In this document: positions 1-64,000 of the stretch, one piece after another
Numbering within the stretch: the first letter of the stretch is position 1
Layout of the letters: each line of letters begins with the position of its first letter
Assembly: GCA_002841495.1 (NCBI GenBank)
Contig: PGZV01000004.1
Location: 62,001 to 126,000 of the forward strand
Direction: 5' to 3'
From: Firmicutes bacterium HGW-Firmicutes-2
Lineage (GTDB): Bacteria > Bacillota > Clostridia > Lachnospirales > Vallitaleaceae
DNA: 64,000 nucleotides
Program-made: the position numbers and the translations under genes
The notes under the pieces: generated by a model
What the model saw: only the letters and a program-made list of their open reading frames with translations
Databases searched by the model: none
What the model was told of the DNA's origin: nothing

Positions 1-354
1 GACATCTTCGGTATAAGGGCCGGATTCTAAGTTGCCGTTAAATACTTGTTCAGTACTTATGAATACCATTTTAGCACCTACTGCCTTGCAAGCCTTTGCA
101 ACATTTAATGCGCCTTGAACATTGATTTTGTAAGCCATTTCAGGATGATCATTGCAAAAATCTGTAACGGCTATAGCTGCTGCATGAATGACGTAATCCG
201 GTTTAAACATTTTAAAGGTCTGGGTCACGCTACTTTCATTTGTAATATCCAGATCATCTTTGTCTGTAGATAATATTTGGAAAGTATGCTGGTATTTTTG
301 TGTGAATCGAGTACAGAAAAAACCTAATCCACCGGTTAATAGTATTTTTTTCAT
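1..354 (-). CDS. NAD(P)-dependent epimerase/RmlD-like reductase (partial, N-terminal part)
   Basis: The gene runs off the left edge, so only about 118 N-terminal residues are visible. They form the start of a Rossmann fold (KKILLTGGLGFF) followed by DYVIHAAA near residues 53-60 and a VFISTEQVFNG segment, the pattern of the RmlD/dTDP-4-dehydrorhamnose reductase and extended SDR families. The third glycine of the usual TGxxGxxG loop is replaced by Cys. The ATG at 354 follows AAGGAG with normal spacing. Substrate cannot be deduced: it may be a nucleotide-sugar reductase or the SDR-like regulatory subunit of methionine adenosyltransferase. Confidence 0.75.
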   Translation of the reverse strand, partial: MKKILLTGGLGFFCTRFTQKYQHTFQILSTDKDDLDITNESSVTQTFKMFKPDYVIHAAAIAVTDFCNDHPEMAYKINVQGALNVAKACKAVGAKMVFISTEQVFNGNLESGPYTEDV

Positions 355-440
355 ATTTATTTCTCCTTATGGCTTAATGGTTAATAGTTTTTGTTTGAGA
401 GCATAAACGCGTTTGTTATTGTTATTTATCACTACGTCTC

Positions 441-469
441 AATATAGCACTAGTATAATGGAAAATCAA
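441..469 (-). promoter_or_regulatory. Promoter of the epimerase gene
   Basis: On the minus strand a TTGATT -35 box (464-469) and a TATATT -10 box (441-446) are separated by 17 bases, about 85 bases upstream of the start codon. The call rests on box match and spacing only. Confidence 0.5.
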
Positions 470-609
470 CTCAAATAATTAGGTGCTAAGAGCAATATAT
501 TGTGATAAGCATGAGTAAAACCGTGATTAATAGGCTATATCAGGACTTGTGTCGCTGAAATAAATACATACTAAAACAATAAAAATACATAATAAACAAT
601 AACAAAACA

Positions 610-638
610 TTGACTTGTGATGATTTGGGTGCTATTAT
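610..638 (+). promoter_or_regulatory. Promoter of the CDGSH gene
   Basis: A TTGACT -35 box (610-615), a 17-base spacer and a TATTAT -10 box (633-638) precede the CDGSH gene, leaving a leader of roughly 80 bases. No other gene lies between. Confidence 0.5.
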
Positions 639-724
639 CAAAAGCATAGAGATATTATGAATAACATCATGTACTGGAAAACCTTGAACTAATAATTGTG
701 CAAATATAAAGAGGAGTGGTAATT

Positions 725-982
725 ATGGAAAACAAAGAAGATAAAATAAAATCACCGATTGAAGTGGAACTCAAAGCTGGAGAAACATATCATTGGTGCG
801 CTTGTGGGAAAAGTTCGACCCAACCATTTTGCGATGAATCTCATGGGTGTGAAGGTTTTGCACCGTTGGCTTTTACGGCAGAAAAAGATGAGACCATAGA
901 AGTATGCAACACTTTTTTCTTGTGTACCTGTAAACAAACAAAAACACCACCTTACTGCGATAAAACACATAAAAAGTTTTAA
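725..982 (+). CDS. Double CDGSH iron-sulfur domain protein
   Basis: This 85-residue protein is built almost entirely of two CDGSH-type motifs, each a likely three-Cys/one-His [2Fe-2S] site: C25, C27, C36 and H40 in CACGKSSTQPFCDESH, and C67, C69, C78 and H82 in CTCKQTKTPPYCDKTH. The glycine of the eponymous motif is Glu in the first and Lys in the second. The ATG at 725 is preferred over the GTG at 716 because AGGAG (712-716) sits 8 bases before it. It has its own promoter and a downstream hairpin terminator, so it is probably monocistronic. Small bacterial CDGSH proteins are thought to transfer electrons or clusters; no partner is visible here. Confidence 0.88.
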   Translation: MENKEDKIKSPIEVELKAGETYHWCACGKSSTQPFCDESHGCEGFAPLAFTAEKDETIEVCNTFFLCTCKQTKTPPYCDKTHKKF

Positions 983-1000
983 GTTAAATGAGATCGTTAT

Positions 1001-1147
1001 GGCTTTGGGCAAATGCTCAAGGCCTTTTATTTTACTCTAGGAAACCCATACTATGTTAATGCGTTGAAGCGCCGCATTAACTATTAAGGAAATCTTTCCT
1101 GCCGTAACAATTTGCTTTGCAAAACGAGGCGTAGCCTCTTTGTTTTT
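1001..1147 (+). ncRNA. Structured RNA element, copy A (unrecognised family)
   Basis: This intergenic stretch folds into four hairpins that recur, with compensating base changes, at 29978-30152. (1) 1001-1010 pairs with 1015-1024 and is followed by a T-rich run, so it may terminate the CDGSH transcript. (2) AGGAAA (1039-1044) pairs with TTTCCT (1095-1100) and encloses CATACTAT plus a perfect 9-bp stem (1055-1063 with 1073-1081) with loop TTGAAGCGC. (3) TTTGC/GCAAA at 1111-1123. (4) GAGGC/GCCTC at 1126-1138, followed by TTTGTTTTT, a terminator that also works for the convergent activase gene. I do not recognise the family. Strand is inferred from the T-run. Confidence 0.55.
1124..1147. terminator. 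Bidirectional terminator between structured RNA A and the first activase gene
   Basis: GAGGC-gta-GCCTC (1126-1138) is flanked by AAAAC on the left and TTTGTTTTT on the right, so it can end transcription from both sides. It lies directly beyond the stop codon of the minus-strand activase gene. Confidence 0.6.
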
Positions 1148-1149
1148 CT

Positions 1150-2058
1150 CTAAGAGGTAACGACAAAACCGTGATGCTTAAAAACATGAACATATTCTAT
1201 ATATTTAGGATCATCTTTATGGATGGGGTCATACCCTGCCATAGCGTAAGGCTTATTGAGTAAAGCGTATTTGTTTTCTCCATAATTGTGATAGGGCAAC
1301 AAGTTTACGTTCCGTATTTTCAAGGACTTTAAAAGTGTACAGAAATGTTCGGCATCTTCAATACTATAGTTGAAGTCGGGAATGACAGGTATCCGTGCGA
1401 TAATGTCTTTTTTTTGTGACACTGCGAATCGAATGTTGCCGAGTATTTGATTGAGAGGGACGCCTACAATTTTCTCGTGTATATCGCTATCATAGTGTTT
1501 GATGTCGCAGAGTAACAAGTCCAGATGTTTGATGAAAGGCATGAAGTCATCATGATTGCAGTAGCAAGTGGTTTCGGCTGCAGTATGGATGTGATATTTT
1601 TTGGCTTCTTTAAGAAGTTCGGTTGCAAAAGACGCTTGTTGAAGAACTTCACCGCCGGACAATGTTAATCCGCCTCCGCTTTCTTCATAGAAAGGTTGAT
1701 CTTTCAATACTTCGCTCATGATTTCGTTGATGCTATAGAGAGTCCCTTCATATGCAAGGGCACTTGTCGGACATATCTGCGTGCATAATAAGCATCCGGT
1801 ACACAGGTCTTCATCAATGATGATGTTATCATGTACAGATGATATGGCATTCTCAGGACATGCTTTGATACAAGCATTGCAGTTTATACATGCATGCTTA
1901 TTCCATGTGATTTGAACTTTTTTGCTTAATGATTCCGGATTAGAACACCATGGACATCGTAAAGGACAGCCTTTCAGGAATATAACGGTTCTTATACCTG
2001 GGCCATCATGAAGACTGAATTTTTGGATGTTAAATACCATGCCTTTGTTTTCTATCAT
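1150..2058 (-). CDS. Glycyl radical enzyme activase (radical SAM), first copy
   Basis: A 302-residue radical SAM activase that would install the glycyl radical on the divergently encoded enzyme at 2381. The SAM cluster motif is C31-x3-C35-x2-C38 after the family signature LHDGPGIRT, and SGGE near residue 139 is the SAM-binding motif. A two-cluster ferredoxin insert follows with both CxxCxxCxxxCP sets complete (C57, C60, C63, C67; C86, C89, C92, C96), as in activases of dehydratase and decarboxylase type glycyl radical enzymes rather than the shorter PflA. The ATG at 2058 follows AAAGGAGA. Its promoter overlaps a perfect palindrome at 2112-2129. Confidence 0.93.
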   Translation of the reverse strand: MIENKGMVFNIQKFSLHDGPGIRTVIFLKGCPLRCPWCSNPESLSKKVQITWNKHACINCNACIKACPENAISSVHDNIIIDEDLCTGCLLCTQICPTSALAYEGTLYSINEIMSEVLKDQPFYEESGGGLTLSGGEVLQQASFATELLKEAKKYHIHTAAETTCYCNHDDFMPFIKHLDLLLCDIKHYDSDIHEKIVGVPLNQILGNIRFAVSQKKDIIARIPVIPDFNYSIEDAEHFCTLLKSLKIRNVNLLPYHNYGENKYALLNKPYAMAGYDPIHKDDPKYIEYVHVFKHHGFVVTS

Positions 2059-2091
2059 ATTGAATCTCCTTTGGCTTAATGTTCATCTTAT

Positions 2092-2129
2092 ATTATACAT
2101 GAAAATACAATAACTTTCAAATGAAAGTT
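2092..2129 (-). promoter_or_regulatory. Activase promoter overlapped by an operator palindrome
   Basis: On the minus strand TTGAAA (2115-2120), a 17-base spacer and TATAAT (2092-2097) form a near-consensus promoter. The -35 box lies inside the inverted repeat AACTTTCA-AA-TGAAAGTT (2112-2129), perfect over 8+8 bases. TGAAAGTT half-sites recur at 2204-2211 and 2319-2326. The position suggests repression, and the core TTTCAAATGAAA resembles sites at four other promoters of this locus. Confidence 0.65.
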
Positions 2130-2291
2130 TATAAATTGCGATAACAAGGTTTGTGTCACTGACAGCCGGTTGTGAAGGAATGGACATATATAGGTTGTTA
2201 AAGTGAAAGTTGGAAGGCGTTTTATAATACAAAGAATAACCTTTTTACTGGAACGGAAATAAGAAATAGAATAAATGATATCAATTTTACA

Positions 2292-2337
2292 TTCATATGA
2301 AACAAATATGGACACAAATGAAAGTTGGTGTTATAAT
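2292..2337 (+). promoter_or_regulatory. Promoter and upstream operator of the first glycyl radical enzyme gene
   Basis: TGGACA (2309-2314), a 17-base spacer and TATAAT (2332-2337) sit about 45 bases before the start codon. The spacer contains the half-site TGAAAGTT (2319-2326). Six bases upstream of the -35 box lies TTCATATGAAA (2292-2302), a match to the palindrome seen at other promoters of this locus and in a position typical of an activator. Confidence 0.65.
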
Positions 2338-2380
2338 AAACTTAAGAATCTATCGTAGCATCGTATGAATGGAGGAAAAA

Positions 2381-4789
2381 ATGAAACGATATTTTGGCGA
2401 AATGACACAGAGAATGAATAAATATAGAGAAGATGTCCTTGATATTACGAGGTGGGTATGTACGGAGCGGGCCATTTTCACGACTGAGGTATATAAAAAT
2501 AATGAGGCTCAACCTCTGCCCATAAAAAGAGCACTTATGTTAGAGAAAATATTGAGTAATATGAGTATATATATCGAAGACGAAACATTGCTTGCGGGTA
2601 ATCAAGCATCTTCAAATTGCGCGGCCCCTATTTTTCCTGAATATGCAATGGACTGGGTTGTGAATGAACTTGACTTGTTTGAAAAACGAGATGGTGATGT
2701 TTTTCATATCACCGAAGATAACAAGCAAATTCTTAGAGAGTTAGAACCTTTTTGGAAAGGGAAAACGATTAAAGAGAAAGCTTTGGCTTCTATGCCGGAG
2801 TTAAGTAAGTTATTTTATGACTATGGCATTATCAAAGCAGAAGGGAACATAACTTCAGGTGATGCGCACATAGCTGTTATGTATGAAAAAGTACTAAGCC
2901 AAGGATTAAGAAGATATGAAGAACGCGTCATTGAGAAAATCAATGATTTGGACTTAACGGATTATAAAAACCAAGAAAAATTACACTTTTACAAAGGTAT
3001 TATTATCACCATAGATGCCGTTAAAAGGTTTGCGATCAGATACAGTGAATTAGCGGAAGCCATGTCAAAAGAAGCCGGTACTGAAGCACGAAAAAATGAA
3101 TTAAGGGAACTATCACGAATTTTGAAAAAAGTACCCTATAATCCTGCAGATACTTTCTATGAAGCCGTACAGTCAGTCTGGCTCATACAATTAGTGCTTC
3201 AGATTGAAAGCAATGGGCATTCGCTTTCTTATGGACGCATGGATCAATATCTATATCCGTATTATCAAAAAGATTTAAGTGATGGCGTTTTAAGTGAAGA
3301 ATTTGCATGTGAACTTCTAACAAATCTATGGATAAAAACATATACAATCAATAAAATTCGATCATGGAGTCACACACAATATTCAGCCGGAAGCCCATTA
3401 TACCAAAATGTAACGATTGGTGGACAAACCATAGAGGGTAAAGATGCGGTTAATCCATTGTCCTATATGATTGTCAGATCAGTTGCACAAGCCCATTTAC
3501 CCCAACCTAACTTAACGATTCGCTATTTCTCCGGCTTAGATCATCGATTTATGAATGAAGCCATTGAATTAATGAAGCTTGGAACAGGAATGCCGGCATT
3601 TAATAGTGATGAGGTCATCATTAAATCATTAATAGATAAAGGCGTCACAAAAGAGGATGCATTTAACTACAGTGCTATTGGTTGTGTGGAAGTGGCTGTA
3701 CCGGGAAAATGGGGGTACCGATGCACAGGGATGAGTTTTTTGAATTATCCTAAAACATTGCTTATAGCGATGAATAATGGTGTTGATCCTAAAACAGGCA
3801 TAAAGCTTATGGAGGGCGCAGGCAATTTTGTTGATTTTACCAGTTATGGCGATTTGGAAAATGCTTGGGAGATAACCATTTCCGAGTTCACAAAACAACA
3901 AGTCATTATAGATGCAGCGGTTGACCGATGTTTGGAATTAAACACAATGGACGTATTATGTTCTGCCTTAACGGATGATTGTATTGAACGCGGTCTAAGC
4001 CTAAAAGAAGGTGGTGCGGTCTATGATATGATATCGGATTTACAAGTCGGTATTGCCAATTTGGCAGATTCCTTAGCGGCTATTAAAAAGTGTGTATTTG
4101 AAGATAAACTGATAACACCTGAGGCATTGTGGCATGCAATTATGACCGATTTTGAGGGAGAAGAAGGCAGAAAGATTCAGAAAATTCTTCAGGAAGTACC
4201 ACCAAAATTTGGAAACGACGATGATTATGTCGATCAACTCATACGAGATGCCTATGTGACCCACATAAAAGAAATGAAAAAATATAAGAATACGCGTTAT
4301 GGAAGAGGACCTATTGGTGGGAATTATTACGGCGGTACATCTTCGATTTCTGCTAACGTTGGACAGGGAAATGGAACGATGGCGACACCAGATGGTAGAA
4401 ATGCATCAGAACCATTAGCAGAAGGATGTGCCCCTTGTCATTTGATGGACAAAAAAGGACCAACAGCTGTATTCAAATCAGTATCAAAACTTCCTACAAT
4501 GGATATAACAGGTGGTGTCTTGCTCAATCAAAAAATCAACCCACAGTTGCTAGCTTCTGAAGAGGATAAAAAGAAATTAATATCCTTACTAAGAACATTT
4601 TTTAATAGACTGGATGGTTTTCATGTACAATATAATGTTGTTTCTAAAGAAACGTTGCTGGATGCCCAGGTTCACCCTGAGGATCATCGAGATCTGATTG
4701 TTCGAATAGCCGGTTATAGCGCATTCTTTAATGTACTATCGAAAAAAACGCAAGATGATATTATAGGTAGAACAGAGCAAACATTGTAG
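2381..4789 (+). CDS. Glycyl radical enzyme, PFL/dehydratase family, first copy
   Basis: An 802-residue glycyl radical enzyme. The thiyl-radical cysteine is C435 in IGCVEVAVPGK and the glycyl radical site is G778 in VRIAGYSAFF, 25 residues from the C-terminus as is usual. True pyruvate formate-lyase has adjacent active-site cysteines; here there is one Cys followed by Val-Glu, the pattern of glycerol/diol dehydratase, C-N and C-S lyases and related enzymes, so the substrate is more likely a hydroxylated or aminated small molecule. The ATG at 2381 is chosen because GGAGG (2371-2375) lies just before it; the in-frame ATG at 2369 overlaps that site. Its activase is divergently encoded. Confidence 0.9.
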   Translation: MKRYFGEMTQRMNKYREDVLDITRWVCTERAIFTTEVYKNNEAQPLPIKRALMLEKILSNMSIYIEDETLLAGNQASSNCAAPIFPEYAMDWVVNELDLFEKRDGDVFHITEDNKQILRELEPFWKGKTIKEKALASMPELSKLFYDYGIIKAEGNITSGDAHIAVMYEKVLSQGLRRYEERVIEKINDLDLTDYKNQEKLHFYKGIIITIDAVKRFAIRYSELAEAMSKEAGTEARKNELRELSRILKKVPYNPADTFYEAVQSVWLIQLVLQIESNGHSLSYGRMDQYLYPYYQKDLSDGVLSEEFACELLTNLWIKTYTINKIRSWSHTQYSAGSPLYQNVTIGGQTIEGKDAVNPLSYMIVRSVAQAHLPQPNLTIRYFSGLDHRFMNEAIELMKLGTGMPAFNSDEVIIKSLIDKGVTKEDAFNYSAIGCVEVAVPGKWGYRCTGMSFLNYPKTLLIAMNNGVDPKTGIKLMEGAGNFVDFTSYGDLENAWEITISEFTKQQVIIDAAVDRCLELNTMDVLCSALTDDCIERGLSLKEGGAVYDMISDLQVGIANLADSLAAIKKCVFEDKLITPEALWHAIMTDFEGEEGRKIQKILQEVPPKFGNDDDYVDQLIRDAYVTHIKEMKKYKNTRYGRGPIGGNYYGGTSSISANVGQGNGTMATPDGRNASEPLAEGCAPCHLMDKKGPTAVFKSVSKLPTMDITGGVLLNQKINPQLLASEEDKKKLISLLRTFFNRLDGFHVQYNVVSKETLLDAQVHPEDHRDLIVRIAGYSAFFNVLSKKTQDDIIGRTEQTL

Positions 4790-4921
4790 TGCCACGATCA
4801 TTATTAAGGTTATACCTTTCACCTTCATAAGTTTAAATATATTTTTTAAGAGCATAAGCTTTTAATCCTCACTACTTGGATGTCGTAATAAGGGATTGGG
4901 TTTATGTTCATTTTTTTGCAC

Positions 4922-4962
4922 AAAAATAAGTGTTAGGTACGAGATCCCCAACACTTATTTTT
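4922..4962. terminator. Bidirectional terminator
   Basis: AAAAATAAGTGTT (4922-4934) pairs over 13 bases with AACACTTATTTTT (4950-4962), with an A-run on one side and a T-run on the other. It separates the convergent glycyl radical enzyme gene and the ASKHA-like gene. The stretch 4790-4921 before it holds nothing else I can name. Confidence 0.8.
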
Positions 4963-4981
4963 CGTTTAATAATTTATTGAT

Positions 4982-6808
4982 CTAGATATGATTAGCGTAG
5001 TAGACAGCTCCGATGGCCTGTGCAAATTGTGCAACGGTATAATGGGGGCTATTTTCTAGTTGTTTCATTAAAGACGTGTTAGCCAAGGAAGCATCTGCTA
5101 CTTCAAGTGAAATATCATCGCTTACACTTTTGACACCTTCCTTGATAAGTTCGAAGCAACGACTGTTCTTAACCAGTCTTCCGAATGCCATAAGATTAGG
5201 TGTGCCTAGCTTTATGATTTTATTTGTCTCAAGGTAAGTAATCGCCAGTGACACACCGATGTTCCTCCAGATTTTTGAATTGGTTTCGTCATTTTCACGC
5301 TCCGGTAGTGACATCATATGCTCTAAGAAAGCTTTTCTTTGATCCTTCGGCTCTGTGGGTACATAGTAGCCCGGTTGACCATCTACGATTTGTTCGATAA
5401 CATAGTCTTTTTCGAGTAACTCATTAAATAAATCCGGTCGTTCCTTTGGGAAATATTTTAAAGCCATTCTAAAGATACCGCTTTGACTACAAAACTTTTG
5501 AATGGTCCCTGACAGGTTGGTGTTGAAATTATTAATGCTTCTTATGTCGTCAGGTGGGTATTGTTTTTCGACAAAACTACCTAAATCAATAATGAGATTA
5601 TAAATCTCAAGAGGTATATTTGGTATAGAACCATTCCCTTTTACCCAACCGGTACCAAGTTCTGTTCCTAATGTATAAGCTAAAACACCTTTGGTGACAA
5701 TTTTAGGTGAGGTTGAAGCTGCTATTTCTACTGCGGCTGTAAAAGATGCCATAGGACCGTCATTAATCATTCTCACAATGCCGTCTTCTTTAACGTATTG
5801 CTGAAGTCGGTTGTCCAGGTTGGTCAAGCTTAAAAAATCTTCTTCAAAATTAATAGAAGTATTGTTTCTTATACCTCTAACTTTATAGCATTCTCCACCA
5901 ACGACTTTATTATGAACAACAACATCGGGATAACATAAACCGATGGCATCGATTTCAACCATGTCATCATGTAGATACTTTTCCACTTTTGAAATGACTT
6001 CTAACATATGGTCATCAGTTGCATCTTTATCAAGAGCTGAATCAACGTCCGATAATAGAGAAGTTTTTTCTTGAGACATCTTAGTACTAAGATCTAAAGA
6101 TATTTTTGCACGTAGTAATCTTACAAGTAAACATATCGGTTCAATCAGTTGGTTGGAGGTGGTAAAAAGAGCAGGGAACCAATCGTACTCTTTGTAACAA
6201 TCAATAATACCGTCTTTTACCAATACGAGTTTAATGTCTGTGCCGCCAATATCCATGCCGCAGATTATTTTGCCTTCCAAATCTTCTGTGACCTTATTAA
6301 AAAAAGACGCATCTTCATAATTAGATTCGGTAGCAACATCAATATTCGGCATTTCAGATAGTTCACAAGCGATGAATCTGAATGGAGGCTCTTCTGGACA
6401 TAGCGTTCTCATCATACGATCGATAACATTGATACATTTGCCGTATCCGATTCTCTCAGTACTTTTTTTATGAATCTGAAAGACATCATTCAATTCGTTG
6501 ATGAGTTTCTTGAGATCTAGGTGATCTGTATCGATATACACGTGCATCGCTATTCCACCAAGTCCTGAAAGAATGTTATAGATATCGGCCCACAAATAAT
6601 GCTTGATAAAATCTATTTCTTCTTGGTTCAGATGGTCTAGGCGCGGGATATGTATATCAAAGAGTCTTTTTTCATTGTTTTCCAATAAGGTCAGCATGCA
6701 ATGCATGCTATACCTTTCTGAAACATCTAAACCATTAAAAGATTTGCATACGTCGTTGATATAGAGGGGCTCGCCAGCTTTTGCACGTTCTAAAAACTTT
6801 TTTAGCAT
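4982..6808 (-). CDS. Large ROK/ASKHA-like protein of unknown role
   Basis: A 608-residue protein with an unrecognised N-terminal region of about 180 residues and a C-terminal ASKHA ATPase-like region. The phosphate-1 motif is GMDIGGTDIKLVLVKDG (starting near 184), and ALYTLGTELGTGW-type sequence near 375 (YTLGTELGTGW) resembles the second phosphate loop of ROK kinases. It is about twice the usual ROK length and lacks the CxCGxxGC zinc site seen in the kinase at 19250. It follows the activase by 29 bases and is the last gene of the GRE2-activase operon. The ATG at 6808 follows AAAGGA. It could be a kinase or an ATP-dependent reactivation factor; both are inference. Confidence 0.6.
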   Translation of the reverse strand: MLKKFLERAKAGEPLYINDVCKSFNGLDVSERYSMHCMLTLLENNEKRLFDIHIPRLDHLNQEEIDFIKHYLWADIYNILSGLGGIAMHVYIDTDHLDLKKLINELNDVFQIHKKSTERIGYGKCINVIDRMMRTLCPEEPPFRFIACELSEMPNIDVATESNYEDASFFNKVTEDLEGKIICGMDIGGTDIKLVLVKDGIIDCYKEYDWFPALFTTSNQLIEPICLLVRLLRAKISLDLSTKMSQEKTSLLSDVDSALDKDATDDHMLEVISKVEKYLHDDMVEIDAIGLCYPDVVVHNKVVGGECYKVRGIRNNTSINFEEDFLSLTNLDNRLQQYVKEDGIVRMINDGPMASFTAAVEIAASTSPKIVTKGVLAYTLGTELGTGWVKGNGSIPNIPLEIYNLIIDLGSFVEKQYPPDDIRSINNFNTNLSGTIQKFCSQSGIFRMALKYFPKERPDLFNELLEKDYVIEQIVDGQPGYYVPTEPKDQRKAFLEHMMSLPERENDETNSKIWRNIGVSLAITYLETNKIIKLGTPNLMAFGRLVKNSRCFELIKEGVKSVSDDISLEVADASLANTSLMKQLENSPHYTVAQFAQAIGAVYYANHI

Positions 6809-6837
6809 TTGAAGGTTTCCTTTCGCAGAAAGTGGGG

Positions 6838-7761
6838 TTAGTCTAGGTGTATTTCTTCTAGAACATGAACGCCTTCATTCTTAATAATTTGATTGAAATG
6901 GTTCAGTTCGCTTTGAGTAAAACTTTGCATATTATGTAATAAGCTGTAGCTTTTGTTCATGATTCTATATTTGCTCTCAGCCAATACGTTATAGTTGATG
7001 AGTTCGATTTTGATATCATCTCGTATACTATGGACAAAAGCAGCGATGTTTTTTATATTCTCATCTTTTGCGGTTATGCCGGGTATCAAAGGAATTCTAA
7101 CCAATAGGTTGACTTTTCTATCTGCAAGATAATGAAGATTAAATTTGATGGATTCGTTTCGAACTCCGGTGTATCTTTGATGTTCATAGGTATCATAGAG
7201 TTTCATATCTACAATAAAAAGATCAACAAAGGGGATAAAATGTTCGAGAACATCCGAATGCACATAGAGGCAGGTTTCAATAGCGGTATGAATGGCATTG
7301 TTTTTGCAGGACTTAAGAATATCAAGGGCGAAATCTGATTGATAAAAGGGATCACCACCTGAAAGTGTAATACCACCCTTAGATTGTTCATAGAAAACTT
7401 GGTCAGCCATTAAGATTTCAAAAACCTCTTGAGTAGAAACGGTTCTGCCGTCAAAGCATAGAGCACCTGTGGGACATATGGCAACACAGGTGCCGGCATT
7501 TGAACACTTCTCAGTGTCTATTTTAATATGAGAAAGAGGCTTTTCCTGTATGGAAAGGGCATTATTTTGGCATGAGCCAATACATTTGTGGCATTTTATG
7601 CATTTATTTTCAAAATACCAAAGGTTTACTTTTGGACTGATACCCTCAGGGTTGTGGCACCAGATACAATTGAGGTGACAGCCTTTTAAGAAGACAGTGC
7701 TTCTAATGCCGGGTCCATCATGTACTGCAAATTTTTTAATATCAAATATAGTTCCGATCAT
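6838..7761 (-). CDS. Glycyl radical enzyme activase (radical SAM), second copy
   Basis: A 307-residue activase parallel to the one at 1150. C28-x3-C32-x2-C35 binds the SAM cluster after VHDGPGIRS, and SGGD replaces the usual SGGE. In the ferredoxin insert the first motif is complete (CIKCHKCIGSC), while the second, CSNAGTCVAICP, has only three cysteines because one position is Ala. The start ATG overlaps the stop of the upstream glycyl radical enzyme gene by 4 bases (ATGA), so the two are translationally coupled and clearly a pair. Confidence 0.92.
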   Translation of the reverse strand: MIGTIFDIKKFAVHDGPGIRSTVFLKGCHLNCIWCHNPEGISPKVNLWYFENKCIKCHKCIGSCQNNALSIQEKPLSHIKIDTEKCSNAGTCVAICPTGALCFDGRTVSTQEVFEILMADQVFYEQSKGGITLSGGDPFYQSDFALDILKSCKNNAIHTAIETCLYVHSDVLEHFIPFVDLFIVDMKLYDTYEHQRYTGVRNESIKFNLHYLADRKVNLLVRIPLIPGITAKDENIKNIAAFVHSIRDDIKIELINYNVLAESKYRIMNKSYSLLHNMQSFTQSELNHFNQIIKNEGVHVLEEIHLD

Positions 7762-10148
7762 GAGATATCTCCATAACTTGTTCTTGCAATAATTTCGTCT
7801 TGTAAATCAGTTGCCAGATCAACAAAGTAAGCGGTGTAACCTGCGACTCTTACAGTAAGGCCTTTAAAGGCATCTGGATTCTTTTGAGCAGATAAGAGAT
7901 CTTCTTTTCGTAAAACATTAAACTGTACATGACTGATGTTTAAATGGACTATGGTCATGAGCATGGAAGAGAACTTTTTTATGCCTTCATCGGTTTTGAA
8001 AAAATCAGGAAGAAACTTCATATTTAATAAGGTACCGTTGCTGCCATAGATGGAATTAATTCTTGATACGGATTTCAACAAGGCGGTTGGTCCTTGCTTG
8101 TCTCGGCCATACATTGCAGACATGCCACCATCAGCCAGAGGATCATTGCTCAGTCTACCATCGGCCGAAGCGCCAACATTTTGCCCCATGGGTATATGGG
8201 CAGAAACGGTGTACAGACCTGTGTGGTATGGGCCACCTCTTGCATTTTCATAGGTGGAAAGCTTATTAGAAAAATATTCGACCCATTGGTTACCGATATG
8301 GTCAACCCAAGAAACATCATTACCATATTTAGGTATGCGATTGATGATGTATTGCCTAAGAATGTCGTTACCTTCGTAATTGGTTTGTAAGGCGTGTAAC
8401 AGCTCTGAAGCATCTAATGATTTGTCATCATAGATCATGTGTTTGATGGTTGCAAGGCTATCTGCCAAATTAGCCACCTGAATAGCTTGGATACCGGATA
8501 GATTATACAGGGCGCCACCGGCAGTGACATCAATACCTTTTTCTAGGCAGCCGTCAATAACACTGGATAGGAATGGAGAAGGTAAAAACTCTGCGTGCAT
8601 CCTATCAACGACATCACAGGTTGTAATCATTCTATCAATAAAGTAATCCAATTGTTTTTTGTAAGCTTCTTCCAAATCATTATATGTTTTATAGTCGGTC
8701 AAATAGCCGGTTGCAACACCCAATTGCTTGCCTGTTTGAAGGCAGATGCCATTATTAAGTGTTAACTCAAGCGCTTTTACTAGATTAAACATGGCAGCAT
8801 CGCTCCAGCCTAGATTGTTGCCATGGGTTGTTAACTCGACACATCCGACGATGGCATAGTTGGTTGCATCATCTTCCTTTATGCCTTGGCGCATCAACGC
8901 CGGAATAATGCTTTCGTCATTAAAAATCTGAGGCATACCGCTGCCCATACCGATAACTCTGCTGCATTCATATACGAATTCAGGAGCCGAGCCTTTAAAT
9001 AATCTTGCAGACAGATTGGGTTGTGGGAGCAGTATATGTTCTTGTGCTTTCAAGAAAAGGTAGGACAAGGCATTGGAAGCATCTTCTCCATCTTGTGTTT
9101 GACCACCACAAGCAATATTGAACCCAATGGGAAAACCGGCAAAATATTTAGCACTATTGGAATTTCTTAAATAAACAATCTGATTGAATTTTAGCCATAA
9201 TGCTTCAATGATTTCAAGTGCCTCCGGCATTGTCAGGACATTATTTGTTAAATCGTGGATTAAGTAAGGGTATAAATACTGATCGGCCCTACCTGGTGAA
9301 AAAGAAGATGCATTGGACTCCATTTGTAGAATGACATATAAAAACCAGAGAGATTGTATAGCCTCATGAAAAGTTGAAGGTGCTTCATCAGCAAGTTTGA
9401 AGCATATGCGGCTTACTTCCTCAAGATTATTTTTTAAATTGACGTCATCTGTTTCTACTGCCATTTGATTTGCCAAAGAGCCATAACGTTTCATAAATGT
9501 TTGAGCAGCTGAAAGTGTGATCATCACGCTCTCGTAGAATATTTTATTATCCGTTGATGCATTTTCATAATAAGTTTTTGCAATTGCTTTTAATCCCGAA
9601 GGGCCAAGTTTGAGCCAATCTTCAGTATTGGGGCATATATGACCCTGAGCATGATCAGTTTGATTGATCTTGGCTACTTTTTTTATTTCGGATATTTCCG
9701 TGCCAATTCTATATTTAATCATATCCTCCAAAGATTTGCCTTTCCAGAATGGCAAAATATCTTCTCTAAAAACAGAAACATCTTCCGGTCTCACAAAAAA
9801 CTTATCTTGGGGTCGACGATCTAAAGTGCTAAGTTCCTCATCTATCCAAGAGATTCCGGCTTCAGGTGATACAACACCACTTCGTATACCTGGTGTACGG
9901 TTGCCGACAATGAGTTCTTCGGTGTCAATGTGAATGGATATTTTTTCAAGGGCACTTTCAAGACTTTTAGCCCTTTGAAGTATTCTTGGGAGGTGTTCAT
10001 TTTGTTGATAGCACTTTGTTATAATTTTGGCTTGTTCTAAGGATAAGTACCTAGGCTCGCTTAAAGTTTTTTCTTTGAGACGTTTGATTCGATCGGTTGA
10101 CTTCAGCTTTGATATTTCTAGAATATCAGCTTTAAGATTTTTTCTCAT
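7758..10148 (-). CDS. Glycyl radical enzyme, PFL/dehydratase family, second copy
   Basis: A 796-residue paralogue of the enzyme at 2381. The thiyl Cys is C436 in IVGCVELTTHG and the glycyl radical site is G770 in VRVAGYTAYF. The residues after GCVE (LTTHGNNLGW versus VAVPGKWGYR in the first copy) differ, which suggests the two enzymes act on different substrates or form different products. The ATG at 10148 follows GGAGGT. It heads an operon with its activase (4-base overlap) and the ASKHA-like gene. I cannot assign the reaction. Confidence 0.9.
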   Translation of the reverse strand: MRKNLKADILEISKLKSTDRIKRLKEKTLSEPRYLSLEQAKIITKCYQQNEHLPRILQRAKSLESALEKISIHIDTEELIVGNRTPGIRSGVVSPEAGISWIDEELSTLDRRPQDKFFVRPEDVSVFREDILPFWKGKSLEDMIKYRIGTEISEIKKVAKINQTDHAQGHICPNTEDWLKLGPSGLKAIAKTYYENASTDNKIFYESVMITLSAAQTFMKRYGSLANQMAVETDDVNLKNNLEEVSRICFKLADEAPSTFHEAIQSLWFLYVILQMESNASSFSPGRADQYLYPYLIHDLTNNVLTMPEALEIIEALWLKFNQIVYLRNSNSAKYFAGFPIGFNIACGGQTQDGEDASNALSYLFLKAQEHILLPQPNLSARLFKGSAPEFVYECSRVIGMGSGMPQIFNDESIIPALMRQGIKEDDATNYAIVGCVELTTHGNNLGWSDAAMFNLVKALELTLNNGICLQTGKQLGVATGYLTDYKTYNDLEEAYKKQLDYFIDRMITTCDVVDRMHAEFLPSPFLSSVIDGCLEKGIDVTAGGALYNLSGIQAIQVANLADSLATIKHMIYDDKSLDASELLHALQTNYEGNDILRQYIINRIPKYGNDVSWVDHIGNQWVEYFSNKLSTYENARGGPYHTGLYTVSAHIPMGQNVGASADGRLSNDPLADGGMSAMYGRDKQGPTALLKSVSRINSIYGSNGTLLNMKFLPDFFKTDEGIKKFSSMLMTIVHLNISHVQFNVLRKEDLLSAQKNPDAFKGLTVRVAGYTAYFVDLATDLQDEIIARTSYGDIS

Positions 10149-10254
10149 ATTCGACCTCCGGTTTTGATTGGATAAAGAAAGTTATACTTGAAACCTTTCT
10201 ATATAGATGAATGGGTTTTTAGGATTTGAATTATGAACTGAAAGGATATATATA

Positions 10255-10299
10255 ATTATAATGAAGTTTCGATTAAAAGTCAATTTCTTTCATATGTAA
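10255..10299 (-). promoter_or_regulatory. Promoter and upstream site of the second glycyl radical enzyme operon
   Basis: On the minus strand TTGACT (10278-10283), a 17-base spacer and TATAAT (10255-10260) form a strong promoter about 110 bases from the start codon. TTACATATGAAA (10288-10299) lies four bases upstream of the -35 box, in the same relative place as the site at 2292. Confidence 0.7.
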
Positions 10300-10318
10300 G
10301 ATAAAATACTTTTAAAGG

Positions 10319-10348
10319 TTGACGTTTATAAGATTACAATTGTATAAT
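10319..10348 (+). promoter_or_regulatory. Promoter of the UPF0303 gene
   Basis: TTGACG (10319-10324), an 18-base spacer and TATAAT (10343-10348) read rightward, divergent from the glycyl radical enzyme promoter. The shared site at 10288-10299 lies between the two. Confidence 0.6.
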
Positions 10349-10410
10349 TGAGTCAAATGGTGAGATCGATATGTAAATGAAAGGTATAGTCTAAAAAAGG
10401 AGGGGATGCA

Positions 10411-10473
10411 GTGAAAGGACATGATCAAGAAAGCAGTGAGACGTTAGGGATGCTAAGTTGTGTGATTAAGTGA
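10411..10473 (+). CDS. Possible 20-residue leader peptide
   Basis: A GTG-initiated frame of 20 codons (MKGHDQESSETLGMLSCVIK) follows the very strong site AAGGAGGGG (10397-10405) with 5-base spacing. Its TGA stop overlaps the GAGGAG ribosome binding site of the next gene, the arrangement of a translationally coupled leader. It has no known relatives that I can name and may be chance. Confidence 0.35.
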   Translation: MKGHDQESSETLGMLSCVIK

Positions 10474-10482
10474 GGAGAAAAA

Positions 10483-10992
10483 ATGGATAGTACAAAAATC
10501 TTAAATACGGAGTACGATAAAAGACTAAGCCAACTGGATAACGAGCATAGTACCTTGAGATTCGAGACATTTAATTCTGACACTGCAATCACGATAGGAT
10601 TAAAGCTGCTGGAAAGAGCAAAAGAAGAGAATCTATCTATTACAATTGATATTTGCATGGGAAAGCAACAATTGTTTCATTGTGCGCTTGAAGGAACAAA
10701 TGAAGAAAATGACAGATGGGTCATTAGGAAAAATAGAGTGGCATTAGAATTTAAAAAAAGTTCATATTACATAAGCCTTCTGTTAAAATCTAACAATACA
10801 ACAATTGAAGCGTATTATCACTTGGACTCAAAAGACTATGCGCCTTATGGAGGTGCCTATCCGATTATGGATATGGAAGGGAAAGTGCTTGGTACGATAA
10901 CAGTCTCAGGTCTACCGGACCATGAAGATCACCGAGTGGTAACAGAGACAATCAAGTGGTTTTTGCAGAACAAAGAGACTTCGTCACGTTAA
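10483..10992 (+). CDS. UPF0303 / HbpS-GlcG-like protein
   Basis: A 169-residue protein of the UPF0303 family, in the wider GlcG/HbpS fold often annotated as a heme-degrading or flavin/heme-binding domain. Diagnostic stretches are APYGGAYPI near 123 and LGTITVSGLPDHEDH near 139-153. The ATG at 10483 follows GAGGAG. Such proteins occur beside polyol and propanediol-type catabolic operons, but their biochemical role is unclear. The gene has its own promoter, divergent from the glycyl radical enzyme operon. Confidence 0.75.
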   Translation: MDSTKILNTEYDKRLSQLDNEHSTLRFETFNSDTAITIGLKLLERAKEENLSITIDICMGKQQLFHCALEGTNEENDRWVIRKNRVALEFKKSSYYISLLLKSNNTTIEAYYHLDSKDYAPYGGAYPIMDMEGKVLGTITVSGLPDHEDHRVVTETIKWFLQNKETSSR

Positions 10993-11060
10993 TATTCATG
11001 GAAAACTACTATAATCAAGGTCGGATTTGCTTAAACACATAATAAGTTTCTTATAAATCA

Positions 11061-11096
11061 AAAAGATGAGGTAGCATAGGCTGCCTCATCTTTTTT
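11061..11096. terminator. Bidirectional terminator
   Basis: GATGAGGTAGC (11065-11075) pairs with GCTGCCTCATC (11080-11090), flanked by AAAA and TTTTTT. It serves the convergent UPF0303 and DeoR genes. Confidence 0.85.
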
Positions 11097-11838
11097 AAAC
11101 GGTTATAACTTTTACATTAGAGCGCTCTAGAAAGTTCTGATCTTCAGGACTTATTTTAGAATCGGTGATAACAATATCGACTTCATGAGGCTTAAATTGA
11201 CTGGCGACACCGACTTCGTTAAACTTAGTTGAATCGGTAACGATGATTATTTGTTGGGCCTGCTGGGCCATGGATTTAGCAACTTCTGCTCTAAAAAGAT
11301 TGGTACATGTAAAGCCTGTAGATTGACTAAAACCATCCACACCTATGAATACTTTGTCTACATGGAATTCTTTAGCACATAAACGCGTAAGTGGACCAAC
11401 CAATACTTCGGATTCGTGCTGATATTCGCCACCTAGCAATATAATTTTAACATTACTCAAATCTCTAACAAATCTACTGATAAAAGCGGAATTGGTTACG
11501 ATTGTTATGCCACTCTTCTTGCCGAGTTCGGCAGCCAATAAAGCATTGGTGGATCCGGACTCGATTAAAACAGTTTCGCCATTCTTAACTAATGAAGCAG
11601 CCATTTTCGCTATTTGTGATTTTGTTTCAAAATTAATAGAAAGTCTTCTTAGCATATCATCGTTTGAGACGGGCATTGCCCCGCCATGGTAGCGCTTTAA
11701 CATACCATCAGCCTCTAACATCTTCAGATCCTGCCTTATGGTCACTTGTGATACGCCTAATTTTTCTGAAAGACTAGCTACATTAATCTTTTTCTTTTCT
11801 GAAACTAAGTTGAGTATTGCAATCTGACGATCGTTCAA
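11095..11838 (-). CDS. DeoR-family transcriptional regulator (first)
   Basis: A 247-residue regulator. The N-terminal winged helix covers about residues 1-55 (SEKLGVSQVTIRQDLKMLE), followed by the DeoR sugar-phosphate sensor domain with ESGSTNALLAAEL and ITDSKISPED. TTG at 11838 is preferred over GTG at 11847 because GGAAGG lies 8-9 bases before the TTG but touches the GTG. It lies between the glycyl radical enzyme genes and the ABC importer and is transcribed away from the importer. It is the best candidate for binding the TTTCATATGAAA-like sites around it; a phosphorylated sugar or polyol is the likely effector (inference). Confidence 0.88.
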   Translation of the reverse strand: MNDRQIAILNLVSEKKKINVASLSEKLGVSQVTIRQDLKMLEADGMLKRYHGGAMPVSNDDMLRRLSINFETKSQIAKMAASLVKNGETVLIESGSTNALLAAELGKKSGITIVTNSAFISRFVRDLSNVKIILLGGEYQHESEVLVGPLTRLCAKEFHVDKVFIGVDGFSQSTGFTCTNLFRAEVAKSMAQQAQQIIIVTDSTKFNEVGVASQFKPHEVDIVITDSKISPEDQNFLERSNVKVITV

Positions 11839-11979
11839 AAAAGTCACCTTCCAAATTCTATTACTGATTAATGATAGTTGGTTAAAAGGCTAAAACTAAG
11901 TTTTACTAAATTCACATATTGAATGTGAAAGTATAACGATACAGTTTTGCCAACTTAACCATAGTTAATTGTTAAAATG

Positions 11980-12028
11980 ATTATACTGTAGTTCTTCATA
12001 AAAAGCAATAATAAAAATCATATGAAAG
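11980..12028 (-). promoter_or_regulatory. Promoter and upstream site of the DeoR gene
   Basis: On the minus strand TTGCTT (12003-12008), a 17-base spacer and TATAAT (11980-11985). A one-sided match, CTTTCATATGA (12018-12028), lies about 9 bases upstream of the -35 box. Confidence 0.5.
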
Positions 12029-12185
12029 CTAGCAAGTTTCATCTTGATAATGCTAAATTAAAGAAGGGTATCCATATTTGGTGCGTATTACACTAAAAAT
12101 GGGATAAATGGCGTGGTTGATGCAGTGTATTGCATAGTTAAGTGAAATAGAAACTCGAAAAATGAAAAAAATGCACAAATTAATG

Positions 12186-12239
12186 TTGCAATTAACAAAA
12201 TAATGTTATATAATTGAGCCATAAGGATTTCATATGAAA
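12186..12239 (+). promoter_or_regulatory. Promoter and operator of the ABC importer operon
   Basis: TTGCAA (12186-12191), a 17-base spacer and TATAAT (12209-12214) are followed by the perfect 12-base palindrome TTTCATATGAAA (12228-12239), which would cover about +8 to +19. A downstream site of this kind points to repression. The leader to the start codon is about 200 bases and contains no gene that I can see. Confidence 0.7.
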
Positions 12240-12428
12240 GAAGAATAGGTTATTAAAGCAAGTGAAATATGCGTCATATTATAAAAAGTAAGGAAAAGTA
12301 CAGAAAATATTATGAATATGTTCTATAGACTTAAGTATAGATTTACTGTAGTTCCCATAATCTGTTCCTTGGTCTTTAGATAGATGTAACATGCTACTAT
12401 TATAGTATAATTTAAGGAGGAATATGTA

Positions 12429-13451
12429 ATGAAGTTAGTAAACAAAAAAGTTATCGGGGTATTACTAGTATTTGTTATGGTCATTGCTTTGGCTGGTTGT
12501 GGAGATAAAACAGAAAATGCCACCGAAGTACCAGAAGTAGGAACAGTTGAAGGGACAGAAACAAACACTGGAGGCGCTACCGAAGAAGCTACCATTGCTT
12601 TCATTTGTGCGGATATGGGAAATCCATCACAAGCATATGCATCATCGTTGTTTGAAGCCTATGCGAAGGACTATAATCTAAAAGCAGTAATTTTCAACGC
12701 TGCTGGTGATGCTCAACTTGAAGCCTCAAGTGTACAGCAGGCTATTGCTCAAGGTGTTGCAGCTATTTATGTGAATCCAAACGACATAAATGCGATTCTT
12801 CCGGCTTTACAAGAAGCAAAAGATGCAGGTATTATTGTAGGTATGTTCTCATCAGACGTTCCGGTTGGATCTGAAGACCTTCGTGATTTCTTCGTTGGTG
12901 TTGACGATAATCAGGCTGGTGTTGAAGCAGCAAATGCATTTATTGCAAACTTTCCAAACGGTGCTAAGATTGTAGAAGTTGGTGGGCAAGCCGGTCATGA
13001 TGCTCAAATCAAGCGTCATGGTGCTTTCGAACCGGTTATATCTAATTCTAACATTGAAGTATTAGGCTCTCAAGCTTGTGATCAATGGAGTACGGATCAA
13101 GCCTTAGCGATCATGGATGACTTTATCGTTAAGTATGGTGACCAGATTGAAGGCGTATTCTGTCATTGGGATGGTGGACTTACAGGTGTCATTCAAGCCC
13201 TAGATGCAGCAGGCATGGATACAAAAGGTATGTTCTTGGTTGGTATTGATGGAAGCCAGTCAGGTGTTCAACAAGTAAAAGACGGAACTCAAGACTTAAC
13301 AATTGGTCAAGATTTCTTGGCTATGAGTAAAAAGTCTTTAGAGCTTACAAGAGATGTACTTGATGGTAAGACGGTTACTGCTCAAAACTTTATACCTCTT
13401 ATGCTTGTTACACCAGAAACTATTGACGATTTCACATTCCCAGAATGGTAA
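12429..13451 (+). CDS. Sugar-type ABC importer, substrate-binding lipoprotein
   Basis: A 340-residue lipoprotein of the LacI-like periplasmic-binding family (Peripla_BP_4). The signal peptide ends at lipobox LAGC with C24, then a short acidic/Thr linker, then the binding fold from about residue 55 (IAFICADMGNP) with VGVDDNQAG and VGIDGSQSG hinge-type segments. The ligand cannot be read from sequence; relatives bind ribose, galactose, xylose, inositol or autoinducers. AAGGAGG precedes the ATG. First gene of the importer operon; a strong hairpin follows it. Confidence 0.92.
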   Translation: MKLVNKKVIGVLLVFVMVIALAGCGDKTENATEVPEVGTVEGTETNTGGATEEATIAFICADMGNPSQAYASSLFEAYAKDYNLKAVIFNAAGDAQLEASSVQQAIAQGVAAIYVNPNDINAILPALQEAKDAGIIVGMFSSDVPVGSEDLRDFFVGVDDNQAGVEAANAFIANFPNGAKIVEVGGQAGHDAQIKRHGAFEPVISNSNIEVLGSQACDQWSTDQALAIMDDFIVKYGDQIEGVFCHWDGGLTGVIQALDAAGMDTKGMFLVGIDGSQSGVQQVKDGTQDLTIGQDFLAMSKKSLELTRDVLDGKTVTAQNFIPLMLVTPETIDDFTFPEW

Positions 13452-13475
13452 AATAGAGTATATCATATTAATGCG

Positions 13476-13506
13476 GGCTCGTTTTGATATTATATCAAAA
13501 CGAGCC
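13476..13506 (+). promoter_or_regulatory. Intercistronic stabilising hairpin
   Basis: A perfect 14-bp stem (13476-13489 with 13493-13506) with a three-base loop lies between the binding-protein and ATPase genes. There is no T-run, so it more likely protects the upstream message and raises binding protein over the membrane parts than terminates fully. Confidence 0.6.
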
Positions 13507-13538
13507 TTCTAAATAAATGAGTTGAAAGAGGTCAGTTG

Positions 13539-15056
13539 ATGGATAATAAAAATAATAACATTATTCTCAGTATTCAAGATGTGGAAAAATCTTTCCCAGG
13601 TGTTAAAGCACTGGATCAGGTATCTATTGAAATAGAACGTGGTGAGGTACATGGTCTTGTTGGAGAAAACGGTGCAGGCAAATCAACATTAATGAAAATA
13701 TTATCAGGTGTACTCAAAAAAGACGCAGGTACAATTATTTTTGATGGAGCCGTTGTACATCATACTTCGCCGGTTGAATCTCAGCGTATGGGGATGAGCA
13801 TCATTTATCAAGAGTTGAACCTGGTTCACACCATGAGTGTGGGAGAAAATGTTTTTTTGGGACGCTTTAAAGAAATGGGGGGTATGCGAGGTACCCATAC
13901 AAAAGCAAAAACGCTATTAGATAGTATAGGCGCTAATCTGGACACGTATCAATTGGTAGATGAACTGAGTGTTTCTGAAAAGCAGATGGTTGAGATTGCC
14001 AAAGCCTTATCTTTTGAATCGAAACTTATAATCATGGATGAACCAAGTAGCAGTTTAACCCAAGACGAAATGGACAAGTTGATAGCCGTTATTAAGCAAC
14101 TTAAAGAAAAAGGCATAACGATTATTTATATTAGCCACAAGTTAGACGAGATTTTTGAATTATGTAATAGAGTCACCATTATGCGAGATGGTCATGTTAT
14201 AGATACGCAACTAACGACAGATATAACCCGTAACGAGATGATTGCAAAAATGGTAGGCCGTACGATTGAAAATGAATTTCCTGAGCGCCCAAAATGCGAT
14301 GGAGAAGTACTGTTGGAGGTCAAGTCACTCAATACTCATAAATTAAAAAATGTATCATTTGAACTTAGAAAAGGTGAAATACTCGGTTTTGTAGGACTTG
14401 TAGGAGCGGGTAGAACAGAGATTGTTAGAGCGATATTTGGCGCAGATCAAGTCAAAGGTCATGAGATCTTAATTGATGGTAAAGTTGTGAAGATCAAGAA
14501 TCCAAAAGATGCTATGAATGCAGGTTTGGCTTTGGTGACAGAAGACCGAAAACAGCAAGGGCTTGTGTTAAGCTTCACTGTTGAAAAGAATGTTTCTATG
14601 GCAAGTTTGGATCGATTATCAAAATTTGGCATATTAAATAAATCAAAAGAAAAAGACATGGCACAGCGTCAAGTCAAAGGATTAAATGTTAAGACGCCGA
14701 CTATTTTAACAAAAGTCAGTAGTTTATCCGGTGGGAACCAACAAAAAGTTGTGCTTGGTGGATGGCTAGAAACAGGACCAAGGGTGCTTATTCTAGATGA
14801 GCCGACGCGAGGTATTGATGTAGGTGCCAAATATGAGATTTATTTATTAATGAAGGAAATTGCAGAAAGTGGAGGCGCTATTATTTTGATCTCATCTGAA
14901 CTTCCTGAAGTACTCAACATGAGCAATAGAGTTTTGACAGTTTATGAGGGACGAATTACAGGAGAATTTGATCCTCTAAAGACGACACCAGACCATATTA
15001 TGAGAAATGCACTTGGTATGGGTGAGGAGGAACAGAATAATGACCAGGCAAATTAG
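13539..15056 (+). CDS. Sugar ABC importer ATPase, two nucleotide-binding domains (RbsA-like)
   Basis: A 505-residue fused ATPase. Domain 1 has Walker A GENGAGKST (43-50) and a degenerate signature ELSVSEKQMVEIAKAL. Domain 2 has a divergent Walker A VGLVGAGRTE, a canonical signature SLSGGNQQKVVLGGWL and Walker B VLILDEPTRGID. This asymmetry is typical of the RbsA/MglA/XylG group. ATG at 13539 after AAAGAGG is preferred to TTG at 13536. It energises the permeases at 15040 and 16030. Confidence 0.94.
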   Translation: MDNKNNNIILSIQDVEKSFPGVKALDQVSIEIERGEVHGLVGENGAGKSTLMKILSGVLKKDAGTIIFDGAVVHHTSPVESQRMGMSIIYQELNLVHTMSVGENVFLGRFKEMGGMRGTHTKAKTLLDSIGANLDTYQLVDELSVSEKQMVEIAKALSFESKLIIMDEPSSSLTQDEMDKLIAVIKQLKEKGITIIYISHKLDEIFELCNRVTIMRDGHVIDTQLTTDITRNEMIAKMVGRTIENEFPERPKCDGEVLLEVKSLNTHKLKNVSFELRKGEILGFVGLVGAGRTEIVRAIFGADQVKGHEILIDGKVVKIKNPKDAMNAGLALVTEDRKQQGLVLSFTVEKNVSMASLDRLSKFGILNKSKEKDMAQRQVKGLNVKTPTILTKVSSLSGGNQQKVVLGGWLETGPRVLILDEPTRGIDVGAKYEIYLLMKEIAESGGAIILISSELPEVLNMSNRVLTVYEGRITGEFDPLKTTPDHIMRNALGMGEEEQNNDQAN

Positions 15057-16017
15057 ATTAGGCAGTGTTTTTAATACATTATTAAAAGAATATACAATCG
15101 TCATCGGAATTATGGTGTTGGTTTTAATAACATCTATTGTTGAACCAAGATTTATGACAAGTGGCAATATGATTAACATCATGCGCCAGTTCGGTCCGTT
15201 AATATTGGTTGCACTGGGCATGACATTTGTTATTTTAGCAGGTTTTATTGATTTATCCGTAACAGGTCAACTTTTTCTTGTAGCGGTTATCGTCATGAAG
15301 CTCATTGATCCAATTGGGCAAATACCTGCAATGTTAGTTGGTGTAGCTTTTGGCGGTCTTTTTGGTTATTTTAACAGTAAAGTTATAATATTTAGTGGTG
15401 CCTTGACTCAAGCAGAAGCATTGTTCATAACCTATGGATTAAGTACGGCATATATTGGAATCGGTCAGATGATTTCTAACGGGAAAACAATGAATATGAG
15501 TATAGATCTTACTTCCAGTTATTCGATGTTTCAATATGTTGGCTTAGGATTTATCGGACCATTTTCAATTTCTTTTGTTATTTTTCTAGTTGCCATTGTG
15601 ATCTTATATTTTTTTCAATCTAAAACCTATATGGGCAGATCCGTTATGTTAACAGGTGGGAATAAGACGGCTGCAAGAATTGCCGGTATACCGATCTATC
15701 GAAGCATTACAATTGTCTATATGATCTGTGGTATTATGACGGCCATTGGTGCAATCGTGTTTATGTCCAGGGCGACTACCGTTACAAGTGCTATGAGTAT
15801 AGGTTTGGAGACGGATGTTATACTCGCTGTTGTTCTTGGAGGCACCTATCTTGGAGGCGGCAGAGGTAGTGTTTTACGTACAATCATTGGAGCATTGATT
15901 GTCATACTGATTAGTAACTGCATGAATTTACTAGGTATTACAATATTCTGGCAAGATATCACAAGAGGTGCCATACTAATCATAGCTATTTGGCTCGACG
16001 CACAGAAAAATAATTAG
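15040..16017 (+). CDS. Sugar ABC importer permease (first)
   Basis: A 325-residue integral membrane protein of the RbsC/BPD_transp_2 family, with about eight to ten hydrophobic segments and the characteristic ALGMTFVILAGFIDLSV near residues 60-76. The ATG at 15040 lies inside the end of the ATPase gene (17-base overlap), after GAGGAGG (15024-15030). It pairs with the second permease as a heterodimeric channel. Confidence 0.92.
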   Translation: MTRQIRLGSVFNTLLKEYTIVIGIMVLVLITSIVEPRFMTSGNMINIMRQFGPLILVALGMTFVILAGFIDLSVTGQLFLVAVIVMKLIDPIGQIPAMLVGVAFGGLFGYFNSKVIIFSGALTQAEALFITYGLSTAYIGIGQMISNGKTMNMSIDLTSSYSMFQYVGLGFIGPFSISFVIFLVAIVILYFFQSKTYMGRSVMLTGGNKTAARIAGIPIYRSITIVYMICGIMTAIGAIVFMSRATTVTSAMSIGLETDVILAVVLGGTYLGGGRGSVLRTIIGALIVILISNCMNLLGITIFWQDITRGAILIIAIWLDAQKNN

Positions 16018-16029
16018 GAGGAAGCTTAA

Positions 16030-16998
16030 ATGGATAAGATGAATGTTAAAAAGATATTAAGTGTCATAACGAATCAAAGAGCTGTTCTTGCCATTGTTAT
16101 AACACTGATTGTAGTAGCGTTTAATAACAATAATTTTTTTACTATATATAATATGAAGACGATGCTTACCACCTCTTCTATATATCTGATTATTGGATTT
16201 GGTGCGACGATTGTACTGGTTGCAGGCGGCGTTGATTTATCAATTGGGTTCAACATGTCGGTTTCAGGTGTATTAGCGGTTTATCTCATGAATAACAATG
16301 TACCCATAAGCCTCGCCGTACTTTGTGCGTTAATTTTCGGAGGGATAGTTGGGGCAATAAATGGCTATATTGTTGTATATCAAAAGACGGAACCCTTTAT
16401 TATAACCCTTGGTATGGGGATATCACTCCTTGGTCTTGGAAGACTAATCACAAATGCCCGCCCCATAGTGGCCGAGAACAAAGCGTTTTTAAACATTTCT
16501 AACGGCATGATTTTTGGAGAACGTTTAAATCTGATTTATTTTACAATCATCATGTTTGCAGTTGTTCATTATATATTAAGATATACTTCATTTGGTAGAA
16601 ATCTATATGCTATAGGCGGTGACTATGAAGTTGCGGAGTATTCCGGCATCAATGTACGTGCAAATAAGTTTTATGCATTCGTACTTTCGGGTGTAATTGC
16701 TGCACTTGGTGGTGTTTTACTAGCCTCTAAGTTTGGAACCGGCAACGCAAATTATGGTCTAACAACCGGATTTGTTATTTATAGCGCGGTAGTTGTTGGT
16801 GGTACTTCATTTGCAGGTGGCATAGGTAGTGTGCCTCGATCCGCAATCGGTCTGATTTTTGTATATGGTGTCTTACAAAATGCCATGAATATGTTGAGGG
16901 TGAACTCCTATACTCAAATGGTCATGACAGGTATAATAATTGCGACTGTAATTGCACTTGATAGTTATAGTAGGAAGCGTATAAGAGAAAAAGTTTAA
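16030..16998 (+). CDS. Sugar ABC importer permease (second)
   Basis: A 322-residue RbsC-type permease with GFGATIVLVAGGVDLSIG near residues 57-74 and the family stretch YAIGGDYEVAEYSGI. AGGAGGAA precedes the ATG. Two different permeases with one double ATPase fit importers for furanose or pentose-like substrates such as YtfT/YjfF, but the substrate remains unknown. Confidence 0.92.
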   Translation: MDKMNVKKILSVITNQRAVLAIVITLIVVAFNNNNFFTIYNMKTMLTTSSIYLIIGFGATIVLVAGGVDLSIGFNMSVSGVLAVYLMNNNVPISLAVLCALIFGGIVGAINGYIVVYQKTEPFIITLGMGISLLGLGRLITNARPIVAENKAFLNISNGMIFGERLNLIYFTIIMFAVVHYILRYTSFGRNLYAIGGDYEVAEYSGINVRANKFYAFVLSGVIAALGGVLLASKFGTGNANYGLTTGFVIYSAVVVGGTSFAGGIGSVPRSAIGLIFVYGVLQNAMNMLRVNSYTQMVMTGIIIATVIALDSYSRKRIREKV

Positions 16999-17073
16999 AT
17001 AAAATCAAGATAGGAATGCGTATTATTGGTGATAGCATGTAACTGTAAGCTAACTATCCATGGAGGTTCATCG

Positions 17074-18792
17074 ATGAAAAAAGTTAAAAACTTAGCAGGT
17101 ATAAAAGGAGCAAGCTTTTCCATTAAGGCAAAATTAATCATGGGGTTTGCAATCATTATTTTTGTGATGGGTTTGATCAGTCTCTTCACCTATGCAAAGT
17201 TACAAGCCTCCTTGGTAGAAATGAGTGAAATGGTCGAGTCGGCAATTATTGCAAATACGATTATAACCGACAATGGCATCGCGGTTGCAAGCGCTATATC
17301 GGTATACTCACTGGATAAAACACCTGAGAACAAACAAATCATAATGGATCTGTTGGATGAAAATGATAAAAGAGTATCTAAACTTAGGCTGTATACAAAA
17401 AATGAAGATGGTATACGACTGATTGATGCAACGGTTAAAAGACTGGATGATTATCGTATCAATGTTGAAAATGCCATAACATACAGTGATAATAAAGATG
17501 CGGCAGGTTATATTGAAGCGAATGCAGAATCAAAAAAATTAATCGGATATGTTGGGTTAACACTTCAGGAATTACTAAAAAATGAGTTGAATTACAATGC
17601 TATTGAAAAAGACAGATTGACAGCAGCAGCGGTCGTAACAGGCCAAATGGTTTTAATCAGCATTATTCTTGTGGCAGTTATTAGCATCACAGGGGCAACC
17701 ATTTTGACGAATAAAATTACCGGTATGATTGCGAAACTGGCTCATCATGCTCAAAGCATCGCGGATGGTAATTTGTTGGCAACACAAATCAAAGCCAATT
17801 CAAGAGATGATTTGTCTATCTTAGTTACAGCGTTTAATAAGATGGGTGATAACTTAAGAACGATTATAGGAAAAATCAGTGAAAACAGCAACAATATCGC
17901 ACATTCTTCAGAATTCTTAAAACAAAACTCTGAAGAAAGTTCGAAAGCAATAGAACAGGTTGCTATTTCTATTAAGCAAATCAGTGAAGATGCTCTCGAT
18001 CAAACAGAAAAGTCAGAACGGACGTTTAATATCGCCAAGAAGTTAAACGAAGGTAATAAAAAAGCCTATGAAGACATCAGTAAGGTATTGTCATCTTCAA
18101 ACATGGCAACAGATGCTGCCAATAATGGTAACATCAAGATGAATGCGTTACTGGAACAAATCGTCGTCATAGAAGATAAGATTGTTTCAACACATACTGT
18201 ATCAGATGTGTTAAATGTAAAATCGACAGAAATCAAGAAAGTAGTGGATACCATAACAAATATGGCATCCCAAACGAATCTGTTGTCATTAAATGCTGCC
18301 ATTGAAGCGGCAAGAGCCGGGGTTCACGGAAAAGGTTTTGCTGTTGTAGCAGATGAAATCAGAAAATTGGCTCAAAGTTCTTCCGATGCAACAAAGGAAA
18401 TTACAACCATGTTAAACGACATTCATAGCACATCTCAAGAGCTTGCAAGTAGCATGATGGTTGGGGTTAAAGAGGTGAAAGAAGGCGCTCAAATGGCAAG
18501 TGCTGCAAAAGATTCCTTCGGTGAGATTGTGAATACAAGTAAAGAAGTGGATAATCGTATTAAAGATATTTCAGCGGAGATAGAAAAAATGGTAGAAGGC
18601 ATCAAAGAAGTTGAAGAAATGAGTTATGTGATTTCTCAATTAGCAAAAGGGTCTTCAGATGAAAGCACACATGTTGCTGCGGCTATTGAACAACAATCAG
18701 CAGGTCTTCAAGAGATTACATCTTATGCAAGTATACTCTCGGAAATGTCAGAAGACTTAAAGTTAATGGTGCGTCAATTTGTATTTGAATAG
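17074..18792 (+). CDS. Methyl-accepting chemotaxis protein
   Basis: A 572-residue chemoreceptor: first membrane helix near 20-38, an extracytoplasmic four-helix-type sensor to about 185, second helix near 188-212, a HAMP linker, then the signalling coiled coil with the conserved tip [17 protein letters not shown] and [12 protein letters not shown]. The ATG at 17074 after TGGAGG replaces an upstream TTG frame start. Lying directly behind the second permease, it probably senses the ligand of the importer, possibly through the binding protein (inference). No chemotaxis kinase genes are in the window. Confidence 0.9.
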
Positions 18793-18834
18793 CGATTATA
18801 GCAACGTATGACAACCAGCCTAAGGAGGCATAAA

Positions 18835-19161
18835 ATGAAAACTGAAAACGATAGCAAAAAAGCACTGCTTAGACATCTGGTACTCTTTAAGTTCAATGAA
18901 GGGATAGATATGGGTGTCATTCAGGAGATTGAAGCGAGATTTGCTTTACTTAAACATGAGATCACACTGGTTAAGGACCTAGAATGGGGAACAAATGTCA
19001 GTAAAGAAGGCTTAAGTAATGACTTTACCCACTGCTTTATGTTAAGCTTTGAAGATGAGAAAGATCGGGATGCGTACATCATACATCCAAAACATCAGAT
19101 GTTTGTAGAATTTATTAAGGCATATTTGGATAAAGTTTGTGTGGTTGATTATTGGGCCTAA
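18835..19161 (+). CDS. Dabb-domain (stress-responsive A/B barrel) protein
   Basis: A 108-residue protein of the Dabb family: LLRHLVLFKF at the start, DLEWGTNVS near 56-64, and the terminal HPKHQMFVEF...VCVVDYWA pattern. These dimeric ferredoxin-fold barrels occur in sugar, polyketide and aromatic pathways with diverse or unknown reactions. The ATG at 18835 follows AAGGAGG; the ATG at 18808 is upstream of that site. Its place between the chemoreceptor and a ROK kinase suggests a role in metabolising the imported compound. Confidence 0.85.
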   Translation: MKTENDSKKALLRHLVLFKFNEGIDMGVIQEIEARFALLKHEITLVKDLEWGTNVSKEGLSNDFTHCFMLSFEDEKDRDAYIIHPKHQMFVEFIKAYLDKVCVVDYWA

Positions 19162-19249
19162 AAGGATAAATTTTACTTACAAAGGTATATGAAATCGTTC
19201 ATGTTTAAAACGGATTATTTTAGTAAGATGGTTATGGCTGGAGGAAGAA

Positions 19250-20200
19250 ATGAAAAAATACACGATAGGCATAGATGTTGGTGGCACAAAAATTGCATAC
19301 GGACTGTTCGATGAAACATTAAATCTGCTGGATAAACGTGTTACAAAAACGAATCAGGCATCCAAACCCGAAGAAATGTTAGATGATATGAGTAGCGTTT
19401 GTAAGGAGCTACTAAAATCAAATGCACTCACTATGGAGGATGTTAAAGGCGTTGGCGCAGGATTCCCTTGTCATATTGATTATGAAAATGGCTATGTCAT
19501 CACAGGCTCCAATCTACCGATGTGGAAAAATGTACCCGTAAGACAACTTTTTTCAGAGCGATTAGGTACAAGGGTTGAAATTGATAATGACGCGAATGTT
19601 GCAGCCCTTGCTGAACAAAAGTTCGGAGCCGGCATCGGTAATAAGAATATGATTTATATCACCGTGAGTACTGGGATTGGTGGCGGTATCATTATTAATG
19701 ATGCGATCTTTAGAGGAGACTATGGTGCGGCAGGAGAAATCGGCCATATGATTGTCAGCGATTTTGGCTATACCTGCAGTTGTGGTAATGTGGGATGTTT
19801 GATGGCGTCAGCGTCCGGACCCAAAATGATTCAATATGTCCTAGATCAAATAAAACAAGGCGAAATCAGTACAATCATGGATTATGTTGGCGAAGATGAA
19901 GAACTTTCCGGTAAACATATAGGGATTGCAGCAAGTGATGGTGATAGATTGGCACAAAAGGCCATTGAAAGACTTGGCGATGGTATTGGAATAATGTTTG
20001 TTAATTTATATCAGATTTTTAACATAAAACATTATGTATTGGGTGGCAGCGTATCAAAATTAGGGAAACCGTTGTATGAAAGAATGAACCTTAAGTTTGC
20101 AGAGTTTATACGTTTTGCAGCAGATTATCCTATTGAGATTGTTCCTGCAAAATTAGGTGATGATGTTGGCATAGTTGGTGCTGCAACGCTGATTGATTAA
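19250..20200 (+). CDS. ROK-family sugar kinase
   Basis: A 316-residue ROK kinase. IGIDVGGTKIAYGLF (7-20) is the phosphate loop, IDNDAN (111-116) holds the catalytic Asp, and H166 with C176, C178 and C183 in CSCGNVGC form the ROK zinc site, which marks it as a kinase rather than a repressor; there is no helix-turn-helix. GGAGGAA precedes the ATG. It probably phosphorylates the imported sugar or a product of it. Glucokinase is the default annotation but is not proven. Confidence 0.9.
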   Translation: MKKYTIGIDVGGTKIAYGLFDETLNLLDKRVTKTNQASKPEEMLDDMSSVCKELLKSNALTMEDVKGVGAGFPCHIDYENGYVITGSNLPMWKNVPVRQLFSERLGTRVEIDNDANVAALAEQKFGAGIGNKNMIYITVSTGIGGGIIINDAIFRGDYGAAGEIGHMIVSDFGYTCSCGNVGCLMASASGPKMIQYVLDQIKQGEISTIMDYVGEDEELSGKHIGIAASDGDRLAQKAIERLGDGIGIMFVNLYQIFNIKHYVLGGSVSKLGKPLYERMNLKFAEFIRFAADYPIEIVPAKLGDDVGIVGAATLID

Positions 20201-20305
20201 GGCGTTCGTTTGCAAATGGAATTGTTTGTTATTATTTCTTGAAGAAAAACCCGATAAAGCGTATAATTAATAATCAACAATAAATTATGCGTGAAAGGGA
20301 AAAAA

Positions 20306-21067
20306 ATGTTTGCAGAAGAGAGACTTCAAGAGATTACAAAGATACTAAATGCCAACGGAAAGGTTATCGTGAAAGATTTGAGTAAGATGTTTGAGGTCAC
20401 GGATGATTGTATTCGAAAAGATTTAAGCAATCTGGAGAAAACAGGGATACTTAAGAGAACTTATGGCGGCGCTGTTTCAAGGCGAGAAGCGAGTCTTAAT
20501 AAAAGTATAATGAATAGAATAGATGACAATATAAAATCAAAACACATAATCGCAGAAAAAGTGTATAACATAATCTGTGAAAAAGAAACAATATTTCTGG
20601 ATATCGCCTCGACCAATATTGCAGTAGCGGAGGCTATAGCACAAGGTAGTAAGAGAATGACAGTCATCTCTAACATGATTGATATTATTCAGATATTATC
20701 CAAATCACCTTTTATAGAAGTCATTGGTATCGGTGGTGTGCTTAATAAGGAGTTAAGTGGATTTATTGGAACATCGACAATAGAAGCCCTCTCGGTATAT
20801 AAAGTTGACAGAGCTTTTGTGGGTAGTTGCGGCGTCGATATGCTTGACCATAGTGTTACGACCTTCATGGTAGAAGACGGAAATACAAAAAAAGCCATTA
20901 TGAAAGCAAGCAAAAAAAGTTATCTGGTCATTGATTCTACGAAGTTTAATCAAGACGGTGTGTATCGATTTGCGGATATCAATGATTTTGATGGTATCAT
21001 CGTTGATCATATTGATGACCCTAAGATCATTTCAAAATTAGAAGAGAGTAATATAGAAGTCTTATAA
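20306..21067 (+). CDS. DeoR-family transcriptional regulator (second)
   Basis: A 253-residue regulator with winged helix VKDLSKMFEVTDDCIRKDL (residues 20-40) and DeoR sensor domain (LDIASTNIAVAEAI, IDSTKFNQDGV). The ATG at 20306 follows GAAAGGGA; the GTG at 20291 lies before that site. It lies 106 bases behind the ROK kinase and ends at its own terminator, so it may be the last gene of the importer region or a separate unit. Sequence between 20201 and 20305 shows no clear promoter. Confidence 0.88.
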   Translation: MFAEERLQEITKILNANGKVIVKDLSKMFEVTDDCIRKDLSNLEKTGILKRTYGGAVSRREASLNKSIMNRIDDNIKSKHIIAEKVYNIICEKETIFLDIASTNIAVAEAIAQGSKRMTVISNMIDIIQILSKSPFIEVIGIGGVLNKELSGFIGTSTIEALSVYKVDRAFVGSCGVDMLDHSVTTFMVEDGNTKKAIMKASKKSYLVIDSTKFNQDGVYRFADINDFDGIIVDHIDDPKIISKLEESNIEVL

Positions 21068-21079
21068 TAGCTGAAATAG

Positions 21080-21114
21080 AAAGCCTGAATGATGACGGCT
21101 TTTTATTTTTTTTA
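21080..21114 (+). terminator. Terminator after the second DeoR gene
   Basis: AAAGCC (21080-21085) pairs with GGCTTT (21097-21102), followed by TTTATTTTTTTT. Confidence 0.7.
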
Positions 21115-21190
21115 GAAATATACGAATAATATAGCCGTACAATTGCGTAGTATTTATTGTTTATAAACTGAAAAAAGGTTATAAAAAAAT

Positions 21191-21244
21191 TTGACGAAAG
21201 TTGTATTTCATGTTATATTTGTTTATATATAACAAAGTTTGTTA
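21191..21244 (+). promoter_or_regulatory. Promoter and palindromic operator of the third DeoR gene
   Basis: TTGACG (21191-21196), a 17-base spacer and TATATT (21214-21219) are followed at about +6 by the perfect palindrome TAACAAAGTTTGTTA (21230-21244). The layout suggests autorepression by the DeoR protein encoded next. This palindrome differs from the TTTCATATGAAA type upstream, so it is probably a separate regulon. Confidence 0.65.
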
Positions 21245-21350
21245 AGTTGTAACACCATGATGACTGGAAAATACTTGGAACAAAAAATGTGTTAATCAGT
21301 AATGGGTGGGGCCATTCTGCCTAATTAAATAAAATAGGGATGTGAAGAGT

Positions 21351-22106
21351 ATGAATGATAGGATTGAAAAATTAAACAATTATGTTCAACTTAATGGTGA
21401 AGTGAAGTTAAAAGAACTGGAGAAAATTTTCCCGGATGTTTCAAGTATGACACTTAGAAGAGATTTGGCTCAACTGGAAAAACAAGGATTGGTTTTACGT
21501 GTTCGAAGTGGTGCTGTATCCGTTGATTCAATTAAAGGTTCAAAGGAAGTGAGATATAATCTTAGAGCGGAAGAGAATATCGAGGCAAAAGAAATCGTCG
21601 CGAAAAAGGCTGTAGAATTAATAGAACAAGGTCGCTCACTATATTTAGATTCAGGTTCAACAATTATGTGTTTAGCTGAGATCTTGCCGAATGAACATTT
21701 ATCCATCTTAACGAGTGGTCCTAATATAGGTATAGAAGTGGCGAAAAAGACGAATCCTTCAATTATGCTTATTGGAGGACAACTGAATAGAAACAATATT
21801 TCGGTCTCGGGAATGGGGGCAATTGAATTTGTAAAGCTTGTTAACATTGATGTTGCATTTATGGCGACGTCCGGCTTTTCACTTGAAGCAGGGCTGACAA
21901 GTGGGGATTATAATGAATGTGAATTGAAAAAATATGTCATACAAAAAGCGAAAAAGGTAGTTGTATTAATGGACTCAAGTAAAATCAATAAGAATATGCC
22001 ATACACATTTGCAGGTCTTAAAGAAATAGATGTGTTGGTGACGGATAAAAAATTACCGGATGAGATCATAGCAGCAGCTTTAGCAAACAATGTGGTCGTG
22101 TATTAA
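21351..22106 (+). CDS. DeoR-family transcriptional regulator (third)
   Basis: A 251-residue regulator. Its winged helix reads KELEKIFPDVSSMTLRRDL (residues 21-39), and the sensor half has LDSGSTIMCLAEIL and LMDSSKINKNM. The ATG at 21351 is preferred over GTG at 21342, since AGGG (21336-21339) is too close to the latter. It stands at the head of the lipB-lipA-dehydrogenase region and may control it. A hairpin at 22115-22142 separates it from lipB. Confidence 0.88.
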   Translation: MNDRIEKLNNYVQLNGEVKLKELEKIFPDVSSMTLRRDLAQLEKQGLVLRVRSGAVSVDSIKGSKEVRYNLRAEENIEAKEIVAKKAVELIEQGRSLYLDSGSTIMCLAEILPNEHLSILTSGPNIGIEVAKKTNPSIMLIGGQLNRNNISVSGMGAIEFVKLVNIDVAFMATSGFSLEAGLTSGDYNECELKKYVIQKAKKVVVLMDSSKINKNMPYTFAGLKEIDVLVTDKKLPDEIIAAALANNVVVY

Positions 22107-22114
22107 AATCAGAT

Positions 22115-22143
22115 AAAGTCTATAACATATTATAGGCTTTTAT
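22115..22143 (+). terminator. Weak terminator or attenuator before lipB
   Basis: AAAGTCTATAA (22115-22125) pairs with TTATAGGCTTT (22130-22140) over 11 positions with one G-T pair and is followed by only a short T-run. It ends a few bases before the lipB ribosome binding site, so partial read-through is likely. Confidence 0.5.
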
Positions 22144-22146
22144 GAT

Positions 22147-22872
22147 GTGGAGGTTATTCATATAGAGGTTCAAATAGTTCGACTTGGGTTGATGGATTAT
22201 AAAGAAGTTTATGATCTGCAGAAGAATGCACTAGTGTTACGTCAGAAAAATCTTATTGGCGATACTTTATTATTGGTAGAACATGATTCAGTGATTACAT
22301 CAGGTATACGCGGGGCAAGTGATCATATTCTTGTCACGGATCAATTTCTAAAAGACAATCATGTACCTGTCTATGAAATTAGACGGGGTGGTGATGTCAC
22401 CTATCATGGGCCGGGTCAGATAGTAGGGTATCCTATTATAGATTTAAAAAACCATGGTAAAGATATTCGTAGTTTTGTTAGGAATGTTGAAGAAATATTC
22501 ATTAGATTGTTAAAAGATCACTACAATATAACAGCCAATAGAGACCCACTTCATCCGGGTGTTTGGGTGGACGATAACAAAATAACAGCCGTTGGTTTTG
22601 AGATTAAAAGATGGGTCAGTATGCATGGTTTTGCTTTTAATGTAAATACAAAAATGGAGGAGTTTGATTGGATTGTTCCTTGTGGCATTAAGGAAAAAGG
22701 TGTCACTTCATTACAACAGATAATTGGTAGAACGGAAGATGAGAATCAAATCAGAGAATGGATCATCCATTATTTTTCCGTATTATTTAATGTAGAGACA
22801 TATACTACAGATAAACAAGAGTTTTTAACAAGCATAGAAGAATTGCTTTTAAGTGACATAGGAAAGGCGTGA
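22147..22872 (+). CDS. lipB: Octanoyl-[acyl-carrier protein] transferase
   Basis: This enzyme moves octanoyl from acyl carrier protein to lipoyl domains, the first step of lipoate synthesis. [18 protein letters not shown], the lysine in DDNKITAVG and the cysteine in [11 protein letters not shown] (the acyl-acceptor residue) are all present. The start is odd: GTG at 22147 lies before the good site GGAGG (22149-22153), and the codon with proper spacing downstream is ATA at 22162, which would give a natural N-terminus (M)[14 protein letters not shown]. It overlaps lipA by 4 bases. Confidence 0.92.
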
Positions 22873-23729
22873 GAATCATTAAATCAAACAAGCCTGAGTG
22901 GCTTAGGGTTACATACCGCAGTAGTGAAGGTTTTGAATCTATGGAAGGTGTTTTAAAGAAATTTGGACTAAATACAGTATGTGAAGCAGCGGTATGTCCA
23001 AATCAACTCGAGTGCTATAATAATAAAACCGCAACATTTATGATTCTTGGCAGATCATGTACAAGAAACTGTACTTTTTGTGCCGTAGAAAAGACAGAGA
23101 CGGATCCTGTGGATGCTAAGGAGCCGCTAAACGTAGCAAAAGCCGTTCGTGAGCTAAACTTGAAACATGTCGTCATAACATCTGTTACGAGAGATGATTT
23201 GCCAGACGGTGGTGCAAGCCATTATGTTGAAGTCATAGAACAGATCAGACATATGGACAAGAATGTCATCATAGAAGTATTAATTCCTGATTTAGAAGGT
23301 AACGAACAAGCATTACAAAAAATCGTAAAAGCAAAGCCACATATCATCAATCATAATATAGAAACCGTTCCTAGATTGTACAAAGAGGTTAGACCGATGG
23401 CTATCTATGAAAGATCCTTAGAACTACTTAAGAATATTAAGTGGATGGATACGGACATCGTATCTAAGTCCGGTATGATGGTTGGCCTCGGAGAAAAAGA
23501 AGCTGAAGTGTATGAAGTACTTGAAGCATTAAGGGAAAATGGATGTGACTTACTCACCATTGGGCAATACTTACCACCGTCAAAGAAACATCACCCGTTA
23601 ATTGAGTATGTTCATCCGGATGTGTTCAAGCGTTATTATGATTATGGCATGGCGCTTGGTTTTAGTCATGTGGCATCATCCCCCTTTGTTCGCAGTTCCT
23701 ATCATGCGGCGGATGCATATAAGCACTAA
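22869..23729 (+). CDS. lipA: Lipoyl synthase
   Basis: A radical SAM enzyme that inserts two sulfurs into protein-bound octanoyl. The auxiliary cluster motif is C38-x4-C43-x5-C49 ([12 protein letters not shown]), the SAM cluster is C64-x3-C68-x2-C71 (CTRNCTFC), and the C-terminal RSSYHA supplies the serine ligand of the auxiliary cluster. 286 residues counted from GTG at 22869. GGAAAGG (22861-22867) nearly touches that GTG; ATC at 22875 or ATT at 22878 would be better spaced. A strong terminator follows. Confidence 0.95.
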
Positions 23730-23767
23730 TATTGATAAGACAACAACATAAATAACCACATATCAAG

Positions 23768-23798
23768 ATACAACTACAAAAGTAGTTGTATTTTTTTT
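23768..23798 (+). terminator. Terminator after lipA
   Basis: TACAACTAC (23769-23777) pairs perfectly with GTAGTTGTA (23782-23790), loop AAAA, then eight T. It separates the lipoate genes from the dehydrogenase operon. Confidence 0.88.
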
Positions 23799-23862
23799 GT
23801 GAATAATTCTCTTGATTATGAAAAAAGTATGTAAATAAATAACAATAATATCACACTATAGA

Positions 23863-23891
23863 TTGACTTAGTTAACATTAAATGATAAAAT
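23863..23891 (+). promoter_or_regulatory. Promoter of the 2-oxo acid dehydrogenase operon
   Basis: TTGACT (23863-23868), a 17-base spacer and TAAAAT (23886-23891), about 75 bases before the E2 start codon. Confidence 0.6.
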
Positions 23892-23966
23892 AGAACATAT
23901 AATTGAGTTCGAATGTATATAAATAACATACAATGTTAAATGAAAGCAAAAATTAGGAGGAAGCTT

Positions 23967-25335
23967 ATGGCAACAATTGTAAAAATGCCTCAACGGGGTC
24001 TTTCGGAAGAAAGTGCATTATTGGCAGAATGGCATGTGAAAGTTGGCGATCAAGTCTCAGTCGGTGATTTAGTCTGAAGTTAGTGGGACCGTACTAAATT
24101 TATTGTATAAAGAATATGATGAAGTTCCGGTACAAGAAGCAGTATGTATCATCGGCGAATCAGATGAAACCGTGGATTTATCAGAATATCAACAAGAGGC
24201 TATTTCGAGTGAAGCTAATTCGAATGCACCAGTTATTTCGGATGAAGAGACAATAGATGAGGCACTTATTATAGGAAAAAGTAATGATTTTGATGCGATA
24301 ATTGTGCAAGACAATATAAATACAAAAGCGAAAATCTCTCCAAGGGCCAAAGCATTGGCCTTGAAAAAAGGTATCGATTACCGTCAGGCAAAAGCGAGTG
24401 GTCCGGAAGGTAGAATCATAGAACGTGACATCATAAGTATGTTAGAATCAGGCCCATTTGTAAGTTCGGCTGCTAGAGACGGGTATTATGGTTTAGAAAT
24501 AAGTAAAAATCAAGAAACAGGCGTAGGAACAGGTCTAGGACAAAGAATCACAACCGCGGATCTTGAAAGACAAGATGAATCCTTGAAAAAAGTCCCGGAA
24601 AAACCAATCGTGAACCCATCGGATGATAATCTTGTTGAAAAGAAATTTGAAAGTATCAAACTGTCTCAAACTAGAAAAGTCATATCAAAAAATATGCTAA
24701 AGTCACTGGAAACCACAGCCCAACTTACGTTAAACGCATCATTTGATGCTACGGCACTATTAGAATACAGACAACAGATTAAAGATCGAAATGAATCCAT
24801 GAACCTTAGCAATATTTCTATTAATGATATGATTTTATTTGCAGTATCCCGTACTGTGAAAAACCATAAAGCCCTTAATGCCCATTTATTAGACGACGAA
24901 ATGCATCTTTATGAACATGTCCATCTGGGTGTTGCCGTGGATACAGACCGAGGCCTTATGGTACCGACACTATCCTATTGTGATATGAAGTCATTGGATG
25001 TTATTTCTAAAGAATTAAGAGTCTTAGCGGCTGAATGTAGAGAAGGCACAATCAATCCGGATCATCTTAGAGGTGGCACATTTACCGTTACTAATCTAGG
25101 TAGCTTAGGTGTTGAATCCTTCACACCTATACTGAATGCCCCTCAAACAGGCATCCTAGGCGTAGGCACCATAGTGAACATGCCTAAAGAAGTACAAGGG
25201 AAAATCGTCTTATACCCATCCATGGTCTTATCTTTAACGATGGATCATAGAGCATTAGATGGTGCAGCAGCAGCAAGATTCTTGAAAGAACTTAGAGAAA
25301 ATCTTGAGAAATTTAGCCTTTTGTTAGCAATGTAA
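23967..25335 (+). pseudogene. 2-oxo acid dehydrogenase E2 (dihydrolipoamide acyltransferase), lipoyl domain broken and frame-shifted
   Basis: From the ATG at 23967, after TTAGGAGG, 36 codons encode a normal lipoyl-domain start (MATIVKMPQRGLSEES to VSVGDLV) and then hit TGA at 24075. The rest continues in the +1 frame from 24073 (SEVSGTVLNLLYKEYDE), so the block between GDLV and SEVSG, which should hold the ExETDKA lipoyl-lysine motif of about 14 residues, is missing in every frame. Downstream the E3-binding domain (ISPRAKALALKKGIDYRQA) and the catalytic domain with DHRALDGA are intact. A deletion of about 40 bases, or an assembly error, explains it. A product restarted inside would lack the swinging arm. 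Confidence 0.82.
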
Positions 25336-25356
25336 ACCATATAGGAGAGTGAACAC

Positions 25357-26724
25357 ATGTTATATGATCTAATTGTCATAGGTGGAGGACCGGCAGGTTA
25401 TTTGGCAGCAGAAAGAGCGGGCCATGCGGGTTTGAATGTTTTATTAATCGAGAAAAACAAAGTAGGTGGTGTATGTTTAAATGAAGGTTGTATTCCTTCA
25501 AAAACATTGCTACATTCAGCGAAAGTACTTGATTATGCAAAGTATGGTGGGAAGTATGGTGTCAAATGTGACGCTATAGAATACAACCATAAGTTTGTCG
25601 TAGCCAGAAAAAACAAAGTTGTAAATACACTTGTAAGCGGCATAAAAATGAAACTAAGAATGAATAAAGTAACACTGGTAGATGGCCAAGCCATGATTCT
25701 CGAACGGACTTTAGAAGGCTTCAAAGTTCAAGTTCAAGTTCAAAAAGAAATCTATGTTGGAAAAAGAATGTTGATAGCGACAGGTTCAACATCCATTATT
25801 CCACCAATACCGGGTGTAGAAGCAGGTATGAAAAAGGGTTTTGTTTTAACAAACAAAGAGATACTGGATCTGGAGATCATTCCAAAGAAACTTGTTGTAA
25901 TCGGTGGCGGTGTCATTGGTCTTGAAATGGCATCTTATTACAATTCTATTGGCAGTCAAGTGACCGTAATAGAAATGCTAAGTAAGATTGCAGGAGGCAC
26001 CGATCATGACATCTCAAAACTGTTAATGAAGCATTACGAGAAAAAAGGCATTGAATTTAAACTCGAGTCCAAGGTTACCAGATTGACAGATACACAAGTT
26101 ATATACGAAGCCAATGGGTCAGAGTATCAAGTGGATTGTGACAAAGTCCTTATGAGTATAGGAAGAAGGCCGGTCACTACCGGATATGGTCTTGAAAACA
26201 TAGGTGTCGAACTGGACCGAGGTGCCATCAAAGTGGATGAACAAGGCAGAACCAATGTTGTGAATGTCTATGCAGCAGGCGATGTCAACGGAAAATCAAT
26301 GTTGGCACATACAGCCTACCGTGAAGCAGAAGTCTGTGTGAACAACATACTTGGTAAAAAAGATGTGATGCGGTATCACGCCATACCTAATGTAATCTAC
26401 ACAAATCCAGAAGTGGCTACAGTAGGAGAGACAGAAGAGACAGCGAAAGAAAAAGGTATAAATTACACTGTGACAACACTAAAAATGAACTACAGTGGTA
26501 GGTATATGGCAGAAAATGAAGATGGAGACGGCATTTGTAAGGTGCTGATTGATAAGAAATACAACAGGCTTATAGGTGTACATATGATTGGTAATCCATC
26601 TTCTGAGATTATTTTTGGTGTTTCATTAATGATCGAAACAGAAATGAAAATTGATGATATTAAAGAGTTAGTATTTCCCCATCCAACAGTAAGTGAAATC
26701 TTACGAGAAAATATATTCAGTTAA
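25357..26724 (+). CDS. lpdA: Dihydrolipoamide dehydrogenase (E3)
   Basis: A 455-residue flavoprotein disulfide reductase that reoxidises dihydrolipoamide with NAD. FAD-binding GGGPAGYLAAERAG is near residues 8-22, the redox disulfide is GGVCLNEGCIPSK near 38-50, the second Rossmann motif is VVIGGGVIGLEMASYY, and the C-terminal active-site His is in FPHPTVSEI. No extra lipoyl domain is fused. AGGAGAG precedes the ATG. It lies 21 bases behind E2 and would serve the same complex. Confidence 0.93.
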   Translation: MLYDLIVIGGGPAGYLAAERAGHAGLNVLLIEKNKVGGVCLNEGCIPSKTLLHSAKVLDYAKYGGKYGVKCDAIEYNHKFVVARKNKVVNTLVSGIKMKLRMNKVTLVDGQAMILERTLEGFKVQVQVQKEIYVGKRMLIATGSTSIIPPIPGVEAGMKKGFVLTNKEILDLEIIPKKLVVIGGGVIGLEMASYYNSIGSQVTVIEMLSKIAGGTDHDISKLLMKHYEKKGIEFKLESKVTRLTDTQVIYEANGSEYQVDCDKVLMSIGRRPVTTGYGLENIGVELDRGAIKVDEQGRTNVVNVYAAGDVNGKSMLAHTAYREAEVCVNNILGKKDVMRYHAIPNVIYTNPEVATVGETEETAKEKGINYTVTTLKMNYSGRYMAENEDGDGICKVLIDKKYNRLIGVHMIGNPSSEIIFGVSLMIETEMKIDDIKELVFPHPTVSEILRENIFS

Positions 26725-26769
26725 GAACGCATAATAATCAATCTATTTGGAAAAACAGGAGGAAGTAAA

Positions 26770-29241
26770 ATGCCGAAAGGTCAAGTAATAAAACCAGAAG
26801 AAGTACGTAAACCGGGTGTCTTGAAATTCAATGATATTGTATTAAACCAATATCAAAAAACAATCAAAGATGAAAAAGAAAATTTTACAAAAGATGAATT
26901 TTTAAGAATCTACAGAGATATGTTGTATATACGACAATTTGAAGATATGTTGTTTGAACTACGTGCAAATAAGCAATGGAAAGGTGTAGAATACCAATAT
27001 TCCGGACCCGCTCATTTGTATACCGGTCAAGAAGCGGCTGCAGTTGGCCAAGCCTTTATTCTGGACAAGGATGACTTTACCTTCGGCTCTCATAGAAGCC
27101 ATGGTGAGATCATTGCAAAAGGCTTGTCTTGTATTGTAAAGCTTGAAGATGATGAACTTATGACGATTATGAATGATGTTTTTGAAGGGTCTATCATTGG
27201 CCCTGTAAAAGATCAACAGAAGGATACAGAAGATGTTAGAGCTTTAGCCGTTGACTTTTTATTTTATGGGATTATGGCGGAACTATTCGGTCGTAAAACC
27301 GGATTTGCACAAGGTTTAGGTAACTCCATGCATGCTTTCTTCACACCGTTTGGTGTTTATCCGAACAACGCCATCGTTGGTGGATCTGCACCTATCGCTA
27401 TGGGCGCGGCCTTGTATAAGAAAATAAACAAGAAAAAGGGGATCTGTATTTCTAATTCAGGAGATGGCTCACTGGGTTGCGGACCGGTATGGGAAGCTAT
27501 GAACATGGCATCCATGGATCAAATGAACGAATTATGGGATGATGCCTACAAAGGTGGGTTACCTATCATCTTTAATTTCTTTAACAATCAATATGGTATG
27601 GGTGGTCAAACAAACGGCGAAACAATGGCTTACGGAATCTTGGCACGTGTGGGTGCCGGTATCAACCCGGATCAGATGCATGCAGAACGCGTGGACGGGT
27701 ATAATCCATTAGCGGTTATTGATGTAATGAAGAGAAAGAAAAAAATCATAGAAGAAAACAAAGGCCCTGTTTTACTGGATATCGTTACATATCGTACAGG
27801 TGGTCACTCAGCTTCTGATCCCGGACCTTATCGATCAAAAGAAGAAGTTGAAGCATGGTTGGAAGTAGATTCCATAAAGGTGTTTAAAGAAGAGCTGGTA
27901 CGTGAAGAAGTGGCTACAACAGATGAGATTCTTGCAATAGAAAAAGAAGTCGAAAACGTACTGATTAAGAATCTGAAATTAGCAATTGACGATGAGATTT
28001 CACCAAGAATGGATTTTCTAAAAGAACCGGATGCAATTGAAAAATTCATGTTTTCAAACCAAAGTATAGAAAAAATGGATGACCGAGCATGCGAAGTCTT
28101 AATGCCTCTAGAAGAAAACCCAAGAGTGCGAAAAATAGCAAAGAAAGAACGGGTCGGCATCATTGATGGTAAGGAAGTATCAAAACTAAAAATCTTATCA
28201 TTACGAGACGGCTTGTTTGAGTCCATAATCCATAAGTTTTATACAGACCCAACATTAATCGCTTATGGCGAAGACAACAGAGATTGGGGCGGGGCTTTTG
28301 CGGTTTACCAAGGACTTACAGAAGCCATTCCTTATCACAGAATGTTCAATTCACCCATATCAGAAGCAGCCATTGTAGGATCAGCTGTAGGTTATGCGAT
28401 GTGTGGTGGCCGTATTATCGTTGAGTTAATGTATTGCGATTTCATGGGAAGAGCAGGAGATGAGATCTTTAATCAACTTGCAAAATGGCAAAGCATGAGT
28501 GCAGGCGTCCTTAAGATGCCGGTTGTTCTTAGAGTATCTGTTGGTTCAAAATATGGGGCACAGCATTCACAGGACTGGACGGCATTAACGGCACATGTTC
28601 CCGGATTAAAAGTTGTCTATCCGGTAACACCCTATGATGCAAAAGGTCTCATGAACAGCGCCTTAAATGGCACAGATCCGGTTGTATTTTTTGAAAGTCA
28701 AAAACTCTACGATATAGGTGAGATGTTCCAACTTGACGGTGTTCCGGAGACCAACTACGAGATCGTCATTGGGGAACCGGATATCAAACGTGAAGGTAGT
28801 GACATCACCATTTTAACAATTGGCGCTACTTTATATAAAGCCATTGAAGCAGCAGAAATATTGGAAGAACAATATGGTATCTCAGCAGAAGTTATTGATG
28901 CCAGATCCGTTGTACCCTTTAATTATGAAAAGGTGCTGGCTTCAGTCAAGAAAACAGGGAGGATTCTTTTATCAAGTGATGCGTGTGAAAGAGGTTCCGC
29001 TTTAGAAGACATGGCAAGGAATATTACAGAGATGGCATTTGATGATCTAGATGCACCACCAGTTGTCGTCGGTGCCAAAAACTGGATCACACCATGCTAT
29101 GAACTTGAGAACGAGTTTTTCCCACAAGCGGATTGGATGATTGATGCCATACATCAAAAAATTATGCCAATAAAAGGGTATACACCAAAGCAAAACTTTA
29201 CAAAATTAGAACAGTTAAGAAAGGAAAAGCTTGGAGTGTAA
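26770..29241 (+). CDS. 2-oxo acid dehydrogenase E1, fused alpha and beta subunits
   Basis: An 823-residue fusion of the two thiamine-diphosphate-dependent E1 subunits. Alpha covers about 40-400, with SGDGSLGC near 235 and FFNNQYGMGG near 275 as the ThDP motif; beta covers about 475-823 with AYGEDNRDWGGAF, SPISEAAIVG and the C-terminal transketolase-type domain. GGAGG precedes the ATG. The substrate could be pyruvate, acetoin or a branched or other 2-oxo acid; the sequence alone does not decide it. The beta end carries a basic tail. Confidence 0.9.
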   Translation: MPKGQVIKPEEVRKPGVLKFNDIVLNQYQKTIKDEKENFTKDEFLRIYRDMLYIRQFEDMLFELRANKQWKGVEYQYSGPAHLYTGQEAAAVGQAFILDKDDFTFGSHRSHGEIIAKGLSCIVKLEDDELMTIMNDVFEGSIIGPVKDQQKDTEDVRALAVDFLFYGIMAELFGRKTGFAQGLGNSMHAFFTPFGVYPNNAIVGGSAPIAMGAALYKKINKKKGICISNSGDGSLGCGPVWEAMNMASMDQMNELWDDAYKGGLPIIFNFFNNQYGMGGQTNGETMAYGILARVGAGINPDQMHAERVDGYNPLAVIDVMKRKKKIIEENKGPVLLDIVTYRTGGHSASDPGPYRSKEEVEAWLEVDSIKVFKEELVREEVATTDEILAIEKEVENVLIKNLKLAIDDEISPRMDFLKEPDAIEKFMFSNQSIEKMDDRACEVLMPLEENPRVRKIAKKERVGIIDGKEVSKLKILSLRDGLFESIIHKFYTDPTLIAYGEDNRDWGGAFAVYQGLTEAIPYHRMFNSPISEAAIVGSAVGYAMCGGRIIVELMYCDFMGRAGDEIFNQLAKWQSMSAGVLKMPVVLRVSVGSKYGAQHSQDWTALTAHVPGLKVVYPVTPYDAKGLMNSALNGTDPVVFFESQKLYDIGEMFQLDGVPETNYEIVIGEPDIKREGSDITILTIGATLYKAIEAAEILEEQYGISAEVIDARSVVPFNYEKVLASVKKTGRILLSSDACERGSALEDMARNITEMAFDDLDAPPVVVGAKNWITPCYELENEFFPQADWMIDAIHQKIMPIKGYTPKQNFTKLEQLRKEKLGV

Positions 29242-29259
29242 TTTCAAGTAGGTTTAAAA

Positions 29260-29913
29260 ATGAATATTTATCTAGATACGGCAGATGTCAATGAAATAAA
29301 GAAATACTTTGATTTGGGAATTGTTGCAGGGGTAACGACCAACCCGACGATTATCTCCAGAACAGGCAAAGAATTCATCACCGTCATTAATGAGATCGTT
29401 GAGATTGTAAAAGGTCTACCTGTGAATGCAGAAGTGATTAGTTTGGACGCAGAAGGTATGATCACAGAAGGAAGAGAATTAGCAGCACTAAATCCAAGTA
29501 TTGTGGTTAAGATTCCTATGTGTATGGAAGGTCTAAGAGCGGTAAAAGTATTATCAGATGAGGGTATCACAACGAATGTAACCTTAGTCTTTTCCGTAAC
29601 ACAAGCATTGATGGCTGCACGAGCAGGTGCCACATATGTCAGTTCCTTCCTTGGAAGGGTAGATGATGTGGGCGGAGACGGCATTGCCTTGATTCAAGAT
29701 GTTATAACCATCTTCAAAGAGTATGGTATCAAGAGTAAAGTTATAGCAGCTTCCGTACGCCACATGGGTCATGTCATCGGATGTGCAAAAGCAGGCGTTG
29801 ATATTTGTACAATTCCTTCTTCACTGATTCCAAGTATGGCCAATCACCCCTTAACAACCCAAGGATTAAATCAGTTCTTAGAAGACTGGAAAAAAGTACC
29901 TACAAAAAAATAG
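29260..29913 (+). CDS. Small transaldolase / fructose-6-phosphate aldolase
   Basis: A 217-residue TalC/FSA-type class I aldolase. MNIYLDTADVNEIKKYFDLG, GVTTNPTIISR, the Schiff-base lysine K84 in VVKIP, and SSFLGRVDD are diagnostic. The short length fits the FSA/TAL subgroup, which either splits fructose 6-phosphate-like ketoses or transfers dihydroxyacetone units. It follows E1 by only 18 bases, so it is co-transcribed with the dehydrogenase complex; the ribosome site is weak (CAAGTAGG). The coupling suggests that the aldol product feeds the 2-oxo acid route (inference). Confidence 0.88.
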   Translation: MNIYLDTADVNEIKKYFDLGIVAGVTTNPTIISRTGKEFITVINEIVEIVKGLPVNAEVISLDAEGMITEGRELAALNPSIVVKIPMCMEGLRAVKVLSDEGITTNVTLVFSVTQALMAARAGATYVSSFLGRVDDVGGDGIALIQDVITIFKEYGIKSKVIAASVRHMGHVIGCAKAGVDICTIPSSLIPSMANHPLTTQGLNQFLEDWKKVPTKK

Positions 29914-29977
29914 ACATAGAATGACCATTAGATTAATATACTAAAAAAGGTTATAAAGAAATTCAATTAAAACACAT

Positions 29978-30152
29978 AAGGAACTAGGTGCTGATATCAG
30001 AGTAAGATTGAAGCAGCCTAGTTCCTTGTGTTCTCAAGGAAAGTCATACTATAGTATTCAGCCTTGAAGCATGGCAGAATACGTCAAAGACCTTTCCTGT
30101 CGAACCGTTCAGAAATATGAGCAGAGCTCATAACGAAGCGAAGCTTCTTTAT
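29978..30152 (+). ncRNA. Structured RNA element, copy B (unrecognised family)
   Basis: The same four-hairpin layout as 1001-1147. (1) AAGGAACTAGG (29978-29988) pairs with CCTAGTTCCTT (30017-30027). (2) AGGAAAG (30037-30043) pairs with CTTTCCT (30092-30098) around CATACTAT and a 10-bp stem (30054-30063 with 30073-30082, one A-A mismatch) with loop TTGAAGCAT. (3) ATGAGC/GCTCAT at 30116-30130. (4) GAAGC/GCTTC at 30135-30147 followed by TTTATT. Single-stranded blocks agree with copy A while stems differ but still pair. It lies between the aldolase gene and rsgA. Confidence 0.55.
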
Positions 30153-30194
30153 TACATATACAATGAGGGTTATAAGAGGGTAGGAGGTAAGAAG

Positions 30195-31274
30195 TTGAGT
30201 AAGATAGATATGCAGGATTTAGGTCTTGACCAAAGATTTATGACAGAGGCTTCGTTATATACAGATTTACATATTGGCCGAGTTATATCTCAGAACAAAA
30301 ATCTATATAAAGTCATAACAGATCATGGAGAAATCACGGCAGAGATTTCAGGAAAGTTTCGATTTGAAGTTACAACGATGTCGGCTTATCCGGCGGTAGG
30401 TGATTTTGTTATGCTGGATCGAGATGAGGATTCCGGTGGGCATGTTATCATTCACAAAGTACTGACAAGAAAAAGTGCTTTTATTAGAAAAGCAGCAGGC
30501 ACATCTCAAGATGAACAAGTCGTTGCTACGAATATTGATGCAGTGTTTATTTGTATGTCTCTGAACAATGATTTTAATCTAAGAAGGGTTGAGCGTTACC
30601 TTGGGATTGCATGGGATAGTGGCGCGGTACCGGTCATCGTACTTACCAAAGCCGACTTGTGCGATACGCTTGAAGAGAAACTGGCTGATATAAATACGAT
30701 AGCCTATGGTGTGGATGTCCTTGTGACTTCAAGCATAAGTGATGATGGCTATGAATCAGTAAAAAAATATCTAGCAGTAGGTAAAACCATAGCCTTCATA
30801 GGATCATCCGGTGTAGGCAAGTCTACTCTGATTAACAAGCTTATCGGTGAAGATAGATTTTTCACCAAAGAAATAAGAGATGATGATAAGGGTAGGCATG
30901 GGAGTACGAGACGAGAGCTGGTGGTGCTTCCAAGTGGTGGCATTGTAATTGATACACCGGGTATGAGAGAGATTGGTCTTGACAGTGTGGATCTCTCAAA
31001 AACCTTTGCTGATATTGATGAACTCTCAGCAAAATGCAAGTTTAATGATTGCACGCATACGAAGGAACCAAGCTGTGCGGTACAAGAAGCGGTGCGTGAG
31101 GGTGTATTAAGTGAAGAACGACTCCTAAGTTATATGAAATTAAAAAAAGAAGCCAAATATGACGGTCTTAATTCAAAACAGATTGAGACAGAAAAGCTAA
31201 CAACCATGTTCAAAGATGTGGGCGGCATGAAAAATGCACGCAAGTGGATAAAAGAGAAAGATAAAAGAAATTAA
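30195..31274 (+). CDS. rsgA: Ribosome small subunit-dependent GTPase
   Basis: A 359-residue circularly permuted GTPase for 30S ribosome maturation. An OB-fold domain comes first, then G4 VLTKADLCD, G1 GSSGVGKST and G3 DTPGMRE in that permuted order, and a C-terminal zinc knuckle CKFNDCTHTKEPSC. TTG at 30195 is the likely start because AGGAGG (30182-30187) lies 7 bases before it; the ATG at 30117 would run through the structured RNA. A bidirectional terminator follows. Confidence 0.92.
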   Translation: MSKIDMQDLGLDQRFMTEASLYTDLHIGRVISQNKNLYKVITDHGEITAEISGKFRFEVTTMSAYPAVGDFVMLDRDEDSGGHVIIHKVLTRKSAFIRKAAGTSQDEQVVATNIDAVFICMSLNNDFNLRRVERYLGIAWDSGAVPVIVLTKADLCDTLEEKLADINTIAYGVDVLVTSSISDDGYESVKKYLAVGKTIAFIGSSGVGKSTLINKLIGEDRFFTKEIRDDDKGRHGSTRRELVVLPSGGIVIDTPGMREIGLDSVDLSKTFADIDELSAKCKFNDCTHTKEPSCAVQEAVREGVLSEERLLSYMKLKKEAKYDGLNSKQIETEKLTTMFKDVGGMKNARKWIKEKDKRN

Positions 31275-31303
31275 GATTATGTCAAAAATAATATAGCAAT
31301 AAA

Positions 31304-31345
31304 AATAAGGCAACCCAATGTATTAAGTATAGGGGTTGCCTTATT
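31304..31345. terminator. Bidirectional terminator between rsgA and the antiporter gene
   Basis: AATAAGGCAACCC (31304-31316) pairs perfectly over 13 bases with GGGTTGCCTTATT (31333-31345), with A- and T-rich flanks. Confidence 0.85.
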
Positions 31346-31355
31346 ATATTTTATA

Positions 31356-32537
31356 TTAACTTTTTCTTGTCAGCAATCTAGTATGGGTATAATCAATGCC
31401 GATGGCTCCAATAGGGGCGGTGATTAGGATAGCAAGTACTGCAACCGTCAGGATGGTATTACCTGCATCTACACCTGCGGATAAGGGAATAGCACCAATG
31501 GCTGCTTGTACGGTCGCCTTTGGCAAATAGGCAATGGAACAAAACAGACGCTCTTTTAGATTGAGCTTTGTTTTTATTAGGCTTAAGTTAACACCGAGTA
31601 TTCTTAGAACCAAGGCACCAAGTACGAGTAGAATGGATTTTGGACCAGCGCCAGATAAAGCGTTGATGTCTACAGCAGCACCCACAAGCACAAAAAGCAT
31701 GATTTCTGCACCCACCCATATTTTTGAGAATTTACCCATGAGGCGCTTTGCAGTCACTTCGTTGGTCTTCAAAATAGTGGCGCCCAGTGCCATCACAGCA
31801 AGTAATCCTGACATCGGAACATAGGGTTTCATAATCGTTTCAAGGGTTACAAAAATAAATGAAGCACTTAATAGGATCAGTACTTTGAGTGTATCTCTTA
31901 AATGCATGATTTTGAACATCTCAACTAAGATTAAGCCGGTAGCAATACCAAGGAAAGAACCTATAACAATTGAAATCGGTACATTTAACAAAGTCGTAGA
32001 ACTGAAACCTTGACCTTGGTATATGCCCATAAGGGAAGTGAATAAAACAATGACATAGATATCATCCACAGATGCTCCGGCCATAATTAATTGAGGGATA
32101 CTTTTATGTTTACCATAACCGGATTCCATTAGATGAAGCATTCTTGGAACAATGATAGCTGGAGAAACAGCAGCGAGTACAGTTCCCATAAGGGCCGCTT
32201 CTATATAAGTGATGTCAAGGAGCAAAGGTGCAAGTAAGGTTACGGCAATGATTTCAAGTGTAGCGGGTACAAAGCACATGAGAATAGCAGGTCGCCCAAC
32301 CTTTTTAAGATCATTGATATCAATAGATAGACCGGCTCTCGTTAAGATAACAATAAGTGCGATCTCTCTTAAGTCGGAAGATATATTAAGAATATCCGGG
32401 GAGATCAGATTGAACATATAAGGGCCTAGTAAAATACCTGTAAAAATCATACCCATTAAACCAGGTATTTTCAATTTGTTAAGAATGCCGCTAAGTGAAA
32501 AACCAATAATTAAAATAAGTGATAGACTAAATAACAT
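31356..32537 (-). CDS. Cation/proton antiporter (CPA family)
   Basis: A 393-residue membrane protein with 11-13 hydrophobic segments and the Na+/H+ exchanger fold, including IPGLMGMIFTGILLGPY near 22-38 and ASVDDIYVIVLFTSL near 150-165 with paired Asp residues as expected in the ion site. There is no cytoplasmic TrkA-N domain. The start at 32537 follows AAAGGAGA; a longer frame upstream would run through a terminator hairpin. The leader carries an attenuator, so expression is probably ion- or signal-controlled. Confidence 0.85.
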   Translation of the reverse strand: MLFSLSLILIIGFSLSGILNKLKIPGLMGMIFTGILLGPYMFNLISPDILNISSDLREIALIVILTRAGLSIDINDLKKVGRPAILMCFVPATLEIIAVTLLAPLLLDITYIEAALMGTVLAAVSPAIIVPRMLHLMESGYGKHKSIPQLIMAGASVDDIYVIVLFTSLMGIYQGQGFSSTTLLNVPISIVIGSFLGIATGLILVEMFKIMHLRDTLKVLILLSASFIFVTLETIMKPYVPMSGLLAVMALGATILKTNEVTAKRLMGKFSKIWVGAEIMLFVLVGAAVDINALSGAGPKSILLVLGALVLRILGVNLSLIKTKLNLKERLFCSIAYLPKATVQAAIGAIPLSAGVDAGNTILTVAVLAILITAPIGAIGIDYTHTRLLTRKS

Positions 32538-32552
32538 GATTAAATCTCCTTT

Positions 32553-32606
32553 AAAAAACAATAAAAAAGTTGATGTGCCTCTGAAAATTACAGAAGTCAT
32601 CAACTT
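32553..32606 (-). promoter_or_regulatory. Terminator-type attenuator in the antiporter leader
   Basis: On the minus strand AAGTTGATG pairs with CATCAACTT (plus 32598-32606 and 32567-32575), with an inner stem CTTCTG/CAGAGG, followed by TTTTTTATTGTTTTTT directly before the antiporter ribosome binding site. A terminator in front of a gene rather than behind it implies conditional read-through. The upstream leader to about 32850 is likely the sensing part; GCATC (inside a loop) and GATGC further on could pair as a pseudoknot. I cannot name a riboswitch class. Confidence 0.6.
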
Positions 32607-32959
32607 AATAAGCGGTTTAAAGATTATAAGCATTAAATACTCTGAAAATACAGGCTATAGTGAATGAAAGGCATCATAATTTCATAGGGTTGAAGGATTT
32701 TATCGTTCATTTTTAAGAGAAAAAGTAGGCGAAAGATGCTTCTACTAAAATCAAATAAAATTATTATAAATTCTAAAAAAAGTCATTATAAACTATCTAA
32801 GACAACGCAAATAGCCAATATAGGGTATATTATACAATAACAGTTGATAAGGACTATCATTATCTGCACATTCGTCAACAGAAGACAAATATTCAGCTCC
32901 TAAATATAAATTATTTCCTGTTTTCAGCATGAAAGAATTCTTGCAATAAATAATAATGC

Positions 32960-32993
32960 TTGAAATTGATGGAAAACTATGGTAGATTATACA
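32960..32993 (+). promoter_or_regulatory. Possible nif promoter
   Basis: TTGAAA (32960-32965) with TAGATT (32983-32988) at 17 bases, or TTGATG (32966-32971) with TATACA (32988-32993) at 16 bases. Both are imperfect. No sigma-54 GG-N10-GC box was found before nifH, as expected for clostridial nif clusters. Confidence 0.3.
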
Positions 32994-33104
32994 AATATTA
33001 TATCAACGACAAAGATGATTCACGAATGACTTACAAATGTTTTCACAAAAAGCGTAAGGCATCCTGTCATCATTAAATCAGTTCAAGCATTAGAAACACT
33101 TAAG

Positions 33105-33164
33105 ACAATAGAGTCTTGGAACATCCTACTAAGAGATTAGTAAGATGATCTAAGGCTCTATTGT
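33105..33164 (+). promoter_or_regulatory. Long leader hairpin before nifH
   Basis: Bases 33105-33132 pair with 33137-33164 as a 28-position stem with two mismatches and a GAGA (GNRA-type) tetraloop. There is no T-run, so it is not a simple terminator. It lies 125 bases before the nifH start codon, within the presumed leader, and could stabilise the message or bind a regulator. The rest of 32994-33288 shows nothing else. Confidence 0.65.
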
Positions 33165-33264
33165 GCGTTACAAGAAGTGGTTTACAGTTGTTGCATAATA
33201 TAAACAAGAGGCTAAAACCGAATCCTAATGTAGTAATGAAACTTACGAATCAATCCAATTTTAA

Positions 33265-34110
<846 letters not shown>

Positions 34111-34117
34111 GAAAAGA

Positions 34118-34197
34118 GAAATAAATCCAGCCGGCAAGCATAGAATTTATTTCCCTTTATCAATTGGATGGCTAAAGCCATCTGTGAGCAGTGCTCA
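34118..34197 (+). promoter_or_regulatory. Hairpin cluster between nifH and nifI1
   Basis: Three consecutive stems: GAAATAAAT/ATTTATTTC (34118-34126 with 34145-34153), GATGGC/GCCATC (34167-34182) and GAGCA/TGCTC-type pairing around 34185-34197. None has a strong T-run. Such structures commonly leave nifH message in excess over nifDK. Confidence 0.5.
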
Positions 34198-34254
34198 TTT
34201 ATAGTATATCAAATTAATCTTAATGTGTAAAACGAATCTAAGGAGGCTATAACT

Positions 34255-34578
34255 ATGAAAATGATCAGAGCAATTGTCAGACCGGAAAAAGCAGGTTTTG
34301 TGTTAGATGAATTAAGTGATGCTGGTTATCCAGCGGTTACAAAGATAGATGTAGTTGGACGTGGAAAACAAAGAGGTGTCAAAGTAGGTAACATTCATTA
34401 CGACGAGTTACCAAAAGAGCTTCTCATGATGGTGGTAGAAGATCAGGCAGTGGATGAAATCATTAGAATCATTACAAAAAGTGCAAAAACAGGCGATGGT
34501 ACCTATGGTGACGGCAAGATATTTGTATCAGAAATGGAAGAAGCGTACACAATCAGCAGTGGCACATCAGGATTATAG
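34255..34578 (+). CDS. nifI1: Nitrogen regulatory PII-like protein NifI1
   Basis: A 107-residue PII/GlnB-family protein, placed between nifH and nifD as in archaeal and clostridial nif clusters. It begins MKMIRAIVRPEKAG and has the shortened T-loop region KQRGVKVG typical of NifI1 and not the uridylylated Tyr of GlnB. In methanogens NifI1 and NifI2 form a complex that switches off dinitrogenase and is relieved by 2-oxoglutarate; the same role is inferred here. AAGGAGG precedes the ATG. Confidence 0.93.
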   Translation: MKMIRAIVRPEKAGFVLDELSDAGYPAVTKIDVVGRGKQRGVKVGNIHYDELPKELLMMVVEDQAVDEIIRIITKSAKTGDGTYGDGKIFVSEMEEAYTISSGTSGL

Positions 34579-34588
34579 GAGGTAGCGT

Positions 34589-34972
34589 ATGAAAGAAGTT
34601 ATGGCAGTCATAAGAATGAATATGATTAACGACACAAAAAAAGCACTTTCAGAGGCTGGATTTCCTTCAATCACCTGTCGCAAGGTTTATGGACGGGGCA
34701 AAAAGAAAGTCAATTTCGCACTTATTGAAGATTTAATTGACGGATTACCTGTTGAAGAGCCAGCCGTTATAGAAGCAATATCAGAGAACTATCGACTGAT
34801 TGCAAAAAGACTCTTAACAATGATTGTTGAGGATTCAGAGGTACAAAAGATTGTGGACATAATAATCGAAACGAATCAAACAGGGAATATGGGTGATGGG
34901 CGTATTTTTGTTTCTCATATAAGCGATGTTATTCGAATCAGAACCGATGAAGTTGGCGCACTTGCACTTTAG
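34589..34972 (+). CDS. nifI2: Nitrogen regulatory PII-like protein NifI2
   Basis: A 127-residue PII paralogue with a longer T-loop region (KKKVNFALIEDLIDGLPVEE, near 35-55), the partner of NifI1 in direct nitrogenase inhibition. It ends with the family-type GDGRIFVSHISDVIRIRT. AGGAGG precedes the ATG, 10 bases behind nifI1. Confidence 0.93.
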   Translation: MKEVMAVIRMNMINDTKKALSEAGFPSITCRKVYGRGKKKVNFALIEDLIDGLPVEEPAVIEAISENYRLIAKRLLTMIVEDSEVQKIVDIIIETNQTGNMGDGRIFVSHISDVIRIRTDEVGALAL

Positions 34973-34987
34973 AAAGGAGTGAAATCC

Positions 34988-36595
34988 ATGTCAGAATCAA
35001 AAAAATTGGTAGATAAGGTATTAGACATATACCCTGCTAAAGTTATGAAGAATAGAAAAAGTCATATGGTCATAAAAGATGCATCAGTAAAACAAGAGAT
35101 AGCTGCAAATACACGGGCAATTCCGGGGATCATCACCAATAGAGGTTGTGCTTATGCAGGCTGTAAAGGTGTTGTCATTGGTCCAATCGTAGATATGGTT
35201 CATATCGTACACGGCCCGGTTGGCTGTTCCTATTATGCATGGGGTACAAGGCGTAACAAAGGGAAAGCAAGAGAAGGTGGTCAGAATTTCTTAGAATATG
35301 CATTTACAACAGATATGCAGGAAAGTGACATTGTGTTTGGTGGTGAGAAGAAGCTTAAGGCAGCCATTGATGAAGCCGTAGAACTGTTTCATCCTAAGGC
35401 AATATCCATATCTGCAACTTGTCCGGTAGGACTAATTGGTGATGATATCCATGCTATTGCACGAGATAAGTCCAAAGAGCATGGATTGAAGATCCTAGCC
35501 TTTAGCTGTGAAGGTTATAAAGGTGTGAGTCAATCAGCAGGTCATCATATCGCCAACAATAAGTTAATGACAGATGTTATAGGTACAATTGACACACCTG
35601 CAAAAGAATTTTCCATCAACTTACTTGGTGAATACAACATAGGTGGAGATGAGTGGGAGATTGCTAGGGTACTTACAAAAATCGGTTATAACATTATATC
35701 AACCATGACCGGTAACGGTGCCATTGATGAAATTGCCAATGCACACAAAGCGGATTTGAACGTTATACAATGTCATAGATCCATTAACTACGTTGCAGAA
35801 ATGGTTGAAACCAAATACGGACTGCCATGGATCAAGGTTAACTTTATCGGCGTCGAAGGTTTTTCAAAAGCACTCCGAGATATGGCCAAATATTTTGATG
35901 ATCCGGCGTTGACGGCTAGAACAGAAGCGGTTATAGCTGAAGAAACTGCCAGTATAGAAGAAGAAATGGCAACATACAAAGCATTACTCGACGGGAAAAC
36001 AGCAGTTCTTTTTGTAGGCGGTTCTAGGGCCCATCATTACCAAGGCTTACTCAGAGAGATTGGTATTGAGACAATCGTGGCCGGATATGAATTTGGGCAT
36101 AGAGATGATTACGAAGGTAGAGATGTTATACCATATATTAAAGTAGATGCAGACAGCCGTAACATAGAAGAAATTCATGTTGAAAAAGATGAGAAAAAAT
36201 ACTCCCTCAGAATACCTGCATCAAGAGCCGAGCAATTAAAAAACGAGATTCCTTGGGCATCCTATGATGGGTTGTTGTCCGAGATGAAAGATGGCACCTT
36301 AGTTATTGATGACTTGAATCATATTGAAACGGAACAAATCATAAAAATCTTAAAACCTGAATTCTTCGGATCAGGGATCAAAGATAAGTACATGGTACAA
36401 AAAATGGGTGTCTATGCGAAGCAAATGCATTCCTATGATTATTCCGGACCTTATGCAGGATACCAAGGCGCTGTTAACTTTTCAAGAGACGTTGCAGCAG
36501 GGATATTAACACCTGCATGGAAATACATAACGGCACCATGGTATAAAGAGCCATTGCTAAGTGGCAAAGTGGAAGGAGTTGAACAAGTATGTTAG
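34988..36595 (+). CDS. nifD: Nitrogenase molybdenum-iron protein alpha chain
   Basis: A 535-residue catalytic subunit. P-cluster cysteines correspond to C54 or C59, C80 in HGPVGCSYYAWG and C145 in SATCPVGLIGDD. The FeMo-cofactor ligands are C262 in IQCHRSINY and the His in QMHSYDYSGPY; GVSQSAGHHIAN carries the conserved Gln and His near the cofactor. These residues argue for a molybdenum enzyme, and no third (delta) subunit gene is present. The ATG at 34988 follows GGAG with 8-base spacing and is preferred over GTG at 34979. It overlaps nifK. Confidence 0.96.
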   Translation: MSESKKLVDKVLDIYPAKVMKNRKSHMVIKDASVKQEIAANTRAIPGIITNRGCAYAGCKGVVIGPIVDMVHIVHGPVGCSYYAWGTRRNKGKAREGGQNFLEYAFTTDMQESDIVFGGEKKLKAAIDEAVELFHPKAISISATCPVGLIGDDIHAIARDKSKEHGLKILAFSCEGYKGVSQSAGHHIANNKLMTDVIGTIDTPAKEFSINLLGEYNIGGDEWEIARVLTKIGYNIISTMTGNGAIDEIANAHKADLNVIQCHRSINYVAEMVETKYGLPWIKVNFIGVEGFSKALRDMAKYFDDPALTARTEAVIAEETASIEEEMATYKALLDGKTAVLFVGGSRAHHYQGLLREIGIETIVAGYEFGHRDDYEGRDVIPYIKVDADSRNIEEIHVEKDEKKYSLRIPASRAEQLKNEIPWASYDGLLSEMKDGTLVIDDLNHIETEQIIKILKPEFFGSGIKDKYMVQKMGVYAKQMHSYDYSGPYAGYQGAVNFSRDVAAGILTPAWKYITAPWYKEPLLSGKVEGVEQVC

Positions 36596-37956
36596 ATGAA
36601 ACCAAAGGTTTATATAAAAAAAGAACAGGTCTAAAAATCAATCCGGCAAAAACATGTCAACCAATAGGCGCAATGTATGCTGCTCTAGGTATACACAAAT
36701 GCTTGCCCCATAGTCATGGATCACAAGGCTGTTGTTCTTATCATCGTATGCATTTAACGAGGCACTATAGAGATCCAATTGTCGCATCAACCAGTTCATT
36801 TACAGAAGGTGCTTGTGTATTCGGAGGTAAATCCAACCTAAAGAAAGGTCTTGAAAATGTTTTTCATATATATAATCCGGATGTGGTCGCAGTCAATACC
36901 ACCTGCTTATCGGAAACAATCGGTGACGACGTAGGTGAGATTATCAAATCCACGGATGTTCCCGAAGGAAAAACAGTGATCTTTGCCAACACACCAAGTT
37001 ATGCAGGGTCTCATGTGACAGGCTTTTCCAATATGTGTAAAGCCATGGTTACTCATGTGTCTGAGAAAAAAGAAGGCAAAAAAGCAAAAGGTATTAACAT
37101 CTTACCGGGTTATGTAGAACCCAGTGACATGATGGAGATTAAAAGAATGGCCACATTGTTAAACGTTCCTTTTACAATGTTCCCAGATACCAGTAATGTT
37201 GTCGCAACACCGAACACAGGTAACTATAACATGTATCCGGAGGGCGGGACCACCATTAAAGAAATCAGAAGAGCAGGCAATGCCATTGCTACCGTAGCCC
37301 TTGGTAGCTTCTCATCTGAAGCGGCAGCTTATGAGCTTGAGAAGAAGTGTGATGTCGTCCCATATATTATGAAAGAACCAATCGGCATCAAAGCAACAGA
37401 TGCTTTCATTATGAAACTACTGGAATTAAACGGTGGGAATATGGACGCTTCATTAGAGTTTGAGCGGGGCCAATTGGTGGACGTTATGGTAGATGTTCAC
37501 AATCATTATCATGGTAAAAAAGTTGCTCTATTCGGAGATCCGGATATCTTGATCGCCATGACGGAATTTGTTATAGACCTTGGCATGATACCTACCCTTG
37601 TCCTAACAGGCACACCAGGCAAGGTATTTGTAGCAGAGATTCAAGCCATGTTTGACCAAGCGGGACTTACAGAGAGTCAGGTGATGATCGAAGAAGATTT
37701 ATTTACCTTCCATCAATTAATAAAAGCCTCACCCGTAGATCTAATTATTGGGAATACCTATGGTAAATACATAGCACGTGCAGAACAAGTACCGCTTGTG
37801 CGTATGGGATGGCCCATTCTTGACCGAGTCGGCCACAGTTACTTCCCGGTTGTTGGTTATAAAGGCGCACTAAGAATCATAGAAAAAATAACAACAGCCT
37901 TATTGGATCACTACGATCAGACATGCGAAGAAGAAGATTTTGAACTGGTTATGTAA
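36589..37956 (+). CDS. nifK: Nitrogenase molybdenum-iron protein beta chain
   Basis: A 455-residue beta subunit, without the N-terminal extension of proteobacterial NifK, as in clostridial enzymes. P-cluster ligands lie in KTCQPIGAMYAALGI, HGSQGCCSYHRMHL and NTTCLSETIGDD. Its ATG lies 7 bases inside the end of nifD. A strong hairpin follows before nifE. Confidence 0.96.
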   Translation: MLDETKGLYKKRTGLKINPAKTCQPIGAMYAALGIHKCLPHSHGSQGCCSYHRMHLTRHYRDPIVASTSSFTEGACVFGGKSNLKKGLENVFHIYNPDVVAVNTTCLSETIGDDVGEIIKSTDVPEGKTVIFANTPSYAGSHVTGFSNMCKAMVTHVSEKKEGKKAKGINILPGYVEPSDMMEIKRMATLLNVPFTMFPDTSNVVATPNTGNYNMYPEGGTTIKEIRRAGNAIATVALGSFSSEAAAYELEKKCDVVPYIMKEPIGIKATDAFIMKLLELNGGNMDASLEFERGQLVDVMVDVHNHYHGKKVALFGDPDILIAMTEFVIDLGMIPTLVLTGTPGKVFVAEIQAMFDQAGLTESQVMIEEDLFTFHQLIKASPVDLIIGNTYGKYIARAEQVPLVRMGWPILDRVGHSYFPVVGYKGALRIIEKITTALLDHYDQTCEEEDFELVM

Positions 37957-37967
37957 GCACTAAAAAC

Positions 37968-38001
37968 ATTGGGTGATTTCAAACATATGAAATCACCCAA
38001 T
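37968..38001 (+). promoter_or_regulatory. Intercistronic hairpin between nifK and nifE
   Basis: ATTGGGTGATTTCA (37968-37981) pairs perfectly over 14 bases with 37988-38001, loop AACATA, no T-run. It probably sets the ratio of structural (HDK) to assembly (ENB) messages rather than terminating fully. Confidence 0.6.
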
Positions 38002-38032
38002 AAATTAAACCATGAAGATAAGGAGGCGCGAT

Positions 38033-39493
38033 ATGAATCAGAAATCAACAATCATAGCAGATCATAGAGAAAAGCAAGTGCTGGTCAACGACAAACAGAA
38101 AAATCAGGCCATCGCTTGTGACACCCATTCGGTTTCAGGGGTTGTCAGCCAGAGGGCTTGTGTTTATTGTGGCGCTAGGGTGGTTTTGAACCCGATTACA
38201 GACGCCGCCCATATCGTTCATGGACCAATAGGATGTGCTTCATATACATGGGATATTAGAGGCAGCTTAAGCTCAGATAGTGAGTTGTTTCGCACCAGTT
38301 TTTCCACAGATTTAAGAGAACATGACATTATTTTTGGCGGTGAGAAAAAGCTTATTGCAGCCATTGATGAGATTGTGATTCGAGAAAAGCCGAAAGCAGT
38401 TTTTATTTACTCCACTTGTGTGGTAGGCGTCATTGGAGATGATGTCAAAGCCATAGCAAAAAAAGCGGAGATTAAACATGGTATTCGGGTCATCCCCGTT
38501 CATTCATCCGGATTTTCAGGAAGCAAAAAAGACGGTTATAAAGCGGCTTGTCATGCCATATTAGACTTAATGGGGCCTGAAAAGGTAGAAGTTAAAACAC
38601 CCCATAGTCTGAATTTCTTAGGTGATTTCAACTTGGCAGCGGAGGCATGGATTATAAGAGATTACCTTGAAACCATAGGACTAGAACTTAAAACAGTCAT
38701 AACAGGAGATGCAACCATAGACTCACTCAGAGCGGCAAAATCAGCGTCTATAAATGTGGTTCAATGTGCCGGTTCCATGACCTATCTGGCCAAACAAATG
38801 AAAATGAATTACGACATTCCCTTTGAGAATATAAGATTTTTTGGCATTAAGGACACCATTAGATCTCTTAGAAAAATCGTGTTTTCTATAGGAACAGAGG
38901 AACATGTGAAACGATTTGAAACATTGGTGGCTCAAAAAGAGGCCTATTATCAACCGATGGTAGAAGCCTATAAAAGAAAATTAATCGGCAAAAAAGTCGC
39001 ACTGTATGTTGGTGGTGGTTTTAAAGCCATATCACTTATAGAACAATTTGCGGATTTAGGCATCCAGACGGTATTAGTTGGCACACAAACAGGTTCAAAA
39101 GAAGAATATGAGCAATTTAGAAAACTTACAGGGGAAGGGACAGTAATCTTAGATGATACCAACCCGACTGAACTGGAACATTTTATTAAAGAGACAGGCG
39201 CCCATATATTGGTAGGTGGCGTTAAGGAAAGACCATTGGCTTATAAGCTTGGTGTTTCCTTCATCGATCACAACCATGAGAGAAAGCATCCCTTATGCGG
39301 TTTTGAAGGGGCACTTAATTTTGCAATGGAAGTGGATGCCACCGTTAATTCACCTGTTTGGGATATTGTGAAAACATTCAAGCCTAATAATGAAACTAAA
39401 TCTGAATCTAAAACAAAATCTAAAACTAAGCAAGCTAAAAAAGAGAAGCCATTTGATGTTATAGATCTCACTATAGAAGGAGGCATCCTATGA
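38033..39493 (+). CDS. nifE: Nitrogenase iron-molybdenum cofactor scaffold NifE
   Basis: A 486-residue scaffold subunit homologous to NifD. Conserved cysteines lie in SQRACVYCGARVVLNPITDA, HGPIGCASYTWD and YSTCVVGVIGDD; the region matching the NifD cofactor Cys reads VVQCAGSMTYLA, without the CHRS motif, as usual in NifE. A Ser/Lys-rich tail (ESKTKSKTKQAKKEK, near 456-470) is an extra. The ATG at 38033 follows AAGGAGG. It overlaps nifN by 4 bases. Confidence 0.93.
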   Translation: MNQKSTIIADHREKQVLVNDKQKNQAIACDTHSVSGVVSQRACVYCGARVVLNPITDAAHIVHGPIGCASYTWDIRGSLSSDSELFRTSFSTDLREHDIIFGGEKKLIAAIDEIVIREKPKAVFIYSTCVVGVIGDDVKAIAKKAEIKHGIRVIPVHSSGFSGSKKDGYKAACHAILDLMGPEKVEVKTPHSLNFLGDFNLAAEAWIIRDYLETIGLELKTVITGDATIDSLRAAKSASINVVQCAGSMTYLAKQMKMNYDIPFENIRFFGIKDTIRSLRKIVFSIGTEEHVKRFETLVAQKEAYYQPMVEAYKRKLIGKKVALYVGGGFKAISLIEQFADLGIQTVLVGTQTGSKEEYEQFRKLTGEGTVILDDTNPTELEHFIKETGAHILVGGVKERPLAYKLGVSFIDHNHERKHPLCGFEGALNFAMEVDATVNSPVWDIVKTFKPNNETKSESKTKSKTKQAKKEKPFDVIDLTIEGGIL

Positions 39494-41040
39494 TAAAAGT
39501 GATAAAGCCAGACACAGACAATGCGACAAAAAAGGCTGTAAAAGCATTAATGACAGAAATTCATAGAGATGATTCCAAGGATAGAAACAAGGATAGAAAC
39601 AAGGATAGAAACAAGGATAGAAACTATGTAAATATGCAAGTGAACCCATGTAAGATGTGTATGCCTATGGGCGGTGCCTTGGCGCTAAAAGGTGTTAAGA
39701 ATGCCATGACCATTATTCACGGATCTCAAGGATGTTCCACTTACATAAGAAGGCATATGGCTGCCCATTATAATGAACCTATTGATATAGCATCGTCCTC
39801 TCTTTCAGAGGAAGGGACGGTCTATGGCGGTTCTAAGAATCTGAAGATTGGTATTCGCAATCTTGTGAATATGTATCAACCGGAAGTGGTTGGTGTATTA
39901 ACCACTTGCTTGGCAGAGACCATAGGCGATGACATTGAGCGTATCGTAAGAGAAGTCAGAGATACGGGAGAATTTGAAGGGATTGATATAATACCAATCC
40001 CGACACCGGGATATGGTGGCTCCCAAACCGAAGGTTATTTTGACACCATAAAAGCATTAATGGCCTATTTTGTTAAGAAACCGATACAAGTCCAAAAAGA
40101 GACTGAAGAAACTAAAACTCCATTTATAAACATCGTCCTATCTGATGCCACATGTGAAGATGTTAGAGAGATCAAACGTATGGTTGAGCTATTTGGCGTA
40201 AAAGCATTATTCATACCGGATATTTCGGATGCACTGGATGCACCTTTTACCAATCATTATAACAAGTTATCAGAGGAAGGCATATCAAGAGAAGAACTAG
40301 CAAAAGTAATCTATGCAAAAGCAACCATAGAGCTTGGTGATCTCGTTGCACCCAATCATTCCCCGGCTTTGTTCTTGGAAGAAGAATACGGTGTAAAAGC
40401 CTATCGTCTGCCACTACCCATAGGTATTAACAACACAGATTGTTTGGTAAAGGCACTGGCGGAAGTATTGGATAAAGATATACCAAAAGCCCTTGAAGTG
40501 GAACGTGGTCGATTGATGGATGGTATGATTGATGCCCATAAGCATAGTGCAACAGGTGACATAGCTGTATTTGGAGATATGAACTTAGTGATGGGCATAG
40601 CCGGTCTTGTTCTTGAAAACGGTATGCAGCTAAAACTTGCAGCAACAGGCTCCATGAGCAAACGTTTCAAAGAACAGTTAGAATCTAAACTGGATCAGTA
40701 TCAACAAAAAGCTGAGATACTTCAAGATACGGATTATGAGACCATTCGAGAAGTCATTCAACTAAAAGGTGTCAATCTCATGATGGGCCCTTCAGATGGG
40801 AAATTCATATGGGAAAAAGATCATGTTGACTTTATTCGAGTGGGATTTCCGGTACATGATCATGTAGGCGCACAGCGAAAAAATATAATGGGGTATAAGG
40901 GTTCCTTAATATTCTTAGATGAGATTACCAACCATTTGCTAGATCAAAAACATAAAGGCTATCGTGAACGTATGTATCAGACGTACTATCCCAAAAAAGA
41001 AAGCCATAAACCCATACAAACTGATGAAGCGGCAAGATGA
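39490..41040 (+). CDS. nifN: Nitrogenase iron-molybdenum cofactor scaffold NifN
   Basis: A 516-residue NifK-like scaffold partner of NifE. It has NPCKMCMPMGGALALKGV, HGSQGCSTYIRRHMAAHY and LTTCLAETIGDD. Residues 30-45 are four tandem KDRN units encoded by four perfect 12-base repeats, inserted before the conserved core. The ATG overlaps the nifE stop (ATGA). The stop is followed within 2 bases by the AGGAGG site of nifB, so assembly genes are tightly coupled. Confidence 0.92.
   Translation: MIKVIKPDTDNATKKAVKALMTEIHRDDSKDRNKDRNKDRNKDRNYVNMQVNPCKMCMPMGGALALKGVKNAMTIIHGSQGCSTYIRRHMAAHYNEPIDIASSSLSEEGTVYGGSKNLKIGIRNLVNMYQPEVVGVLTTCLAETIGDDIERIVREVRDTGEFEGIDIIPIPTPGYGGSQTEGYFDTIKALMAYFVKKPIQVQKETEETKTPFINIVLSDATCEDVREIKRMVELFGVKALFIPDISDALDAPFTNHYNKLSEEGISREELAKVIYAKATIELGDLVAPNHSPALFLEEEYGVKAYRLPLPIGINNTDCLVKALAEVLDKDIPKALEVERGRLMDGMIDAHKHSATGDIAVFGDMNLVMGIAGLVLENGMQLKLAATGSMSKRFKEQLESKLDQYQQKAEILQDTDYETIREVIQLKGVNLMMGPSDGKFIWEKDHVDFIRVGFPVHDHVGAQRKNIMGYKGSLIFLDEITNHLLDQKHKGYRERMYQTYYPKKESHKPIQTDEAAR
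39577..39624 (+). repeat. Four perfect 12-base tandem repeats in nifN
   Basis: The unit AAGGATAGAAAC occurs four times without a change and encodes KDRN repeated. Being in-frame, gain or loss of units would alter length without breaking the gene. Confidence 0.95.
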
Positions 41041-41053
41041 AGGAGGTAGAATT

Positions 41054-41929
41054 ATGAAGAATCTCTTAGGTACTATTCGATTAAAAGACCATAACTCAGA
41101 TATGACAGTAGATAAGAACGAGAAGCATCCGTGTTTTAATGCAAAAGCCCATGATTATGCGCGCATGCATTTACCTGTAGCGCCCAAATGCAACATTCAA
41201 TGTAATTATTGTCATCGTAAGTATGATTGTAACAATGAAAGTCGCCCCGGTGTTACCTCGGATCTATTAACACCCAAAGAAGCACTACACAAATATATAG
41301 AGATCAAAAAGAAGATGCCCAATCTATCTGTGGTGGGTATCGCCGGGCCTGGCGATGCACTGGCCAACTGGGAGCATACAAAAGAAACGCTACGTTATAT
41401 AAGAGCCTATGATCAAGATGTTGTCTTTTGTTTATCTACCAATGGTTTAAAACTGAGGAAGTATGCAGACCAGCTTATCGAACTGGGCGTGTCACATATT
41501 ACCGTAACCATCAATACCATCTATGAAGATGTTGCAGCCAAGATCTACAAATACATACGCTACGATGGTAAGAAATATTTTGGTGTTGAAGGGGCGAGAC
41601 TTCTTCTGGAAGAACAATGGGCAGGTATTGAATATCTGAAAAATAAGGATGTTTTGACAAAAGTTAATATTGTCTATCTCAAAGGCATCAACGATGACCA
41701 CATAGATAAGATCGTAGAAAAAGCAGAGGCTATGGGCGCCAGTGTTACCAACATTATGGGGCATATACCTGTCGCCGATACGCCTTTTGAAGTCCTTGAA
41801 CAAGCAACAAAAAAAGAAATCACTCAAGTAAGGCTAGATAATATGGGCACATTACCACAGATGCTACACTGTAACCAATGTAGGGCAGACGCAGTCGGTA
41901 AACTTGGCGGGTGTCGCAGCGTCAGTTAA
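41054..41929 (+). CDS. nifB: FeMo-cofactor biosynthesis radical SAM protein NifB
   Basis: A 291-residue radical SAM enzyme that makes NifB-co, the 8Fe-9S-carbide precursor. The SAM cluster motif is CNIQCNYC near residues 49-56 after HLPVAPK, and additional cluster cysteines include HPCFNAKAHDYARMHLP and LHCNQCRADAVG. It lacks the NifX-like C-terminal domain. ATG at 41054 after AGGAGG; an ATG at 40964 lies within nifN and has no site. Confidence 0.94.
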   Translation: MKNLLGTIRLKDHNSDMTVDKNEKHPCFNAKAHDYARMHLPVAPKCNIQCNYCHRKYDCNNESRPGVTSDLLTPKEALHKYIEIKKKMPNLSVVGIAGPGDALANWEHTKETLRYIRAYDQDVVFCLSTNGLKLRKYADQLIELGVSHITVTINTIYEDVAAKIYKYIRYDGKKYFGVEGARLLLEEQWAGIEYLKNKDVLTKVNIVYLKGINDDHIDKIVEKAEAMGASVTNIMGHIPVADTPFEVLEQATKKEITQVRLDNMGTLPQMLHCNQCRADAVGKLGGCRSVS

Positions 41930-42004
41930 GTAGAACATAGAAGCGATGAACGAGGCATCCATTTATACAATAAAGACTATAATGACAATCTAAGGAGAAT
42001 AGTG

Positions 42005-42313
42005 ATGAATCTACCAAAACACCATATATTTGTATGTTCAAGTGCCAGACTAACAGGCGAGATCAAAGGATTTTGTGCTCAGAATGAGGGGCTTGAAATA
42101 TTAGAAAATTTTGTTGAAGAAGTTCAAGAAAGAGAGCTGGATGGGGATATGATGGTCACCAATACAGGATGTCTAGGGATGTGCTCCATGGGTCCGATTG
42201 TGATTGTCTATCCGGAAGGGACTTGGTATGGCAAAGTGACAGCCGATGATGTTGAAGAGATTATGGACGCCCTTGAATCCGGTGAAGTAGTAAAAAGGCT
42301 GTTGATTGAATAG
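42005..42313 (+). CDS. Thioredoxin-like [2Fe-2S] ferredoxin
   Basis: A 102-residue thioredoxin-fold [2Fe-2S] ferredoxin with the paired Cys sets FVCSSARLTGEIKGFC near 8-24 and NTGCLGMCSMGP near 55-66. Such proteins lie in many clostridial nif operons and may deliver electrons to or help assemble nitrogenase. ATG at 42005 after AAGGAG is preferred to GTG at 42002. Confidence 0.88.
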   Translation: MNLPKHHIFVCSSARLTGEIKGFCAQNEGLEILENFVEEVQERELDGDMMVTNTGCLGMCSMGPIVIVYPEGTWYGKVTADDVEEIMDALESGEVVKRLLIE

Positions 42314-42371
42314 GAGATTTTTCTCTTTAACCATAGGATGATCATGAACATTAAGATAAGGATGTGATTGG

Positions 42372-43439
42372 ATGATAAGAGATTTAGAAAAAGTAGCAGG
42401 TAAATTGGTTCATGAAGAAGCCCATAGATTAATAATTATTGACACAACCTTAAGAGATGGGGAACAATCAGCAGGTGTTGCCTTTAGCCACAAAGAAAAA
42501 ATGACCATCGCAAGAAAATTAGATGGTCTTGGTGTGGATATTATTGAAGCGGGCATTCCCGTCATGGGTAAGTCAGAACAGAAAGTCATTTACGAGATGT
42601 TATCGGCCAATCTACATGCAGATATTCTGACATGGAATCGAATGTGTATCAAAGACATAGAAGCAACACTGGTAACAGGTGCGACACATGCACATATTTC
42701 TGTTCCTGTATCAGATATACAGATTAGGCACAAACTCAGAACAACCCGAACAGAACTTATAACCACTTATAAAAAAGTACTGGACTATGCAAGGTCACAT
42801 AACCTAGAAGTCTCTATCGGTGCAGAAGATGCCTCTAGGGCAGATGAATCTTTTCTAATAGATATCTATGCCATAGCCATATCCTATGGTGTTAAGCGCA
42901 TACGGTATGCAGATACCCTAAGTGTGCTGGATCCATTTTCAGCTTATGAGAGAATACAAGAGCTTACCCAGGGACTGGCACAACATTTTAATATAACACC
43001 TAGCCTATTATCCCAGACTTTAGGGATTGATTTTCATGGTCACAATGATTTTGGGTTGGGTACAGCCAATGCTCTAGGTGCATTCAAAGCAGGTGCTAGA
43101 ATCATAAGCTGTAGCGTAAACGGCCTTGGAGAGAGAGCCGGGAATACGCCACTTGAGGAGATTGTTATGGCGCTGAGTCACATGGAAGGTTCTGTCACTT
43201 CTATAGATATGAAAAAGATTATGGAAGTGTCAAAGCTTGTTGAATTATATTCCGGTAGAACCCTTCAAGCAAGTAAACCTATTGTAGGGGACATGGTTTT
43301 TTCCCATGAGGCCGGTATACACGTGGACGGGCTTATAAAGGACCGACGTAACTATACTTATCTTGATCCGGCCATTTTGGGTAGAGAACATCATATGGTC
43401 ATGGGTAAGCACTTTGGTAAATATAAACGAATAAATTAA
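42372..43439 (+). CDS. nifV: Homocitrate synthase
   Basis: A 355-residue enzyme condensing acetyl-CoA with 2-oxoglutarate to give homocitrate, the organic ligand of FeMo-cofactor. IIDTTLRDGEQSAGVAFSHK near 23-42, IEAGIPVMG, DFHGHNDFGLGTANAL and GLGERAGNTPLEE are diagnostic. It stops soon after the MGKHFGK segment, about 20 residues earlier than most relatives (from memory of the family), and its stop codon overlaps the convergent flavodoxin gene by 4 bases. Last gene of the nif cluster. Confidence 0.92.
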   Translation: MIRDLEKVAGKLVHEEAHRLIIIDTTLRDGEQSAGVAFSHKEKMTIARKLDGLGVDIIEAGIPVMGKSEQKVIYEMLSANLHADILTWNRMCIKDIEATLVTGATHAHISVPVSDIQIRHKLRTTRTELITTYKKVLDYARSHNLEVSIGAEDASRADESFLIDIYAIAISYGVKRIRYADTLSVLDPFSAYERIQELTQGLAQHFNITPSLLSQTLGIDFHGHNDFGLGTANALGAFKAGARIISCSVNGLGERAGNTPLEEIVMALSHMEGSVTSIDMKKIMEVSKLVELYSGRTLQASKPIVGDMVFSHEAGIHVDGLIKDRRNYTYLDPAILGREHHMVMGKHFGKYKRIN

Positions 43440-43861
43440 GAGAGAACAGGTTCCTTAACTAATTTTTGTGCAAAAGTAACGGCCCCTTCAATTTCATCTT
43501 TGTTGGGATGGCCCATAGCTTTGAATAAAAAGCCACCTTGGCATAGATATTCTTCAGGTTCAACGTTGATGCCGGTGTCCACTAATGTCTGACGAAGAGA
43601 GCCTTGTGCACTATTTCTTGTGGATGAGGTGATAAGGGCAACTTTTTTTATAAGTGTTGGTGATAGATTTTTTACATAATTTAGAAGTTCAGGCTTAGCT
43701 TCGCCACTGTAGATGCCACTGACGATGAGTAGCAAGTCACAGTTAGGTATGATAGGGTCATCCTTCAAATCGTGGGCTTTGGTATCTAAATCTTTTGCGA
43801 TTGCATGGGCAATCTTTTTGCTGTGTCCGGTCATGGTTGCATAAAGTACTTGTGTTTTCAT
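43436..43861 (-). CDS. Flavodoxin-like protein
   Basis: A 141-residue flavodoxin-fold protein with LYATMTGHSKKIAHAIA as the FMN phosphate loop (residues 6-22) and LIVSGIYSGE. It is the second gene of an operon with a MarR regulator (4-base overlap), convergent with nifV. It could be an alternative electron carrier for nitrogenase or belong to an unrelated stress response; the operon points to the latter. Confidence 0.8.
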   Translation of the reverse strand: MKTQVLYATMTGHSKKIAHAIAKDLDTKAHDLKDDPIIPNCDLLLIVSGIYSGEAKPELLNYVKNLSPTLIKKVALITSSTRNSAQGSLRQTLVDTGINVEPEEYLCQGGFLFKAMGHPNKDEIEGAVTFAQKLVKEPVLS

Positions 43862-44313
43862 TTTTCTTCCTCCTTCATAGTAGCAAGCGTCGTATAGATC
43901 TTTTGCTGTGCTAGGTTAAGTGTTGCTATTTCTTCTTTTGTTAGGGTGCCAAACATGGTGTTTACAAAATTCTGGGTATAAGAACGGTTTTCCTCTTCCC
44001 ATTCCTGACACTTAGGTGTAGCAGCAATTCGTAAGGCACGGCGGTCTTTGAGATCCTTCTTAATACGTACAAAGCCTTTTTTTTCTAGCTTTAGAACCAA
44101 CTGCTTAATATTTTGGTGCGAGCTGTCACACATTGCAGCAAGTTCTTTTAAGGTTGGTGGATCATCAAACATACCAAGCATCATGAGAACAAACCATTGT
44201 TTAGCCGTTAAGTCGGTAGCATTTTGATCCATTACATTCTGGAGCCGATTAGACAGTAGAAAAATATTGCCGAAAACCAGATAGCGTGGATCCATATTTT
44301 CTAAATCGTACAT
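43858..44313 (-). CDS. MarR-family transcriptional regulator
   Basis: A 151-residue winged-helix regulator with LKELAAMCDSSHQNIKQLV as the DNA-reading region (near 55-73) and DLKDRRALRIAATPKCQEW as the wing. It precedes the flavodoxin gene and probably represses both through the palindromes at its promoter. AAGGAGA precedes the ATG. Confidence 0.88.
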   Translation of the reverse strand: MYDLENMDPRYLVFGNIFLLSNRLQNVMDQNATDLTAKQWFVLMMLGMFDDPPTLKELAAMCDSSHQNIKQLVLKLEKKGFVRIKKDLKDRRALRIAATPKCQEWEEENRSYTQNFVNTMFGTLTKEEIATLNLAQQKIYTTLATMKEEEK

Positions 44314-44328
44314 GGAAGTCTCCTTTGA

Positions 44329-44381
44329 GTAATATATTACCTAACAAAAGGTATTATATTACCTTTATTTAATTTTGTCAA
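44329..44381 (-). promoter_or_regulatory. Consensus promoter and operators of the marR-flavodoxin operon
   Basis: On the minus strand TTGACA (plus 44376-44381) and TATAAT (plus 44353-44358), both exact consensus, are 17 bases apart. The -10 lies in the near-palindrome GGTAATATAATACC (44351-44364 region), and a second palindrome GTAATATATTAC covers 44329-44340. A full-strength promoter covered by two similar sites fits autorepression by the MarR protein. Confidence 0.75.
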
Positions 44382-44423
44382 CTCGTATTTAATATAATGT
44401 ATCAAGATATCATCTAAAAGGGT

Positions 44424-46169
44424 CTATTTTAGATTGCTGATCTTATGAGCACTAAGATTCATGAGTGCTTGTATCTTCTCTACACTTTGATTATAGCTTT
44501 TTACATCAGTCTCCAATAATTGATCAGCCCAGGTGATATCATACTGCAACTTGGTGATTTCTCCTGAAGGCGAAGTTATTGTCACATAAAAGTATTCTAA
44601 GTTTTCAATTAAGGCAAAGAGCAACACAGCTATTTGCTGTATCTCAGCCTCATCATAGCTCATGTTTTGGGCGTCATCTAATAACCATTCTAAGCCTCGT
44701 TCATCACCATTGGTATAGAGTTGCATACTGTTGTGACTTAGACTTGAGGGGATAGGCATCAAGTTAAGAAGTTTACTTACGCCGGAATTATCGCCTACAT
44801 AGGGTATACGAGCATGCCACAATTCGTTTGCAGAGACAACTTTAATAGAGTGTGAGGCATTGTCTAAGTGCTTGTCAAAAAAGGATTTGACAGCTGATGG
44901 ATTACTGATTTTGTAAGAGAAACTGGGCTTTATGTCATTATCAACCCATATTTCAGTATAGTCAGAATTGAAGTTGAAGTAAATGTTCATGGGGCTTTCA
45001 TCGTAAAAGCCATTAAAAACCATTTGAATTCGGTTGGAAGTGTCACGACCACCACTACGACTTTTAGAAACCTCTGTTTTGTGCACTTGTAGTGTTTCAA
45101 TGAATTCTACAAAATCAGGTACAGTTGATGCACCAAATGTTGACTTCTGACCACTAGCAATCATCGACCAAGCGGTCACTCTACTTAGGTGCTCTTCACT
45201 CAAATATATGGAATCCCCATCAAGCAAATCAATGTGATTAATGGGGTTAGCTATTAAACCAAACCCTATTATGAAGATAACCAGTGTTGTGATTAATAGG
45301 CCCCAGAAGGTTGGTGATTTGTACTTCAGGATATTTTTGACACGGTCTTTAGTATCACCTTCACTAAAAGCTAGTGGTATGCCACCCATAATATATCTTT
45401 CTGATGAGAGAGAGAGTAGAGAAGATGAATAAGCCTTCTTAGCATTATGACCGAGTTGTTTTATAACAGCCTCGTCGCAGGACATCTCCATATCTTTGAT
45501 ACTACTAAAAAAGGCAATCCATACTAGAGGATTGAACCAATGGACACATAGTACAAAAAAGGACAACATCTTAATCATAGGGTCAAAACGTCTTATATGC
45601 GTCTGCTCATGAAGTATAATCAAGTGCTGTTCATTACTGGACAAAGCTAAAGGCAAATAGATTCGAGGATGGATTAGGCCCATGACAAAAGGTATTCTTA
45701 GATCATCGACCAGGTAAATATTATCTTCATGATGAATAGCATTTTTAAGATGTCTTTTTAGTCGAGCATAAGTAAAGATACTATACATCAGCATAATAAA
45801 GATACCGATAAGCCAAAATATACTGCCTAAGGATATCCAGACCTGTAGTGGATTCACACTGGCATAAGAGGCAGCCGCTGGTAGTGATGCATTAACAACG
45901 CTGTCGAGGGTTGTGATACCGGTATCTACAATAGGTACAGAAAAATAGGCGATTTCTTGAGAAATCGGAGTTGCTTTCGTTGGTAGAAGACTGAAAAAAC
46001 TTTCAAATGAAAAGGGAGAAATTAATCGAAATAGCACAACACTCCATAAGGCATAAGAATAGACTTTAGGTGTCTGTTTTAATAATAGTCGTAAGAAAAG
46101 CACAATAATGATCACATTACCGGCATTAAAACTCATATTCAATACTTGTAAAAAGAGTGCATCAAACAT
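44424..46169 (-). CDS. BlaR1/MecR1-like M56 metallopeptidase sensor
   Basis: A 581-residue membrane protein. Four membrane helices lie in the first ~320 residues with the zinc motif LHEQTHIRRFDP (HExxH) in a cytoplasmic loop and a further helix near 285-305. The C-terminal extracytoplasmic part (about 310-581) has no penicillin-binding SxxK/SxN/KTG set that I can see, so the signal is probably not a beta-lactam. It is cotranscribed with the BlaI repressor (2-base gap), which it likely causes to be cleaved. Confidence 0.85.
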   Translation of the reverse strand: MFDALFLQVLNMSFNAGNVIIIVLFLRLLLKQTPKVYSYALWSVVLFRLISPFSFESFFSLLPTKATPISQEIAYFSVPIVDTGITTLDSVVNASLPAAASYASVNPLQVWISLGSIFWLIGIFIMLMYSIFTYARLKRHLKNAIHHEDNIYLVDDLRIPFVMGLIHPRIYLPLALSSNEQHLIILHEQTHIRRFDPMIKMLSFFVLCVHWFNPLVWIAFFSSIKDMEMSCDEAVIKQLGHNAKKAYSSSLLSLSSERYIMGGIPLAFSEGDTKDRVKNILKYKSPTFWGLLITTLVIFIIGFGLIANPINHIDLLDGDSIYLSEEHLSRVTAWSMIASGQKSTFGASTVPDFVEFIETLQVHKTEVSKSRSGGRDTSNRIQMVFNGFYDESPMNIYFNFNSDYTEIWVDNDIKPSFSYKISNPSAVKSFFDKHLDNASHSIKVVSANELWHARIPYVGDNSGVSKLLNLMPIPSSLSHNSMQLYTNGDERGLEWLLDDAQNMSYDEAEIQQIAVLLFALIENLEYFYVTITSPSGEITKLQYDITWADQLLETDVKSYNQSVEKIQALMNLSAHKISNLK

Positions 46170-46171
46170 GG

Positions 46172-46534
46172 CTACACCTCCTTGTGATGATCGATTAATT
46201 GTTGGATTTCAAGAATTTCTTTTTTACTTAATTTTTTATGATGGATAAATGCAGCAATAAACTGAGGCAGTGAACCGTTAAAAGAAGCATCAATAAACTG
46301 CTCCCCTTGTAGTGCGCCAAACTCATTTTTAGACATTAAAGAACTGACCATTCCATTATTATTCTGAAAAATACCTCGATCACATAAGCGCTTCAGCATG
46401 GTGTAAGTTGTCGTGCGTTTCCAATCAAATACTTCAGTACACACTTCAGAAAGTTTGCGTGACCCAATGGGTTCATGAAGCCAAATCAAATCAGCAAATC
46501 GCTGTTCCATCTCACCTAATTTATATTTATTCAT
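46172..46534 (-). CDS. BlaI/MecI-family repressor
   Basis: A 120-residue penicillinase-repressor family protein: winged helix with RTTTYTMLKRLCDRGIF near 39-55 and a C-terminal dimer helix set where BlaR1-type proteases cut. First gene of the blaI-blaR1 operon. AAGGAGA precedes the ATG. Confidence 0.9.
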   Translation of the reverse strand: MNKYKLGEMEQRFADLIWLHEPIGSRKLSEVCTEVFDWKRTTTYTMLKRLCDRGIFQNNNGMVSSLMSKNEFGALQGEQFIDASFNGSLPQFIAAFIHHKKLSKKEILEIQQLIDHHKEV

Positions 46535-46554
46535 AATAATTTCTCCTTGTCGTA

Positions 46555-46601
46555 TGATTGTAGACTAACTGTAGTCTATTACTATTAGACTGAGATGTCA
46601 A
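46555..46601 (-). promoter_or_regulatory. Promoter and operator of the blaI-blaR1 operon
   Basis: On the minus strand TTGACA (plus 46596-46601) and TAGACT (plus 46573-46578) are 17 bases apart. AGACTA...TAGTCT repeats (TAGACTaacTGTAGTCTA around 46561-46578, AGACT again at 46587-46591) surround the -10, as expected for BlaI autorepression. The remaining stretch to 46838 shows no gene. Confidence 0.6.
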
Positions 46602-46838
46602 CATACATAAAGAAATTGTAATAATAGTAATATAGAATGATAACGCTATAAATGGGAGTCAAAATGATAGTCAAAAGGTTCTAATTGGAGAAAAAATATA
46701 ATGTTGTATAGTAAAAATCATTGATGTAAAATGCTGTTATAAAGAAATTTATAGGCACTCATCAATTGTAGAACCGTCTATTAAATGAAGCATTTACCAA
46801 GATTAAGATCGTTTAATTGTTTCAGGGAGGGTTAAATC

Positions 46839-47987
46839 ATGAAAATGAAAAAAATACTAATTCTAATACATCATGCCTCAAAATGTTTACTACTATCTGT
46901 TATATTAATGCTCATATCTACAGGATGCACAAGTGTTGAGAGCCCAAAGACACCCATACCCGTATCAGAGACGCCTATCGAAGAACCAATAACGGCGGTA
47001 TCGGAGAAAGTAAATCTAACCCAAGATCAATACGATGCAATCATACAAGCATATCTAGAACAAATACCGGAAGAAACTGTAACGCAGACACCGATATCTG
47101 AGGAAGAACAATCCATACTTGTTAATAAGATGGTTCAATTATATGAAGAAAAGGCATCAACTAAAGAAATATATGAATTGTTCCTTGATGGTATTATACA
47201 ATTATCACCTAAGCAAGGGGATAAGTTTGTAGCGTACGCCATTTCCGGTATGAATAATAATATATATGATGACTCAATGAATCTAGAAAAAATCGCTTAT
47301 GATTCCATTTTTTTTGAGGCATTTTTTAAAGAAGCAGATCGGGTGCAATACAAATACATTGATTTGAACAGGGAGACACAATTTATTATGAACCAAGAGG
47401 TTCGAGAAATAGTTGAAGCGGCCAAAGACCAAGGTTATTATGTAGCCAGTTCAGAAGGCATGTTATATTACCAAGTGGATTATACTGTATTTGCCAATTA
47501 TAGAAATTACAATACAATGTCTATGGCTACATTAATTGAGATTCTTGCCTTTGACACCTTAGATCCTATGACATCAGATGCAGCTTTGATCGTCAGCGGT
47601 AGTACACTGGCGGCAAGAACCTACTATATTGAAAAGAAATTAGAAGCGTATATAAGCGCCCAAGATATGGCGCCTTTAGCAGCGAGGTATAAAGAATATA
47701 TGTTCATGTTGCTTTACGGTGTCAATAATACACCGACATTTAGCTATGAAACCAATCGATTAACAGATGAATCAATGAGCCTTTTTGAGGAAGTTGAGAT
47801 GTTAGAGGATTCATATATGTCAGAGTCGGTCAAAGAGTTCAGAAGGATTGTAGAAGCGAATGATGGCATAATCGACGAATCAACAAGAGATAAAACAAAA
47901 GAAATATTTATCGAAATTGATAAAAGATATGGTACAACAGATGATGGGTATTATGATTTTGAACCATGGATTTCAAATACGCCATAA
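46839..47987 (+). CDS. Putative lipoprotein of unknown function
   Basis: A 382-residue protein with a signal peptide ending at STGC (C30), an imperfect lipobox, followed by a Pro/Thr/Glu-rich linker and a mainly helical acidic body. I recognise no domain. GGGAGGG precedes the ATG. It is divergent from blaI and could be a target of that system (inference only). Confidence 0.7.
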   Translation: MKMKKILILIHHASKCLLLSVILMLISTGCTSVESPKTPIPVSETPIEEPITAVSEKVNLTQDQYDAIIQAYLEQIPEETVTQTPISEEEQSILVNKMVQLYEEKASTKEIYELFLDGIIQLSPKQGDKFVAYAISGMNNNIYDDSMNLEKIAYDSIFFEAFFKEADRVQYKYIDLNRETQFIMNQEVREIVEAAKDQGYYVASSEGMLYYQVDYTVFANYRNYNTMSMATLIEILAFDTLDPMTSDAALIVSGSTLAARTYYIEKKLEAYISAQDMAPLAARYKEYMFMLLYGVNNTPTFSYETNRLTDESMSLFEEVEMLEDSYMSESVKEFRRIVEANDGIIDESTRDKTKEIFIEIDKRYGTTDDGYYDFEPWISNTP

Positions 47988-48033
47988 TAGGGATTCATAT
48001 AGTCGTAATTTTTTGGGGAAATCTAATCAAAAA

Positions 48034-48085
48034 TTAACCTCAATTATATCAAAATGGTAAATTATTTTGATATAATTGAGGTTAA
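48034..48085. repeat. 22-bp perfect inverted repeat
   Basis: Bases 48034-48055 are the exact reverse complement of 48064-48085, with an 8-base loop. An A-run on the left side only gives a T-run on the minus strand. It may terminate the lipoprotein gene, or be a small hairpin element. Confidence 0.75.
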
Positions 48086-48123
48086 AGTTAGGGTTACAGT
48101 GTTAATACAAAATTTCATTGGGG

Positions 48124-48213
48124 GTGTGTGATGTCAAACATTATACCAAAAAACTTGGTCGATATCATCATCCGGATATAAGTGCCCAGGATATTGCGGC
48201 ACAAATAAAGTGA
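48124..48213 (+). CDS. Possible short coding remnant before the flavin reductase gene
   Basis: A 29-codon GTG-initiated frame with plausible protein-like composition (KKLGRYHHPDISAQDIAAQI within it) ends at TGA, where TGAGGGAG forms the ribosome site of the next gene. No good start site and no recognised family. It may be a small coupled gene, the tail of a deleted gene, or chance. Confidence 0.25.
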   Translation: MCDVKHYTKKLGRYHHPDISAQDIAAQIK

Positions 48214-48226
48214 GGGAGCGTAACAT

Positions 48227-48943
48227 ATGAAAATAGTGGTGATCCACGGCAGTCCAAGAAAAGGTAATACCTATAAAGCGACTAAGCAGTTCAAAGAAGA
48301 AATGGAAAAACAAGGTGAAGTAGAATTTGTTGACTTTTTTTTACCCAAAGATATGCCTGACTTCTGTCATGGGTGTATGAACTGTTTTTTGAAAGGTGAG
48401 CTTACATGTCCGCACGCACGATATACCATGCCCATTCTGGATCAGATGGTATCGGCGGAAGGGCTTATATTTACAACACCTGTATTTGCCCTCTCCCTTA
48501 GTGGCTGTATGAAATCCTTCCTAGATCATTATGCTTATATTTTCATTGTACATAGGGCAAGAAGCGAAATGTTTAATAAAAAAGCCTTTATACTAGCTTC
48601 TACAGTAGGGGCCGGATCAAAAGCTGCCATAAAAACAATCAGCACCAGTTTGAAGTATTGGGGTATTAACCGAGTGTATAATTATAGCTTTACCACATTT
48701 GGAACTGAATGGGACAATATAGAGACAAAGAAAAAATCGAAAATCAAAAGTGACATCACAAATAAGGCCAAGAAGTTTTACACGGATGTGGATTCCGGTA
48801 AAAAACATACGCCCTATCTGTTCATAAGTTTCATGTTTAAAATGAGCCGATTCATTCTGAAAAAATATGCAGATGAAACCTCCCTAGATAAGCAATACTG
48901 GATAAAAAAAGGTTGGTATTCAGGGGAGAAAAGCCCTTTCTGA
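48227..48943 (+). CDS. NAD(P)H-dependent FMN reductase / iron-sulfur flavoprotein-like
   Basis: A 238-residue flavodoxin-fold reductase. VIHGSPRKGNTYKAT (5-19) is the FMN loop; CHGCMNCFLKGELTC near 47-61 carries four Cys like iron-sulfur flavoproteins; TTPVFALSLSGCMKSFLDH is the flavin-binding segment. A 60-residue basic C-terminal extension (YLFISFMFKMSRFILKK) is unusual and may bind membrane. It is followed by a terminator. Confidence 0.82.
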   Translation: MKIVVIHGSPRKGNTYKATKQFKEEMEKQGEVEFVDFFLPKDMPDFCHGCMNCFLKGELTCPHARYTMPILDQMVSAEGLIFTTPVFALSLSGCMKSFLDHYAYIFIVHRARSEMFNKKAFILASTVGAGSKAAIKTISTSLKYWGINRVYNYSFTTFGTEWDNIETKKKSKIKSDITNKAKKFYTDVDSGKKHTPYLFISFMFKMSRFILKKYADETSLDKQYWIKKGWYSGEKSPF

Positions 48944-48969
48944 TTCAACTGGATTTTTCTTCAAAAACA

Positions 48970-49010
48970 AAGTGCCACTGCAGATAAATTCTAGCAGGAG
49001 CACTTTTTTT
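48970..49010 (+). terminator. Terminator after the flavin reductase gene
   Basis: AAGTGC (48970-48975) with CTGC pairs with GCAG and GCACTT (to about 49005), followed by TTTTT. The region 49011-49060 between the convergent genes holds nothing else. Confidence 0.75.
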
Positions 49011-49060
49011 AAGCCGAAGCGTTCACGTGGTTGGAACCGGAAGAACCGTCCCCTCGGTTG

Positions 49061-49804
49061 CTATTCCCACTTAAAAAATCGAATAGATACAAAAGAGCAC
49101 ACACCGGCAATCACCAGCATGACAAGAATGGAAGGCAAAACATTTTCTACCGGTAACCCAAGAGACGTTGCCTTTAATAGTTTTATACCTTGTGTTAAAG
49201 GCAGCAAGTCAGCAACTTTTTGCATAGCACTAGGCATAACTTCATAGGGCAGGGTTGCACCGGAAAAGATAAGCATAGGGAAATAGAGCAGGCTGGCAAG
49301 TATGCCTGCGATTTTTATGTTTTTTGCAAGACCACCGACCATGATGCCGATGCTAAACATGGATATTAACACCAACAACCAACCAAGAAGGAATTGTAAG
49401 ATATCGCCCTGCATTCTGAAGCTATAAAACACACTGGCAATCAAGTATAGAAGAACCAGAGAGGTCAAAGCATACAACCCATAGATGGTAATCTGAACAA
49501 GTAAAATGATAACAGGTTGTGCAGGTGTCACCTTTAATCTTTTTAGTATTTTTTTGCCTCGATAGTCGGAGATGACAAGGGGCAACCCCATAACACCACC
49601 GGCACTGATGGCGATGGATACCACTGCACCAAAGGATTGTTCTAAGAAAGTATAAGATGCACCCTCGAAGGCAGGTCGATCACCGTAAATGATGCCCAGA
49701 ACCACCAGAACAATGATGGGCATAAAGATGGCAAAGATGAGCATATCCATTCCACGTAAAGATAACTTCATCTCCGTTTTTAACATTGTATTAAAGGTCT
49801 TCAT
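49061..49804 (-). CDS. ABC-2 type transporter permease
   Basis: A 247-residue ABC-2 permease with six hydrophobic segments (MLIFAIFMPIIVLVVLGIIY near 19-38, VMGLPLVISDYRGKKI and FPMLIFSGATLPYEVMP). The ATG at 49804, after GGAGG, lies 14 bases inside the end of the ATPase gene; a longer frame exists upstream but overlaps the ATPase more. With the ATPase it forms an exporter for a drug, lipid or peptide. Confidence 0.88.
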   Translation of the reverse strand: MKTFNTMLKTEMKLSLRGMDMLIFAIFMPIIVLVVLGIIYGDRPAFEGASYTFLEQSFGAVVSIAISAGGVMGLPLVISDYRGKKILKRLKVTPAQPVIILLVQITIYGLYALTSLVLLYLIASVFYSFRMQGDILQFLLGWLLVLISMFSIGIMVGGLAKNIKIAGILASLLYFPMLIFSGATLPYEVMPSAMQKVADLLPLTQGIKLLKATSLGLPVENVLPSILVMLVIAGVCSFVSIRFFKWE

Positions 49805-50525
49805 GTTTGTTATCCTCCTCATCGCTATACCAAAGGTATGCATCTTCCAGTTTCTCATAGGGACTGTTTTTGATAGCTTCTGAAACAGTACCATAAAACA
49901 CAGTCTCCCCTTTTTTGAGAATACAGATGGTGTCACAGAGCACTTCCACTTCATCCATAAAGTGAGAGGTTAAAAAAATGCTGAGACCGGCACCCTTAAG
50001 TTTATTAAGAATTTGCCATACATCGCGTCTAGCTCTGGCGTCAAGGCCTGTTGTTAGCTCGTCAAGCAGTACAACTTCAGGATTGGGTATAAGTGCTAAA
50101 ACAATGAATAAACGTTGTTTTTGCCCACCGGAGAGCTCTTTTACCGGTGCTTTGAGTTTGTCTGCGATGCCAAACTGTTCTAGTAAATTTTTATAATCAG
50201 TCGGATTTTTGTAGAGGGAAGCCGTCACCTCACAGAGCTCACCGACTTGTATAGACTCTTGATAATGCGCCTCTTGAAACTGAACACCCACTTTCTCAAA
50301 AAGCGTCTTTCGGTCATGGATAGGACTTAGATCTAAGATTGAGATAGATCCACCATCCGGTTTCTTGGTGCCTAAGATACATTCGACAGTTGTACTTTTT
50401 CCTGCTCCGTTTGCACCGAGTAAACCAAAAACGCTTCCGGGCTTAACCGATAGACTAAGGTTCTTAACCGCGACTAAGTCGCCATAAGATTTTGATAACT
50501 GCTCAACGACAATTACATTTTCCAT
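49791..50525 (-). CDS. ABC-2 type transporter ATPase
   Basis: A 244-residue ATPase with Walker A GLLGANGAGKST (34-45), Q-loop VGVQFQEAHYQ, signature ELSGGQKQRLFI, Walker B EVVLLDELTTGLD (Glu followed by Leu rather than Pro), and switch His in TSHFMDE. AGGAGG precedes the ATG. Its promoter has a 41-base palindrome typical of MerR control. Confidence 0.93.
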   Translation of the reverse strand: MENVIVVEQLSKSYGDLVAVKNLSLSVKPGSVFGLLGANGAGKSTTVECILGTKKPDGGSISILDLSPIHDRKTLFEKVGVQFQEAHYQESIQVGELCEVTASLYKNPTDYKNLLEQFGIADKLKAPVKELSGGQKQRLFIVLALIPNPEVVLLDELTTGLDARARRDVWQILNKLKGAGLSIFLTSHFMDEVEVLCDTICILKKGETVFYGTVSEAIKNSPYEKLEDAYLWYSDEEDNKHEDL

Positions 50526-50546
50526 TTAAATACCTCCTTTAAAATT

Positions 50547-50591
50547 ATGGTTAAAGTTCAACTATATAGTTTTGACACCTTAACCATGTAC
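50547..50591 (-). promoter_or_regulatory. MerR-type operator before the exporter genes
   Basis: ATGGTTAA (50547-50554) and TTAACCAT (50580-50587) are perfect arms around the central palindrome AACTATATAGTT (50560-50571), which contains TATAGT as -10 on the minus strand. The outer sequence TAACCATGTA (50581-50590) recurs at 51488-51497 before the MerR gene itself, so both promoters probably share the regulator. Confidence 0.65.
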
Positions 50592-50593
50592 AA

Positions 50594-50624
50594 AAATAAT
50601 AACACCAAAGAAAAGTCTGGTGTT
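50594..50624 (-). terminator. Terminator after the MerR gene
   Basis: On the minus strand AACACCA pairs with TGGTGTT (plus 50618-50624 and 50601-50607), followed by ATTATTTTTG. It lies upstream of the exporter promoter and separates the two units. Confidence 0.6.
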
Positions 50625-50691
50625 ATAGTGGAGGGTTTGAATTTTTTATTTTTATACTTCATTTTTCTTTGCTTTTTGTAAATTCTTAATT

Positions 50692-51441
50692 CTAAATTCT
50701 AATTCTAAACTTTAATCCCAGAAGCTTTGTCCGTATTTCTTCTGCATTGTCTCTCGCATTATTTAATGAGATGATCAGCTTATCACAGACAGAAATAATA
50801 TCTTCAGATTCATCCGGTGTATTGAGTACTTCCTTTATACTGATATTTTGATCTAATGTTAGGGCATGCATCATTCTCAAAATAGCTGAGAGTGAATAAT
50901 TAGCACATCGTAGCGTTCGTATTATCTTTAGCCGTTCTATATCCTCAGAGGTATATAATCGATATCTATTATCTTTGCGTTTGACCGTTAGGAGTCCATT
51001 CATTTCCCAATTTCTTAAAGTGTCCATGGTGATATTAAGCTTTTTTGAAACATCTTTTCGCGTAAGTGTTATCGGATCCTTTTTCTTTTTCCCTTGTAAC
51101 AAGGTTTGAGTAATCTCGGCAGCTTCATAGGCATGCTCTATTTCCTTTTGGATGGATAGAATATAATCTTCAATGAGTCTAATGGCTTCATCAAAATGAC
51201 CTAAAGCCGATGTTTTTATAACAGAAATCATCTGCTTTCGTAGCCCGTTTTGCAGCACTTCCACCTGAAAGGCTGTACGCGCTAGCTTAAACTGTTCTAT
51301 ATGAAAATCAGTGAAGGTGCGATACCCATTTTTCTTACGCCTGACTTTTGGAATCAACTCCAGTGTTTCATACAAACGTACCGTATTGGGGTGAACACCA
51401 ATAATATGGGCCACTTCACTTGTGGTGTATGTTTTTTTCAT
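50692..51441 (-). CDS. Transcriptional regulator with two MerR domains
   Basis: A 249-residue regulator with two complete MerR winged helices: TTSEVAHIIGVHPNTVRLYE (residues 5-24) and LTRKDVSKKLNITMDTLRNW (near 124-143), each followed by its own wing (NGYRTFTDFHIEQFK; NRYRLYTSEDIERLK). Classical MerR proteins have one and dimerise; here a monomer could bind a full operator. The C-terminal part has no obvious metal Cys or drug pocket. It probably controls itself and the exporter at 49061-50525. Confidence 0.88.
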   Translation of the reverse strand: MKKTYTTSEVAHIIGVHPNTVRLYETLELIPKVRRKKNGYRTFTDFHIEQFKLARTAFQVEVLQNGLRKQMISVIKTSALGHFDEAIRLIEDYILSIQKEIEHAYEAAEITQTLLQGKKKKDPITLTRKDVSKKLNITMDTLRNWEMNGLLTVKRKDNRYRLYTSEDIERLKIIRTLRCANYSLSAILRMMHALTLDQNISIKEVLNTPDESEDIISVCDKLIISLNNARDNAEEIRTKLLGLKFRIRI

Positions 51442-51487
51442 AGGATCACAGCCTTTGCATACATATTTTTACAAAACTATTTTATCA

Positions 51488-51497
51488 TAACCATGTA
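51488..51497 (-). promoter_or_regulatory. Shared MerR half-site before the MerR gene
   Basis: TAACCATGTA is identical to 50581-50590 in the exporter operator. The stretch 51498-51685 upstream of the carrier gene contains only AT-rich sequence with short CCAATCTAATC-like repeats and no gene. Confidence 0.5.
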
Positions 51498-51685
51498 GGG
51501 GATTCAATCTAGCCAAATAGTTCATTAGGTACACCCATTGTTATTATTACAGTCAAACCAATCCAATCTAATCTAATCCGACCCAATTGGTATTGCCTTA
51601 TGACGATGATTATGACATTATATAAGAAATATATAAAACACTAAAAACACTAAAAACTCATAAATAAAAACATTGGAGAAAAGAC

Positions 51686-52660
51686 ATGATGAAATTCGTA
51701 TATTCAATAGGACTGATTTTTTGTGGCCTATTATTAGGGCAGGGCATTAGAAAAAGAGTGGATACAGAATCCATAAAAGCCACCGTGCCGGTAGAAAAAT
51801 ACATTCGATATATTCAAAAATTTGCAATACTTGGTATTAATCCGATTATAACCCTTGGGGCCTTTTGGGGCGTTCAGATTACCAATATTAAATTCATTGC
51901 CCTTCCGATATTAGGCGTTATTGCAATCACGCTTGGTGGGATACTCGGCTTCGTGGTATCAAAACAAATGAAGCATGGAAGAAAACAAACAGGTTCTATG
52001 TTTGTCTCAAGCTCCTTTACCAATCTCGGTAACTTTGGCGGACTTATTTGTTTTGCTTTCTTTGGAGAACTCAGCTATGCCTTTGTTTCAATGTATAAGA
52101 TGTTTGAAGAGATTTTATATTTTATGGTAGGTTATCCGATAGCAAAGTTGTATGGAGATGATGACATCAATATCAAAAGCAAAAACCCGATCCTGAAAAT
52201 CATGACAGATCCTTTTATATATGTTTATTTTATCAGCATTACAATAGGTCTTGTACTTAATCTATCCGGTTTTGTTAGACCGAGCTTCTACCAGAACATA
52301 AACGAGATTCTAATCCCTTTATCCTCCATTTTCTTAATAACCTCAGTAGGGTTTTATATGAAAATCAGAGCTATTGGAAGTTATTTAAAAGAATGTGTTG
52401 CCATAGCTTCTATAAAATTTATTGTTATGCCTATTGTCATCGTATCGATTGCCTATTTTATGGGACTAAACGCCATAAATGATGATCTATTGTTTAAAGT
52501 GGTTATCGTACTATCTGCCATGCCACCGGCTTTTAATTCACTCATTCCACCACAGATCTATGGGCTGGATGTGGATTTGGCAAACTCAAGTTGGTTATTT
52601 TCCACAGGTTTATTGATTGTGGTTGTGCCGATTTTATATTATATTGTAAATAGGATATAA
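51686..52660 (+). CDS. AEC-family (auxin efflux carrier-like) permease
   Basis: A 324-residue membrane protein of the auxin efflux carrier family with about ten hydrophobic segments. SFTNLGNFGGLICFAFFG near 112-129 and VVIVLSAMPPAFNSLIPP near 274-291 are the two crossover-type regions of this fold. Bacterial members export or import carboxylates. GGAGAA precedes the ATG. Confidence 0.8.
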   Translation: MMKFVYSIGLIFCGLLLGQGIRKRVDTESIKATVPVEKYIRYIQKFAILGINPIITLGAFWGVQITNIKFIALPILGVIAITLGGILGFVVSKQMKHGRKQTGSMFVSSSFTNLGNFGGLICFAFFGELSYAFVSMYKMFEEILYFMVGYPIAKLYGDDDINIKSKNPILKIMTDPFIYVYFISITIGLVLNLSGFVRPSFYQNINEILIPLSSIFLITSVGFYMKIRAIGSYLKECVAIASIKFIVMPIVIVSIAYFMGLNAINDDLLFKVVIVLSAMPPAFNSLIPPQIYGLDVDLANSSWLFSTGLLIVVVPILYYIVNRI

Positions 52661-52694
52661 TAAGTTGATGAATCAAAACGAGGGGGAATGACGT

Positions 52695-54740
52695 ATTAAA
52701 ACAAAGAGAAAAGTCACAATACTATTCATTTTAATATTGTTAATGACTTTATTAGCCGCATGTCAAAAAGAAAGTGTATCCATTTTTTTAACAGAGGAAG
52801 AGCAAGCTTGGTTGGTTCAGCATGAGGGTCAAATTAGTATAGGGTATACAACCGATTACCCACCGGTAGAGTTTTTAATAGGGAATGATTACGTAGGCAT
52901 CTCTGCAGACTATTTCAAACTATTAGAAGTAAAGCTTGGTACAAAGTTTGAAATGGTAGAATTTGATCAGTGGAGCGACTTAATTGAAGCAGCGCGGTCA
53001 AAAAATGTATCAGGTATCACGGCAGCTACAAAAACACCAGAACGCAGCAATTATTTGGATTTTACGGTTCCTTATATTATGAATCCTAATGTTATTATTA
53101 CTCGAAAAAACTTTTCTGAGAAGTTAACCTTTGAAAAACTATCGAATTCCAGTATGGATATTTTGGTAATCGAAGAATATTCCATTATTGAAGACTTAAA
53201 GAAAAATCATCCTAAGCTTGAATTTCGAACGGTGCCAAACACATCGGATGGCTTAAGGCTTGTAGCATTTGGAGAAGCAGATGCCCTTATTGTAGAAATT
53301 ATGAGCGCTTCAGCAGGCATAGAGCAAGATAAGATTACCAATTTGATGGTGAATACAGAAATCGCGTATGATTCAAATCTATCCATTGCAACGCGTAACG
53401 ATTGGCCGATGCTCAGTACTATCTTAAACAAAGGGCTTGCACAAATCACTGAAAGTGAGAAGCAGGATATCCTAAACAAATGGGTGCCGATCCAAAGAAA
53501 AAGTATTGTTGAAAATAGATACTTTTGGATGATCCTTGGGGTTATTTTAGTTGGACTGAGTGTTATAATCGTTACGATTGTTGTCTGGAATCGATTATTA
53601 CAGAAGGCTGTACGTGAAAAAACCGAAGAACTTATTAATAAAAATGAGCAGCTTTATAGAACTAAAAAACAACTATTAGAGGAAATTGAAGAAAGAAAAA
53701 AATCAGAGGCTTGTACCAAATTCAAGTCCCATCATGATGAATTAACAGGTCTATATAACCGAGCATACTACAATGAGCAGTTGGAATATTTTGAAAAGAC
53801 TAAGATCATACCCTTATCCATAGTACTGGGAGATTTGAACGGTTTGAAAATAACAAACGATACCCTTGGTCATGAGGTAGGTGATCGACTGCTTATTAAA
53901 ATTGCCGAAATACTAAAAGCGCATTGTGATGAGAAAGACATCGTTGCCCGTATAGGTGGTGATGAATTTGTTATATTAATGCCGGGTGGTACAGATCAAA
54001 AGGCGCAAGCGGTTTGTAAAAAAATAAAAGTCGCTTGTGAAGAATCAAAGATGGACCCTATAAAGCTTTCAGTGGCACTTGGACATTCTGAAAGAGTGAG
54101 CTTAGAACAGAGTTTGCAATCTGTGTTTAAAAAAGCAGAAGACCAAATGTACGAAAACAAGATGTATGAAAGTGAAAGCACCCATACAGGCATTCTAGAA
54201 TCCCTTAAGGCAATGCTAAGAGCAACCACAGAAGAAACATCGGAGCACAGTAGGCGTATGGAAGAACTGGCTCTACAGCTTGGAAAGCTCATAGGACTCA
54301 CACAGCAAGAGCTGAATGCACTGGCGTCATTAGCAGATTTGCATGATTTGGGGAAAGTAGCCATATCAGATGAAATATTGTTAAAAGAAGGTCCACTTAC
54401 AGCTGAAGAAATGGAAAAGGTCAGAAGACATCCTGACTTAGGTTTCAAAATTGCAAGTACATCCCCAAGGCTAGCACAAATTGCTGAAGGCATATTGTCC
54501 CATCATGAATGGTGGGATGGCACAGGTTATCCACGCGGTCTAAAAGGCGAAGAAATCTCCATACTTGCAAGAATTATTTCTCTTGTAGATGCTTTTGATG
54601 TGATGACCATTGGAAGACCCTATAAAAAGGCAATGACCAAAGAAGCGGCAATAGAAGAAATTAAACGATTTTCAGGCACACAATTTGACCCTGACTTAGT
54701 AGAGTTATTTGTGCAAAAGGTTATGAACGACAAGTCATAG
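52695..54740 (+). CDS. Solute-binding lipoprotein-GGDEF-HD-GYP cyclic-di-GMP protein
   Basis: About 681 residues: lipoprotein-type signal with LLAAC, a family 3 solute-binding domain (about 40-270, ISIGYTTDYPPVEFLIGNDY), a membrane helix near 285-305, a GGDEF domain with intact IGGDEF (cyclase), and a C-terminal HD-GYP phosphodiesterase with LHDLGK and HHEWWDGTGYP. ATT at 52695 is the probable start: AGGGGGAA lies 6 bases before it and only this gives the basic residues (KTKRK) needed ahead of the hydrophobic stretch. The first in-frame ATG at 52743 cuts the signal. It senses an extracellular amino-acid-like ligand (inference). Confidence 0.88.
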   Translation: MKTKRKVTILFILILLMTLLAACQKESVSIFLTEEEQAWLVQHEGQISIGYTTDYPPVEFLIGNDYVGISADYFKLLEVKLGTKFEMVEFDQWSDLIEAARSKNVSGITAATKTPERSNYLDFTVPYIMNPNVIITRKNFSEKLTFEKLSNSSMDILVIEEYSIIEDLKKNHPKLEFRTVPNTSDGLRLVAFGEADALIVEIMSASAGIEQDKITNLMVNTEIAYDSNLSIATRNDWPMLSTILNKGLAQITESEKQDILNKWVPIQRKSIVENRYFWMILGVILVGLSVIIVTIVVWNRLLQKAVREKTEELINKNEQLYRTKKQLLEEIEERKKSEACTKFKSHHDELTGLYNRAYYNEQLEYFEKTKIIPLSIVLGDLNGLKITNDTLGHEVGDRLLIKIAEILKAHCDEKDIVARIGGDEFVILMPGGTDQKAQAVCKKIKVACEESKMDPIKLSVALGHSERVSLEQSLQSVFKKAEDQMYENKMYESESTHTGILESLKAMLRATTEETSEHSRRMEELALQLGKLIGLTQQELNALASLADLHDLGKVAISDEILLKEGPLTAEEMEKVRRHPDLGFKIASTSPRLAQIAEGILSHHEWWDGTGYPRGLKGEEISILARIISLVDAFDVMTIGRPYKKAMTKEAAIEEIKRFSGTQFDPDLVELFVQKVMNDKS

Positions 54741-54781
54741 GCAGGTCATGTATTCTAAATCAAGAATAGTCTGGCCACGAA

Positions 54782-57607
54782 CTAACTATGATCTATAAGA
54801 TACTGATCAAAAGCATCTAAATCAATGGGTCGACTGAAATAATAGCCCTGTGCGATGGTACCGGCTGTTTGATTTAATAGGTCGATTTGTTCTCGTTGCT
54901 CGACACCTTCGACAACGATACTAATATCCATGACCTCAGCAAGCTGAGTTATAATTTTATAGATTTCATAGGATTTCTTGTTAAGATGTATGTGATCTAT
55001 AAATGTCTTATCAATCTTAAGGATATCGAAGGTTAATTTATCAAGGTAAGCAAGTGAAGAATAGCCTTTCCCAAAATCGTCAAGAGCTATTTTTACATGA
55101 AGTGCTTGAAGGCTTTGGAATATTTCGTTTGCCCGCTGTAGATTCTCAAAGCCCATATCTTCAGTAACTTCTATGGTTAACCACGTAGGATCAATTTCCG
55201 ATGTTTCTAAAATATGTTTAAGGGCCGTTATCATGGCTTTATCAGTAAAGGTTGTGGAAGTCATATTGACAGATATTTCCAGGTGAGGGTAGAGTGCCTG
55301 CCATCTTTTAATCTCAGTGCAGGTACGCTCTACCATGAAGAAGTCAAGTTCCTTCATCAAACCATTTCTTTCAGCTACCGGCAGAAAATCATTAGGAAAC
55401 ACAAGACCTTTTGTGGGGTGTTGCCATCTCACTAAGACCTCACCACCGATAACCTTTTCTTGTGGAAGAACAAGTTGTGGTTGTACATACAACAAGAATT
55501 CTTCATTTTCTAAACCTCTTTTTATATCTTCTACTAACTCCCTTTCCCTGATATAAGCGTTATAGATGTCAAATTCAAAAACTAAATATTGATCGACGCC
55601 CAAGAAGTTGTGGATGTAATCCATCGTATGCTCGGCGTATTTGTAGAGCTCTTCAAAACTGTTGCCATGATCTGGGAACTTGGTGACGGCGATACTTGCT
55701 GTGAAGTGTTGTAAGACGACTTTTGAATCACAATAAGTTTCAGTGATGTTTTTGATTTGATGCACACGTTCTTCCACGCTAATCGAGGCCTTATCATAAG
55801 CAATCAAGACAAAGGAAGCTCCGGAAATGCGCCCGAGTATTAATTGTTCGTCTATAATCGCTAAGAGTTCTTGAGCATATTCAAGGATAATCTGGTCTCC
55901 CATTTGTTGTCCTAACCGATCATTGATATCTTTGAAGTTGTCAATATTGATATAATACATTTGGCCATGATAGCCTTTAGCGATGAGACTGTCCGTTTTG
56001 GAAGTCAGACCATATTTGTTAGGTAAATAGGTCAGCTGATCGTTGGCAAAAAGGAAAGTCAGTCTTTCATTTTCCGATTGATTGATGAGATAACGAATGT
56101 AGTAACCACCAAAAAAGATGAGATTAAGGAGGATAAAAACACTTAAAAGAATCCAACCATAATTATTCTTTTGCTCCTTTTTGGGTATAGAATTAAGGCT
56201 AATCTCATTGATATGATCGATATCGGTCACTAAGATAGCTTTGTTGATGACAGACATAAGTATAGGTGAATCATTTGCGATATAAAGATGGCGCGTTGCC
56301 ATGTTACTTATGGTGTACATGGTCGAGAGCGCTTCCTCTTTTTCTATGCGTCTATAATAGTCAAGGACATGTTTTGGAAGCAGGATGAAATCAACATTTT
56401 TATTTAATAAACGTAGAATCAAGTCATCGTAATGCGCTTCATATAGGATATGACCTTCATGAAGCGTCTTGATGAGCTCGACATCCAATTCATTATCGAA
56501 CAAGAGACCAATGGTATGGGCTCTTAGGCCATATAAGTCATCAATATCGGGGCTATCAGGTAAGCCGGTGACAACGTAAGGCGTCTCCAAGTACGCCAGT
56601 GAAGGAGAAAAACCGGTTATGTCTTGATGCCGAAAGGTTAACAGGGTAACATCATGAGCCGTATAGTCCTTGGCAAAGGTATCCTTTTTGCCGAGAATGA
56701 GATTAAGCCTGAGACCTGAAATGCGCTCAATCTCCTTAATGATACCAACGGTTGAACCATACAGTTTATCATCATTTTGAATCGTATAAGGTTGATCTGG
56801 TGTAATACCAATTGAGATGGAAGGGTCCTTTGATATGAAGTCAAGTTCGTCTTTGTCTAATATAGCCTTAAAGAGCGCGTTTCTTGTAGTGTAATAATCA
56901 TGACTAAGAATGGTTTCGAGATCTCCCATTCGTTCCATATGAAGGATGGCTTTTTGTAAAATACTATGCAGTAGTACATCTTGACTGGGCATAGCTATAA
57001 AAACATCATCTAAAGGTTGCTGTAAGTTAAAATTATTAACAGCTTGAATCTGGTCATCGAGCAACAGTATAGGCAGGTCGGATTGAAGAAAAAAACCATC
57101 GATAAGTCCATCATTTAGGGCAATATTAAGGCTCTCTATGTCATCATATATATTCACGCTATTATGACCGGTTTCCAAGTCGTAAGTAAATACATGAGCA
57201 TCTGAGGAAAGAAGGCCAATGCTTTTATTAGAAAGTTCATCTAAACGATTAAAAGACTTAATTTTGGCGTAGTAAGAAAAGCTTTGTTTTGATAAAACAA
57301 ACAAGGTTTGGTCATTGTAATAGTTGATGGAAGGACGACCTGATATGACGAAATCTGCATCGGTTTTTGAATTAACCAAATGCAGGTCTGTAAGTGAAGA
57401 AATGGACTGGATGAATTTTTGCTCATCAAAATCTGTGAGATGATCTGTATAAAAGTAAAGAACATCCCCATTATTGTCTTTAATCCATTGAATCTCGGCA
57501 TCATTTAGATCCAACACAACAGGAAGATCAAGTACATAAATTAATAAATAAAGGATGATAGAGATGGCGCCGGTGATGACAAGAAAGTATTTCTGTTTTG
57601 TATTCAT
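54782..57607 (-). CDS. Solute-binding-GGDEF-EAL cyclic-di-GMP protein
   Basis: A 941-residue protein with an N-terminal membrane helix (8-28), two tandem solute-binding-like regions (about 35-250 and 255-470), a second helix near 485-508, a degenerate GGDEF (ISGASF instead of GGDEF, so probably not a cyclase) and a C-terminal EAL domain that keeps its catalytic set: GGEVLVRW, SVNMTS, IEVTED, LDDFGKGYSS and EGVEQ. It should degrade cyclic-di-GMP under control of an extracellular ligand. It is tail to tail with the protein at 52695. AGGAGG precedes the ATG. Confidence 0.88.
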   Translation of the reverse strand: MNTKQKYFLVITGAISIILYLLIYVLDLPVVLDLNDAEIQWIKDNNGDVLYFYTDHLTDFDEQKFIQSISSLTDLHLVNSKTDADFVISGRPSINYYNDQTLFVLSKQSFSYYAKIKSFNRLDELSNKSIGLLSSDAHVFTYDLETGHNSVNIYDDIESLNIALNDGLIDGFFLQSDLPILLLDDQIQAVNNFNLQQPLDDVFIAMPSQDVLLHSILQKAILHMERMGDLETILSHDYYTTRNALFKAILDKDELDFISKDPSISIGITPDQPYTIQNDDKLYGSTVGIIKEIERISGLRLNLILGKKDTFAKDYTAHDVTLLTFRHQDITGFSPSLAYLETPYVVTGLPDSPDIDDLYGLRAHTIGLLFDNELDVELIKTLHEGHILYEAHYDDLILRLLNKNVDFILLPKHVLDYYRRIEKEEALSTMYTISNMATRHLYIANDSPILMSVINKAILVTDIDHINEISLNSIPKKEQKNNYGWILLSVFILLNLIFFGGYYIRYLINQSENERLTFLFANDQLTYLPNKYGLTSKTDSLIAKGYHGQMYYINIDNFKDINDRLGQQMGDQIILEYAQELLAIIDEQLILGRISGASFVLIAYDKASISVEERVHQIKNITETYCDSKVVLQHFTASIAVTKFPDHGNSFEELYKYAEHTMDYIHNFLGVDQYLVFEFDIYNAYIRERELVEDIKRGLENEEFLLYVQPQLVLPQEKVIGGEVLVRWQHPTKGLVFPNDFLPVAERNGLMKELDFFMVERTCTEIKRWQALYPHLEISVNMTSTTFTDKAMITALKHILETSEIDPTWLTIEVTEDMGFENLQRANEIFQSLQALHVKIALDDFGKGYSSLAYLDKLTFDILKIDKTFIDHIHLNKKSYEIYKIITQLAEVMDISIVVEGVEQREQIDLLNQTAGTIAQGYYFSRPIDLDAFDQYLIDHS

Positions 57608-57711
57608 CCATGTGCCTCCTAGCTAATAATAAAGAGTTAAAATTTTGACGCCCAAACGATTAAGTAATTGTAACATACAAGATAAGATTAATAGAGTATG
57701 GATATTGAAGT

Positions 57712-57747
57712 AAAAAAGGATAAAGCACAGTTGCTTTATCCTTTTTT
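57712..57747. terminator. Bidirectional terminator after the RsgI-like gene
   Basis: AAAAAAGGATAAAGCA (57712-57727) pairs perfectly with TGCTTTATCCTTTTTT (57732-57747), 16 bp with a CAGT loop and T-runs in both directions. Confidence 0.9.
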
Positions 57748-57771
57748 ACTGTAGCTATAAGAGGGTTGTTC

Positions 57772-59292
57772 CTACTCTTTCTTAGAATTTGGATTTGGTG
57801 AATTTGAAGGTTTATCACTGTTTGAGGATGAATTTGAAGATCCATCATCATCAGGTTTTGAGATTTGAGCTTTGTCACTTGCTTGACTAGGTAAGGAAGA
57901 AGAAGGCTTATCACTTTCAGATGATGAATTTGAAGTTCCATTATCATCAGGGTTTGAATCTTGAGCATTATCACTTGCTTGACTAGGTAAGGAAGAAGAA
58001 GGCTCATCAGATTTTGACTTTTGAGCATTTTCATTTGCTTGACTAGGTAAAGCAGGTTGATCATTTTCTGATGTCGACTGAGGTTCGTTTGTCTTTGAGC
58101 TGACTTCATCATTCTCTTTAATCTTATCATTATCCGAGTCATCAATTTCTTGCTTTGGTTGAGCTTTTTCAGAGGCATTTATTGATGAATTACTATCTAG
58201 TGAAGCACGATTGTCTTTTGTAGGTGGTTTATCATTGTTGTTACCATGAGCTGTAAGATTGACTTTGTCACTCGGAGCTACAATATCTTCTGACTCTGAT
58301 TTCTTATTGGTACTTTCTTGAGCAGAATTAGAGGCTTGGTGTGGCAAACTTTTGATGCTATGGATTTCTTCGACGAACAACGAATTATGGTTTGAGCGTG
58401 CATTTATATTAGCTTGTACGCCGGACTCGAAGGCCATAGAGCGCTGTGCCAACGCAAGGATATCATTAGTAGATGGCATTGTAGCTGTTATGTGTGGTTT
58501 GGTAAGGGTTAGGATGTCATAAGTCGATGAATCATCATCGAGGACAATCTTAATTGGGTTTTCATCGTCCATGTCTGCACTTGGGAGTGCGGCATCAACA
58601 AGGGTCTCAACGGTACTAAGGTTAAGAACTTTATGGTCTTTTACATAGATATCTAGAGTTTCTCTGCCTAAAGAGAGTTTAGGCTTTGAATCTTGAGCGC
58701 GTTCAGTACCTTCTATGTAGACAAATTGGTACTTTGCCTTATTAGTAATCATATACGATTCTATATGTTCTTCAATTGTAGCATCCTGCGTTGTATCAAG
58801 CTTTGCATCGTTAGTTTTTAGTACTGTAGAAGAGATCAGAATCATATCACGATCAACCAAATACCCTTTATTTTGTGCTCTAAGGATAACTTGTGACAAG
58901 GCAGAATCTAAGTCTTGATTAAGCAGAGACTTATTTAGGATTTTTTTACCGTCTTCATTAAAAAACTTGTAACCGACGACGATACCGGATTGGTCTAGGT
59001 TAAGTTCTATGCTTGGGTTGATATCAACAGATACAACTGCATAGATTTCACGTGCGCCGTTCTGACCAAATGCCACAATGCTTGTAAGTATTAAGACAAG
59101 GATAAGAGCCATCATAGAACTGGCTTTTTTGTAACTAAACAAAAGGAAACCTCGATAACGATCTCTTTTATTATATTCAATGCGTTGGCCGACTTTAACG
59201 TTAATCCTAGGCTTGATTTTATCAATTGTCATTTGATCGGTCATAATAATCATGAAATTGTCTTCAATTCTTGTGATTAACCCTCGAGTCAT
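57772..59292 (-). CDS. RsgI-like anti-sigma factor (orphan)
   Basis: About 506 residues: a small cytoplasmic RsgI N-terminal domain (ITRIEDNFMIIMTDQ near 6-20), one membrane helix near 58-80, the extracellular RsgI segment AVVSVDINPSIELNLDQ near 90-106, then a Ser/Asp/Lys-rich tail with repeats. RsgI proteins hold SigI and usually end in a polysaccharide-binding domain; here there is only a repetitive, probably wall-spanning tail and no sigI gene adjacent. ATG at 59292 is preferred to GTG at 59304. A TATAGGTA/TACCTATA hairpin (59311-59330) lies just upstream. Confidence 0.82.
   Translation of the reverse strand: MTRGLITRIEDNFMIIMTDQMTIDKIKPRINVKVGQRIEYNKRDRYRGFLLFSYKKASSMMALILVLILTSIVAFGQNGAREIYAVVSVDINPSIELNLDQSGIVVGYKFFNEDGKKILNKSLLNQDLDSALSQVILRAQNKGYLVDRDMILISSTVLKTNDAKLDTTQDATIEEHIESYMITNKAKYQFVYIEGTERAQDSKPKLSLGRETLDIYVKDHKVLNLSTVETLVDAALPSADMDDENPIKIVLDDDSSTYDILTLTKPHITATMPSTNDILALAQRSMAFESGVQANINARSNHNSLFVEEIHSIKSLPHQASNSAQESTNKKSESEDIVAPSDKVNLTAHGNNNDKPPTKDNRASLDSNSSINASEKAQPKQEIDDSDNDKIKENDEVSSKTNEPQSTSENDQPALPSQANENAQKSKSDEPSSSLPSQASDNAQDSNPDDNGTSNSSSESDKPSSSLPSQASDKAQISKPDDDGSSNSSSNSDKPSNSPNPNSKKE
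57790..58060 (-). repeat. Imperfect coding repeats in the RsgI-like tail
   Basis: Three units of roughly 90-100 bases encode variants of LPSQASDNAQDSNPDD followed by NSSSESDKPSSS. Units 2 and 3 are nearly identical, a likely site of slippage. Confidence 0.8.
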
Positions 59293-59702
59293 CCTAATAC
59301 CCACTCTCTATATAGGTATTTTTACCTATAATATCCAGCAATTGAACTACTTAATTGTATTATATCACGTTTTTACAACAAATATGTGAATAGTGTGTGA
59401 ACAAAAGTGTGAACAGAAGACCTTTTTTTCTGCATATTTTTTTCGTAGCATCTTTTTCCCAGAAATGTCAGCAATTACCTTGAAATCAAGTGGGATTAAA
59501 GGTAATATGTGATTAGAGAAACATTCATGAATCAAGTATGAATGTGTATAAATTGAGGGGGTTCAAAAATGAATCCAACTAGAGAAGACAATTATATAAG
59601 TAATACCCAATAGTAGTAATAACATCCTGGAGAAAGGGTATGGTATTACTGTTTTGTGTACGCTTATAGATGTTAAGCTATAGATAACGAGGAGGATAAA
59701 TC

Positions 59703-60158
59703 ATGGTTCTAATTAGTGCATGTCTTGCTGGTATTAACTGTAAGTATAACGGGGAAAACAATGCTGATCCAGGTATCACCGAACTTCTACAAACAGGTAA
59801 AGCCTTACCGGTCTGTCCGGAAGTTCTAGGCGGATTGGAAATACCAAGACCGGCTTGTGAGCAAATCAACAAACCGGATGGAACGCACCACATTATGACC
59901 ATAGACGGCATAGATGTTACCGAAGCATTTGAACATGGCGCTCATAGAACCTTGGCCATCTGTAAAGCAGCAGGCATAACCGAAGCTATCTTACAAGAGC
60001 GGAGTCCATCTTGTGGCAAAGATCAGATTTACGATGGTACTTTTAGTGGCACATTGATTCAAGGCAACGGCAGAGCGGCTCAGTTGTTGTTGGACCATGG
60101 CATAAAAGTCTATACAAAAGATGAATGGATGAATAAGGTGGGAAAACAGCAAGTATGA
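59703..60158 (+). CDS. DUF523 family protein (TudS/YbbK-like)
   Basis: A 151-residue DUF523 protein. ISACLAGINCKYNG (4-17), LPVCPEVLGGLEIPR and RSPSCGKDQIYDG supply the conserved cysteines that in the thiouracil desulfidase TudS hold a [4Fe-4S] cluster. Desulfuration of a thiolated compound is therefore possible but unproven. GAGGA precedes the ATG. Its end overlaps the next gene by 4 bases. The upstream gap 59305-59702 contains only the promoter regions of two divergent genes and a weak hairpin at 59599-59650. Confidence 0.87.
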   Translation: MVLISACLAGINCKYNGENNADPGITELLQTGKALPVCPEVLGGLEIPRPACEQINKPDGTHHIMTIDGIDVTEAFEHGAHRTLAICKAAGITEAILQERSPSCGKDQIYDGTFSGTLIQGNGRAAQLLLDHGIKVYTKDEWMNKVGKQQV

Positions 60159-60622
60159 AAAAAACAAATGCTATGCGATTATTAGATCGTGATAATATTC
60201 CATACACAGCCTATGAATATGAAGTCATAGAGGGAAAAACGGATGGGTTAACGGTCGCCATGTCAATGAATCAAGAACCTGAGCGTGTCTACAAGACACT
60301 GGTTACCATAGGCGCTAGTCGAACCTATTATGTCTATGTCATCCCGGTAGCCAAAGAACTAGATCTAAAAAAAGCAGCCAAAGCTGCCGGTGAGAAAAAG
60401 ATTGACATGATACCAATGAAAGACCTTTTACCAACCACAGGCTATATCCATGGTGGATGTTCCCCAATAGGTATGAAGAAACAGTTTAAGACTTTTATAG
60501 ATAGTAGTTGTAAAAATCACGAAACAATCCTCGTTAGCGGCGGTGTCCGTGGGATTCAACTTGAATTGAATGTGGAGGCATTGATAGGGATTACTGAGGC
60601 GGAGATGGTGGAAGTCGTCTAG
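60155..60622 (+). CDS. ybaK: YbaK/EbsC family Cys-tRNA(Pro) deacylase
   Basis: A 155-residue YbaK-type editing protein that hydrolyses Cys-tRNA(Pro) mischarged by prolyl-tRNA synthetase. KTNAMRLLDRDNIPYTAYEY, KTLVTIG and GYIHGGCSPIGMKKQ (the catalytic Lys is upstream in VYKTLV) are diagnostic. It is coupled to the DUF523 gene through ATGA. Confidence 0.92.
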   Translation: MKKTNAMRLLDRDNIPYTAYEYEVIEGKTDGLTVAMSMNQEPERVYKTLVTIGASRTYYVYVIPVAKELDLKKAAKAAGEKKIDMIPMKDLLPTTGYIHGGCSPIGMKKQFKTFIDSSCKNHETILVSGGVRGIQLELNVEALIGITEAEMVEVV

Positions 60623-61223
60623 AGAACCATGATTAATAAATTCATATTTTGTTAGCACTTAAGGACAAGTTAATGTCATGTAAACTATGATATTGGTTTG
60701 CCCTTTTTTGTTAAAATCAATGTGCAAGTCCAAGATTCATTATTGGATGAATGATAGTTATTAAGACCTAAACGGTTCATTGTAAGATAGTTGCAATCAA
60801 TGTAAGAGAATTGTACTATAAAAATGTCAGAAATGCCCAAAATTGTATGGAATTTCCTTGTAATATAGTTAAGAATGACGTAGTATATTGAGAGAGGGAA
60901 TAATCATTGAAAGACTACTATGATTTTATAAAATAAGGGAATTCTAAATTTGAATTCAAAAATACTACAATTAAATAATTGAAGGTAATTTCTTATATAA
61001 AGAGATAGCTTTTATAATAGAACCTTTTTGTGTCATGAGATTAGCAATAGGTTGTCACAACATTGAATAGAATCTTATTACAATTGCAAAAAAAATGTTA
61101 ATTTGGTGTTATGTTAGCCCTTTCAGGAAGGTGATTATAAAGAAATAACACGTTATAGAAATTCTATATTATAGTAAGCACTATTTACTTATTAATAAAT
61201 AGTTGAGGGTATAGGAGAGTTTT
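60623..61223. other. AT-rich stretch without genes
   Basis: About 600 bases with stops in all frames and markedly AT-rich sequence, unlike the preceding genes. I see no tRNA, integrase or direct repeat. It marks the boundary between core-like genes and the defence-type genes that follow. Confidence 0.6.
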
Positions 61224-61666
61224 ATGAGTAATTATTGGAAATTTGCAGAAATACCTCGAAAAGAAGAATTATCTTTCAACAAAGTCTTGGAGAAGTTCTA
61301 TGATTATGGTGTTGATGGTTTAGTAAGAGAGAATATATAGAATTCTCTTGATAGTAAAATACCTAATTCGCCACATCCAGTAAAAGTGAAAATAATAATT
61401 GGAACAATGAATAAAGATCAAATCCCTGGGTTTAATGAAATAAAAACTCATATACAATCGCTGCAAGCAGGAAATAGTTATACCAAAGAAACATTAGATC
61501 ACATGATGCATAATTTAAAGAATAAAATTATCCCATACATATCATTTGAAGATGTTAATACGAGGGGGGTGTCGGGAGCAATTAATTGACAAAACCCTAA
61601 AAAGGCGATACTTGGAGTGCTTATGCTTATAGCAAAGGTGAAGATAAAGCTGAAAGTGATTTTTAA
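61224..61666 (+). pseudogene. Decayed N-terminal part of a GHKL-type ATPase gene
   Basis: From ATG 61224, after TAGGAGAG, the frame encodes MSNYWKFAEIPRKEE and then GVDGLVRENI-stop-NSLDSKI, a GHKL N-box broken by TAG at 61338. The same frame continues through NKDQIPGFNEIK and PYISFEDVNTRGVSGAIN to TGA at 61587, then QNPKK; one base is missing near 61605 and the protein resumes in another frame as DTWSAYAYSKGEDK before a final TAA at 61664. Two nonsense codons and a frameshift, plus loss of the C-terminal part, mark it as dead. Confidence 0.75.
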
Positions 61667-61774
61667 TAAATTGAAGGTGCACGTCACTTATATTTTTGTC
61701 ATTATTGTTTGAAATGTGTTTGCTGAAATAATAATAATTTAGTTTATAATAAAAGCATTAATGAGGAGTAGATT

Positions 61775-63229
61775 ATGAAAGAACTAATATTACCACCTTA
61801 TGCACCTGTTTTAATGGAGTCAACAAGAGCACTTGGATATACATTGGAAGCAGCAATTGCAGATATACTTGATAATAGTATTACAGCTGAAGCGTCAAGA
61901 ATTGATATTTTTTTTGAGCCATCAGATAATCCATATTTTTCGATTTTGGATAACGGTAGTGGCATGAATGATTTGGAATTGAATAATGCGATGAGATACG
62001 GAAGTAGGCATCCAAAGGAAGTAAGAGATAGTAATGATCTAGGTAGATTTGGATTAGGACTTAAAACAGCTTCGTTATCTCAATGTAGATGTTTAACTGT
62101 AGTGAGTTTGAAAAAAGGAATATTATCAGGAAGACGTTGGGATTTAGATCTTATTAGTCAAAGACAGGAATGGGTTCTTCTAGAATTAGGAGAAACTGAC
62201 ATCAATAAAATTGAACATATTAATAAGCTAATTGAAAATAAAACTGGTACTTTGATAAGTTGGACTAAATTAGATCGCATAATTGTTGGAGAGTACTCAC
62301 TAGAAGAAACATTTAATAAAAAAATGCCAATTGTAAGAGAACACCTAGAAATGGTATTTCACAGATATCTAAAAGGTGAACAAGGGCTTATTAAATTAGA
62401 AATATTTATTAATAATAATCCTTTACAGGGAAATGATCCATTCTTAATTGAAAAAAGCTATCAAATACTTGATGATGAAAAAGTTTTTATTGATGGTAGC
62501 GAAATTCTTATAAAACCTTATATTTTACCACACATGAGCAATTTGACAAGTACTGAGATAAATAAGCTAGGTGGAAGTGATGGACTTAGAAATCAGCAGG
62601 GCTTTTATATCTACAGAAATAAAAGATTGGTTGTTTGGGGGACGTGGTTTAGATTAGCAAGAATGGAGGATTCATCAAAACTTGCTCGGGTTATGGTTGA
62701 TATACCAAATAGTTTAGATGAACAATGGACATTGGATATAAGAAAATCGATAGCTAGTCCTCCGGATGTGGTGAAAAAATCATTGAAACGAATTGTTGAT
62801 AAAATAGCATTAGGAAGTAAACGTGTATGGGTTACTAGAGGCAGAAGAGAAACAGAAAGCTCTAATATATTACTCTGGCAAAGATTTAGAAATAGAGATG
62901 GAACTGTTCAGTATGATATAAATAGAGAATATCCACTTATAGAGAACTTGTTGGAGTCAATTGGAGAATCTGAACAGAAGCAACTAATAAATCTATTGAG
63001 ATTAATTGAAATTAATATACCTATGAATGCATTACGTGTCGATTTTAATAATGATTGTAAAGTGTCGATGGATGACGAAGATGAGAAATTAGAATTAATT
63101 AGAAAAATGGTAGAACAATTAATATCAATATCGAATGATCCACAAGTAGTAATTGAAAAGTTGATGAAAGTCGATCCATTTGCAAATTATCCGGAATTAT
63201 TGAAAGAACTACTTGAGGAGGTATACTAA
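61775..63229 (+). CDS. MORC/MutL-like GHKL ATPase
   Basis: A 484-residue protein with an N-terminal GHKL ATPase domain: N-box AAIADILDNSIT (26-37), G1 ILDNGSGM (57-64), and lid DLGRFGLGLKTASLSQ (88-103), then a MutL/MORC S5-type domain with the conserved NKRLVVWGTWFRLARM and VDIPNSLDEQWTLDIRKS, and a helical tail. Prokaryotic MORC-like ATPases are found with Z1 ATPases in restriction and defence operons. GAGGAG precedes the ATG, and the next gene follows in 2 bases. Confidence 0.88.
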   Translation: MKELILPPYAPVLMESTRALGYTLEAAIADILDNSITAEASRIDIFFEPSDNPYFSILDNGSGMNDLELNNAMRYGSRHPKEVRDSNDLGRFGLGLKTASLSQCRCLTVVSLKKGILSGRRWDLDLISQRQEWVLLELGETDINKIEHINKLIENKTGTLISWTKLDRIIVGEYSLEETFNKKMPIVREHLEMVFHRYLKGEQGLIKLEIFINNNPLQGNDPFLIEKSYQILDDEKVFIDGSEILIKPYILPHMSNLTSTEINKLGGSDGLRNQQGFYIYRNKRLVVWGTWFRLARMEDSSKLARVMVDIPNSLDEQWTLDIRKSIASPPDVVKKSLKRIVDKIALGSKRVWVTRGRRETESSNILLWQRFRNRDGTVQYDINREYPLIENLLESIGESEQKQLINLLRLIEINIPMNALRVDFNNDCKVSMDDEDEKLELIRKMVEQLISISNDPQVVIEKLMKVDPFANYPELLKELLEEVY

Positions 63230-63231
63230 TT

Positions 63232-64000
63232 ATGGATGTAATAGAATTTGAACGACTAGTGAAAGTTTATCTAGATGTGACTAATAAAGCGATGTTAAAT
63301 GAAGAGGAAATAACGAAAGCTGCTAATCAAGTAAGGTTGATTGCAAATGTAGAAGAAGCTGTATATTTGCAAGCAATTAAAAATATTCAGTCTGAATTTA
63401 ATATAACAATAGACGTTGGTAAAGTCATTGAAGATCATAGTCAGATTTCTTGGTATCCAATGCGAAAAGCAGAAGTTGATCATTATTATTGGAATAGATA
63501 TAGGATTTTTTTGAAAGATTACCAATCATGGCCAGAAAAAGTAATAGATTCAATTGACACTACTACTGATGAGATTATGGATTTACTAGGGGATCCATCA
63601 AAGACAAATAGTTTCAAAAGAAAAGGATTACTAGTAGGCGATGTTCAATCGGGTAAGACGGCAACTTATACAGCTATATGTAATAAAGCAGCTGATGTTG
63701 GTTATAAAGTTATAATATTACTTACAGGTACGATAGAAAGTTTGCGAAGACAAACGCAAGAAAGAATTGATTCTGGTTTTGTAGGAAGAAAGAGTAAAGA
63801 AGCTTTGAATCGAAATTCACAATCTATGTATGTAGGTGTTGGTGGAATTGATTCTAAGCGATTTGCGATGACATTTACTTCTGAAATCAGAGATTTTAGT
63901 GACACTTTTTTGAATAATTTAGGATTAAGATTGAAAGATAATGTAGAACCGGTTATTTTTGTTGTCAAAAAAAACAAGCGCACTTTAGAAAACTTATATA
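63232..64000 (+). CDS. Z1-domain ATPase (partial, C-terminal part beyond window)
   Basis: An open frame from ATG 63232, after GAGGAGGT, runs to the right edge (256 codons). GLLVGDVQSGKTATYTAI contains the P-loop (G136-T143) and VIILLTGTIESLRRQTQER follows, both signatures of the Z1 domain, a helicase-like P-loop family. It directly follows the MORC-like ATPase, as in MORC/Z1 and Mza defence operons. Downstream partners (nuclease, AIPR or methylase) would lie outside the window. Confidence 0.88.
   Translation, partial: MDVIEFERLVKVYLDVTNKAMLNEEEITKAANQVRLIANVEEAVYLQAIKNIQSEFNITIDVGKVIEDHSQISWYPMRKAEVDHYYWNRYRIFLKDYQSWPEKVIDSIDTTTDEIMDLLGDPSKTNSFKRKGLLVGDVQSGKTATYTAICNKAADVGYKVIILLTGTIESLRRQTQERIDSGFVGRKSKEALNRNSQSMYVGVGGIDSKRFAMTFTSEIRDFSDTFLNNLGLRLKDNVEPVIFVVKKNKRTLENLY

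Follow-up and report, generated by a model that had tools for sequence, protein, structure and literature searches.

The two matching structured segments in the window (the whole 64-kb stretch, 64,000 nucleotides, of Firmicutes bacterium HGW-Firmicutes-2 DNA analyzed here) are most likely copies of a very small mobile element rather than of an RNA that regulates genes. They probably belong to a new family of short, non-autonomous, structure-dependent mobile repeats in the Vallitaleaceae, the fold of which is read by a trans-acting enzyme; that the family is new and previously unnamed is well supported. Its copies are dispersed, follow T-runs or terminators in one orientation, are cleanly inserted, are polymorphic between species, stack in tandem, and carry compensatory changes in their paired segments. 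Strong covariation is usually taken as proof of a functional RNA, yet here textbook covariation in every helix goes together with the behavior of a mobile repeat that has a marked taste for terminators. The element is ordinary in kind, being a small mobile repeat, and unusual in its terminator targeting, the depth of its covariation, and its dedicated intron.

A covariance model built from 46 copies detected exactly two strong copies in the window, A and B (Table 1). Both are present where the sequence-only reading had placed them, share one fold, and fold far better than dinucleotide-shuffled sequences (z = -3.59 for copy A and -6.25 for copy B). The compensatory stems described in that reading are real for P2 (GTTAATGCG/CGCATTAAC in copy A versus GTATTCAGCC/GGCAGAATAC in copy B) and for P4 (GAGGC/GCCTC versus GAAGC/GCTTC). 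Three of its four shared hairpins were likewise retained, but the first (1001-1024 for copy A and about 29974-30031 for copy B) shows no sequence relationship between the two copies, being in each case the terminator of the gene before it. Two details were revised: TTTCC, taken to be a single-stranded block, pairs with GGAAA and closes around the long hairpin, and CATACTAT, taken to be a conserved block, is represented by CATACTTT or TATGCTAT in other copies. The final ∼5 nt of copy B have diverged, and a transaldolase-like gene ends upstream of this copy at 29913. At the orthologous terminator of the possible decayed third copy, a sister genome has an intact copy (L160; here and below, loci are numbered L and genomes G).

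Table 1. Window coordinates of copies A and B, their helices, and associated features.
Feature	Position	Strand	Description	Basis
Host terminator 5′ of copy A	1001-1032	+	Hairpin GGCTTTGGGCAAATGCTCAAGGCC plus TTTTATTT; target, outside the element	Sequence
Copy A	1033-1145	+	Type-A 5′ hairpin and type-A 3′ domain	Covariance model R1, 88.8 bits, E 1.2e-19
Copy A P1, 5′ strand	1039-1044	+	AGGAAA; pairs with 1095-1100	
Copy A P2, 5′ strand	1055-1063	+	GTTAATGCG; pairs with 1073-1081	
Copy A P2, 3′ strand	1073-1081	+	CGCATTAAC	
Copy A P1, 3′ strand	1095-1100	+	TTTCCT	
Copy A P5, 5′ strand	1106-1110	+	AACAA; pairs with 1140-1144	
Copy A P3 hairpin	1111-1123	+	TTTGC-TTT-GCAAA	
Copy A P4 hairpin	1126-1138	+	GAGGC-GTA-GCCTC, then T-rich end	
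Copy A P5, 3′ strand	1140-1144	+	TTGTT; 3′ end of the element	
Possible decayed third copy	10967-11067	-	3′ of a terminator	12 bits only
Host terminator 5′ of copy B	29974-30030	+	Outside the element	Predicted fold
Copy B	30031-30155	+	Type-B hairpin and 3′ domain	Covariance model R1, 146 bits, E 1.2e-33
Copy B P1, 5′ strand	30037-30043	+	AGGAAAG; pairs with 30092-30098	
Copy B P2, 5′ strand	30054-30063	+	GTATTCAGCC; pairs with 30073-30082	
Copy B P2, 3′ strand	30073-30082	+	GGCAGAATAC	
Copy B P1, 3′ strand	30092-30098	+	CTTTCCT	
Copy B P3 hairpin	30116-30132	+	TATGAGC-AGA-GCTCATA	
Copy B P4 hairpin	30135-30147	+	GAAGC-GAA-GCTTC, then T-run	

Across the family the element is ∼93 to 130 nt long, mostly 114 to 125. 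It starts at its 5′ end with TTCTCWAGGAAAG, continues with P1 (AGGAAAG/CTTTCCT) around a freely varying P2, and ends in a 3′ domain in which the hairpins P3 and P4 are enclosed by a fifth helix, P5. This last helix, seen in most copies, is formed by the base of P3 and the outermost 3′ nucleotides; it is AACAA/TTGTT in copy A, has decayed in copy B, and elsewhere takes the form GAACAA/TTGTTC, GAGAAA/TTTCTC, GGATAA/TTATCC, or AGAAA/TTTCT, among others. In an alignment of 125 distinct copies, which was fitted to the covariance model and thus leans towards the structure, both partners were changed in 26 of 28 pairs, 94.9% of the cells paired, and the covariation score was 0.307; shuffling lowered it to 0.087, and sliding the partners gave no more than 0.071. 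An independent MAFFT alignment led to the same conclusion (0.193 versus 0.060). RNAalifold recovered P4 alone from the raw MAFFT alignment, probably because of copies that have lost hairpins, and covariation was instead tested on the explicit structure. P2 is cleanly missing from some copies, and unpaired stretches such as CGUCAAGGA are conserved. The covariance-model check proposed at the outset produced further homologues with strong covariation, and the earlier failure to recognize a known family was borne out, with no Rfam 15 family reaching its gathering threshold; searches of the window and, for the element itself, of the element loci at gathering and permissive thresholds returned chance-level matches only. 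These data support a structured element with true covariation that lies outside Rfam. The sporulation sRNA CsfG, a first guess at its identity, was supported by no search.

The element is abundant within a narrow range of bacteria. Using the consensus of the shared part, blastn found ∼43 matches in the source genome (G000, genus Petrocella) and 42, 39, and 24 in three congeneric genomes, and the element pattern was also matched in named records, namely Petrocella sp. FN5, the MAG Firmicutes bacterium HGW-Firmicutes-3, and one contig labelled Tenericutes. The covariance model detected multi-copy structural homologues among 196 genomes in at least six genera of Vallitaleaceae and in a single genome from a different family of the same order, and a broader model detected the family in G000 and in none of the other 390 of 391 genomes drawn from the class; the filters in both searches were stricter and may have lost weak matches. 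The consensus was unmatched in phage and plasmid collections, and viral contigs had a few pattern matches and no strong element. Head-to-tail tandem units of 125 bp occur in the source genome and its congeners, and tandem copies were also found in other genera (L247, L250, L255, and L324), which makes stacking a general property of the element. Truncation, at one end or the other, affects some copies.

The insertion sites share a distinctive upstream context. For 65 non-tandem copies, a T-run (at least four T in six positions) lay directly upstream at 63 host sites and a strict hairpin plus T-run at 38; the latter combination was present at 3.1% of random positions and at 2 of 62 sites located 150 nt upstream. 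Copies with no upstream hairpin still sit after T-rich tracts, and the element keeps one orientation relative to the preceding T-run or terminator. The genes around the copies were arranged ++ in 60 cases, +- in 24, -- in 22, and -+ in 8, with no consistent neighbor. A replication-strand bias was considered as a sign of single-strand transposition and was discarded, as the copies simply track gene direction (the G006 origin is near 1.88 Mb according to GC skew).

Many copies are absent at the orthologous sites of sister species (L031/L191, L039/L201, L019/L109, L032/L212, L047/L209, L046/L186, and other pairs). The element-less joins are clean, as where TTTATTTTT abuts TTACAGAC and CACCTTTTATTT abuts CATCACC, and no recurrent target-site duplication was found at orthologous empty sites, the exact 5′ junction being blurred at some of them by T-run slippage. 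Copy A is absent from the orthologous G007 site (L196), and its G006 orthologue (L205) is reduced to CTCTAGGA, so that at L205 a deletion, rather than an empty site, could account for the difference; the terminator hairpin 5′ of copy A is kept at both element-less loci. Copy B is absent from the orthologous G006 site (L195), where the terminator hairpin 5′ of it is also kept. Orthologous terminators hold different subtypes in different species (L043/L137, L024/L121, and L166/L141), which implies repeated insertion at one place or conversion between copies; part of this turnover could be due to gene conversion among dispersed copies. The element is a clean system for following the spread of a gene-less folded sequence, since one congener genome is complete and both empty sites and tandem copies are available.

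Three related group II introns from three genera were found at a single internal nucleotide of the element, AGGA^AAGTC in P1, a site that maps as AGGA^AA to the 5′ strand of P1 in copy A; the case matters in its own right as a group II intron lineage residing at one nucleotide of another repeat. When the intron boundaries were taken as GCGTG...CTCTAC, the joined flanks of the intron-bearing copies in G007 (L102) and in G011, which is of another genus (L292), were TTCTCAAGGA with AAGTCATAC and TTCTATAGGA with AAGTCCTAC, the exact intron-less consensus, as would result if the intron had landed in an element that was already there. The intron of the third genus (G005, L317) is situated 3′ of a terminator, is flanked by CATAGGAA and AGTTATCCG, and contains an uninterrupted 430-codon RT frame; the element at this locus has decayed beyond detection by the model, and 15 of 16 nt equal the 5′ end of another G005 copy. 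The three introns are 74 to 78% identical, and a fourth RF02003 intron (G016, L315) lies outside any element. Further copies (L037, L042, L049, L067, and L141) carry a ∼28-nt remnant of the 5′ end of the guest intron, with the deletion junction at a short AAGTC repeat. Pairing of the intron EBS1 with TCTCAA of the element was suggested by L102 and failed in L292 and L317. Read most simply, these data describe a guest intron homing to the element, on which the lineage has specialized.

The same introns suggest an alternative in which the element is a non-autonomous passenger that a group II (IIC-like) RT copies into terminators, the intron-bearing copies being autonomous. Hairpins, terminators among them, are the targets of group IIC introns, which require no more than short IBS1 and IBS3 sequences (PMC3898094), and the shared insertion nucleotide, the open RT frame, and the intron remnants all agree with this proposal. 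However, the intron-less element lacks domain V and any other part of a group II core (RF00029 and D1-D4 matched the guest introns only), so it cannot reverse-splice itself, and the group II maturase (PF08388) was not detected in G000, G006, G012, G016, and G017, all of which have copies. In addition, the L102 and L292 joins fit arrival of the intron in an element already in place, and some host sites have a T-run with no hairpin. We regard this alternative as unlikely.

A stand-alone small RNA or 3′-UTR module, multi-copy because it is useful (e.g., as a second terminator or an RNA-stabilizing cap), must also be weighed, and would be consistent with the very strong covariation, the conserved unpaired stretches, the location after genes, and the resemblance of P4 and its T-run to a weak terminator. 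In the paired columns of the element we counted 46 G-U (G-T) versus 43 A-C cells, whereas six tRNAs from the same loci, a small control set, yielded 15 G-U and 0 A-C. This equality speaks against selection on individual copies for a strand-specific RNA; it would be the expectation for neutral decay of inserted copies or for a fold that matters as DNA, and it could also reflect the decay of dead copies, which is compatible with an RNA role or step for the active ones. The module would moreover follow a terminator that is already present upstream, its neighbors are inconsistent, and variable occupancy of orthologous loci, truncation, and tandem arrays all run against it, so that we judge it to be quite unlikely. 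The original suggestion of a small RNA with its own terminator is unsupported on the same grounds (∼43 dispersed copies, orthologous absences, and no G-U excess), and the 5′ hairpin belongs to the host gene. A riboswitch-like cis-regulatory leader of the downstream gene, also proposed initially, is very improbable. An rsgA-like gene does follow copy B on its own strand, but the gene beyond copy A is convergent with it, the copies trail the 3′ ends of unrelated genes with the next gene in either orientation and often on the other strand, and their closest constant neighbor is the upstream T-run or terminator.

For the mobile repeat that we favor, a trans-acting enzyme would recognize the fold during mobilization, probably as a folded single strand, and the fold would be kept mainly for that recognition and not for a regulatory RNA action of each copy. 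One-strand targeting, the lack of duplication, and an end that pairs to the hairpin base make a single-strand transposase of the HUH/Y1 type our leading guess for the candidate mobilizer. The terminal hairpin and T-run of the element may themselves serve as the target for the next unit, in which case tandem stacking is expected. The Y1 transposase (PF01797) was not detected in G000, G007, G016, and G017, all of which have copies, and neither this enzyme nor the group II maturase qualifies as an obligate partner, their presence and absence across copy-bearing genomes being inconsistent with such a role. We identified neither a mobilizing enzyme nor, besides the intron-bearing copies, a longer version with genes between the same ends. 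It is improbable that the element is the targeting and substrate module of an undescribed terminator-seeking mobile element, possibly composite with a co-evolving intron lineage whose RT would copy the intron-less form in trans.

Comparison with known systems places the element near several of them. As in mobile repeats of the MITE, REP, and bcr kinds, there are many dispersed copies, with presence or absence against an intact empty site. Measured against classical MITEs, the ends (TTCTC..CTTG) are not inverted repeats and no duplication recurs at empty sites. For non-autonomous elements of the IS200/IS605 type, the features to look for are subterminal hairpins and a guide that pairs with the cleavage site at the ends; here P5 joins the 3′ end to the base of the 3′ hairpins, a possible counterpart, and we found no cognate transposase sharing the ends of the element. 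Integron attC sites conserve structure while their sequence varies and recombine as folded single strands; unlike them, the element was seen with no integrase or cassette arrangement. The bcr1-bcr18 repeats of the Bacillus cereus group are 100-400 bp chromosomal repeats, with tens of copies for bcr1, the mobility of which is linked to a TTTAT motif; a site-specific mechanism has been proposed and the mobilizing enzyme is unclear (PMC6542083). The element resembles them in being lineage-restricted, chromosomal, and multi-copy with features of mobile elements, but it follows T-runs or terminators and not TTTAT, shows no recurrent duplication, and occurs in several genera. REP/REPIN sequences are mobilized by TnpA-REP (RAYT) (PMC8266576, PMC3116915), and REPs are palindromes of 20-40 bp in GTAG/CGTC-tagged superfamilies (PMC3733652). 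The element is likewise small, extragenic, and non-autonomous, and structure matters in both, the folded REP strand being recognized; its ∼115-125 nt and five helices nevertheless set it apart by size and fold, and several copy-bearing genomes have no detected Y1 transposase. Like group IIC introns (PMC3898094), it inserts beside terminator hairpins, but it contains no domain V, intron core, or RT, and it is itself the host of a group II intron.

Other repeats were observed as well. One further dispersed family (GGTCCCATGAAAACCCTTCCACAGTCTGTATGACTACGGCCTCCGGTTGGTGC..., frequently with TTCCAGGAACTTCATGGTCGATGTTGG following downstream) gave 45 matches in G000 and 41 in G006 (loci L065, L068-L070, L019, L063, and L216-L245) and at L069 and L070 encloses part of the element. 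Copies also occur inside another palindromic repeat (ACACAGCTTTTCCTTG...CAGCRGAAAAGCTGTGT; loci L019, L080, L109, L146, and L162), L109 being this repeat with no insertion. Just 3′ of the CTTG end of the element at L120, L123, L124, L128, L144, and L157 lies a near-perfect palindrome, GTTTATTAGGAAAGTYCTACTTTCCTAATAAAC, that looks like P1 of the element collapsed into a single hairpin.
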